Shown in pieces: positions 1 through 34,154 of a stretch of 34,154 nucleotides of DNA. Origin of the DNA: Thermoproteota archaeon. Its GTDB lineage: Archaea; Thermoproteota; Bathyarchaeia; RBG-16-48-13; GCA-020355125. Position 1 is the first letter of the stretch; the number at the start of each line of letters is the position of its first letter. The notes under the pieces are model-generated. The model saw only the letters and a list, made by a program, of their open reading frames with translations. It had not been told where the DNA came from and ran no database searches. Both the position numbers and the translations under genes were made by a program. Location of the stretch: NCBI GenBank assembly GCA_030837285.1, contig JAUPKU010000144.1:1-34154 (forward strand), read 5' to 3'.

Positions 1-2
1 GC

Positions 3-233
3 TCCAGACCATGCTCAAGAAAAGCATTTTTACTAAAGCATGATTTACTAAACTCGAATCTTGTCATATATGGCAATGTGGTTTTTCAAGTCAAAGATGT
101 TAAGAGCGAAGAGGCAAAAGGCCTTTACAATATGGATGTAGCTGAACTTGTTATCTCTATGAGTCCACTCACGAAAATTCAGAATTTAGAATCCATAAAC
201 TCCAAGATCAGAGAATTAGATTCACTATTCTGA
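3..233 (+). CDS. Unknown protein, C-terminal part only (cut by window edge)
   Basis: An open frame runs from the first bases of the window to a TGA at 231-233, giving the last 76 residues of a protein whose start lies outside. The residues look like real protein: an alternating hydrophobic stretch (LVIYGNVVFQV) followed by a segment including GLYNMDVAELVISM and a charged C-terminus ending IRELDSLF. I do not recognise the family. The gene converges on the SnoaL-like gene and the two stops overlap by 9 bases, which is normal for convergent archaeal genes. Without the 5' part no function can be given. Confidence 0.62.
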   Translation, partial: SRPCSRKAFLLKHDLLNSNLVIYGNVVFQVKDVKSEEAKGLYNMDVAELVISMSPLTKIQNLESINSKIRELDSLF

Positions 234-620
234 AGGAAGCTCCTGCTTTCTCACAACTAGAGTCCCCTCCAAAATGTCTATCTTAGCATGTTTGATTCTG
301 CTATTTTCGAATTCGTATTGTGCTAAGACGTGTATCAGTCCTCTTCGACCATTTGAAGCTGTAATGCTGATCACGAAACCATGGCTTGCCTTATTCTCTT
401 GGACTTTTGGTTCATTCAACTTGAATGAAATTTGAGGAAACATCTGTCGGAGGTCTAAACTCCACTTCTTTAAGTCATCTCTGCCTTTGAAGGTGAAGGG
501 CCCCCACTCGAGCACTGCGTCTTCGGAGAAGAAACTGAGCATTCGGTCAATATTTCCCTTCGACAAATTATCGTAAATACTTAGCAAGATAGAAGTGATA
601 TTTCTTAATCCCAACGACAT
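225..620 (-). CDS. SnoaL/NTF2-like fold protein
   Basis: A protein of about 131 residues with the pattern of the SnoaL-like/NTF2 cone-fold superfamily. An N-terminal helix region (SIYDNLSKGNIDRMLSFF) is followed by DAVLEWGP, the FKGRDDLKKW segment, and alternating strands (SFKLNEPKV, HGFVISITAS, IHVLAQYEFE, IKHAKIDI). Members of this superfamily include polyketide cyclases, isomerases and many small ligand-binding proteins, so the substrate is unknown. ATG at 618-620 is preferred; TTG at 621-623 just upstream is also possible, and no clear Shine-Dalgarno is seen. The gene has its own upstream gap of about 170 bases with an AT-rich TATA-like patch near 663-676. It is probably monocistronic and its neighbours do not suggest a pathway. 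Confidence 0.72.
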   Translation of the reverse strand: MSLGLRNITSILLSIYDNLSKGNIDRMLSFFSEDAVLEWGPFTFKGRDDLKKWSLDLRQMFPQISFKLNEPKVQENKASHGFVISITASNGRRGLIHVLAQYEFENSRIKHAKIDILEGTLVVRKQELPSE

Positions 621-793
621 CAAACCAACTTCCAGTTCAAAGAGAAAGTCTTTGCTGTTTCTTATTAAAGATGAGTTTGGCTATACGATCTATCGTGTTT
701 ATGAAGAGAAGAAGAAAGATAGATTTGTAATTAGTTATTCTAAGGTTTGTATTTTATTTGGTTTTGTCTAGGAGGGTTAGTCAAAGAGAATAT

Positions 794-1891
794 TTATGTT
801 ACAAGGTTTGTTAAACCTACATTCTTTGCTATTTTAAGGGTTTCGCTGAATTCTTTAGTAGTAAGTTTGAGTCGAAGCTCAGGAATCTCGGGGGCTCTCC
901 ACTCAGGCCTATACTGGTCCATCAGATTCACACGAACATATACGCCAAGACTTTTAGCAATCCATTCGAGAATCGGTCTAACGCAACATTCACTGTGCCC
1001 TGGAAGGACGAGGACCCTTACAATAACCTCGCCATACTCTTTGGCATTAAGGTGATTTTGTGTACAGGCTTCCCAGTATTTTGGTGCTGAGGAAATGCGT
1101 TCAGCACAAACGTTATTGCCGTATTTGAAATCAAGAAGATAGACATCTACAAATCCTGCCAGCAGCCTTGCAGTTTCTGGACTATAGTAGGAGTTTGAAT
1201 TCCAGATGGTCGCTATGCTGTTCCTGACTTTGCAGAAGGATTCAAGCCATCGATTAAGCCAGGGAGTTGGATCGCCACCAACCATGTTGATGTTACGGGC
1301 GCCAGCCATCCTCATTCTCTCAATGAGATCAGCCATCATCTTCGACGTGAAAGTTTCTCCTGGTTCGTATCCCTGGCTTATGGCCCAATTCTGGCAGTGA
1401 AGACATCGGAGGTTGCAGCCTACTGTGAAGATTGTTCCTGATGGGACAAGCTCGGGTTCCTCTCCCATGTGCTGGAAAGCGGATGACACTGGAAAGCCAC
1501 TTCCAACCTTACACCACCCCCTTTCTCCACTTGCTCTGTTAATTCCACATGATCTAATACAGAGATGGCAGCTCTCAAATATTCTATTTGCTAGGCAGAC
1601 CTTTAAGTCTAGATAGGATGCTCTTGGATCATTAAAACTTGCTAGTGATTCATGGCTACAATCTACTTCTCGCTCTAAAGCAACGGATTTCCGGGTGAGT
1701 TCTTCATGAAGAGACCATAACCTGTCCAATGGGTCATTCTCTGCAAAGTCAGCAGCTATCTTCCTTGCGATAAGGAACTTCGCTGTCTTTTTACCTTCTA
1801 AAACATTGAGATAGCGGCCTAACGCTTTGCGGACTCGTGAGTCATTCAGAACTGCTAGAGCATCAGGTCGAATAGAACCCCACAGTGACAT
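794..1891 (-). CDS. PflX-like radical SAM protein (pyruvate formate-lyase activase homologue)
   Basis: A 365-residue radical SAM enzyme. The AdoMet-binding [4Fe-4S] motif C-x3-C-x2-C is at C159, C163 and C166, followed by QNW as in the PflA/PflX group. A second cysteine set lies before it at C108, C111, C115 and C127, in the context CHLCIRSCGINRASGERGWC; this is the hallmark of PflX and its relatives. MVGGDPTPW matches the glycine-rich SAM-binding segment. The N-terminal 90 residues are an extra helical region. PflX proteins resemble glycyl-radical activases, but their substrates are mostly unknown. No glycyl-radical enzyme lies in the window. The gene is divergent from rrmJ. A TATA-like TTAATTTA sits near 1914-1922 and GGAG lies 10 bases before the ATG. 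Family is sure; substrate is not. Confidence 0.88.
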   Translation of the reverse strand: MSLWGSIRPDALAVLNDSRVRKALGRYLNVLEGKKTAKFLIARKIAADFAENDPLDRLWSLHEELTRKSVALEREVDCSHESLASFNDPRASYLDLKVCLANRIFESCHLCIRSCGINRASGERGWCKVGSGFPVSSAFQHMGEEPELVPSGTIFTVGCNLRCLHCQNWAISQGYEPGETFTSKMMADLIERMRMAGARNINMVGGDPTPWLNRWLESFCKVRNSIATIWNSNSYYSPETARLLAGFVDVYLLDFKYGNNVCAERISSAPKYWEACTQNHLNAKEYGEVIVRVLVLPGHSECCVRPILEWIAKSLGVYVRVNLMDQYRPEWRAPEIPELRLKLTTKEFSETLKIAKNVGLTNLVT

Positions 1892-1985
1892 CTATAATAG
1901 ACTCCATTTGTCAATAAATTAAGCATACTGGATTTAGCCAATGAAGAATAAGAGTTTGACAGAGATTTAATCAGATGAATAAGAA

Positions 1986-2621
1986 TTGACTAGAAAATGG
2001 CTTAGAGAAAGAGAGCGAGATTACTACCATCGCCTTGCTAAGGAAGAAGGATATCGGAGTAGAGCTGCATATAAACTCCTACAGATCTCCCAGAAATACC
2101 AACTCCTGAAGGATGGTGACGTCGTTGTTGATTTGGGTGCTTTTCCAGGCGGATGGATGCAAGCGGCTAGGCCAATCGTTGGAGAAAAAGGATACATTCT
2201 TGGTATAGACATCAAGGAGATAAAGCCTTTTCCGTTCCCAAATGTGGAGTCAATAGTAGGAGACATAAGAAATATAGAAGATCTGAACATTCTAGAGAAG
2301 CTTCCTCGAAAAGCTAATGCGGTTCTATCCGATATTTCTCCTAACATCTCGGGCATCTGGGAGGTTGATCACGCGAGACAGATTGAGTTAGCAGAGGTCT
2401 CGCTTAGAATCGTGAGGATGATTCTTCGTCCCGCGGGAAACTTTCTTGTGAAAACGTTCCAAGGAGATCTTCTGAACGATTTTGTTAAGGAAGTTAGGAA
2501 ATCATTTGGTGTAGTCAAGTTCGTCAAACCATCAGCGAGCAGGTCAAAGAGCGCAGAAATTTATATTTTAGGGTTAAAGTTCAGACCACAAATCACAAAA
2601 GCCAAAACAGACCAATTTTAG
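1986..2621 (+). CDS. rlmE: RrmJ/FtsJ 2'-O-ribose rRNA methyltransferase
   Basis: A 211-residue SAM-dependent methyltransferase of the RrmJ/FtsJ family, which methylates the 2'-hydroxyl of a uridine in the A-loop of large-subunit rRNA. The SAM-binding motif I is VVDLGAFPGGW (residues 47-57). The catalytic tetrad K-D-K-E can be placed at K30, D116 (LSDISPN), K156 (FLVKTFQG) and E191 (SKSAEIYIL). The spacings 86, 40 and 35 equal those of E. coli RrmJ (K38, D124, K164, E199), so the enzyme should be active. The start is TTG at 1986; no ATG is available early in the frame. A TATA-like patch (GATTTAATC, 1963-1971) lies about 20 bases before the start, so the message may be nearly leaderless. An archaeal target on 23S rRNA is inferred from the family. 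Confidence 0.95.
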   Translation: MTRKWLRERERDYYHRLAKEEGYRSRAAYKLLQISQKYQLLKDGDVVVDLGAFPGGWMQAARPIVGEKGYILGIDIKEIKPFPFPNVESIVGDIRNIEDLNILEKLPRKANAVLSDISPNISGIWEVDHARQIELAEVSLRIVRMILRPAGNFLVKTFQGDLLNDFVKEVRKSFGVVKFVKPSASRSKSAEIYILGLKFRPQITKAKTDQF

Positions 2622-2883
2622 TGAACAATAAGAATTGACAGACTGAGCCCCTTGCAGCCTTACTATTCACTCTTCCTTTGAATCAAGAATTGTCATAGGA
2701 GTCTATATGGATATTCAAATTCCATGAAAGATGACACTTCTCGTGTTGGATAGAAAAAAGAGATGTATTGTCCTTGCCCCAGTTCTCATAAAGGCAATTC
2801 TATAAATCTAACTGGGCTTATCATTTTTATGCGATTCAGTAAACTTGGATCCTAAGCTTCTATTTGATATGGCTACATTTTGT

Positions 2884-3459
2884 TTAGTAGTTTTCCGTCC
2901 AAACTTCATAGAAGCTCTGTGGATGCTTGCATGCCGGGCAGACTTTAGGTGCCTCAAGACCTTCATGAACATAACCGCAATTCCTACACTTCCACTTTAT
3001 TGGCTTCTCTCTTTTGAAGACTTTACCATTCTCAACGTTTTCCAAAAGCTTAAGGTATCTTCTCGCATGATAAGACTCTACTTCTCCGATCTCCTTAAAG
3101 CTGAAGGCAACCTCTTTTAGACCCTCATTCTCAGCCGTCTTTGCGAAGTTGGGATAGAGTTTGCCCCACTCCAGTTTTTCTCCTTCAGCTGCTGCCTTCA
3201 GGTTTTCAGCTGTAGAACCTACCTTTCCAGCAGGATATTCCGCAGTAATCGCAACAACACCTCCCTCAAGATAATCGAAGAAGACTTTAGCATGCTCCTT
3301 CTCGTTGTCCGCGGTTTCTAAGAAGATTGCTGATATCTGTTCAAATCCTTCTTCTCTCGCCTTTGAAGCAAAGTATGTATAGCGGTTTCTAGCCTGCGAC
3401 TCGCCAGCGAAAGCCGCAAGAAGATTCTTCTCAGTCTGACTTCCCCTAGTACTTTTCAT
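2884..3459 (-). CDS. Rubrerythrin
   Basis: A 191-residue rubrerythrin, a cytoplasmic non-haem iron peroxidase that reduces hydrogen peroxide in anaerobes. The N-terminal ferritin-like four-helix domain (about 1-145) carries the di-iron ligands: E20 in FAGESQARNRY, E53-x2-H56, E94/E98 and E128-x2-H131. The C-terminal rubredoxin domain binds one iron through C158-x2-C161 and C174-x2-C177. Length and domain order are those of classical rubrerythrins. The ATG at 3457-3459 is preceded at a good distance by a GTAGGAGTG Shine-Dalgarno (3467-3475 on this strand). The gene is alone and divergent from the U32 gene. It suggests an anaerobe that meets occasional oxygen. Confidence 0.97.
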   Translation of the reverse strand: MKSTRGSQTEKNLLAAFAGESQARNRYTYFASKAREEGFEQISAIFLETADNEKEHAKVFFDYLEGGVVAITAEYPAGKVGSTAENLKAAAEGEKLEWGKLYPNFAKTAENEGLKEVAFSFKEIGEVESYHARRYLKLLENVENGKVFKREKPIKWKCRNCGYVHEGLEAPKVCPACKHPQSFYEVWTENY

Positions 3460-3798
3460 ATATAATCACTCCTACATTTTGAAAAACAACGATATAATTG
3501 CACTATGATGCTGGCTAGTCTAAAGTTATAATGCTTTCTATAAATTAAACCACTATTGATAATCGTTTAAAAGAATTATTTCTAATCCATGTCGATGTCA
3601 AAGTTTTCAGATGATCTTTTCAGAATGTCTTGTAGAACTAGCTTAACCTAATCTTGAAGATGTGTCAAAAGAGGATAGCATAGTGGTATTGCAAAGGGGA
3701 ATAGGAGATAAGGCAGGCTTTAATGTTAATATTTAAGTAGAGCAAACTAATTCTTGCTTCCTTGTTCTTTACGCAGTATTTAGTCGGATTGACTTGTT
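3460..3798. promoter_or_regulatory. 339-base divergent promoter region, rubrerythrin / U32 protein
   Basis: No gene was seen here. On the minus strand GTAGGAGTG (3467-3475) is the rubrerythrin Shine-Dalgarno, and TTTATAGAAAG (about 3533-3543) is a possible TATA element about 75 bases from the ATG. On the plus strand ATATTTAAG (about 3729-3737) is a possible TATA element for the U32 gene; it would start transcription near 3760 and leave a leader of about 38 bases without a strong Shine-Dalgarno. The middle (3560-3720) shows no repeat, RNA gene or open frame that I can support. TATA assignments are by eye. Confidence 0.35.
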
Positions 3799-5727
3799 AT
3801 GGAATTATTGGCTCCTGCGGGATCAAAAGAGTCGCTTAAGGCTGCAATAATTGGTGGTGCTGATGCTGTTTATCTCGGAGGAAGATTTTTTGGAGCGAGG
3901 GGTTTAGCGGAAAACTTCACTAATGCCGAGCTTGGAGGAGCCGTTGGATTGGCGCACAAGCATGGAGTGAAGGTGTACGTCACTGTCAACACTCTTATCA
4001 AAGAATCTGAGCTTCAGCAAGTTTTCTCCTATCTTGATTATCTTGAGTCCATCGGAGTTGACGCGGTCATCATCCAGGATAGAGGACTTCTCCGCATAAT
4101 TCAGGAGAATTTCTCAATCCCAATTCATGCTTCAACTCAAATGGGCATTCACTCTCCGGAAGGGGCTGTTTGGGCGGAGAAGAATGGAATCAGTAGGATT
4201 ATTCTAGCTAGAGAACTTCTTTTAGAGGAGCTTAAGAAGATACGAGAGGCTACGAAGCTCGAACTTGAAGTCTTTATTCACGGTGCTCTATGCTACTCAT
4301 TCTCGGGACAGTGCCTCTTTTCAAGTGCGCTATCTGGGAAGAGTGGAAATAGGGGACTCTGTCTCCAACCATGCAGAAAAGAATACGTACTTGGAAAAAA
4401 TAGAGGATTCTTACTCAGCACTGCAGATATCTTAGGAGTAAAAGCTATACCTGAGCTCATCAGAATTGGCATTGAAGGATTGAAGATTGAGGGCAGAATG
4501 AGAAGTCCTCTGTACGTTTACGTCACTTCTAAAGTCTACTCCAATGCGATTCAAAGAGCTGAAGCTGGAAAGGAGCCGCTTATAACTGAGCGAGAGAAGG
4601 AGCTGCTTGAAGTTGCATTTAACAGAGGCTATGGCAATGGGTATCTATTCGGAGAAAAAGATGTAACACATCCGATCTATGCAGGCTCCCGCGGTTTCTT
4701 ACTTGGAAAGTTCTATTCTGACAGTGAAAAGATCACAATCAAAGCAGAAAATCTTAGACTAGGAGATGGCTTAACACTCTATAAAGATGATGAAAAGATC
4801 GGAGGATTCGAAGTAAGAGAGGACGATAAGAAAGACGGACTGCTAATCCTCCATCCACCTTTTAATATCCAAAGTGGAGAATATACGATATACAAGACAA
4901 GGGATCGAGAGTTCAATCTCATACTCGACAAGATTAAGGCAATGGAGTTCCCGTCATTTTCACCTAAAAAGAAGCAGCGGGAATTCACTCTTAGGTCGAC
5001 AAAGAGGAAGGAAACTAAGGGAGAACTCTCTTTCTATATATCATCTTTGAAATCGTTAGAGAAAGTGATACCATACGCGAATAGAGTTTACTTCGAGTGG
5101 AATAACCAATTTGAAGAAGCCTCAATCATATGTGAGAAGCAAGGAGTAGAATGTGTCTTGATCTTACCACGGCTATCGTTTGACTTCCCAGATACAGACG
5201 CGGAAAGCCTTATGATTAATTCAATTGATCAATATCAGAAATATTCACATCGTAAGCTCTATGGAAGTTACTACATGAACTTTTTCAACAGCTGTACAAT
5301 CCCGGAGCTCTTCCAATATATACTATCAGTTGAGAACTCAAAAGATGACATCAAGAAAATCACAGAACATTACAAGGGGAGACTGGAGGCAATGGTTTTC
5401 GGTAGAATCGAGCTGATGGTATCAAGAGACAACTCATTAGAGGCTGGTGTACTTGTAGATCAAAAAAGGGTGAGATTCCCTCTCTATCGGGATAGATTCG
5501 GCTTCACTCATATACTGAATTCTTCATATCTCTTTTTAATGGATTATTTAGAAGATTTAGAGGGCTTTGGAGTGAACTCTTTTGGAATTGACTTACGAAG
5601 GAGCTTCCCAGAACTCGCCGAGATAGTGGCAAAAGCATTTTATGAAAGAGACCTTAGTAAAAAAGGAATAATCAAGAAGAAGTGCAATTCAATAACCGCG
5701 AGACATTACATAAGAGGAGTAGACTAA
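3799..5727 (+). CDS. Peptidase U32 family protein (RlhA/TrhP/UbiU relative)
   Basis: A 642-residue member of the U32 family, named for a supposed collagenase (PrtC) but now known mostly as RNA- or ubiquinone-hydroxylating enzymes (RlhA, TrhP, UbiU/UbiV). The N-terminal domain (1-290) begins MELLAPAGSKESLKAAI and has the family signature with C165 and C172 (EVFIHGALCYSFSGQC), followed by C188 and C192 in GNRGLCLQPC; related proteins use such cysteines for a [4Fe-4S] cluster. GLKIEGRMRSPLYV is also characteristic. After residue 290 come a beta-rich region and a variable C-terminal half, as in the long RlhA-like forms. RlhA and TrhP need prephenate-derived chemistry, and prephenate is the substrate of PheA in this window, but that link is only an inference. 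Protease activity is doubtful. Confidence 0.85.
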   Translation: MELLAPAGSKESLKAAIIGGADAVYLGGRFFGARGLAENFTNAELGGAVGLAHKHGVKVYVTVNTLIKESELQQVFSYLDYLESIGVDAVIIQDRGLLRIIQENFSIPIHASTQMGIHSPEGAVWAEKNGISRIILARELLLEELKKIREATKLELEVFIHGALCYSFSGQCLFSSALSGKSGNRGLCLQPCRKEYVLGKNRGFLLSTADILGVKAIPELIRIGIEGLKIEGRMRSPLYVYVTSKVYSNAIQRAEAGKEPLITEREKELLEVAFNRGYGNGYLFGEKDVTHPIYAGSRGFLLGKFYSDSEKITIKAENLRLGDGLTLYKDDEKIGGFEVREDDKKDGLLILHPPFNIQSGEYTIYKTRDREFNLILDKIKAMEFPSFSPKKKQREFTLRSTKRKETKGELSFYISSLKSLEKVIPYANRVYFEWNNQFEEASIICEKQGVECVLILPRLSFDFPDTDAESLMINSIDQYQKYSHRKLYGSYYMNFFNSCTIPELFQYILSVENSKDDIKKITEHYKGRLEAMVFGRIELMVSRDNSLEAGVLVDQKRVRFPLYRDRFGFTHILNSSYLFLMDYLEDLEGFGVNSFGIDLRRSFPELAEIVAKAFYERDLSKKGIIKKKCNSITARHYIRGVD

Positions 5728-5870
5728 AATCGCATTTCAATTTCTACAAGAAGAAGGCTTGGGTTAAACTGTAAGATACCTTGCATTATTAACGGATTGA
5801 ATACTGGAACACCGTAAAGTCTATCTATTAGGCGTGTTATGCTGCAATAGTTCACGGAGTTATTAACAGA

Positions 5871-6842
5871 ATGGGAAGCCTTATAGTCGCAGTTCTTGGT
5901 GCTCAGGGATATTCCGACAGTCTTGGTAAGAAGAACACCGCTACAGACATCACTTTGTACGATTTGAAGAGGGGAGAAGATGTAGTGACGTTTGTGGAGC
6001 CTACAAGGTATCCTGAGAGGCTAGCTCCATTATTCTTTGCAACTGCTATGGCTAAGAGAGCGATTCTCATAGTGGATGAACTGAATTCCAATTTCGGTGA
6101 GTGCGCAATGATGCTCCAATGCTCAAACATCACCGCAGGTTACATCATCCTGAGGAATTACTTAGCCCGAGAGAAGATTGAGCCACTCATAAAAGGTACA
6201 GTCTTGGAAAACTATGAGTTCATAGAAGATAATATTACTGTCTTACGAGAGAAGCTCCTCAGCGAGGTAGATAAACAGAGTCCATCTGTAACGGCAGAAA
6301 AAATTGAGTCCTACGGGACAGTACCTGTAGATCACGCTTTCAATGTGAAGGGCGTTGGAGCAGTTGTCCTTGGTGTTGTAGTAAATGGCAGTGTTAAGAA
6401 ACATGAGATGATGAAAGTTCTTCCTGGAAACAAGATGGCTCAGATTCGCTCAATCCAGAAGCATGATGACGACTTTGACATCGCCTTCCAAGGCGACAGA
6501 GTTGGATTAGCTTTGAAGAATGTTGAAGTGGAAGATCTTGATCGGGGAACTGTCTTAACTTCAGATGAGAAGGTTAAATCTTCTAAATTGTTGAAAGCCC
6601 AAGCGGTATTAGTTAAGTATTGGCCTCTGCCCATAAAGAGCGAAATGGTTCTTCACGTAGGCCATTGGACGCAGTTTGTTCCTGGGCGAGTGGAATCGAT
6701 TTCTGATGATGGAGACTGGAGAAAACCCGTCATAACACTGACCTTGGAGAAAGAGCTGGTACATTTTCCTGGTGCCAAAGGTGTCTTAACTTATCTTGAT
6801 GGAGGGAAGCTTCGAGTAGTCGGGACAGTAGAGCTGCCTTAA
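5871..6842 (+). CDS. aSelBL: archaeal SelB-like, GTPase-deficient EF-Tu homologue
   Basis: A 323-residue protein with the domain order of EF-Tu/SelB but a degenerate G domain. The usual GHVDHGKT P-loop is replaced by AVLGAQGYSDSLGKKNTATD, the DxPGH switch by FVEPTRYPE, and the NKxD motif by RNYLAREK, so GTP hydrolysis is unlikely. From about residue 150 the beta-barrel domain 2 is well kept (VDHAFNVKGVGAVVLGVVVN, FQGDRVGLALKNVEVEDLDRG), followed by a domain-3-like part ending LRVVGTVELP. This fits the known aSelBL family, found patchily across archaea and of unsettled function. Nothing in the window (no selenoprotein or SECIS seen) ties it to selenocysteine. The ATG lies 11 bases after a GGAG. 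It is monocistronic, with 143 bases upstream and 235 downstream. Confidence 0.85.
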   Translation: MGSLIVAVLGAQGYSDSLGKKNTATDITLYDLKRGEDVVTFVEPTRYPERLAPLFFATAMAKRAILIVDELNSNFGECAMMLQCSNITAGYIILRNYLAREKIEPLIKGTVLENYEFIEDNITVLREKLLSEVDKQSPSVTAEKIESYGTVPVDHAFNVKGVGAVVLGVVVNGSVKKHEMMKVLPGNKMAQIRSIQKHDDDFDIAFQGDRVGLALKNVEVEDLDRGTVLTSDEKVKSSKLLKAQAVLVKYWPLPIKSEMVLHVGHWTQFVPGRVESISDDGDWRKPVITLTLEKELVHFPGAKGVLTYLDGGKLRVVGTVELP

Positions 6843-7077
6843 TCCAGACTATTCTTGGAAAACAAGCTTTTTGGTACACTTGATTGCTTTTCTTTATTGA
6901 GAAAGATGAGAAGCATATAAACCACTTCTAATGATGGAGTAGATGTCCATCTATGAAATCGAGTTTTAATAGCTATGATGAAGCTTGAGACGTACAGAAA
7001 ACCTCCGTTCCAGCTGAAGTCATACTTAAATATTCCTTTAAAGAAAGCCTTAAGGAAAATTCTGGGGAAAAACCTTC

Positions 7078-8286
7078 GTGCAAGAACGTAGGACTGTAAT
7101 TCGAGACATTTTGTCGATCTACGTTCCCGCTTTCTTCCTAAACATTGGAATGTCTATCGTTTCCCCGATTCTTCCTACTTACGCCCGATCGTTTGACGTC
7201 TCATACACGGTAGCTACGATTGCTATCTCCATATATGCTACAGGTCGTCTTGCCGCGGATCTGCCAGTTGGTTTTCTGGGTGATCGTATAGGAAGGAGGC
7301 CCGTAATGCTAGTTGGAATAGCTATTATCGCGGTAGGAGCGTTCTTATGTAGCTTTGCAAATAACTTCTGGGAACTGGTTTTTTATCGCTTGCTTCAAGG
7401 AGTCGGCTCAGCGATGTGGCAGACCATGAGGCAAACTATGCTTCAGGACATACTAAAGCCCGAAGAGAGAGGACGAATCCTGGGATACTTTCAAGCTTTC
7501 ACGCTTATAGGGAGTTCCGCAGGTCCGTCAATCGGAGGGATAGTGGCTGACACCTGGGGCATCAGGGCGCCTTTCATCGCTTATTCTCTTGGAAGTCTAG
7601 TTTGCTTTGTACTCTCGTTCGTTCTCATATCTGAGTCGAAGAATACGCACGCGTCCCACGGGAAGGAGAAACATGAGAGCGAAGGCTTCTCATGGCCAAT
7701 CATGAAGCGACTCCTCATGAACGCAGGTTTTATTACCGCATGTTTTGCTACAATGGCAAACGCCCTCCAGAGGCAAGGCACAAGGAACACGCTAATTCCA
7801 TTATATGGTGATACGGTACTCAAGCTCAATGCTACTGATGTAGGCTTTGCATTAAGCCTTGCCACTTTCGCTAACCTCTTCATAACAATTCCAACGGGTT
7901 ATGCGTTGGATAGACTTGGGAGGAAAGCAGTTCTAGTACCAAGTCTCGCTCTTACTTCGATAATGGCATGGGTCTTCACGTTAACAGGAGACTTTACTCA
8001 GTTGGCTTTGGCCTGCATCTTCTTGGGATTTAGCCAAGGTATTGGCGGACAAGCACCCCTAACAATGGCCTCTGATTCAACAATGGATCTACCTCACGGT
8101 ATCTCCATGGGTTTATTTAGAGTCTTTACTGATATTGGATTTATTATTGGACCTATTATGGTCGGAGCGATAATAGATCTCTACGGGATGACTGCAGCAT
8201 TCTATTCTATGGCTGCTGTAACATTCGCGTCTATGGTATTCGTTCAAGTGTTTGCACATGAAACTTTGCCTAAAAAGAAGAAGTAG
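7078..8286 (+). CDS. Major facilitator superfamily transporter
   Basis: A 402-residue integral membrane transporter with about 12 predicted membrane segments in two halves, joined by a charged cytoplasmic loop (about residues 186-205, SESKNTHASHGKEKHES). The MFS motif A between segments 2 and 3 is GFLGDRIGRRPVM (65-77), with a second copy GYALDRLGRKAVL in the C-terminal half. VSPILPTYARSF after segment 1 and the overall pattern resemble drug-efflux type (DHA) permeases, but the substrate cannot be told. The start is GTG at 7078, behind a GGGG at about 10 bases. A TATA-like TACTTAAATATT at 7023-7034 would place transcription start near 7055. The gene is monocistronic and convergent with trm1, so no neighbour suggests a substrate. 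Confidence 0.9.
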   Translation: MQERRTVIRDILSIYVPAFFLNIGMSIVSPILPTYARSFDVSYTVATIAISIYATGRLAADLPVGFLGDRIGRRPVMLVGIAIIAVGAFLCSFANNFWELVFYRLLQGVGSAMWQTMRQTMLQDILKPEERGRILGYFQAFTLIGSSAGPSIGGIVADTWGIRAPFIAYSLGSLVCFVLSFVLISESKNTHASHGKEKHESEGFSWPIMKRLLMNAGFITACFATMANALQRQGTRNTLIPLYGDTVLKLNATDVGFALSLATFANLFITIPTGYALDRLGRKAVLVPSLALTSIMAWVFTLTGDFTQLALACIFLGFSQGIGGQAPLTMASDSTMDLPHGISMGLFRVFTDIGFIIGPIMVGAIIDLYGMTAAFYSMAAVTFASMVFVQVFAHETLPKKKK

Positions 8287-8374
8287 AAAGAATTTTGCTG
8301 ATTAGTCTGTGAATACTTTTTTTGGAGTGTGATTTTTCAGGAACTCATTAAACTTATTCGCTGGGCTTTTGACT

Positions 8375-9601
8375 TTACTTGGGAAGAAGAGTGTTTGAAG
8401 GTATCAGCACTAGTTCCTTAATCGATTTTTCAATAATATGCATTGGAGCATTAGTTTTTACTCCTCTTGGATGAAAATGAGTTGGAAGTGCGATGTATCC
8501 GTAATTAGAGAGGCTTCGAATAACTAACTCTGTCGATGGCGGTGGGACATTTAGCCGATCACATATTCTGTCTATGACGTAGTATGTTGGTGCTGCTTCA
8601 GCTTCCATAATGATAGTGTTCAGTAACTTCTTGGCAGCCTTAGTATTACTGAGTTGAACAGATTCGACTTCACTAAGCATACTCTCGCAGAATTCGCGGG
8701 TAGCAATCTGTCCCAGCCATAATGGGCCAGCTACGTTCATATTTCCTCCACAAACCTCACATCTCGCCTCTTTAAAATTCGCTAAGCCAAAAGAACACTG
8801 TCGGTGAAAACAGTCGAAGCAATGGAGGATGTAACCTATTCGCTCTACAGCCATGTTGGCCTTTCCAGCTCCACTTCTAACCTGGGCATAAACTCTTAGG
8901 TAGTGATTAGTACTGTGGCTGAAAAGAACATTGACGCCCAGCTCATGCCGGGAAGCGGAAAAGACTAATGAATTGAGCAAAATTCTAATTCCAAGTTCGT
9001 GGCAGTACTCAGTTCTTAAAGGCCTTCCAAAATACTTTCTAATACATGAAAGAGGATTCACACCACATAGTGGAGCCGTATCTGTAGCAGTCAGAGCGAT
9101 GAGACCTCCTCCTTTTAGAGCTAGGAGCGCAGAATCTATAAAGGGAGAAGGGGAGCCAAAAGGATCCAAATCAATCATATCAAACCTTTCATTAGGATGG
9201 GAATGACTGATTAGGAGACTATTCGCATCATCATTCTCGATAATGATCTTATGCGTTAAGCCGTTTTTTTCGACGTTTAAGGTAGCCAGGTTTGACGCAA
9301 TAGGATTTAAATCGTTAAGCACTATTTTTGATACACCTTCAACCTGAGACGCAAACCTGATTCCTCTGATTCCACATCCCGTCAAAGGCTCGCAGACACT
9401 TAAATCCCAATCAATCATCTTTCTATAAGCTCTAAGAACGAGAACTGCCAGATCCCTGTTTAAAGCCATTCGAGGATTATAGAACACCGGAGCCTTAGAT
9501 GGAATATACTCAGAAGATCCCCTAGCAAAAAGTTTCAGACTGGGGATTGTAACTACCGAGCCTGCTTCACTCACTTCTTGAGTTGTAAAAGGAAAAGACA
9601 A
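8375..9601 (-). CDS. trm1: Trm1 tRNA (guanine26-N2)-dimethyltransferase
   Basis: A 408-residue SAM-dependent enzyme that makes N2,N2-dimethylguanosine at position 26 of tRNA. The Rossmann domain has CEPLTGCGIRGIRFA (70-84), the acidic SAM-ribose segment IVLNDLNP (93-100) and the catalytic motif DLDPFGSP (144-151). The archaeal/eukaryotic C-terminal domain includes a zinc-type cysteine set, CFDCFHRQC near 261-269 and CEVCGG near 281-286. Length is typical of archaeal Trm1. The start is TTG, with GGAG 10 bases upstream; no better start is available. It lies 15 bases downstream of the THEP1 gene on the same strand and is probably cotranscribed with it. Confidence 0.96.
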   Translation of the reverse strand: MSFPFTTQEVSEAGSVVTIPSLKLFARGSSEYIPSKAPVFYNPRMALNRDLAVLVLRAYRKMIDWDLSVCEPLTGCGIRGIRFASQVEGVSKIVLNDLNPIASNLATLNVEKNGLTHKIIIENDDANSLLISHSHPNERFDMIDLDPFGSPSPFIDSALLALKGGGLIALTATDTAPLCGVNPLSCIRKYFGRPLRTEYCHELGIRILLNSLVFSASRHELGVNVLFSHSTNHYLRVYAQVRSGAGKANMAVERIGYILHCFDCFHRQCSFGLANFKEARCEVCGGNMNVAGPLWLGQIATREFCESMLSEVESVQLSNTKAAKKLLNTIIMEAEAAPTYYVIDRICDRLNVPPPSTELVIRSLSNYGYIALPTHFHPRGVKTNAPMHIIEKSIKELVLIPSNTLLPK

Positions 9602-9616
9602 ATATTTCTTTCTCCA

Positions 9617-10152
9617 CTAATGCTTCACTACTTCCAAAATATCTTTTGCAATCGAGTCTGAAATTGTTTCTCTATTTTCATGTGTAACTTCAAGGATATC
9701 AACGTCTTTTCTAGTTTTAATCGCATCTATGACTGGATGATTCATCCTCCAATGAAGGACATCTAGCATTGACTTTGAGCTATCTATAACTTTTATCACT
9801 GCCTTTTGGAAATCTTTCCACTGGGTTCCATCGGGCCGACTTCATCAATTATTACATAATCTGCCTCATTTAATGCTCTATTAATGGCTTCTACCCCTAC
9901 TTCTGAAAGATCTTGAAGATTAACTACGTATTTGCTAATCTTTGGACAAACAAGTTGACTAATGTGAGACAAGATCCCCCTTTTTCCAGATATTAGATCT
10001 ACAATCTTGAATCCAAGTCGAATGTTTCCAAGACGGATTTCTGGACAGATAATTCCGCCTGCGACTAGTCCTCGCTCTCTAAGATTCGTCATCATGTTTT
10101 TCACAACTGTTGTCTTCCCAATGCTTGTAACTCCGATTAGGAATATCTTCAA
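9617..10152 (-). CDS. THEP1-family NTPase, split by a one-base frameshift
   Basis: Two frames together encode a THEP1-type nucleoside triphosphatase, a small P-loop enzyme that hydrolyses NTPs in vitro; its cellular role is unclear. The first frame (10152 to 9796) has the P-loop GVTSIGKTT near residue 7 and the Walker B region YVIIDEVGPMEP, then runs off into ISKRQ and a TGA. The second frame (9799 to 9617) carries the C-terminal half, including HPVIDAIKTRKDVDILEVTHENR. Read in the second frame, the bases before 9799 give KDFQKAVIKVIDSSKS, the expected family sequence. One extra A in the AAA run at 9815-9817 would restore a single protein of about 178 residues, the normal THEP1 length. Assembly error, real mutation and, less likely, GTGA-coupled translation of two chains remain possible. 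trm1 follows 15 bases later. Confidence 0.85.
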
Positions 10153-10290
10153 ATATGTTTCGCTACCAACATGCTATTAATCCTTTGATGATACGGCTAT
10201 ACGATATGATTATTTCTTGTTGTTCGATGTCATAAATTTGGGCGAGTCAATCATTGGATAAAATTTATAACATTTTAGGAATAGAAAAAG

Positions 10291-10302
10291 GTTATAATAT
10301 AT
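10291..10302 (+). promoter_or_regulatory. TATA box of gatD (leaderless promoter)
   Basis: The AT-rich element GTTATAATATAT is centred about 26 bases before the GTG start of gatD. That is the standard distance from archaeal TATA box to transcription start, so the mRNA probably begins at or next to the start codon. No Shine-Dalgarno precedes the GTG, which fits a leaderless message. A second AT-rich patch (AAATTTATAAC, 10261-10271) lies too far upstream for this start. Confidence 0.5.
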
Positions 10303-10321
10303 TTTGATAGGTCGATGACTT

Positions 10322-11641
10322 GTGACTGAAAGATTAACAGGATATAAAGGAAAAGTCCTCAGACTCCTTGAAGAAGACGAGAAACTGGAAATCGGAGATA
10401 TCATAAGAGTAACTAGGAATGGAGAGATCTTCGAAGGAAGCTTGATGCCTCGCTATGAACTTGCGGATGATGAACACATAGTAGTCAAGCTTAAAAACGG
10501 ATACAACATCGGCATCAGAATTACTTCAAATACGAAGTTGGAGAAGATAGGTGTTGGAGCAAAACCTGCATTCACGCCTCCTCCACTGCCAAAGGAAAAG
10601 CAGGGCCTTCCAATAGTCTCGATCATTAGCACGGGTGGTACAATAGCAAGCAGAGTTGATTATAGAACAGGAGCAGTCCGTCCAGCACTATCAGCCAGCG
10701 ACCTCTATAGCGTGGTGCCAGAGCTCTCTGACACAGCAAATGTTAGGACAGAGATTCTCTTTAGCATCTTGAGCGAGAACATTCATCCTTTTCATTGGTC
10801 AGAATTGGCAAAGAAAGTCGCAGAAGCCATCGACGATAACGTGAATGGAGTGGTTATATGCCACGGCACCGACACGATGGCATATACATCCGCGGCTCTC
10901 AGCTTCGCCCTGCAGAATCTTCCTATCCCCGTAATCTTGGTTGGATCTCAGCGTTCATCTGATCGTCCGAGCTCAGACGCTACACTTAATCTGATGAACG
11001 CAGTCAATGCTGCTGCCAAAGCTCCAGTAGCTGAAGTTATGATTGGAATGCATGAGGACATGCAGGATTCGGCTACAATTCTACATAGGGGTACAAAGGT
11101 TAGGAAGTGTCACACGAGCAGAAGAGACGCTTTTAAGTCGATAAATTCGACGCCTCTCGCTAGGGTGACTGGTGAGAAAATCAGCATGCTAAGGGATGAC
11201 TATTCGAAGAGGGATATGAAGAAAAAAATTCTATTGAAGCCAGACTTTGAGGAGAAGGTTGCTCTGACAAAGTTTTACCCAGGATTCGATCCTGAAATCA
11301 TTAATTGGTATGTTAAAAAGGGTTTTCGCGGCTTAATCCTTGAAGGCACTGGGCTTGGTCATGTAAGAAATAATCTTTTTCCAAGTGTCAAGAATGCTGT
11401 AGCCCAAGGTCTCATAGTCGGAATGACTTCACAGTGTATTTGGGGAAGGATTAACATGAACGTTTATGATACTGGTGTGGACCTCCAAGAAATAGGCGTA
11501 ATCCCCTTAGGCGATATGCTTCCGGAGACTGCTTTGGTTAAGATGATGTGGGTTTTTGGACAGACCAAAGATTTGGATGAAGCGAAAAGACTTCTCTTGT
11601 TGAATATTGCCGAAGAATTTTCTTCAAGAACAATATCATAA
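10322..11641 (+). CDS. gatD: GatD, Glu-tRNA(Gln) amidotransferase subunit D
   Basis: A 439-residue asparaginase-like subunit of the archaeal GatDE complex. It releases ammonia from glutamine so that Glu-tRNA(Gln) can be converted to Gln-tRNA(Gln). An N-terminal Tudor-like barrel (about 1-80, with EIGDIIRVTRNGEIFEGSLM) precedes the asparaginase domain. Catalytic residues seen by comparison with L-asparaginases are T107 in ISTGGTIAS, T183 and D184 in CHGTDTMAY, and a lysine near 262 in RKCHTSRRDAF. The start is GTG at 10322, supported by the TATA box 26 bases upstream. gatE follows directly, forming the usual gatDE operon. This shows that the organism uses the indirect route to Gln-tRNA. Confidence 0.97.
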   Translation: MTERLTGYKGKVLRLLEEDEKLEIGDIIRVTRNGEIFEGSLMPRYELADDEHIVVKLKNGYNIGIRITSNTKLEKIGVGAKPAFTPPPLPKEKQGLPIVSIISTGGTIASRVDYRTGAVRPALSASDLYSVVPELSDTANVRTEILFSILSENIHPFHWSELAKKVAEAIDDNVNGVVICHGTDTMAYTSAALSFALQNLPIPVILVGSQRSSDRPSSDATLNLMNAVNAAAKAPVAEVMIGMHEDMQDSATILHRGTKVRKCHTSRRDAFKSINSTPLARVTGEKISMLRDDYSKRDMKKKILLKPDFEEKVALTKFYPGFDPEIINWYVKKGFRGLILEGTGLGHVRNNLFPSVKNAVAQGLIVGMTSQCIWGRINMNVYDTGVDLQEIGVIPLGDMLPETALVKMMWVFGQTKDLDEAKRLLLLNIAEEFSSRTIS

Positions 11642-11646
11642 TTGAT

Positions 11647-11653
11647 GGAGGAG
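11647..11653 (+). promoter_or_regulatory. Shine-Dalgarno that decides the gatE start
   Basis: GGAGGAG sits six bases before a TTG at 11660 and lies inside the longer frame that begins with ATG at 11645. It is the best ribosome site at the gatD-gatE junction and points to TTG 11660 as the true start. Confidence 0.6.
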
Positions 11654-11659
11654 AAGAAG

Positions 11660-13570
11660 TTGAGTTTAGACTACTCTAAGACAGGACTTAAGATTGGAAT
11701 AGAGATTCATCAACAACTGGAGACGTTAGGAAAGCTCTTCTGTTTATGCAAATCTGAACTTTCGACTGGAGAACCAGAAATCACTTTTTACAGAAGACTC
11801 AGACCTACTCAGAGCGAACTCGGAGAAGTTGACCCAGCAGCATACTTCGAATTCAAGAGGGGAAGGGGCTTTTTATACGAAGCTGATAGACAGACAACGT
11901 GTCTTGTAGAGATGGACGAGGAGCCACCTCATAATCTGAACAGAGAAGCCGTTGACGTTTGCTTAACTGTAGCTTTAATGGTCGGAGCCAAACCCGTTGA
12001 TGAGATTCATGTAATGAGGAAAATCGTAATTGACGGTTCGAATACGACTGGATTTCAAAGAACATGCATAATAGCTCTCGGTGGCGAAGTTATAGTCGGT
12101 GAGAAGAAGGTTACCCTACAGACGATGTGTCTAGAAGAGGATGCTGCGAGAAAGACAGGGGAAGAAGGACTCATAACAAGATATAGGCTAGATCGCCTCT
12201 GTGTTCCACTAATTGAGATTGCTACTGCGCCCGTGATTTACAGTCCTGCAGATGCTGAAAAGGTGGCTCTGGCTTTGGGACAGATTCTTAGGGCAACTCG
12301 GAAAGTGAAGAGAGGGTTAGGAACAATTAGACAGGATTTGAACGTTTCTATAACAGATGGAGCTTTAACAGAGATTAAAGGTGTTCAAGAACTCGATCTT
12401 GTCGCGACGTTTGTGGAGTATGAGGTTAGAAGACAACTAGAACTCATCAAGATTAGAGATGAACTTGCTAAAAGAGGAGTCAGAAAGGAAGAGATTAAAG
12501 AGAATTTTGTCGATGTGACAGATGTTTTTAACCAAACCAACTGTCAAGTCATTCAGAAGGCTGTTGAGAGAAATGGTAGAGTTATGGCAGTAGCCCTGCC
12601 CAAGTTTGCTAAGCTAGTTGGGATGGAGTTAATTCCAGGCTTGAGATTCGGCACAGAATTATCTGATTACGCAAAATTTTGGGGAAGAGTCGGAGGGATA
12701 TTTCATTCAGATGAGCTACCAGCATACGGGATAACGGAAGATGAAGTCAAGAAGTTAAAAGAAATACTAAAGTTGGGAGAAGCAGACGCCCTAGTATTAG
12801 TTGCTGACAAGAAAGAAAATGCATTGGACGCTTTAGCGGCTGTTGTAGGAAGGGCGAGACAAGCACTAGTAGGTGTTCCGAGCGAAACTAGGGGAGCATC
12901 TCCTGATGGAATAACTAGGTATTCGAGGCCACGACCAGGCGCTGCAAGAATGTACCCTGAGACAGATGTTCCACCAGTACCAATCACGATTGAACATCTC
13001 ACTAAGATTAGACAGAGGCTCCCAGAACTTCCAGAGGTTATCATCAAAAGATTCATGCAGGAGTATGAACTCAATCAGAAACTAGCCTCGCAATTGATGA
13101 GTTCAGATTATCTCGAGGTATTTGAGTCAACCGTTCGCTCGACAAGGGTGGCTCCTTCCTTTGTTGCAGCCACACTTACTGAGACTTTGAAGGGATTGAA
13201 GAGAGAGGGCGTTGAAGTTGAATTAATATCTGACAATCTAATTGAGAGACTATTCAAGATGGTTGATTCTAATACTGTCGCAAAGGAGGCTGCCCCAGAT
13301 ATTCTAAGTTGGATGGTGAAGCATAAAGAAGCTCGGCTTGAGGAAGCTGTTGAGGCTTTGGGTTTCAGGATGATTTCGAAAGATAAAATGGAAGAGCTTA
13401 TCTCAAGAATCGTTGAAGATAACGAAGGCTTAATTCGCGAAAGAAAATCTTCTGCGCTGGGTCCTTTAATGGGTATTGTAATGAAGGATGTTCGAGGAAA
13501 GTTTGACGCGAAGATAGTCAGTCAACTTCTTGGAAAGAAGATAGAGGAGAAACTTAAGGAAACTAGCTGA
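11660..13570 (+). CDS. gatE: GatE, Glu-tRNA(Gln) amidotransferase subunit E
   Basis: The GatB-like subunit of archaeal GatDE; it binds tRNA(Gln), phosphorylates the glutamyl group and accepts ammonia from GatD. About 637 residues from the TTG at 11660; in-frame TTG 11642 and ATG 11645 would give 642 or 641. The TTG start is preferred because the perfect GGAGGAG is six bases upstream and the product then starts close to the conserved GLKIGIEIHQQL, as expected for GatE. Other family segments seen are CLVEMDEEPPHNLN, MRKIVIDGSNTTGFQRT, TMCLEEDAAR, CVPLIEIATAP and RGLGTIRQDLNVSI. A GAD-like insert (about 280-410) includes FAKLVGMELIPGLRFGTELS, as in AspRS-related GatE. The C-terminal tail (470-637) is the tRNA-binding helical and YqeY-like region. 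Confidence 0.97.
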   Translation: MSLDYSKTGLKIGIEIHQQLETLGKLFCLCKSELSTGEPEITFYRRLRPTQSELGEVDPAAYFEFKRGRGFLYEADRQTTCLVEMDEEPPHNLNREAVDVCLTVALMVGAKPVDEIHVMRKIVIDGSNTTGFQRTCIIALGGEVIVGEKKVTLQTMCLEEDAARKTGEEGLITRYRLDRLCVPLIEIATAPVIYSPADAEKVALALGQILRATRKVKRGLGTIRQDLNVSITDGALTEIKGVQELDLVATFVEYEVRRQLELIKIRDELAKRGVRKEEIKENFVDVTDVFNQTNCQVIQKAVERNGRVMAVALPKFAKLVGMELIPGLRFGTELSDYAKFWGRVGGIFHSDELPAYGITEDEVKKLKEILKLGEADALVLVADKKENALDALAAVVGRARQALVGVPSETRGASPDGITRYSRPRPGAARMYPETDVPPVPITIEHLTKIRQRLPELPEVIIKRFMQEYELNQKLASQLMSSDYLEVFESTVRSTRVAPSFVAATLTETLKGLKREGVEVELISDNLIERLFKMVDSNTVAKEAAPDILSWMVKHKEARLEEAVEALGFRMISKDKMEELISRIVEDNEGLIRERKSSALGPLMGIVMKDVRGKFDAKIVSQLLGKKIEEKLKETS

Positions 13571-13610
13571 TTTGAAAAGGTTTTTAATCCCAACTTTTCA
13601 TAAAGAAACA

Positions 13611-13649
13611 ATGCGATTCTTCAGGAAAATCTTCCTCCGGAGGCTGTAA
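13611..13649 (+). other. Possible 12-codon leader ORF with palindromic RBS
   Basis: ATG CGA ... CTG TAA encodes MRFFRKIFLRRL and ends five bases before the ATG of the radical SAM gene. A TATA-like TTTTTAA (13581-13587) lies about 26 bases before this ATG, so a leaderless transcript could start on it. CCTCCGGAGG (13634-13643) is a perfect 10-base palindrome in which GGAGG is the only Shine-Dalgarno-like sequence for the main gene. An overlapping AGGAA/TTCCT pair (13623-13636) offers a rival hairpin. A regulatory role is speculative; chance is possible for so short an ORF. Confidence 0.3.
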
Positions 13650-13654
13650 AGACA

Positions 13655-14653
13655 ATGGCGAAGATAATGGGTACTTTCAAACGATTCCTAAGAGGGTACA
13701 AAAAGTCGGCTGTCTTCGCAGTTACAACCGGATGTAACTGCAAATGTATTATGTGCAATATGCATGAGAAAAAACCAGAGCTGATAAGCCTCGACGATGC
13801 AAAGAAAGTTTTAGACTTCCTTGCAAAGAACAAGTTCCTAATAGCATATATTACTGGTGGAGAACCTACCTTACATCCAGACATTGTAGAGATCGTTGAC
13901 TACTCTAATCGATTGGGACTAGTAACAACTATGACGACTAATGGAACAGCAGACAAAAAACTGCTTAGAGAACTGAAGGATGCAGGCTTATACGTGCTAA
14001 GCGTCTCTCTAGACCATTGGAACCCTTCCACTTGCGAGAAGATTAGAAACCACAAAGACATCATGAACAAGCAGGTGGAAACGATCAAGTATCTGAAGGA
14101 GATAGGTGTCCGAACCTACGCTTTAGCCTTCCTCAACCCATTCCTCATTGATGATGGCGTTGAGAAACTTGCGGATTATGTGAATCAGGAACTCGGTGTG
14201 CCCTTTGGCTTTTGCTATCCTACGAAGACTAGTGTAAATACATATGGCTTAGGTGGAGTGCTTTCAGATGATGAGTTACATCGAAAGACAAACGAAGCTG
14301 TGAAGACTATATTTGATCTAAAGAAGAGGAAACGCGAAATCGCCAACTTATACACATATGTTGAGGATCTTAAGAATAATGAGGAGGAAAGACGAAACTT
14401 CTATTGCAGAGGCGGACAGGACGTTGTTTATATAGACTGGCTTGGAGACGTTTACCCCTGTTTCTTAAAAGAAAAGCTTTTTAATATACTCAAGGATGAA
14501 GAACCACGCTTCTTAAAGAATGTCAAATGTAACGATTGCTTTATTAACTGCTTCCGAGAGCCTTCTTTCCTTCCCAATATTCCATCCTCATCACTGAGTT
14601 TGGTGGCGAAGGAAGTCTACTACTCTTATTCCACCCGTGGACTTTTCAAATGA
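13655..14653 (+). CDS. Radical SAM protein of the MoaA/SPASM-like group
   Basis: A 332-residue radical SAM enzyme. The cluster motif C-x3-C-x2-C is at C27, C31 and C34 (TTGCNCKCIMCNMH), with the GGEPTLHP motif near residue 67. The C-terminal part has further cysteines (NFYCRGGQD, DVYPCFLKEK, KCNDCFINCF) that look like a reduced SPASM or twitch auxiliary-cluster domain. Such proteins often modify peptides or act as anaerobic sulfatase-maturase or heme-biosynthesis-like enzymes, but no substrate is apparent. ATG at 13655 follows GGAGG at 11 bases. The upstream 84 bases hold a TATA-like element and the leader ORF described separately. The ECF S component downstream has its own promoter. Confidence 0.85.
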   Translation: MAKIMGTFKRFLRGYKKSAVFAVTTGCNCKCIMCNMHEKKPELISLDDAKKVLDFLAKNKFLIAYITGGEPTLHPDIVEIVDYSNRLGLVTTMTTNGTADKKLLRELKDAGLYVLSVSLDHWNPSTCEKIRNHKDIMNKQVETIKYLKEIGVRTYALAFLNPFLIDDGVEKLADYVNQELGVPFGFCYPTKTSVNTYGLGGVLSDDELHRKTNEAVKTIFDLKKRKREIANLYTYVEDLKNNEEERRNFYCRGGQDVVYIDWLGDVYPCFLKEKLFNILKDEEPRFLKNVKCNDCFINCFREPSFLPNIPSSSLSLVAKEVYYSYSTRGLFK

Positions 14654-14715
14654 CCTAAATCTAAACTCCGAAAGGTCTTTAAAGTCGCTGAGCCTCTTTT
14701 CGTACGTGAGAGCTT

Positions 14716-14770
14716 ATAATCTTATATATCAAATATCCTTTGATACAAATCAAAACCTCAATTTTGAGGA
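14716..14770 (+). promoter_or_regulatory. Promoter and ribosome site of the ECF S-component gene
   Basis: CTTATATATC at 14721-14730 is a good archaeal TATA box; transcription would begin near 14750. GAGGA at 14766-14770 lies seven bases before ATG 14778. Together they fix that ATG as the start and rule out the longer in-frame extension, which would overlap the preceding gene and read through the TATA box. Confidence 0.6.
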
Positions 14771-14777
14771 TTTAAAC

Positions 14778-15299
14778 ATGGTCAATAATACGCTTGGAGG
14801 CAGAAAGTCTCCTACAATCAGGCTTGCCATAGCCGCCATAATGGCAGCTCTAGTAAGTGTCTCAACGCTGATAATTAGAATCCCCATCCCCTCAACCGCC
14901 GGCTACATAAATATAGGAGACGTAATGATTTTTGTTAGCGGACTAACTTTTGGACAAATTATTGGAGGCTTTGCAGGCGGAGTTGGCTCAGCCATAGCTG
15001 ACCTCATCGGATATCCAGCATATGCTCCACTCACGTTAGTAGTGAAGGGACTTGAAGGCTTTCTAGCAGGTAGAATAAGTAATGGGAAGAACAAAATGCG
15101 AGATTTATTTGCTGTCATAGGGGGAGGAACGATCATGATCCTTGGATATTATCTTGGAGAATCTTTCATCATGGGAGTTGGACCGATTGCTGCATTGGAG
15201 GAGGTACCAGGAAACTTTTTCCAGATATTAACTGGCGGAATCGTAGGAATCCCACTTTCTATAGCAATTCGTCGCTACATCGTCATTCCAAGATGGTGA
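14778..15299 (+). CDS. ECF transporter S component (vitamin uptake, riboflavin-type family)
   Basis: A 173-residue polytopic membrane protein with about six membrane segments. The family pattern is clear: a first helix LAIAAIMAALVSVSTLIIRI, then GYINIGDVMIFVSGLTFG, GGFAGGVGSAIADLIGYPAY, APLTLVVKGLEGFLAGR and a C-terminal GNFFQILTGGIVGIP. This is the substrate-binding subunit of energy-coupling-factor transporters (ECF-ribofla_trS type, COG4720-like), which bind a vitamin or related metabolite. The ECF ATPases and T subunit are not in the window, so it probably shares an energising module encoded elsewhere (group II arrangement). The ligand cannot be named. The start is chosen by its own TATA box and Shine-Dalgarno. 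It is convergent with the HypE-like gene, 21 bases apart. Confidence 0.85.
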   Translation: MVNNTLGGRKSPTIRLAIAAIMAALVSVSTLIIRIPIPSTAGYINIGDVMIFVSGLTFGQIIGGFAGGVGSAIADLIGYPAYAPLTLVVKGLEGFLAGRISNGKNKMRDLFAVIGGGTIMILGYYLGESFIMGVGPIAALEEVPGNFFQILTGGIVGIPLSIAIRRYIVIPRW

Positions 15300-15320
15300 A
15301 AAAACAATAAGTCTAATTCG

Positions 15321-16334
15321 TTAGATCTCTTTTGCTAAGGCTGCCCACAGCTCATCAGTTAAAGGTCTACTCAGATATTCAATAGTACCATTTCTTCTCA
15401 CGATAGTTCGAATTTTGTCATCAGCTAAGACATCTCCAATGATAGATGCGTCTATTCCTTTCTCTACTAGTTTATTTACAAGATCAACAGCTTTACTTGA
15501 TTCAGAAACAATTAGTAATGAACCAGAGCTTATGAGATTTAAAGGGTTAATCCCAAGTAAAACACAAATTTTTAAGGTTTCATAACTAATCTTTATAGCA
15601 TCTTCGTAGATTCTAAACCCGGTCTTGGATGCGTCTGCCACCTCATGTAAACCATTCGATATCCCGCCCTCAGTTGGATCGTGCATAGCCTGCACACCAC
15701 CAAACGCGAAGGCAGTCAAAGCTTCATCCAATATGCTTAGTCTGTCAAAATAGCTAGTAGCAACCTCTACAAGCTTTTTCCCAAGTCTTGGAATAAGGAC
15801 ACCACGTCTATCAGAAGAGAGGATGGCAGTTCCTTCAATTCCAACACTCTTTGTTAATATGATCTTTGATCCAGCCTTGGCGCCACCAGTTGTTACATAT
15901 CTATTTCCCTCAGCCACTCCTAAGGCAAAGACAATTACTAGTGGATGGTCTATGCCAGGAGTTACTTCGGAGTGCCCTCCTACTATGCTGACTCCAAGTT
16001 TCTGAGCGGCTAAGCTCATTTCGATGCATATCTTTTCCAAGATCTTTTCTTCAGAGCCTACAGGGAGCATTATACAAGACAGCGCCCAAAGAGGTTTCAC
16101 ACCTCGTGTTGCTATGTCGTTGGTGGCTACATTCATGGATATCCAACCTATTTTCTCGTTGGCACCACTTATTGGGTCGGCATGGAAAACTAGGAGTTTT
16201 CCTCCAACTGAAACTATAGCTGCGTCTTCACCTTTCGAGGGACCCATGATTACGTCATTCCTATAAGCGCCGAGAAATTTGAATACAGTCTTATCGAGGA
16301 GTTCAGGTGGTATTTTTCCTGGAGAAAGTATCAT
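15321..16334 (-). CDS. HypE-like AIR synthase-related protein
   Basis: A 337-residue ATP-binding protein of the PurM/AIR-synthase superfamily, closest in pattern to HypE-like proteins (COG0309). The phosphate-binding segment is GPSKGEDAA (31-39), followed by VFHADPISGANEKIGWISMN, VGGHSEVTPGIDHP and TKSVGIEGTAIL in the expected order, then MHDPTEGGISNGLHEVAD starting the C-terminal domain. True HypE ends in a modifiable Cys (PRIC); this protein ends ALAKEI, so it is not the hydrogenase cyanation enzyme. No hyp or hydrogenase genes are nearby. The ATG follows an AAGGT about 9 bases upstream. Family is sure; the reaction is unknown. Confidence 0.88.
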   Translation of the reverse strand: MILSPGKIPPELLDKTVFKFLGAYRNDVIMGPSKGEDAAIVSVGGKLLVFHADPISGANEKIGWISMNVATNDIATRGVKPLWALSCIMLPVGSEEKILEKICIEMSLAAQKLGVSIVGGHSEVTPGIDHPLVIVFALGVAEGNRYVTTGGAKAGSKIILTKSVGIEGTAILSSDRRGVLIPRLGKKLVEVATSYFDRLSILDEALTAFAFGGVQAMHDPTEGGISNGLHEVADASKTGFRIYEDAIKISYETLKICVLLGINPLNLISSGSLLIVSESSKAVDLVNKLVEKGIDASIIGDVLADDKIRTIVRRNGTIEYLSRPLTDELWAALAKEI

Positions 16335-16622
16335 ATGTTCATTACCTTCGCGTAGCAGCTTTGGAGTAGTGATATTTCTAATTCACAGATAAAAACATGT
16401 AAGCATTATTTGAAGGAGGGAGTAAGAGATTTCGTAAGCTTTAGTAGGGATTGATGAAAGAAGATAAAAAAGAAGCAGGAAGAAATACTATGTTTCAATA
16501 GTGCTCATTGGTCTTCTTTAGGCTATCATCAGGTAACAAATAGTTGCTTTGATTCTGGAGGTTTATCTTTTTATTTCTCTTAAGAATAGAGGTGTTATGT
16601 CTAACAGTGGGTGAATACTTGG

Positions 16623-17438
16623 TTGGCTTTAAAAGATAAAATAGGGATTATTGGGACAGGAAAGATGGGTGAAGCACTTATTTCGGGTCTAATAAAATCA
16701 AAACTTGCAGATGAAAACAGTCTTAAAGCAAGCGATGCCGTCTCTCAGCGTCGGGAATATATCTCAAGAAAATATGGTATTTCTTGTCTGCTAGACAATA
16801 GGCAGGTCATTGAGAATAGCGACATTGTAATTCTAGCTATTCAACCCAGGGATATGAAAGTCGTCCTCGAAGGAATAAGAGAAACAATAACGCTTAATCA
16901 TATCCTAATCTCTATCGCGGCGGGAATCTCAACAGAATACATCTCGAAGATTCTCCAGAAGAATGTCCCGATAATCCGAGGTATGCCAAACAACCCCTGT
17001 ATGATAGGTGAGGGAATGATCGCTCTAGCACCAACACACAATGTAACTAAGGAGAGTATGGATGTTGCAAGGGGAATATTCAATTCCATAGGAAGAACGA
17101 TTGTGATTGATGAGATGTACTTCGACGCTATAACGGGTTTGAGCGGAAGTGGCCCTGCATATGTTTATTTGGTAATTGAAGCACTTGCTGACGGCGGAGT
17201 TAAGGCTGGAATACCCAAGGATGTTGCCATTGAACTTGCCGCTCAGACTGTCTTAGGTTCAGCGCGTATGGTTCTTGAAACCCACGAGCATCCAGCTAAA
17301 CTCAAAGATATGGTTGCAACACCTGGAGGAACAACGATAAGTGGTCTCATGGAGCTTGAAGAGGGAAAAATAAGAGCAGCATTCATGAGGGCTGTTGAAA
17401 AGGCAACTCAGAGAGCCAAGGAATTGACTCGGGAGTAG
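16623..17438 (+). CDS. proC: Pyrroline-5-carboxylate reductase
   Basis: About 271 residues; it catalyses the last step of proline synthesis, NAD(P)H-dependent reduction of pyrroline-5-carboxylate. The Rossmann dinucleotide motif is KIGIIGTGKMGEALISGL at the N-terminus. The C-terminal dimer domain has the family signature around ITGLSGSGPAYVYLVIEALA and ATPGGTTISGLMELEEG. The start is uncertain: TTG at 16623 has GGTGA eight bases upstream and gives the usual short N-terminus, whereas GTG at 16611 adds four residues and lacks a well-placed Shine-Dalgarno. A 5-codon ATG...TGA at 16597-16614 overlaps the start region and is probably chance. The gene is alone and ends head-on against trpA. Confidence 0.95.
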   Translation: MALKDKIGIIGTGKMGEALISGLIKSKLADENSLKASDAVSQRREYISRKYGISCLLDNRQVIENSDIVILAIQPRDMKVVLEGIRETITLNHILISIAAGISTEYISKILQKNVPIIRGMPNNPCMIGEGMIALAPTHNVTKESMDVARGIFNSIGRTIVIDEMYFDAITGLSGSGPAYVYLVIEALADGGVKAGIPKDVAIELAAQTVLGSARMVLETHEHPAKLKDMVATPGGTTISGLMELEEGKIRAAFMRAVEKATQRAKELTRE

Positions 17439-17464
17439 CCTTATTCATTATTTAAATTATTTAT
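17439..17464. terminator. Shared AT-rich terminator between proC and trpA
   Basis: Only 26 bases separate the two convergent stop codons. The stretch is nearly pure A+T (ATTATTTAAATTATTTATT), so it is T-rich on both strands as archaeal terminators are, and has a central ATTTAAAT palindrome. Confidence 0.5.
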
Positions 17465-18277
17465 TCAGCTTATCCTTGTTGCTGCTTTTAGTCTACACGT
17501 TCTATCTTTCAGTTCCTCAACAATCTTGTCAATGTTATCAAGATTCTTCTGGACAATATTCACGAGAGAGCTACCGACTATGGCACCTTCAGCACCATTC
17601 CGGATTATTGTTTCTATTTGAGCAGGATTAGAAATTCCAAATCCGACAGCAAGTGGTATTCTCCCTTTAGTATAATGTAGAAAACTCCTTAGTAATTCGA
17701 CTGTGGAATCTGAGATTTCTTCTCGTACTCCAGTGACACCGAAAACGGAGACGAGATAAAGGAAGCCGGAAGTATAGTTGAGGATTTTGAGCAACCGATC
17801 TCTTGGCGTTGAGGGCGAGGCGAGGAAAATTGTATTTATTTCATGATCTCTTGCGATAGTTATGTAGTCACCTGCTTCTTCGATTGGTAAATCAGGAACT
17901 ATTGTGCCGTCTACACCACTATCTTTAGCATCTGCAAAGAAGTTCTTAAGGCCCATCTTGAAGACGGGATTATAGTAGGTGAGTAGTACAATGGGGATAC
18001 TATATTTGGCTTTGATTTTTGAGACTAAAGAGAACACTGTTTGGGGTGTGGTTCCGGATTTGAGCGAACGAGCTGAGGCTGCTTGAATCGTCGGACCGTC
18101 AGCGATCGGATCGGAGAAGGGAATTCCGAGTTCTATAATATCAGCACCGCCTTCCACTAGAGCCTCCACGATTTTACTTGTGTATTTGGGATGTGGGTCT
18201 CCCGCCATTATATATGCTATTAGAGCGCCCTCATTTTCTACTTTTAGATGGTTGAAGACATCTTCTATGACGCTCAT
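17465..18277 (-). CDS. trpA: Tryptophan synthase alpha chain
   Basis: A 270-residue TIM barrel that cleaves indole-3-glycerol phosphate to indole and glyceraldehyde-3-phosphate; indole then passes to TrpB. The catalytic residues are E49 ([13 protein letters not shown]) and D60 (IADGPTIQ), at exactly the numbers of the Salmonella enzyme. The phosphate-binding loops near [12 protein letters not shown] and GAIVGSSLV are present. It is the last gene of the trp operon, and its ATG overlaps the trpB stop in ATGA. Confidence 0.98.
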
Positions 18278-19473
18278 ATCCTCACCCCGGTATAGTCAGC
18301 AACTACCTCAACGTCTTTGTCCCCCCTTCCGGAGAGGGTAACTACAACTATCTGATCGTTCTTCATTGCTTGACATTGCTTCATTACGAAAGCTATTGCA
18401 TGCGACGATTCCAGGGCAGGAAGTATTCCTTCAGTCTTCGAAAGTTCTAGGAATGCGTTTACTGCTTCTTCATCATTGACTGTGATGAAGTGAGCTCTCT
18501 TGACTTCCTTTAGAAAAGAATGCTCAGGTCCAACTCCAGGATAATCTAAGCCAGCGGAGATACTATGGGTATCTTGTATCTGACCCCATTTATCTTGGAG
18601 GACGTATGTGAGCATTCCATGAAATACACCTTCATCTCCGAAGCATATTGAAGCAGCATTCTCTCCAGCTCCCTTTCCTTTCCCTCCAGCTTCTACACCA
18701 TAGAGCTCAACATCCATGTCGTCTAGGAATGGATAGAAGGTGCCTATTGCATTGCTTCCCCCTCCGACACATGCAACAAGCGCATCTGGAAAACGTTTCT
18801 CTTTTAATAGGATCTGTTCTCTGATTTCTTTGCCTATGACGCTTTGCAAATCTCTCACAATTAATGGATACGGGTGGGGACCGACGACCGAACCTATGAG
18901 GTAATACGTAGTCTGGACATTGGTTACCCAATCTCTTAGAGCTTCATTTATAGCATCCTTCAATGTCTTAGAGCCAGATTCTACAGGGTGTACGTCGGCT
19001 CCAAGGAGACGCATTCTGTAGACGTTAAGACGCTGTCGCTTCATATCTTCTGAACCCATGTATATCTCTGCTTTCAATCCGAGAGTGGCACAAGCCATTG
19101 CAGTGGCTACACCATGCTGACCCGCGCCAGTCTCAGCAATCACTCTCTTCTTGCCCATCCTCTTAGCAATAAGCGCTTGACCGAGGGTATTATTAATCTT
19201 ATGAGCGCCTCCATGGGCTAAATCTTCGCGCTTCAAGTATATCTTCGGTCCTCCTACCTTCTTTGTCAAATTCTCCGCAAGGTAAAGGGGCGTTGGTCTG
19301 CCTGCATACTCTGACAGATAATATGAGAGTTCCTTTCTGAAAACTGGATCGTGTTTAAGCATATCATAGGTCTCTGTCAACTCTTCAATAGCAGTCATGA
19401 GTGTTTCTGGAACGAATTTACCCCCGTATTTCCCGTATTTTCCATCAACAGGATATTGACTAAAATTTGTCAT
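18274..19473 (-). CDS. trpB: Tryptophan synthase beta chain (TrpB1 type)
   Basis: A 399-residue pyridoxal-phosphate enzyme that joins indole and serine to make tryptophan. The PLP lysine is K92 in [10 protein letters not shown]; the catalytic acid is E114 in AETGAGQHG; the phosphate loop is [10 protein letters not shown]. The N-terminus ([14 protein letters not shown]) and the length mark the TrpB1 form that pairs with TrpA, rather than the longer stand-alone TrpB2. Translation is coupled: ATGA overlaps join it to trpF upstream and trpA downstream. Confidence 0.99.
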
Positions 19474-20123
19474 AATCCGACTTCCTTTGCGTTTTTAATA
19501 AAATGAAAAACCTTATCAGAATCTTTCCTTCCACGGTGTGATTCAACACCACTTGAAACGTCAACCGCATATGGGCGAACCATTCGTATAGCATCAGCTA
19601 CATTTTCAGGCTTTAACCCGCCAGCGAGGATCAAAGGTTTAGGACTTAGCACCTCTCTAAGCAACCAAGAAAAGTTCCAATCATGAGTTTCCCCTGTTCC
19701 ACCATAACAACCTTGTAAAAAAGTATCAACAAGTAAAGCGTCGAAGAACTTCGCTTCTTCTACTATATCTTCTATAGCACTTTCATCTTTCACTCGAATA
19801 GCTTTTATCAGCTTAAGATGAGGAAACTTCTCGTGAACTGTGGCAATATCTAATTGAGCATCACCATGAATTTGAACAGCATCTGGGCGGACTAGTTCAC
19901 AGAAATCGAGAAGAGAACGTGTGTCGTCTGGAACTGTTACGACAACACCCTCTACAAAAATGGGTATGAGGCGCATCAATCTTTCAGCATTCTTCAAGGA
20001 TAGATTTCGAGGAGAAGTAGGAACGTTCACGATGAATCCGACAGCGTCAGCCCCTCCATTTATAACCGCCATTAAATCTTCTTGACAAGTTATACCGCAG
20101 ATTTTCACTTTAGTCAGTGTCAA
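19470..20123 (-). CDS. trpF: Phosphoribosylanthranilate isomerase
   Basis: A 217-residue TIM barrel catalysing the Amadori rearrangement of N-phosphoribosylanthranilate to CdRP. VKICGIT with the catalytic Cys, [19 protein letters not shown], and the catalytic Asp in [20 protein letters not shown] are visible, as is [10 protein letters not shown] near the C-terminus. Two starts are possible: TTG at 20121-20123, overlapping trpC by 14 bases, or GTG at 20106-20108, two bases after the trpC stop codon. Neither has a convincing Shine-Dalgarno. It shares an ATGA overlap with trpB. Confidence 0.97.
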
Positions 20124-20895
20124 AACTATTCACAAGCTCCCTTACCTTCGCTTCAATATCCGATGAACTCATGATTGAGGAGCCTACGAGAAAAGCTCTA
20201 ACACCATATTTGAAGAGATTACGAACGTCAGAAGCATTCTCCACACCACTCTCACTTACTATGATTTTGCCTTTTGTAGATGAATTCTCCATAATTTCCT
20301 GAGTTGTCTTCAGGTCAACTTTTAGAGTTCGTAGGTCTCGATTATTTATCCCCACGAGGTCAGCATCACTATCCAAGGATGAAGAGAATTCTCTAAGCGA
20401 ATGAGATTCCAAAAGTACTTCAAGATTCTTTGAGTGAACGTACTCAATCATGGTATTGACATCACATTCGCAGCGATCTCGGTCAAATAATGTCTTTATC
20501 AAAAGAACAGCATTAGCGCCAATTCTAGAGGCTGCATCAACCTGCACGAAGCTTACTATGAAGTCTTTCATAAGTAAGGGAAGACTGACCTGTCTTCTCA
20601 CCTTAATGAAATAGTCTAAAGAACCATGGAAGTAGTTAGGCTCAGTCAACACTGAAATTCCAGTTGAGCCCCCACTCTGCATAGCCAATGAAACTTTGTC
20701 GACATCCATACTCTCTTTTATTACGCCTAGAGAAGGTGAAGCTGCTTTAACCTCAGTTATAATCGGAACTCTCTCGCATCCTAGGATAGCTTCTCTGAGA
20801 CTCCGCATGTTTGAAATTGACTCTTCGACGTAATAGTAGCCTTCATTAACCCTTCGCTTTGCGTCTTCAGCGAATCTGTCTAGTAGGTCAACCAT
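20110..20895 (-). CDS. trpC: Indole-3-glycerol phosphate synthase
   Basis: A TIM barrel of about 261 residues that closes the indole ring by decarboxylating CdRP. Active-site segments follow the Sulfolobus enzyme: ITEVKAASPS (Lys), LLMKDFIV (Lys), LLIKTLF, LEVLLESHS (Glu), LVGINNRDL (Asn) and VSESGV (Ser). The ATG at 20893-20895 is preferred over the GTG/TTG-type start 51 bases upstream, because it gives a normal N-terminus and an 8-base overlap with trpD, and it has a GAGGAGGT about 11 bases upstream. The longer version would overlap trpD by 59 bases. Confidence 0.97.
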   Translation of the reverse strand: MVDLLDRFAEDAKRRVNEGYYYVEESISNMRSLREAILGCERVPIITEVKAASPSLGVIKESMDVDKVSLAMQSGGSTGISVLTEPNYFHGSLDYFIKVRRQVSLPLLMKDFIVSFVQVDAASRIGANAVLLIKTLFDRDRCECDVNTMIEYVHSKNLEVLLESHSLREFSSSLDSDADLVGINNRDLRTLKVDLKTTQEIMENSSTKGKIIVSESGVENASDVRNLFKYGVRAFLVGSSIMSSSDIEAKVRELVNSFDTD

Positions 20896-21940
20896 ACCTA
20901 GATTCGACCTCCTCAAACGTAGCAATATCTCCACAAGCCTTGACAAGTTCTCTTAGCTTCCCGTAAGCTGCACCGCTTTCGATGGATTTTCTGGCTATCT
21001 CAAGGCCTTCATTGAAGTCTGATGCCTTGCCACCAACTATGACACCTGCAGCGGCATTAACTAGGACAATATCTTTTTTCGATCCAGCAATCGAATTGTT
21101 CAGAATCTTGTAGCTGAGCTCCGTATTGTATTCTACACTGCCACCTTGGATCTCCTCAATCTTGGCTTTCTTTAAGCCAAGAGATTCTGGAGAAACATTT
21201 AGGAGAGCGATATTTCCCTCACTCAGCCAGGCAATCACGGTTCTTCCAGTGATTGTAATCTCATCAAGACCATCAAGCCCGTGGACAATCATAGCCTCTT
21301 TGCAACCAAGCTTCCTCAGAACCAAGGACAAAGGTTCCACAAGGCTCTCATCATACACTCCTAGAATCTGCGTATCTGCACCAGCAGGATTCGTCAAGGG
21401 TCCAAGAATGTTGAAAATAGTTCTAACACCCGTTTCTCTACGCGGCGCGGAAACATTCCTCATCGCCGGATGGAAGGAAGGCGCGAATATAAATCCTATG
21501 CCAGAATCTTCTATCGTTTTTTCAACAATCTGTGGATCAGAGTTTAGGTTTAAGCCAAGTCTCTCAAGTACATCTGCACTACCGCATGCACTTGTGATTG
21601 AGCGATTCCCATGCTTAGCGATATTAACTCCTGCACCAGCCACTACGAAGGCAGCTATTGTACTGATATTGAAAGTATTCATTCGGTCTCCTCCTGTTCC
21701 ACATGTGTCAAGCAGTCTTCCATTTACTATAGGGTGAATTCTACGACAGAATTTCCTCATTGCAGTAGCGAAAGCTGCAATTTCGTCTGTAGTTTCACCT
21801 TTCATCCTAAGAGCAATTAAGAGCGCAGCAATCTGTGCGTTTGAAGCTTTACCTGACATAACCTCCTCCATTGCATTATCTGCCTCATCAAAGGATAAGT
21901 CTCTCCTCTCAACGAGTTTTTGAATACATTCCTTGATCAT
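20888..21940 (-). CDS. trpD: Anthranilate phosphoribosyltransferase
   Basis: A 350-residue enzyme that transfers phosphoribose from PRPP to anthranilate. The PRPP-binding motif is DTCGTGGDRMNTFNIS, followed by the anthranilate-site segments KHGNRSITSACGSADVLE and FAPSFHPAMRNV, and the Mg-binding GLDGLDEIT. The N-terminal helical domain (1-70, with SNAQIAALLIALRMKG) is complete. It is stand-alone, not fused to TrpG. Its ATG overlaps the trpG stop in ATGA. Confidence 0.98.
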   Translation of the reverse strand: MIKECIQKLVERRDLSFDEADNAMEEVMSGKASNAQIAALLIALRMKGETTDEIAAFATAMRKFCRRIHPIVNGRLLDTCGTGGDRMNTFNISTIAAFVVAGAGVNIAKHGNRSITSACGSADVLERLGLNLNSDPQIVEKTIEDSGIGFIFAPSFHPAMRNVSAPRRETGVRTIFNILGPLTNPAGADTQILGVYDESLVEPLSLVLRKLGCKEAMIVHGLDGLDEITITGRTVIAWLSEGNIALLNVSPESLGLKKAKIEEIQGGSVEYNTELSYKILNNSIAGSKKDIVLVNAAAGVIVGGKASDFNEGLEIARKSIESGAAYGKLRELVKACGDIATFEEVESRYG

Positions 21941-22527
21941 CTTTTAGAGCCTCCGTCGATGAAATTTTTCATAATCTTCTTTCCCTCGCTAGTAAGAATC
22001 GATTCTGGGTGAAATTGAATTCCATCTATCGGATAGATTACGTGTCTAATGCCCATGACTTCTCCATCATCATGCGAGTAAGCTGACACCTCAAGGCAGC
22101 TGGGAAGCGATTTCTCATCGCAAACTAAGGAATGGTAACGAGTCGCAGTAAAGGGGTTAGGAATGCCCCTGAAGATCCCTTTACAATCATGGTGAATCTG
22201 GCTTGTCTTTCCGTGCATGAGTTGTTTCGCCCTTACTATCTTCCCGCCAAAAACATGAGCTATTCCTTGATGCCCAAGACATACTCCTAGAGTAGGAGTC
22301 TTAACGCTTAGACTCTGTAGAATCTCCGAGCAAACGCCGAAAAATCTAGATTCTTCGGGGTTACCTGGACCTGGAGAGATTATTATTCTATCTGGTTTTA
22401 ACTTCAGTGCTTGTCCAGATGTGATCTTGTCATTTCGGTATACAATTGGTCTTCCTCCCAGTTCTCCTATATACTGTACGAGATTGTAGACGAACGAGTC
22501 ATAATTGTCGATTACAAGCGTCTTCAT
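21937..22527 (-). CDS. trpG: Anthranilate synthase glutaminase subunit
   Basis: A 196-residue class I glutamine amidotransferase that delivers ammonia to TrpE. The catalytic triad is C83 (TLGVCLGHQ), H173 and E175 (IQFHPES). VIDNYDSFVYNLVQYIGELG at the start and ISPGPGNPEES near residue 50 are typical of TrpG/PabA. Its direct coupling to trpE (ATGA overlap) and place in the trp operon favour TrpG, though such subunits can also serve PabB. Confidence 0.98.
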   Translation of the reverse strand: MKTLVIDNYDSFVYNLVQYIGELGGRPIVYRNDKITSGQALKLKPDRIIISPGPGNPEESRFFGVCSEILQSLSVKTPTLGVCLGHQGIAHVFGGKIVRAKQLMHGKTSQIHHDCKGIFRGIPNPFTATRYHSLVCDEKSLPSCLEVSAYSHDDGEVMGIRHVIYPIDGIQFHPESILTSEGKKIMKNFIDGGSKR

Positions 22528-23931
22528 GTCTTTCGCTCTCCTGAGTCTTCTAGTGCTCTGATTAGAGCTTGGGCTTTATGATCAGTCTCTATCCACTCAT
22601 TTTCTGGAACGGAATCAGCCACAATTCCTGCACCAACTTGGATGTGAGCCTTTTTCCCATCCAGTACAAGAGTTCTTATAGTAATTGCGAAGTCAGAGTT
22701 GCCATTATACGAAAAGTAGCCAACAGCGCCAGCATAGGGTCCTCTTCTCATAGGTTCTAATTCTTCGATAATTTCCATAGCCCTTACTTTTGGCGCTCCA
22801 GATACTGTTCCAGCTGGGAAGACAGCTTCTAACGAATCGAAGCTGTCACAATCGGCTCTCAATCTACCTACGACTCTTGAGACAATGTGCTGGACGTGAC
22901 TGTATTGCTGTACCCTCATGAATTGGGGTACACTAACGCTTTCAAATTCGGAGACTTTCCCTATGTCGTTTCTTGCTAGATCAAGCAGCATTGTGTGCTC
23001 CGCTCTCTCCTTTGGATCTTCTAACAATTCTTTTGTCAAAGCCTGATTTTTTCTAGAATTGCTAACGTGAGGCCGAGTACCCGCTATAGGAAAAGTCTCT
23101 ACAGTTTTTCCTTCGAGTCTTACAAGCATCTCCGGGCTAGAGCCTATTATCTGCCGCTTATCCATCTTAAGGAAGTACATGTAAGGTGAAGGGTTTATTC
23201 TTCTGAGGGATTCATAAAAGGTAGTCATGTCCCCTTTCATAGTAAAATCGAAGCGCTTTGAAAGGACAACTTGGAGTATATCCCCTGTGGTAATGTAGTC
23301 TTTTGCTTTTAGAATAGCATCTTCAAAGTCTTCTTGGGTGATGTTTGGCTTAGGTTCAGTATGATTGGTTGTGGAATGATCTACGCGATTCTTCATTAAT
23401 TCTTTGATTTCAGTGAATCTATCTTTGGTGTAATAATAGTAAAAAGCTTCCTTGTTTCTGTGATCAAAGACTATACCATCATCGTACATTCCGAGTTCAA
23501 TGTCTGGGAAGTTGGAGTCATCAAAGGATTTTTCTGGGAGTTTCTCCCAGTAGCGGACAGTATCATAAGAGATGTAGCCAACAGCTCCTCCGACGAATCT
23601 AAGTCCTTTATAGGGTAGATAATGCTCAGTGAAAATCTTTTTTATTGCTTGAAAAGGGGAAGTAACATCTTCATTGATGCTATTTCCTTCCACTTGGGTA
23701 GTTAGGTTATCTGCATGAATTTCAATAGTCGATTGTGGGTCAAACCCTATGAAAGAGTAGCGGGCTAGTTTTCTTGGTCCTTCTATTGACTCAAGTAGAT
23801 AGGCGTATTTGTATTCGCTATAAATCTTTGAAAAGATTTCAAAGGGTTGATGGGAGAAGGGAAATCTTCTGACGTTTAATTTGTGTTGCTGCTGTATTGC
23901 ATTATTTTCTTGGCCAAAGGCGATACCCCAT
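22524..23931 (-). CDS. trpE: Anthranilate synthase component I, with apparent +1 frame change near its 5' end
   Basis: It makes anthranilate from chorismate with TrpG. The chorismate-binding domain is intact (PSPYMYFLKM, IGSSPEMLVRLEG, GTRPHVS, LLDLARNDIGKV, FPAGTVSGAPKVRAMEII). The first canonical start in this frame is GTG 23691-23693 (389 residues), but the frame upstream encodes the standard N-terminal domain: LNVRRFPFSHQPFEIF, then YAYLLESIEGPRKLARYSF, which includes the LLES motif of tryptophan feedback inhibition. That open frame runs back to a TAG at 23943-23945 without ATG, GTG or TTG. An ATG at 23929-23931 with GAGGAG six to eight bases upstream begins a 9-codon ORF one base out of frame; a +1 shift at CTT TGG (23914-23919) joins the two into about 467 residues, a normal size. 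Alternatives are an assembly indel or a non-canonical start. Identity is certain; the 5' structure is not. Confidence 0.95.
23902..23931 (-). other. trpE leader ORF / candidate +1 frameshift site at a Trp codon
   Basis: The ORF reads MGYRLWPRK and stop TAA. Its Shine-Dalgarno AGAGGAGAT (23936-23944) has ideal spacing. The only Trp codon (23914-23916) lies in CTT TGG C, preceded by GGGGTAT; the E. coli prfB site is AGGGGGTAT then CTT TGA C. Slipping from CTT to TTT places the ribosome in the trpE frame (GGC CAA GAA AAT...). By analogy, scarce charged tRNA-Trp would stall on TGG and favour the shift, raising TrpE. This is inference from sequence shape; a one-base assembly error would explain the layout too. 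Confidence 0.4.
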
Positions 23932-23964
23932 TCAGATCTCCTCTATTGCCCTCTTCGTACGTTG

Positions 23965-24005
23965 ATGTAATATTTAAGGATATAGTGTACATAAATATAC
24001 ATTTA
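23965..24005 (-). promoter_or_regulatory. trp operon promoter with TRP-box-like operator
   Basis: On the minus strand TGTATATTTATGTACA (23986-24001) contains a TATA box (TATATTTA) flanked by TGTATA and TGTACA, one helical turn apart. TGTACA is the known binding consensus (TRP box) of the archaeal repressor TrpY of Methanothermobacter, so repression by a TrpY-like protein is plausible. Transcription would start near 23971, leaving about 40 bases before the leader ATG at 23931, with the Shine-Dalgarno inside. No trpY gene is in the window. A second AT-rich element (CTTAAATATT, about 23968-23977) lies closer to the gene. Confidence 0.5.
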
Positions 24006-24103
24006 TTGTGAAAGAAAAGGTTTTTCTCTAGTAATTTTAAAAGACAATCGATGGCCTTTGAAAATTCTGGAAGAAAAAACATTGGGTAAAAACTAATCCT
24101 GAC

Positions 24104-25702
24104 TCACAGAAGTTTAGACATATAAGGTCCTGAATCCTCATATTTCAATTGGCGATAGTATTCCTTAACTCCCAGACCGCTTGTAACCAGAACCTTCTTC
24201 GCATCAAAGCGTTCCCTTCCCATCTTCTCTGCCTCATCAAGCAGCATCCTTCCATATCCTCTATGCTGCCATTTTTCGTAGGTCGGTTTTACACCCACAC
24301 TTACTAAAGGACCATAGACGTGAAGCTCTCTGACAATTACCGTCTTATCTTCATTAACTTCCCCTCGCTGCCCATTTTCTACGGGAACGCGTAGTCTTAG
24401 AAAACCAATCAAGATGTTCTGTTTGACATCTTCGTAGGAGAGGAAGACTTCTATTCCATTTGAAGCTTCGTACTCTAATCTTCGGAGCTTCACATTCTCC
24501 AAGGCTGGATCCACATCAAGTTTTGCCTTTGAAAGGCCAACTTCCCTACAGCGTATACAATTACATCTTTTCCCAAGAACTTGTAGGTGATCCCATACAA
24601 CCTCCCTCAAATTACCCATTCTTGGGCCTGCAACGATTAGTGGGGCTGGAATGTCTCGCGTGATTCTTTTTATTCTAGCGAATCTGGGAACATATTGGCT
24701 CTTAGCATCGACAAGCAGTTGAATGAGTTCTTCATCAGTTGGAGGCTGATATTCTCCTTTCACCCACATGTCGTAAAGTTTTGTCCCCTCGAGTACGAGC
24801 GTTGGGTAGATTTTCAATTCGTCAGGCTTAAACCTTGAGTCACTGAATAATGTTCTAAAAACTTCCAAGTCTTTTTTAAGGTTGGAACCCGGTAGACCAG
24901 GCATAATGTGGTAGCACACTTTTAGTCCAGCATCTTTCAGAGTCCTTGTAGCACGGGCGACATCATCAACCGTGTGACCTCTCCCGATTAACTTGTATAC
25001 GTCGTCGAACACTGTTTGGACGCCAAGTTCTACTCGAGTGACTCCCATTCGAAGCATATCTTTCACATGTTTTTCAGCAGCCCAATCAGGTCTAGTCTCG
25101 AATGTTATGCCAACATTTTTTATCGCGCTTTTTTCGGTGAGCCTCTTTGCTTCTTCCAAGTCTTTGGAGTGCACGTCTGTTATTGCGTCTAGGCAGCCTT
25201 TGATGAAGTACTCTTGATACTCTACTGGTGTTGAGGGGAATGTTCCACCCATTACTATTAGCTCTGTTTTGTTCACGATATGGCCTATGGTTCTCAGCTG
25301 ATTTATTCTGCATTTCACTTGAAGGTATGGGTCAAAATTGTTTTGGATACCCCTCATCGTAGCCGGCTCTTTACCAGTATAAGATGATGGGACATTGTAT
25401 TTTGTTCCGCCGGGGCAATAAGCGCATTTCCCATGAGGACAGTCGAAGGGCTTCGTCATAGCGGCTATAACGTTGACGCCTGAGAGACTTCTGATGGGCT
25501 TTAGCTGCAGAAGAGGGCGAATTTTCTCTTTTTCTTCGTCTGTTGCAAATGCAAGAACTTCAGAGTTAGGAGGGATTCTTGTCAAGCCATATTTTTTTGA
25601 AGTCTGAAGCTTTAGATTGTCAACACCTCTACCGATGTCTCCGACGAGAAGCTTTTCAATCACTTCTCGGCAAGCTCTTTCGTTAAGGATGCTATTCCTC
25701 AT
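24104..25702 (-). CDS. elp3: Archaeal Elp3, tRNA uridine-34 modifying radical SAM acetyltransferase
   Basis: A 532-residue Elp3. In archaea it works without the other Elongator subunits and installs a carboxymethyl-type group on U34 of tRNA, using acetyl-CoA and SAM. The radical SAM cluster is C-x4-C-x2-C at C88, C93 and C96 (DCPHGKCAYCPGG). KVCYHIMPGLPGS and DELKIYPTLVLEGTKLYD are conserved Elp3 segments. CNCIRCREVG is the zinc-binding motif, and the C-terminal GNAT domain has the acetyl-CoA loop HRGYGRMLLDEAE and ends YRQLKYEDSGPYMSKLL. ATG at 25702 is preferred over the adjacent TTG because AGGTG lies seven bases upstream. The 205 bases up to the S30e stop probably carry its promoter. Confidence 0.97.
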   Translation of the reverse strand: MRNSILNERACREVIEKLLVGDIGRGVDNLKLQTSKKYGLTRIPPNSEVLAFATDEEKEKIRPLLQLKPIRSLSGVNVIAAMTKPFDCPHGKCAYCPGGTKYNVPSSYTGKEPATMRGIQNNFDPYLQVKCRINQLRTIGHIVNKTELIVMGGTFPSTPVEYQEYFIKGCLDAITDVHSKDLEEAKRLTEKSAIKNVGITFETRPDWAAEKHVKDMLRMGVTRVELGVQTVFDDVYKLIGRGHTVDDVARATRTLKDAGLKVCYHIMPGLPGSNLKKDLEVFRTLFSDSRFKPDELKIYPTLVLEGTKLYDMWVKGEYQPPTDEELIQLLVDAKSQYVPRFARIKRITRDIPAPLIVAGPRMGNLREVVWDHLQVLGKRCNCIRCREVGLSKAKLDVDPALENVKLRRLEYEASNGIEVFLSYEDVKQNILIGFLRLRVPVENGQRGEVNEDKTVIVRELHVYGPLVSVGVKPTYEKWQHRGYGRMLLDEAEKMGRERFDAKKVLVTSGLGVKEYYRQLKYEDSGPYMSKLL

Positions 25703-25907
25703 CAATTCACACCTAAATTAAAGGATGCTAGTGACTCACAGAAGAATAAGTCCCGGAAAATTCTGAGTAATTCATAAGCTTTCCCTTAAGATAAACGATT
25801 AGACAGAAACTAGGAATGAATGAAAGTAATATATTGAAAAACTAGTGGAGGTCAGACTGAGACTTTTTCTGCAAAATTAAAGAGTTTAAGAGTTGTAGGG
25901 AGGAAGT

Positions 25908-26096
25908 TTACCTTCTTCTACCTCTACTGCCTCTACTTCTAAATTCGGGTTCTCTTCCGCCTACACCCAAGATCCTTCTCTTGAAGTTTTTAAAGTTCCG
26001 GGCTCTGGGAGTGGGACTTTTTTTATTCAAAGGAGCGATCTTTGGGGTTTGACCTCTGACCTTTCCAGCTTTGGTAAGTGATCCGTGAGTTGGCAT
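25908..26096 (-). CDS. rps30e: 30S ribosomal protein S30e
   Basis: A 62-residue basic protein starting MPTHGSLTKAGKVRGQTPKI, the unmistakable N-terminus of archaeal/eukaryotic S30e, a small-subunit protein. The central RARNFKNFKRRILG matches the RRNY-KR-ILG block of the family. The C-terminus is longer than usual and ends in an Arg/Gly/Ser tail (FRSRGSRGRRR), which may reach into rRNA. GGAGGT (26108-26113 on this strand) is 11 bases before the ATG. A TATA-like CATAAAAGG (about 26155-26163) would give it its own promoter just after the NAD kinase stop. Confidence 0.95.
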   Translation of the reverse strand: MPTHGSLTKAGKVRGQTPKIAPLNKKSPTPRARNFKNFKRRILGVGGREPEFRSRGSRGRRR

Positions 26097-26175
26097 TTCT
26101 CTTTTTTACCTCCATTATCTCTTCTACTTCTTTATGAGTCAGATAGGACTTCTGCCTTTTATGTTTTTTGAAAGG

Positions 26176-26913
26176 TCAAAACAGGTGTAGTCTTACAAGT
26201 TTCTCGGAGAAGCTCTCCCTCGGTCTTAGATGAATCACTTTAATCTTTTCAGTGGACTTACCAACAGTGAAGTCTTCTCCCTTGACTAGTCGCCCTAATG
26301 TGAATCCATCATATTCTATTGAGCCCTCACTCTTCGTAACTTCAACGCAGAATTCTCCTTCACTGACTATAGAAGTATTATAATTCGCTGAGAGAGGAGT
26401 GACAATAATAACATCTGCTCTATGAATGATTGGTCCCCCAGCGAAGAAGTTGTAAGCTGTAGAACCAATCTGTCCAGAAAAAACTACACCATCTCCCTTA
26501 AGGTCTTTGGGAAATAAAGGCTTTCGCTCTCCATTCTCCCAGTAGTAGACTTTGCAATGTACGGACTTTGGGCTGGCTCGAAATAAAACAACATCATTGA
26601 CAGCATTATAGACTCTGCCTTTACATGTTATCTTCAACTTTGAGTATTCCTCAACCGTATACGAGTTCTGCTTCAATTCACTGATTATCTCATCAATATC
26701 TTCCACCGTAAAGTCAGCGTGAAAGCCTAAACTGTCCTTTTCACCACCTCTAATTGGCAATATCGGACCTTTGAATTCTCTTGCTGCTTCTAAGAAAGTG
26801 CCATCTCCACCAACTGCCAAGCATACTTCGCTATCTTCAGAAATGTCGAAACTCTCGTGGAGCTTTTTCAGTTGAGGATACTCCTTCTTCTTCACCAGTT
26901 TGATTTTTTCCAC
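26176..26913 (-). CDS. nadK: NAD(+)/NADH kinase
   Basis: About 245 residues; it phosphorylates NAD to NADP. The family motif GGDGT is in CLAVGGDGTFLEA (near residue 35), and the NAD-binding segments GDGVVFSGQIGSTAYNFFAGG and NAVNDVVLFR are present. DSLGFHADFTVEDIDE is the expected motif between them. GTG at 26911-26913 is preferred because GGAG (26922-26925) lies eight bases upstream; GTG at 26932-26934 would add seven residues and would fit a leaderless start from the TATA-like TCTTTAAATTG near 26958-26968. The N-terminus is short for the family but the catalytic core is complete. Confidence 0.93.
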   Translation of the reverse strand: MEKIKLVKKKEYPQLKKLHESFDISEDSEVCLAVGGDGTFLEAAREFKGPILPIRGGEKDSLGFHADFTVEDIDEIISELKQNSYTVEEYSKLKITCKGRVYNAVNDVVLFRASPKSVHCKVYYWENGERKPLFPKDLKGDGVVFSGQIGSTAYNFFAGGPIIHRADVIIVTPLSANYNTSIVSEGEFCVEVTKSEGSIEYDGFTLGRLVKGEDFTVGKSTEKIKVIHLRPRESFSEKLVRLHLF

Positions 26914-26934
26914 GCCAATCTCTCCGCCATTCAC

Positions 26935-27300
26935 TCAACATGAACTTACGTTCCACAATTTAAAGAAATTTAAATTTAGAGTAGGAGAGAAGTTGACTAT
27001 CAAGAATAGACTCTATTTCACAGATCCGGAATACTAAATTATGACTATAGATGGGTAAAAGCGTTTAAAGACGAATTCTTGTCCGGGCGTTTCTCCTCAG
27101 TCTGAGGAATTGTCTCTTGTCTAGTTTCCAATCCATTTCTACCCTTTGAATTCTACAGACTATCAGAATACCAATAATAACCGTGATACTAGAAGCCAAC
27201 ATACTCTACTTGAAAATCAAGAAGAACTACTTCTAATGTAGAAGTGCAGTCTCAAATTATGGAATGGTTTTAATAGATAATTATTATTTAGGTAACTGTC
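26935..27300. other. 366-base gap upstream of NAD kinase
   Basis: No gene or known RNA was seen. A TATA-like TCTTTAAATTG (minus strand, 26958-26968) probably serves nadK. TCCTCAG-T-CTGAGGA (27094-27108) is a near-perfect 15-base dyad of unknown use; its one-base centre suggests a DNA site rather than an RNA hairpin. ACTTCTA-ATG-TAGAAGT (27229-27245) is an inverted repeat with 7-base arms, located 56 bases past the stop of the small helical protein, and could end its transcript. Confidence 0.35.
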
Positions 27301-27657
27301 TTAGACCAATCTATTTTCGATCAAGGTCTGTAATGCTTTACTAGCAGTGTTTGTGACGTAGGAGATAGCTTCTGCCACGTATTTGTTAGTTCCCTCGTAA
27401 TCATAGATTTTGACTGTCTCGACAGCTTTTGATATGATCTCATCTGAATCTAAGAAGTCTTTTGACATCGAAATCTTGTAGGCAATTCGCGCTTCAGTAG
27501 AAATAGCTTCTAGTAATAGTGAGACTATTTTGATTCCACCGTCTAATTCATTATTGCTCATGATAGTGAGTTCAGACACAAGGTTTGAGGAGATTATTAA
27601 TTCGGATTTGAGCTTCTCCGACAACTGGTAATTAAGTATAGCCGTTCGAACTTCCAT
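27301..27657 (-). CDS. Small helical protein of unknown function
   Basis: A 118-residue acidic, mostly helical protein from the ATG at 27655-27657; the ATG at 27661-27663 adds two residues. GGGG lies eight bases upstream of the preferred start, and a strong TATA box (TTATATATA, about 27703-27712) puts transcription start near 27682. The longer frame to 27756 would read through this promoter and is rejected. There are no cysteines or catalytic-looking motifs; leucines and isoleucines at heptad-like spacing (SELIISSNLVSELTIM, IVSLLLEAISTEARIA) suggest a helical bundle. I do not recognise the family. Confidence 0.65.
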   Translation of the reverse strand: MEVRTAILNYQLSEKLKSELIISSNLVSELTIMSNNELDGGIKIVSLLLEAISTEARIAYKISMSKDFLDSDEIISKAVETVKIYDYEGTNKYVAEAISYVTNTASKALQTLIENRLV

Positions 27658-27702
27658 ATACATTCCCCAGCAATAATGAATCTTCCTCAATAAGGGGAGG
27701 CT

Positions 27703-27715
27703 GTATATATAAGGT
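27703..27715 (-). promoter_or_regulatory. TATA box of the small helical protein gene
   Basis: CCTTATATATACA on the minus strand is about 50 bases upstream of the ATG at 27657 and is one of the best TATA matches in the window. It fixes the short start of the downstream gene. Confidence 0.5.
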
Positions 27716-27885
27716 GTAATTACCTCCGTTGGAAGGAGTGAACATGATCTATACAATCCATCCCTTGAGTGGACTATTGAAGAAAAATAATCAAGGGGTA
27801 ATTCTTCTTGTCAAGTTTTATTCTTAAAAGCATAACCTGATTTCTATCTTGGAATCAAAGTGTCTATGAAAGGGATGTCTCAAGA

Positions 27886-28539
27886 CTAAAGTCTCTTTTG
27901 TCTGTTTCTCTCATCCAGAAGTCTAAAAGTCTTCCAGGATTTTCTAACGAAGTCTGGTAGAGGTCTTTCATCTCTAATCCAATTTGATAGAAACTGCTTT
28001 GTCTTGGGATCGCAAGGGTATCCACTGCCAAAATCGCCGTATACATCTCTGAGATTAGAGACGAACTTATCTCGGTGTACTTTGGCAATTATAGAAGCTG
28101 CTGACACAACGGGGTAGTTGGCATCAGCCTGATGTTCCGATACGATCTTTATTTGGGAAGGAAGCAATTCAGAGATCTGTTGACCAAAGCGTTCTTCCAC
28201 AACATCTGAAGCATCTACATATGCGACTTCGGGAATGAGTTTTCCAATAACCTCAGCCATAGCCTTAGCTTCAAGCCAATTGAGTCTGTGAAGCTTCTTT
28301 CCCTCGAAAACGATCTTATCAACCTCTGATGGACTAAGTTCTACTATTGCATATTTCTGGGCTAATCCTAATATCTGAGGAAAGAGATGAATCCTCTTAT
28401 TTGGAGTAAGGACTTTAGAATCTTTAACACCCAGAGCCTGCAGCACAGAGGATTGATTATCATCAATCAAGATACCAGCGATAACAAGAGGACCTATAAC
28501 TGGTCCACGCCCTGCATCATCCACTCCTGCAATCAGCAT
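27886..28539 (-). CDS. rnhB: Ribonuclease HII
   Basis: A 217-residue RNase HII, which cuts RNA in RNA-DNA hybrids and removes ribonucleotides from DNA. The N-terminal motif is AGVDDAGRGPVIGPLVIAG, with D7 and D8 where most family members have Asp-Glu. The other metal ligands are D109 (VAYVDASDV) and D139 (EHQADANYPVVSAASI). LGVKDSKVLTPNKR and the tyrosine in FGSGYPCDPKT (junction recognition) are conserved. The ATG has a strong Shine-Dalgarno (GGAGG, six bases upstream). It is a single gene with no clear operon partner. Confidence 0.97.
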   Translation of the reverse strand: MLIAGVDDAGRGPVIGPLVIAGILIDDNQSSVLQALGVKDSKVLTPNKRIHLFPQILGLAQKYAIVELSPSEVDKIVFEGKKLHRLNWLEAKAMAEVIGKLIPEVAYVDASDVVEERFGQQISELLPSQIKIVSEHQADANYPVVSAASIIAKVHRDKFVSNLRDVYGDFGSGYPCDPKTKQFLSNWIRDERPLPDFVRKSWKTFRLLDERNRQKRL

Positions 28540-28691
28540 TCTGATCCTCCTAAACCAAATTTGATATCGACGGCAGTAGAATAGATTTCAGTTGATAAAA
28601 CCCTTTTTGTAAAAACTACAGTATCAGAGAGATAATAAATCAAAGACTGGACTAATTTTTTGTCATGTGTTGCCTTATGAAAGCCTAATTT

Positions 28692-29543
28692 TTAGGCTAC
28701 CGCTCGGGGATAGGAGCCTATTACCTTTACAAAGAGACATTTGTCTTGGAGATCTTTTAGTGCAGCTTCACTTTTTTCCTCACTTCGATGACCTTCAAAG
28801 TCTAGATAAAATACGTATTCCCAAGGTTTTCCTCTCTCCGGCCTGGATTCTATCTTTGTCAGGTTTATCTCTCTTATTGCGAATGCCCCTAGGATCTTAT
28901 AGAGAACCCCTGGTATGTTTTTAGCGGAAAAGATTATTGAGGTTTTGTCTCTTCCCGAGGGTTTAGCCTCGTCTTTGCAGAGGATGAAAAAGCGGGTGAA
29001 GTTGTTAGGATTATCCTCTATTCCTCTTGCGAGGATTTCCATGCTTCCGTTCTCAGAGGCGATTTCAGTCCCAATCGCTGCTGCGTGATCCATGTTCTTA
29101 ATCAATTCCACAGCTAGAGCTGTACTGTTTACTTCTCTTAGCTCTGCTTTGGGTAGATTTTTTTCAAGGAATCGTCGGCATTGGGCTAGGGCTTGAGGGT
29201 GGGAGAGGACAAGGTGTATTTCCCCCATTTTCTGGCCAGGCTTAACTATAAGAGAATGTTCTATTCGTAGTTCGACTTCTCCATAGACTATTAGACTTGA
29301 CTCTAGGAGGAGGTCGAGTGTGGCATGTACAGATCCTTCTAGAGAATTCTCTACGGGTACTACTCCGTATTCAGAGGCGCCCATTTCAACGGCTCTGAAT
29401 ACTTCGGCTATGCTTGTAACAGCGAAGAATCTGGCTTTAGTGGAGAAGTATTTTCTAGCTGCTTGCTCGCTATTTGTTCCTTTTGGACCTAGGTAGGCTA
29501 CAGTTTCGCTTCCTTGAATGCGGGAGCTTATAGCTATGGTCAT
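28692..29543 (-). CDS. pheA: Prephenate dehydratase
   Basis: A 283-residue stand-alone prephenate dehydratase that makes phenylpyruvate for phenylalanine synthesis. The catalytic domain (about 14-195) begins VAYLGPKGTNSEQAA, has VVPVENSLEGSVHATLDLL and ends with the catalytic TRF at 183-185 (NNFTRFFIL). A C-terminal ACT domain (about 201-283) carries the ESRP motif at 232-235 that binds phenylalanine, so feedback inhibition is expected. No chorismate mutase is fused or adjacent. A TATA-like TTAAATA lies about 36 bases upstream; no Shine-Dalgarno was seen. Confidence 0.97.
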   Translation of the reverse strand: MTIAISSRIQGSETVAYLGPKGTNSEQAARKYFSTKARFFAVTSIAEVFRAVEMGASEYGVVPVENSLEGSVHATLDLLLESSLIVYGEVELRIEHSLIVKPGQKMGEIHLVLSHPQALAQCRRFLEKNLPKAELREVNSTALAVELIKNMDHAAAIGTEIASENGSMEILARGIEDNPNNFTRFFILCKDEAKPSGRDKTSIIFSAKNIPGVLYKILGAFAIREINLTKIESRPERGKPWEYVFYLDFEGHRSEEKSEAALKDLQDKCLFVKVIGSYPRAVA

Positions 29544-29646
29544 GGTTGTTGATCTTTTACTTAAGGAACTGATTTGGCTATTTAACGGTTATTTTATGGA
29601 TAGGTTTATGTCTTAGAATTTCATTAAGTATTATCTGTGGTTGTCT

Positions 29647-29970
29647 ATGGCTGAACAGTTGAATTATGCGAAAATGAAGACCTTTGATGATTTTATCAGA
29701 TTTGTCGGAATGTCTCCCACTCCCTTCGTTCAGTATGTCGAGATAGAAGGAAAACATGTTTACTTTGTACAATTTATGGGCTTTGGTGGGGGAAAAATGG
29801 TCTACTTTTATGAGAGAGATAAGAGGATTGATGAGAAGTACATTGTCTTCAACAGATTCCGAGATCAGGTGACGTTCAGCAATACTTTCGTTTCAGATGG
29901 GCAGAGTGCTTATATTCCAATTCTCGAATTGGAAAAAACCAATATTTTCTCTGAGTACCCACCCAAATAA
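29647..29970 (+). CDS. Small protein of unknown function
   Basis: A 107-residue soluble protein from the ATG at 29647; TTG at 29641 is an alternative. It is rich in aromatic residues and beta-strand pattern (PFVQYVEIEGKHVYFVQFMG, FGGGKMVYFYERDKR, YIVFNRFRDQVTF), which suggests a small beta-barrel. There are no cysteines, signal peptide or known motif. It is divergent from pheA across about 100 bases. I do not recognise it. Confidence 0.65.
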   Translation: MAEQLNYAKMKTFDDFIRFVGMSPTPFVQYVEIEGKHVYFVQFMGFGGGKMVYFYERDKRIDEKYIVFNRFRDQVTFSNTFVSDGQSAYIPILELEKTNIFSEYPPK

Positions 29971-30105
29971 AATTCTTCCCGCCATCCTTCGTCTTCTAGG
30001 AAGCGTAAACCTTGAAGAGGGTTTAGATGTTCTATTTAGCTAGTAAGAATTATAATTAGGATGGGATTAGGGTTAGTTTACTCCTCTTGAGAATGTATAC
30101 CGTCT

Positions 30106-30618
30106 TTAATTCTTCGGTTTTTTAATGAATTTCCAGTATAAGTAAAAGCCCATTATCGCTGAGAGAATGAGGGCGGCGCTGAGTATATACGGTAAATCGT
30201 CACTTCCAACGTTTATTGACCGAGTCTTTGATGTTGAATTGGCGTTTGAAGAGGTTACTGTAACATTCAGATCGTGGATTCCAATGCTGATTGCCTTGAG
30301 GTCGAAATTTACTGTCTGGCTGCCTCCAGTGGGAAGCGTTCCAATAGTTTTTGTCGATTGAAGAACCTGTAAGCCTTGTGCGACTATTGAAACTATGACA
30401 TCAGTGGCGTCTTCTCCTCCAGTGTTGTTGACGACACATGTTGCCGTCAGAGAGTTCCCAACATATGATACGGGCTTATCCACGGTCAAGGAGTTGATGC
30501 TCAGTTGGGGAGTGGAACTGATTGCGCTTACTGCTTGGGTTACGAGGCTTAATGAGAGGAATAGGAGTATCGCACCAATTAATAGAGACTTTTTTAATAT
30601 CAAATTGAATCCCTGCAT
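30106..30618 (-). CDS. CARDB-like surface protein with C-terminal membrane anchor
   Basis: A 170-residue exported protein. A signal peptide (about 1-32, KKSLLIGAILLFLSLSLV then TQAVSA) is followed by one Ig-like CARDB/NPCBM-type beta domain (LSINSLTVDKPVSYVGNSL, CVVNNTGGEDATDVIVSI, TGGSQTVNFDLKA, GIHDLNVTVTSS). A C-terminal membrane helix (PYILSAALILSAIMGFYLYW) and a KFIKKPKN cytoplasmic tail follow. Several Asn-X-Ser/Thr sites could be glycosylated. ATG at 30616-30618 is chosen because a TATA box (30643-30655) lies about 30 bases upstream, indicating a nearly leaderless mRNA; the frame to 30678 would add a non-signal segment. It faces away from the NosL-like operon across 400 bases; a joint role in the envelope is only a guess. 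Confidence 0.75.
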   Translation of the reverse strand: MQGFNLILKKSLLIGAILLFLSLSLVTQAVSAISSTPQLSINSLTVDKPVSYVGNSLTATCVVNNTGGEDATDVIVSIVAQGLQVLQSTKTIGTLPTGGSQTVNFDLKAISIGIHDLNVTVTSSNANSTSKTRSINVGSDDLPYILSAALILSAIMGFYLYWKFIKKPKN

Positions 30619-31017
30619 GGATTTAGAACAGAAATATTGGATTATGAATATATCTATTATGGTCAATGACTCTGCCATTTAGAGGGTTAAGAGATTTGCG
30701 CCTGGAGAGTTAATAGCAGTTAATCCATGCTTCATGTTTCTTGTTTTCAGACTTATCACAGTAAAATATGTTTAATATCACATTTTTCCAAGGAAAATTG
30801 CTTATCAATCTCAGTTAAGTGTTAAAATATAGTCGAATTTATCTTCTTTTTTCATTTCTTTGAGATTCAAATGCTTCAGCCCTCAAGTCACTATCCATAA
30901 TTTGTCTTACTTTGCTTTAAGGGTATTAGTAGGATGTAGCAAGAAGATGAGGAAAAAAGATTGTTGTTGTGAAAGTACAATCACACACGCTTAATACAAT
31001 TCTTGAAAAAGAGAATA
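30619..31017. promoter_or_regulatory. 399-base divergent promoter region, CARDB protein / NosL-like operon
   Basis: On the minus strand AGATATATTCA (about 30643-30655) is the likely TATA box of the CARDB gene. On the plus strand GCTTAATAC (30989-30997) lies about 25 bases before ATG 31018 and may drive the NosL-like operon as a leaderless message. GTGAAAGTACAATCAC (30970-30985) is a small interrupted dyad directly upstream and could be an operator. The middle, AT-rich and without open frames, shows nothing I can name. Confidence 0.35.
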
Positions 31018-32109
31018 ATGGCTATTCTGGTGAAGGATATGACAAAAACGTATACAAAAAAAATGTATATTTTAGTTGTTCTGCTAACAATTACAATTCT
31101 TTTATCCACAGGCTTTTCTTACACGGCGCTGGCTCAGACTGGCAGTGAGAACAAGACCTGCGAACAATGTGGTATGGTTGTTGACTCTGTTTCACAGAAG
31201 CATCTTAAGGTCGTTGATGCAAAAGGCACACTTCACTACGTCGAATGTTTAAAATGTGCGTTTAAACTGGTTCCCAAGTTAGGAGAGCTTAACGTTACAA
31301 CGTACTGCGACTGGTACGGACAAAATTATGCTATTACAATAAGCCTTGCAGATCATCTAAATGTAGTCATAGTAAATCCCTCAGATGCGATGTTCATTGA
31401 TGGAAACTGCATGAAGAACCGTGTGAATTACAATCAAACCGCTGTAGACGACTTGCTTGCCAACAAAGGAATCTCAGTCTACCTAGCAGCTATACAGAAC
31501 GTTACAATACCTTCAAACTCAACCGTAATGACTGTGGCTAAAGCAGCGGCAAAATACGCCTTCAGCCCAACCTTATCATCAAAGACTTGTGAAGCTTGCA
31601 TGATGAACGTTACGTCAGCTGAACAGGAGAAATACAAGATAGTTGACGAAAACGGGACAACCCACTATTGCGAGTGCCTCATGTGCTCAATGCGTCTGCT
31701 TAGCAAGTACAACAAGGTCAACATTACCACCTTCTGCGACTGGTATGGACAGAACTATCAGATCACAATTACATCCTCGCAATATGGAAGAGTCATCACC
31801 GTCAGTCCCTCCACAACAATGTATCTAAGTGGCGGAAGTTGTGTGACAAACAGAGTTGCCTACAACCTGACTGCGGCTGACGCGCTTAAGAAATACGGCT
31901 TTTCATCGCTATATACCGTACCTGAGCAACACTTCGTGATGCCAGCACAGACGACCATAACATCTGTTAAAGATGCAGCGACGACTTCTGTAGGGAACGC
32001 TTCAGACTCCTCATCTCAGCCTCCCATCCTCCTCATTGTTGCCACTGTGGCTGGAGTAGCATTAATAGTTGCTGCACTTGTAGCTTACATAAGAATGAAA
32101 CGCTCATAG
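31018..32109 (+). CDS. Membrane-anchored protein with two tandem NosL/TRASH-like cysteine domains
   Basis: A 363-residue surface protein: signal peptide (about 17-39, ending SYTALA), two homologous cysteine domains, a Ser-rich linker and a C-terminal membrane helix (about 336-358) with basic tail. Domain 1 has C48-x2-C51-GM, C77-x2-C80, C97 and C131; domain 2 has C191-x2-C194, C220-x2-C223, C240 and C275. The offsets are 143 residues, except 144 for the last, so this is an internal duplication. Shared blocks include YCDWYGQNY and NRVNYN/NRVAYN. C-x2-C-G-M is the NosL signature for binding Cu(I), and the paired C-x2-C sets recall the TRASH metal domain. About ten Asn-X-Ser/Thr sites suggest heavy glycosylation. 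ATG 31018 is preferred (TATA at 25 bases); TTG 31003 and ATG 31039 (GGTGAAGG upstream) are alternatives. It heads an operon with an FtsX-type permease. The metal is inferred. Confidence 0.8.
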   Translation: MAILVKDMTKTYTKKMYILVVLLTITILLSTGFSYTALAQTGSENKTCEQCGMVVDSVSQKHLKVVDAKGTLHYVECLKCAFKLVPKLGELNVTTYCDWYGQNYAITISLADHLNVVIVNPSDAMFIDGNCMKNRVNYNQTAVDDLLANKGISVYLAAIQNVTIPSNSTVMTVAKAAAKYAFSPTLSSKTCEACMMNVTSAEQEKYKIVDENGTTHYCECLMCSMRLLSKYNKVNITTFCDWYGQNYQITITSSQYGRVITVSPSTTMYLSGGSCVTNRVAYNLTAADALKKYGFSSLYTVPEQHFVMPAQTTITSVKDAATTSVGNASDSSSQPPILLIVATVAGVALIVAALVAYIRMKRS

Positions 32110-32129
32110 AGATGAAGTGAGGCTAGAAC

Positions 32130-32924
32130 TTGATAATCAATCTATTTGTCGCTGTTGATTTGGCAATAGCCTTATTTGGCCTGGCTGTTGGCTCCTACGC
32201 TGCCTTCAAGGCTTATAAAATTGGAGAAAGTGAAAGAACTGCAGCCAGTGAAGAACGCTACGAGTTAGAAAAGGACTTCTACCTAGTTTCGACGGTAGGT
32301 TGGATGACTCTGGGAACTCGACTCTTAGCGATACCTCTTTTTTGGTTCACGGTCTTATCGTTGATTCCTTCTGTTCCAGGTGCTATGTGCGAATTCGGCG
32401 TCTTCCAAGCAGGTGCGCCTTGGTCTTGGGCTGATTTAGGGCTGAAGCTATTCACTGTGTTCACTTTTGGCGGTTGGCTCTTCTTTGACTTCATGAACAG
32501 AAGACTGAAGGGTTCTATGTTTATGGGTTCGGTTTCTCGGGGATTTGTTCTATTGATGCCAATCCTTTTCATAGATGCATCTCTTGACTTGGTATTTTTC
32601 AGCTCGTTGCAGCCTTTGGTCGTCCCCTGTTGCATGGTTGTGTACTCGAATACTGCTGTAGGATTATTTAATATCGGCTGCCCCTTCTGCTTCATAACTT
32701 ACCAATACCCGTTACTGTGGGGTGTTCTGGCCGTCTACGCTGTTTCAGTAGGGCTTATAATCTGGAGTTTCTTTTTCCGAAGGTCTTCACACAATATGAG
32801 TGGAGTTCAAAAAGAAATCCTTCCATCTATGAGAAAAGTTATATTGATAAGTGTAATTTTAGCAGTCGTTGGCACAATGCTGCTTTTGACACAGATTGGA
32901 TTGGGGTCTTTTAGCAATGTATGA
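32130..32924 (+). CDS. Polytopic membrane protein with C-x2-C motif, unknown function
   Basis: A 264-residue membrane protein with about six hydrophobic segments (roughly 3-28, 51-80, 103-123, 138-160, 196-217, 236-257). Five cysteines are visible: C87, the pair C167-C168 (VVPCCMVVYS) and C184-x2-C187 (NIGCPFCFITY). The last four lie in the stretch between the fourth and fifth segments, where they could form a redox pair or bind metal. This recalls DsbB/VKOR-like disulfide proteins, but the motif spacing does not match and I do not assign it there. TTG at 32130 has GTGAGG seven bases upstream. It lies 20 bases after the NosL-like gene, in the same operon. Confidence 0.75.
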   Translation: MIINLFVAVDLAIALFGLAVGSYAAFKAYKIGESERTAASEERYELEKDFYLVSTVGWMTLGTRLLAIPLFWFTVLSLIPSVPGAMCEFGVFQAGAPWSWADLGLKLFTVFTFGGWLFFDFMNRRLKGSMFMGSVSRGFVLLMPILFIDASLDLVFFSSLQPLVVPCCMVVYSNTAVGLFNIGCPFCFITYQYPLLWGVLAVYAVSVGLIIWSFFFRRSSHNMSGVQKEILPSMRKVILISVILAVVGTMLLLTQIGLGSFSNV

Positions 32925-32986
32925 TACTTCAATTCAAACTTTACACGACCTGAAGATCTATGCGATTATGTCCTGAGGTCTGTAGT

Positions 32987-33478
32987 TTGAAACTTAAAAG
33001 ACTCTTTTTAGTTGAAATTGCTTCAATTATCATTATTATTGTGTCGGTTATGTTTTTCATCAAGATGACACCTTATCTTGCGTCTACAGAACCTGACATG
33101 TCGATAGGAGTCTACAACCAGAGAGTATTTACCGAAGACACTCTTACATTGGAGTCTGGGCAAATGGCAAGCACTGAATTCAATTATTCAACTTTCGATC
33201 CAGCAATCCTAGTTATAGACTTGATGTTTCAGAGTTGGCAAACTCCAGGAGACTTGTCGGTATACTGCAATGGAATACTCATAGCCACAATACGCGCTAT
33301 ACCAGGCAATCCAACTGTGCGGTTGACTTCGATTTCTGTTTCTGGCTGGGACTGGGTACAACCACCATCAGTCAACTCACTTGCTTACAGTAATCAGATT
33401 TCCTTTGTTTCTGAGCCTAACTCGGGCTTCGAAGGTACTTTCACTTATCAAATTGGCATAAGAGGTAGCCGAGGATAA
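32987..33478 (+). CDS. Membrane-anchored extracytoplasmic protein, unknown function
   Basis: A 163-residue protein with a short basic N-terminus (MKLKRLF), one membrane helix (LVEIASIIIIIVSVMFFI) and an outside domain of about 135 residues rich in strands and aromatic or small residues (DTLTLESGQMASTEFNY, LSVYCNGILIATIRAI, SISVSGWDWVQPP), suggesting a beta sandwich. TTG at 32987 is preferred: GAGG lies eight bases upstream, the same pattern as the gene before, whereas ATG 32960 has no Shine-Dalgarno. The stop overlaps the next ATG by one base (TAATG). It has a single Cys in the exported part. I do not recognise the family. Confidence 0.7.
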   Translation: MKLKRLFLVEIASIIIIIVSVMFFIKMTPYLASTEPDMSIGVYNQRVFTEDTLTLESGQMASTEFNYSTFDPAILVIDLMFQSWQTPGDLSVYCNGILIATIRAIPGNPTVRLTSISVSGWDWVQPPSVNSLAYSNQISFVSEPNSGFEGTFTYQIGIRGSRG

Positions 33479-33780
33479 TGAAAATTAAAACATTCATGTC
33501 GATAACGATTATATTGCTTGCATTTGTGTTTACATCATGTCTAGTTAGCGAAATCGTTTGGTCAACTAAAGCAAATAGCCCTGATACCCTACGCCAGATT
33601 GTTGGGCTGCCTAGCATAGCTATTGGGAATCTTAATCCTTCAGTTAGGAACCCTGGACTTGAATTCTTCTGCACCTCGCTTTATGATGTTCCTGGCGGCT
33701 ACTGCTACTACTTTGCGCCGGGGGTGCCTGCAACCAATTTCACTATTTATTGTAACAGCATAAGGAGTGACAACAAATGA
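33478..33780 (+). CDS. Small exported or membrane-anchored protein, unknown function
   Basis: A 100-residue protein with an N-terminal hydrophobic segment (FMSITIILLAFVFTSCLVS), which could be a signal anchor; TSC at its end resembles a lipobox, though weakly. The outside part has three more cysteines (FFCTSLY, GGYCYYF, IYCNS), so disulfides or metal binding are possible. It overlaps its upstream neighbour by one base and the next gene by four (ATGA), so it is tightly coupled in the operon. YCN also occurs in the preceding protein (VYCNGI), hinting at a shared fold. No family recognised. Confidence 0.68.
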   Translation: MKIKTFMSITIILLAFVFTSCLVSEIVWSTKANSPDTLRQIVGLPSIAIGNLNPSVRNPGLEFFCTSLYDVPGGYCYYFAPGVPATNFTIYCNSIRSDNK

Positions 33781-34154
33781 GGCGATTCCGGAATCTTTTA
33801 AACTACGCCTTGAACTGCATACAGAGATACAGAATCAGAACCATCGTCATCCTAGTTTGCTTAGGGGTTTCCGCTTCAGTTTTCTCTTCGATTGCTTTTA
33901 TTAAGGATGGCTTGACTGCTCAGGGTGTCTTGAGCCTGAAGTATGCCCCAGACATTACGGTCCAAGGCATATCAAACGGACGTCAAACACCCGTGGACAT
34001 AAGTAATGTAGGTTATATTCAGGAGGCCCCAGGAGTAAGCCTGGTTGAGGAGCGGATATGGGGTTACGGCAACATCGGAAATACGCTCCTCGTTATTGTA
34101 GGAATTGATGTGGCAAACCCAATGCTGAATCAGTCAAACGCGTTTCCATTAGAA
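33777..34154 (+). CDS. FtsX/MacB-type ABC transporter permease, N-terminal part (cut by window edge)
   Basis: An open frame of 126 codons from ATG 33777 to the end of the window. The ATG is seven bases after AAGGAGTG and overlaps the previous stop in ATGA. It begins with a basic segment (MRRFRNLLNYALNCIQRYRI) and one membrane helix (RTIVILVCLGVSASVFSS), then an outside domain with APDITVQGISNGRQTPVDIS, EAPGVSLVEERIWGYG and LLVIVGIDV. This is the layout of the MacB periplasmic-core/FtsX permease family. An ATP-binding partner is expected downstream. Its place behind the NosL-like gene suggests export or delivery linked to the cysteine proteins, loosely comparable to NosDFY-L clusters. Confidence 0.8.
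   Translation, partial: MRRFRNLLNYALNCIQRYRIRTIVILVCLGVSASVFSSIAFIKDGLTAQGVLSLKYAPDITVQGISNGRQTPVDISNVGYIQEAPGVSLVEERIWGYGNIGNTLLVIVGIDVANPMLNQSNAFPLE

What the first reader, a model, noticed from the sequence alone, without database searches (positions are those of the whole stretch)
23895..23950. Possible tryptophan-gated +1 frameshift at the start of trpE
Seen: the trpE frame is open and encodes the standard N-terminal domain, including LLES, back to about 23880, but has no ATG, GTG or TTG before the upstream TAG at 23943-23945. The best ribosome site (AGAGGAGAT then ATG at 23929-23931) opens a 9-codon ORF with one Trp codon, in GGGGTAT CGC CTT TGG C. A +1 slip from CTT to TTT enters exactly the trpE frame. 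Established: the E. coli prfB site is GGGGGTAT CTT TGA C, where a slow stop codon and an upstream SD-like G run drive the same slip. Inference: here the slow codon would be TGG when charged tRNA-Trp is low, so Trp shortage would increase TrpE. The G run is three bases further from CTT than in prfB. A one-base indel in the assembly is the simplest rival, and THEP1 in this window has such a break.
Basis: partly seen in the sequence, partly recalled or inferred. Interest (0 to 1): 0.85.

Follow-up and report, generated by a model that had tools for sequence, protein, structure and literature searches.

The report
Tryptophan-codon frameshift opening archaeal trpE
Across much of a large archaeal phylum, the first tryptophan-making gene seems readable only if ribosomes skip one base at a tryptophan codon, which would let a shortage of tryptophan directly switch on its own synthesis.

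Summary
In the window, trpE has no in-frame start codon; a Shine-Dalgarno-led ATG opens a 9-codon ORF in which CTT TGG C allows a +1 step into the trpE frame. The same layout occurs in 141 of 156 trpE loci, from 21 of 24 GTDB families of the phylum that could be aligned; more divergent Thermoprotei-like families lack it. The layout is ATG, SD-like RGGNGAT, NTT TGG, then trpE at +1. In 60 of 103 class-level loci there is no in-frame ATG, GTG or TTG at all. Opposing stop codons confine the shift; in one genome the two frames overlap only at GTT TGG. Downstream of the site the trpE frame has 0 stops in 1428 codons, against 126 in 2650 in the other frames. Every shift-requiring locus has TGG in the A site, except one with TAG. 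Best reading: a programmed +1 frameshift, laid out like prfB or Ty1, with the Trp codon as the slow, regulatory codon. The shift is strongly supported by comparative evidence; gating by Trp-tRNA is inferred. Reviews read here report no starvation-gated programmed frameshift (2016) and only one archaeal case, at -1 (2021).

The parts
23986..24001 (-). TGTATATTTATGTACA, a TRP-box-like operator (TGTAYA-N4-TGTACA)
   Evidence: a box of this kind is present upstream of trpE in all six family members; function inferred
23971..23977 (-). TATA-like box TTAAATA; predicted transcript start near 23948
   Evidence: read from the sequence; start position inferred from usual archaeal spacing
23936..23944 (-). 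AGAGGAGAT, Shine-Dalgarno site of the leader ATG
   Evidence: upstream duplex -12.0 kcal/mol with the assumed archaeal anti-SD
23902..23931 (-). zero-frame leader ORF ATG GGG TAT CGC CTT TGG CCA AGA AAA TAA (MGYRLWPRK*)
23923..23928 (-). internal SD-like element GGGTAT (RGGNAT class), 3 nt before the P-site codon
   Evidence: G at -9 from TTT is invariant in 140 loci without being required by the search; anti-SD pairing stronger than shuffles
23913..23919 (-). frameshift site CTT TGG C: P-site CTT, A-site Trp codon TGG, +1 frame TTT GGC
   Evidence: conserved as NTT TGG N in 141 of 156 loci; shift confined to this place by opposing stops
22524..23918 (-). trpE in the +1 frame (anthranilate synthase component I)
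   Evidence: 0 stops in 1428 codons of this frame between site and anchor across the class
17465..22527 (-). rest of the operon, trpG-D-C-F-B-A, each gene overlapping the next, so probably coupled to trpE translation
   Evidence: gene order and overlaps; coupling inferred

Best explanation
TrpE is made only after a programmed +1 ribosomal frameshift near the start of its message. Ribosomes start at the ATG (23931). The SD-like RGGNGAT of codons 2-3 pairs with the 16S tail as the ribosome reaches NTT in the P site with the Trp codon TGG in the A site. If Trp-tRNA is plentiful, TGG is decoded and translation ends at the nearby zero-frame stop. If Trp-tRNA is scarce, the ribosome pauses, slips +1 onto TTT, reads GGN as Gly and makes TrpE. 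TrpE, and by translational coupling probably the whole operon, would therefore rise when tryptophan runs low. Supported by comparison: ATG initiation, the +1 offset, the place of the shift and translation in the trpE frame after it. Inferred: slip geometry, the stimulatory role of the internal SD, and gating by Trp-tRNA.
For: Same layout in 141 of 156 loci and 21 of 24 families, 103 of 104 class sites at +1. 60 of 103 class loci lack any in-frame ATG, GTG or TTG, against 2 of 30 control loci. Opposing stops: 14 loci with a trpE-frame stop just before TTT, three with a zero-frame stop just after TGG, and L255 with both. 0 stops in 1428 trpE-frame codons and a third-position excess of substitutions. 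TGG in every shift-requiring locus but one, which has TAG. Internal anti-SD pairing -7.75 against -5.0 kcal/mol for shuffles. In f29 and f58 the ATG lies 21-23 nt after the TATA box, so the message is probably leaderless and starts at that ATG.
Against: No RNA, ribosome or peptide data. TGG overlaps the +1 codon GGN and the slip target TTT, so its invariance might reflect slip geometry. The P-site codon varies (CTT, GTT, ATT, TTT), and GTT and ATT tRNAs would re-pair poorly on TTT. In f29, f58 and others a GTG lies in the trpE frame. A transcriptional operator also seems present in the window's own family.
Confidence: 0.8

Rival explanations
1. A programmed +1 frameshift operates at NTT TGG but is constitutive; TGG is kept for the slip to TTT and the following GGN codon, not as a Trp sensor.
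For: TGG overlaps both the slip target and the Gly codon; L110 has TAG there and would still shift.
Against: A constitutive slip would tolerate many A-site codons (prfB uses TGA C, Ty1 AGG C); none but TAG was seen in shift-requiring loci. The codon is that of the pathway's own product, in the first gene of the pathway.
Confidence: 0.15
2. The short ORF is a leader peptide, and TrpE starts by itself at a non-canonical codon (ATA, CTA, CTG, TTA) or at the GTG or TTG that some genomes have in frame.
For: In-frame GTG at -9 in f29, f58 and several others; GTG in G001 and G002, TTG in G003.
Against: 60 of 103 class loci have no ATG, GTG or TTG in frame, and the codon at the anchor varies (CTG, CTA, ATA, CCA, GTA). 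Stop-free and codon-biased sequence begins right at the site. In f29 and f58 the ATG, not the GTG, lies at the predicted transcript start.
Confidence: 0.04
3. A one-base indel in the assembly or a fresh frameshift mutation.
For: Draft MAG of 281 contigs; THEP1 in the same window looks broken.
Against: Same +1 offset in 141 loci, including genomes in one contig.
Confidence: 0.005
4. Transcriptional slippage, rather than ribosomal frameshifting, restores the frame.
For: About half of the class genomes have GGGG in ATGGGG.
Against: ATGAGG genomes have no such run, three T are too few, and opposing stops place the change at NTT TGG.
Confidence: 0.005

Closest known systems
Bacterial prfB (release factor 2) autoregulatory +1 frameshift
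   Same: Early site, SD-like element just upstream, CTT slipping +1 to TTT, and a slow A-site codon whose reader is limited by the gene's own product or pathway (prfB details from memory and the finding).
   Different: The A-site codon is a sense Trp codon, not TGA; the gene is trpE; the organisms are archaea; the protein is not homologous.
Yeast Ty1 (CUU AGG C) and ABP140 +1 frameshifts
   Same: CUU followed by a slowly decoded sense codon, then a GGC codon in the new frame (Ty1 site in PMC5009743).
   Different: Slow because the tRNA is rare, not because an amino acid is short; no SD element; a transposon.
Hungry-codon frameshifting under amino acid starvation
   Same: Starvation for the A-site amino acid drives the shift; Trp depletion does this at UGG in human cells (PMC8942854).
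   Different: Those shifts are accidental. The 2016 review knew no example with a starvation-specific function (PMC5009743).
Trp leader-peptide attenuation (E. coli trpL)
   Same: A short ORF with a Trp codon before trpE senses Trp-tRNA.
   Different: No terminator and no separate trpE start; the leader is fused to trpE by the shift. Comparison from memory.
S. solfataricus fucA1 -1 frameshift
   Same: Recoding of a cellular gene in the same archaeal phylum.
   Different: It is -1, at an A-rich site, in a sugar hydrolase, in a narrow lineage (PMC8211752).

Membership tests
Programmed +1 ribosomal frameshifting | Conserved +1 offset between a start-bearing ORF and the main ORF | tested here: met
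   103 of 104 class sites at +1; 38 loci in 11 further families
Programmed +1 ribosomal frameshifting | Conserved shift-prone site inside the overlap of the two frames | tested here: met
   NTT TGG N in 141 of 156 loci; confined by opposing stops, to GTT TGG alone in L255
Programmed +1 ribosomal frameshifting | Trans-frame product demonstrated, with measured efficiency | not testable with these tools
   no proteomics, reporter or profiling data on hand
prfB-like frameshift | SD-like stimulator about 3 nt upstream of the P-site codon | tested here: met
   RGGNAT or GGTGAT; pairing stronger than shuffles. The 16S 3' end was assumed, not confirmed in the family
prfB-like frameshift | Stop codon in the A site, in a release factor gene | tested here: not met
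   TGG in trpE; TAG in one copy only
Amino-acid-gated translational sensor | Sensor codon matches the pathway product and is conserved | tested here: met
   Trp codon in the first Trp biosynthesis gene; TGG in all shift-requiring loci but one. Partly built in, because the search required TTTGG, but loci without it have in-frame starts
Amino-acid-gated translational sensor | Output rises when the charged tRNA is scarce | not testable with these tools
   needs experiment
Transcription attenuation (trpL type) | Terminator between leader and structural gene | tested here: not met
   no terminator-like site found in 23800-24200; leader ORF overlaps trpE

The most novel reading that the evidence does not exclude
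An ancient archaeal regulatory principle: amino-acid sensing by programmed frameshifting. A hungry Trp codon at the start of trpE meters the trp operon through ribosomal +1 slippage. It is conserved across Bathyarchaeia-like, Nitrososphaeria-like and other lineages of the phylum, and would be an unrecognised Trp regulator in archaea where TrpY and Tar are missing.
Probability: 0.72. Interest if true: 0.95.

Novelty: new variant of a known kind. Interest (0 to 1): 0.92.

Why it matters
Reviews list one demonstrated programmed frameshift in archaeal cells, a -1 case (PMC8211752), and no natural case in which starvation-induced hungry-codon frameshifting makes a useful product (PMC5009743). A third paper notes that almost no Crenarchaeota have either known archaeal trp regulator and suggests an unknown mechanism (PMC6737238). 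This site is widespread and directly testable, including in cultured ammonia-oxidising archaea if the f29 and f58 genomes are what they appear to be. It also means that trpE starts are probably misannotated across the phylum, because in many genomes the SD-like GGTG supplies a decoy in-frame GTG.

Tried and rejected
Assembly indel: rejected by conservation across 141 loci. Independent non-canonical start: rejected because the anchor codon varies and coding constraint begins at the site. RNA leader element or attenuator: nothing near an Rfam threshold, no terminator. General use of the motif at other genes: not supported. Of the further pattern matches I examined, most lay by chance in other genes or frames, one was a trpE fragment, and those in f6 are trpE relics before trpD; the reversed control pattern itself hits in roughly 15% of class genomes, so extra matches are expected. 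The same device at phenylalanine genes: PDT starts look normal in 28 of 30 loci, the other two being hit-boundary effects. The histidine check was weak, because my query turned out to be hisD and only 17 loci could be used. The 16S 3' end could not be found in the family, so the anti-SD was assumed from general knowledge.

Full report
What is in the window. The minus strand carries a trp operon, trpE-G-D-C-F-B-A, each gene overlapping the next. The trpE frame encodes a complete anthranilate synthase component I (Anth_synt_I_N and Chorismate_bind) and is open from 23942, but the first ATG, GTG or TTG in that frame is at 23693, inside the conserved domain. A well-placed Shine-Dalgarno sequence and ATG (23931) open ATG GGG TAT CGC CTT TGG CCA AGA AAA TAA. 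The trpE frame is exactly +1, CTT TGG C becoming TTT GGC.

Is it an error? No. In the same GTDB family, G001, G002 and G003 have ATGGGGAATCGTGTTTGGC, ATGGGGAATCGTGTTTGGT and ATGGGGTATCCTATTTGGT, all at the +1 offset. In the class (257 genomes, 117 with trpE), 104 of 111 loci examined have [AG]TG-N10-TTTGG at the trpE start and 103 of these are at +1. Across the phylum the site was found in 141 of 156 loci and in 21 of 24 families that could be aligned (the site of L176 was read by eye). Of eight more divergent families, only f63 has it.

Where the frame changes. In 14 loci the trpE frame has a stop directly before TTT, so the ribosome must still be in the zero frame at NTT. In three loci (L148, L149, L255) the zero frame has a stop directly after TGG. 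L255 has both: ATG GGT GAT TTA GTT TGG TAA with TAG before TTT, so the two frames overlap only at GTT TGG. Genomes with ATGAGG also have TGA in the trpE frame overlapping the ATG itself, so nothing upstream can feed that frame.

Is the stretch after the site translated in the trpE frame? Between TTT and the TrpE anchor that frame has 0 stops in 1428 codons, against 49 of 1325 and 77 of 1325 in the other two. Substitutions between relatives fall mostly on third codon positions of that frame, 280 against 138 and 175. These pairs are not independent, so the counts show direction and are not a p-value.

Could TrpE start elsewhere? Of 103 class loci with the site, 60 have no ATG, GTG or TTG in frame and 79 have no in-frame ATG. 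In a control with prephenate dehydratase genes of the same class, 28 of 30 had an in-frame start and the two exceptions were hit-boundary effects. In the Nitrosopumilaceae-like families a GTG lies in the trpE frame, but the ATG sits 21-23 nt after the TATA box, where a leaderless message would begin.

Anatomy. In 140 loci the P-site codon is CTT (67), GTT (44), ATT (23) or TTT (6), the A-site codon is TGG, and the +1 codon is GGC (86), GGA (35), GGT (10) or GGG (9). TTTGG was required by the search; the invariant G at -9 was not. Codons 2-3 can pair with the archaeal anti-SD at -7.75 kcal/mol on average, against -5.0 for shuffles of the same bases (the anti-SD sequence was assumed). The element is kept in messages that look leaderless, which argues for a role in shifting. 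The layout resembles prfB (SD-like element, CTT TGA C, from memory) and Ty1 (CUU AGG C), with a Trp codon as the slow codon.

Is the Trp codon the sensor? This is inference. The 15 loci without the site have in-frame ATG, GTG or TTG starts; the odd one is L110, where TGG is TAG (CTT TAG C), and whose genome has a second trpE with a plain in-frame ATG (L106). No shift-requiring locus has another sense codon in place of TGG. That TGG is kept only for slip geometry and the next Gly codon cannot be excluded by sequence alone. The likely logic: with Trp-tRNA plentiful the leader is read to its stop (median 36 nt after NTT) and little TrpE is made; with Trp-tRNA scarce the ribosome pauses and slips, and TrpE is made without needing Trp at that codon. 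Overlapping genes make coupling of the rest of the operon likely but untested.

History. On a tree of TrpE N-termini the label needs 8 changes at fewest (5 forced by well-supported branches), against 14.5 for shuffled labels, so the site is widespread with several losses; the tree has few columns and weak support. Losses are instructive: L007 and L069 read directly in frame, and G004 and G006 have a plain ATG. Sulfolobaceae-like and Thermoproteaceae-like families have ordinary starts, often inside an operon.

Literature. The 2021 review of archaeal recoding lists one demonstrated cellular frameshift, -1 in S. solfataricus fucA1. The 2016 review says of hungry-codon shifts serving starvation-specific products that no examples are known. 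A genome-wide frameshift survey does not mention trp or anthranilate in its text. A study of archaeal trp regulation suggests that Crenarchaeota use a third regulator or mechanism. My literature search covers open-access papers only, so prior reports elsewhere cannot be excluded.

Noticed in passing
window 23986-24001 and L002-L006: TGTAYA-N4-TGTACA boxes upstream of the trpE TATA box in all six family members, resembling the TRP box of the methanogen regulator TrpY as I recall it; the family may combine transcriptional and translational control.
   Followed up: partly
L213, L221, L229, L230 (genomes G012, G020, G030, G031): trpE and trpG are gone from the operon start, yet the leader ATGGGGTATAGACTTTGG (or a near copy) remains directly before trpD. 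Relic or reused leader is unclear.
   Followed up: partly
L106 and L110 (genome G184): Two trpE copies: one with a plain in-frame ATG, one with CTT TAG C in place of CTT TGG C, which would shift constitutively in the manner of prfB.
   Followed up: partly
L150-L153, L182 (family f35): The start codon lies only two codons before the shift codon (ATG TGC CTT TGG C) and the G-rich element lies upstream of the ATG, so one SD could serve both initiation and shifting.
   Followed up: no
L251 (genome G109): A second, broken trpE fragment whose zero frame runs straight into TrpE (MGNRLWSTNNHPNQPIEVFSKL), as if fused by a one-base change.
   Followed up: no
window 9617-10152: A THEP1-type nucleotidase appears split into two frames; an indel or a decayed gene, not examined in relatives.
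   Followed up: no

Follow-up and report, generated by a model that had tools for sequence, protein, structure and literature searches.

The copper chaperone NosL, which acts with NosDFY in the insertion of copper into nitrous oxide reductase, the organomercurial lyase MerB and the TRASH domain have been published as structural relatives (PMC8261052, PMC7558416). In NosL proteins of clade II, a CxxCxM motif is thought to bind Cu(I) (PMC6530538). For MerB, the title of a study cited in PMC8261052 (Wahba 2016) states that a mutant at the active-site aspartate binds copper. A selenocysteine-assisted organometallic (SAO) system with the components SaoL, SaoX and SaoP has also been named (Haft & Gwadz 2023, as cited in PMC13188914).

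Here, an archaeal operon with the genes A to F is described, which is tentatively read as an extracytoplasmic relay for a soft metal, most likely Cu(I), serving to load or protect external metal-dependent or thiol-rich proteins (probability about 0.4). The gene set is present in one group of methanogens and a few relatives, is conserved there and was previously undescribed; no account of it was found in the open-access literature.

Layout of the operon and its continuation on the next contig

The window, which is the whole stretch of DNA analysed, comprises 34154 bases and represents an entire contig. An ORF scan identified five co-directional genes on the forward strand, A to E, all coding for envelope proteins, which run up to the contig edge (Table 1). 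An operon of five envelope genes on one strand, close to each other or overlapping, had already been proposed in a sequence-only reading of this DNA, and this was borne out by the intergenic gaps of +20 (A/B), +35 (B/C), -1 (C/D) and -4 bases (D/E). Gene A starts either at the ATG at 31018 or at an in-frame TTG upstream at 31003. The proteins contain 13 (A), five (B), three (C), four (D) and, for the completed E, two cysteines.

Table 1. Coordinates of the genes and protein features in the window
Feature	Position	Strand	Description
Gene A	31018..32109	+	predicted membrane-anchored extracytoplasmic protein, two copies of a MerB/NosL-superfamily domain
A, N-terminal hydrophobic segment, residues 21-39	31063..31119	+	putative signal or anchor, from hydropathy
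A, domain 1	31159..31560	+	CxxCGM, CxxC (C82, C85), C102, C136
A, domain 2	31588..32007	+	CxxCMM, CxCxxC, C245, C280
A, C-terminal transmembrane segment, residues 342-360	32026..32082	+	
Gene B	32130..32924	+	membrane protein, about six helices, outside known families
B, C87	32388..32390	+	PGAMC loop, no K/R, predicted outside
B, C167-C168 and C184-P-F-C187	32628..32690	+	second outside loop (predicted)
Gene C	32960..33478	+	small N-terminally anchored protein, without Pfam match
Gene D	33478..33780	+	small N-terminally anchored protein with RNP...YD(V/I)PGG motif
Gene E, 5' third	33777..34154	+	FtsX/MacB (LolC/E-like) ABC permease; remainder on contig C24 (L050:1-943)

The last 121 bases of the window (34034-34154) are identical to the start of the next contig, C24, of the same genome. 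This contig completes E to 399 residues, and the E parts on both contigs are 66% and 75% identical to E of a Bathyarchaeota relative (L014). The overlap is evidence, though no proof, that the two contigs are adjacent in the genome, and the amino-acid continuity of E with that of the relative is further evidence. Gene E is followed by gene F, which overlaps it by 4 bases and codes for a predicted ABC ATPase of 220 residues; with this, the ATPase expected beyond the contig edge was found. After F, the opposite strand carries a 114-residue ORF and genes for a multicopper oxidase of the Tat type, a TrmB-type regulator and an ammonium transporter; the oxidase gene is convergent with the operon and 523 bases beyond F.

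Conservation of the genes extends to distant archaea, where homologs of C, D and E are found beside B (HMM E-values of 7.7e-9, 5.9e-22 and 1.1e-32 for the copies in the window), so that the arrangement is not due to chance. Scans for consensus promoters and terminators gave nothing above chance. A divergent gene with a CARDB domain (30106-30678) was rejected as a part of the system, since it has no match to G, a small protein found after B in methanogens and Hecatellales, and since TatC holds its place in L014. G itself was not found in the window.

The encoded proteins

The two domains of A score 317 against each other with BLOSUM62, while 500 shuffled sequences reached at most 57, showing that the duplication already noticed in the first protein is real. 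Among 16 A-domain sequences, C10, C13, M15, C39 and C42 are invariant and C94 nearly so, with C10, C13 and M15 forming the CxxCxM motif (constant in 16/16). An AlphaFold model of domain 2, based on 15 related sequences in addition, was confident, with a mean pLDDT of 89.8 and values of about 90+ across the domain. In a Foldseek comparison of this model with the PDB, all 11 matches at E <= 0.001 were MerB structures, matched along the whole domain, with a best E-value of 2.8e-5 and TM values of 0.46-0.53 over the 11 matches; no NosL entry was present among the 50 matches listed. The Pfam MerB profile (PF03243) matched 8 of the 16 A-domain members weakly, one relative being above the cut-off (28.4 over 27) and the domains of the window below it. 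The profile of SaoL (NF040728), the MerB-like protein of the SAO system, matched three members, with 28 bits compared to a curated cut-off of 140.

For profile comparisons with hhalign, the MerB set consisted of a sequence identical to PDB 1S6L and six plasmid MerBs, and the NosL set of seven proteins. A and MerB were aligned over about 100 columns with E-values of 2.4e-4 to 2.5e-3 and scores of 27.6-33.2, while shuffled A alignments scored at most 16.4. With NosL, scores of 22.6-24.2 were obtained in two of three queries, and the aligned part was confined to 11-25 columns at the CxxCGM motif. In the MerB alignment, the CxxC cysteines of A fall on C96 and D99, a cysteine thereby taking the position of the catalytic aspartate, while the cysteine of the CDWYG motif falls on C117 and that of SC..NR on C159 or C160. 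Judged by sequence and predicted fold, the domain body of A is MerB-like and lies outside the NosL family; by alignment, A retains MerB-type cysteines without the full catalytic set of MerB and carries the CxxCxM motif in addition.

In the sequence-only reading, the domain had been called NosL/TRASH-like, and a search with the Pfam NosL profile (PF05573) had been suggested. This profile gave zero matches in the window's own genome or in the proteins. The name is correct at the superfamily level, since NosL, MerB and TRASH are relatives by structure, and it agrees with the presence of CxxCxM; it does not describe the domain body, for which both Foldseek and hhalign pointed to MerB.

B contains five cysteines, C87, C167, C168, C184 and C187, which are invariant in 19 sequences. 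The loops carrying them are predicted to be located outside, since they are free of Lys and Arg, which the alternate loops contain (positive-inside rule); the structure model of B is unreliable precisely in these loops. Nothing above the cut-offs was found for B in Pfam or NCBIfam, there was no PDB match by sequence and no significant one by fold, and B is a new family. Fold matches to cytochrome oxidase subunit III were weak (E about 0.5) and were taken as helix-bundle noise. No copy of B was found on plasmids.

The CxxC pairs in A and B, the vicinal CC in B and the perfect co-occurrence of both genes would also be expected if A and B formed a membrane-bound external oxidoreductase pair for thiol/disulfide chemistry, with C to F serving another step. 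This is considered improbable, because B matches neither thioredoxin, DsbB, VKOR nor another known membrane family by sequence or, significantly, by fold, and its modelled Cys loops are poor, while the invariant Met in the CxxCxM motif of A is better explained by metal binding.

C and D are homologous across the compared loci and match no family in Pfam, so that all three middle proteins are outside known families, as had been stated before. The lack of known relatives which could fix the roles of B, C and D counts against a relay, as does the unmatched Pfam NosL profile. For the last two proteins, E and F of L014 were matched by FtsX (45 bits) and MacB_PCD (40 bits) and by ABC_tran (127 bits), respectively; by sequence, E and F are a permease and an ATPase of the FtsX/MacB type, which confirmed the permease assignment made from the window. 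In NCBIfam, E matched LolC/E (E 3.3e-18; score 65.8, curated cut-off 362) and F matched LolD (8.4e-57; score 192, curated cut-off 308). Although both scores are below the cut-offs, they raise the question whether the pump is of the Lol/MacB type and moves lipoproteins or peptides, A and B then being envelope proteins unrelated to it. Of all explanations considered, this one is regarded as the least likely, since, wherever a locus has enough flank, the pump genes accompany B and since archaea are without an outer membrane for Lol export.

Distribution and gene neighbourhood

When contigs from 84,980 species were scanned, B was identified in Methanomethylicia, Hecatellales and one Bathyarchaeota, while an initial contig scan with over-specific patterns for A had revealed no relatives. 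Among 398 genomes of the phylum, 19 contain B, namely 17 of one family, all with mcrA, the window's genome (G000) and G168; mcrA is present in 27 of the 398 genomes, 17 of which contain B. The window's genome is without mcrA, which ruled out the system as a methanogenesis enzyme set. A was present in 22 of the 22 B-bearing genomes tested, consisting of 17 MCR-bearing Methanomethylicia methanogens and five Bathyarchaeia or Hecatellales, and in none of three tested methanogens of the family without B, and among 61 relatives examined A and B were in the same three genomes; as only a sample of genomes was covered, as B-linked loci had served to construct the A query and as relatedness makes genomes non-independent, these counts give the association but not its strength. 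In the genus containing Methanosuratincola, A is unlinked from B, with a distance of about 115 kb in G259, and both genes were retained; that the co-occurrence holds even at this separation argues for a relay. Where the flank is long enough, C-D-E-F are found at most about 4 kb away from B and are mostly divergent from A-B-G; on the Hecatellales contig G029:C5, they are about 7-9 kb away from B.

In L014, TatC lies upstream of the operon, the gene order being TatC-A-B-C-D-E-F, and two multicopper oxidase genes come 467 bases after F. In the window's genome, one gene separates the multicopper oxidase from F. A downstream search for a cuproprotein gene had been suggested, and such a gene is present in both genomes; their neighbouring oxidases are not close homologs. 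Since only 20 of the 257 genomes of the class contain a multicopper oxidase, two such adjacent cases in two genomes are unlikely to be accidental, with the restriction that n is two and that both operons may descend from one. Together with the CxxCxM motif, these neighbours favour copper as the metal in Bathyarchaeia. Cu-oxidase_2 was not found in 22 methanogens, including all 17 with A and B, nor in G168, G029 and G045, so that the oxidase link is restricted to two of the five Bathyarchaeia/Hecatellales genomes and includes no methanogens. A multicopper oxidase as the general client was rejected for the methanogens on these grounds, and since the methanogens carry the system without one, delivery to a cuproprotein does not generalise so far.

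In the Hecatellales loci, TfrB/HdrD-like proteins are encoded among the neighbours, and A and B also lie beside genes for a SaoP-like permease, a SaoX/SsuA-like binding protein, a corrinoid protein and MtaA; the Sao-like and corrinoid methyltransferase genes count against copper. They instead suit a detoxification of organometals or heavy metals, in which the external MerB-like A would capture, and perhaps cleave, methylated or other organic metals from methylcobamide chemistry, while B and the ABC pump would clear the metal or repair its targets. Owing to the MerB body of A and the methylcobamide-rich hosts, the main carriers being methyl-reducing methanogens, this is the strongest of the rival explanations, and the likeness of A to MerB and to the SaoL profile over the whole domain, with cysteines at C96, C117 and C159, agrees with it. 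It is nevertheless rated as rather unlikely: the catalytic Asp99 of MerB is a cysteine in A, the SaoL score is far under its cut-off, CxxCxM is a feature of NosL and not of MerB, and the surroundings of the copies from Bathyarchaeia revealed neither Mer nor Sao genes.

In one methanogen locus (L015), genes for CbiM, CbiQ and an ABC ATPase come after F in the same orientation, and the same layout was identified in L025, L026 and L028. These cobalt/nickel genes beside F also count against copper, and, with carriers that are mostly methanogens, they would agree with a scavenging of nickel or cobalt for F430 and corrinoids, in which the operon would supply a CbiMNQO transporter. However, this neighbourhood is limited to a single methanogen clade, the neighbours in the other methanogens vary, the copies in Bathyarchaeia adjoin multicopper oxidases, and the thiolate-rich sites are better suited to soft metals; nickel or cobalt scavenging is thus held to be very unlikely. 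A heavy-metal P-type ATPase by the operon in L016 and L020 was rejected, since the long proteins encoded there are AAA ATPases.

A possible metal relay and its relation to known systems

Starting from the observed gene content, conserved cysteines, MerB-like fold, A-B co-occurrence and multicopper oxidase neighbourhood, we infer metal binding, topology, hand-over and client of the soft-metal relay, with the following sequence of steps. The membrane-anchored A would bind a thiophilic metal by the cysteines of the CxxCxM, CxxC and C159-like positions in its MerB-fold domain, as suggested by alignment and model, and the two domain copies would provide two metal sites in Bathyarchaeia. B might hand the metal onward or keep its own five external thiols reduced. 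By analogy to NosFY with NosD and NosL, the ABC pair E-F with the anchored C and D may carry out an ATP-driven conformational hand-over. The probable client is the Tat-exported multicopper oxidase encoded next to the operon in the window's genome and in L014. The cysteine of A at the D99 position agrees with a binding of copper, given the copper-binding mutant of MerB at the active-site aspartate cited above (Wahba 2016, by its title).

More broadly, it is possible, with odds a little short of even, that a MerB-fold protein with the copper motif of NosL, the five-Cys protein B and an FtsX-type pump form an undescribed archaeal metal-handling complex, occurring in most of the sampled MCR-bearing Methanomethylicia. 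If this is true, A would be the missing link between the MerB lyases and the NosL chaperones, an intermediate between two families whose kinship was so far based on structure alone, and the system would be part of the metal or organometal physiology of methanogens. With B, C, D and G, new families are named for a conserved trait of Methanomethylicia, and since the gene set is present in cultured methanogens (Methanosuratincola), its role can be tested there.

Compared to the known systems, the locus shares with NosDFYL a small, membrane-anchored domain of the copper-chaperone type with CxxCxM, an ABC permease and ATPase, anchored external partners and, nearby, the gene of a copper protein. It differs by the MerB-like domain body of A, which the NosL profile misses, by the FtsX/MacB type of its permease and by the additional B with six helices and five cysteines. 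The neighbouring genes examined on contigs C23 and C24 include neither NosZ, as had been noted, nor a NosD-like gene, for which a downstream search had been suggested, and nothing links the system to N2O reduction.

With MerB (PF03243; PDB 1S6L, 3F0O), A has in common the fold, a colinear core and the positions of C96, C117 and C159. Unlike MerB, a soluble cytosolic enzyme, A is membrane-anchored and predicted to be external, has a cysteine at D99, an extra CxxCxM and, in Bathyarchaeia, a duplication, and neither MerA nor MerR was seen near it. The SAO system is resembled in the Hecatellales loci, where an SsuABC-type ABC importer is encoded next to a MerB-like protein; here, no Sec was seen and all scores are far under the curated cut-offs, and the SAO components that PMC13188914 names include neither B, C or D nor the FtsX-type pump. 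By their families, E and F belong with the mechanotransducing ABC systems of the MacB, LolCDE and FtsEX type, from which the locus differs by its new, small and anchored partner proteins C and D and in that neither an outer membrane nor a lipoprotein cargo is expected. Outside the cell, the system probably deals with a soft metal, for example copper, and we take as its common element the Cys-rich external site of A, a Cys-rich membrane protein and an ATP-driven pump, which may work as a relay in the manner of NosL with NosDFY.

Genes surrounding the operon

The gene for a secreted CARDB-domain protein with a C-terminal anchor does not belong to the conserved unit. Judged by ORF reading only, the window also appears to encode a complete tryptophan biosynthesis operon. 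In L014, the locus of a Bathyarchaeota relative, a multicopper oxidase of 715 residues is followed by an oxidase-like protein of unusual size (1278 residues), containing inserted repeat-like stretches (GGGGTGA...). For the 114-residue ORF in L050, on the next contig of the window's genome, no match was identified in a Pfam search.

Coordinates of neighbouring features
Feature	Position	Strand
trpE, G, D, C, F, B, A (in this order; ORF reading only)	window 17465-23693	-
CARDB-domain protein gene, divergent, upstream of A	window 30106-30678	-
1278-residue multicopper oxidase-like protein	L014:16647-20480	
114-residue ORF, just after multicopper oxidase	L050:1769-2113	-

Genomes containing mcrA

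Neither A (MerB-like domain) nor B (six helices, five cysteines) was found by searching three mcrA-containing genomes of the methanogens' own family (G268, G275 and G405). Since two of these are 97-98% complete, the absence is probably real there. Divergent MCR alpha matches (E about 1e-20), possibly alkyl-CoM-reductase-like, were identified in G296 (contig C3), G429 (C112), G400 (C212) and G395 (C23), with a normal mcrA adjoining in G296 and G429.

Hecatellales loci

In the Hecatellales loci L007 (genome G045) and L009 (G029), A-type proteins occur alongside ABC transport components resembling SaoX/SaoP; MtaA, a corrinoid protein and a TfrB/HdrD-like protein are encoded there as well. These loci may represent a methyl-transfer pathway or an archaeal cousin of the selenocysteine-assisted organometallic (SAO) system.
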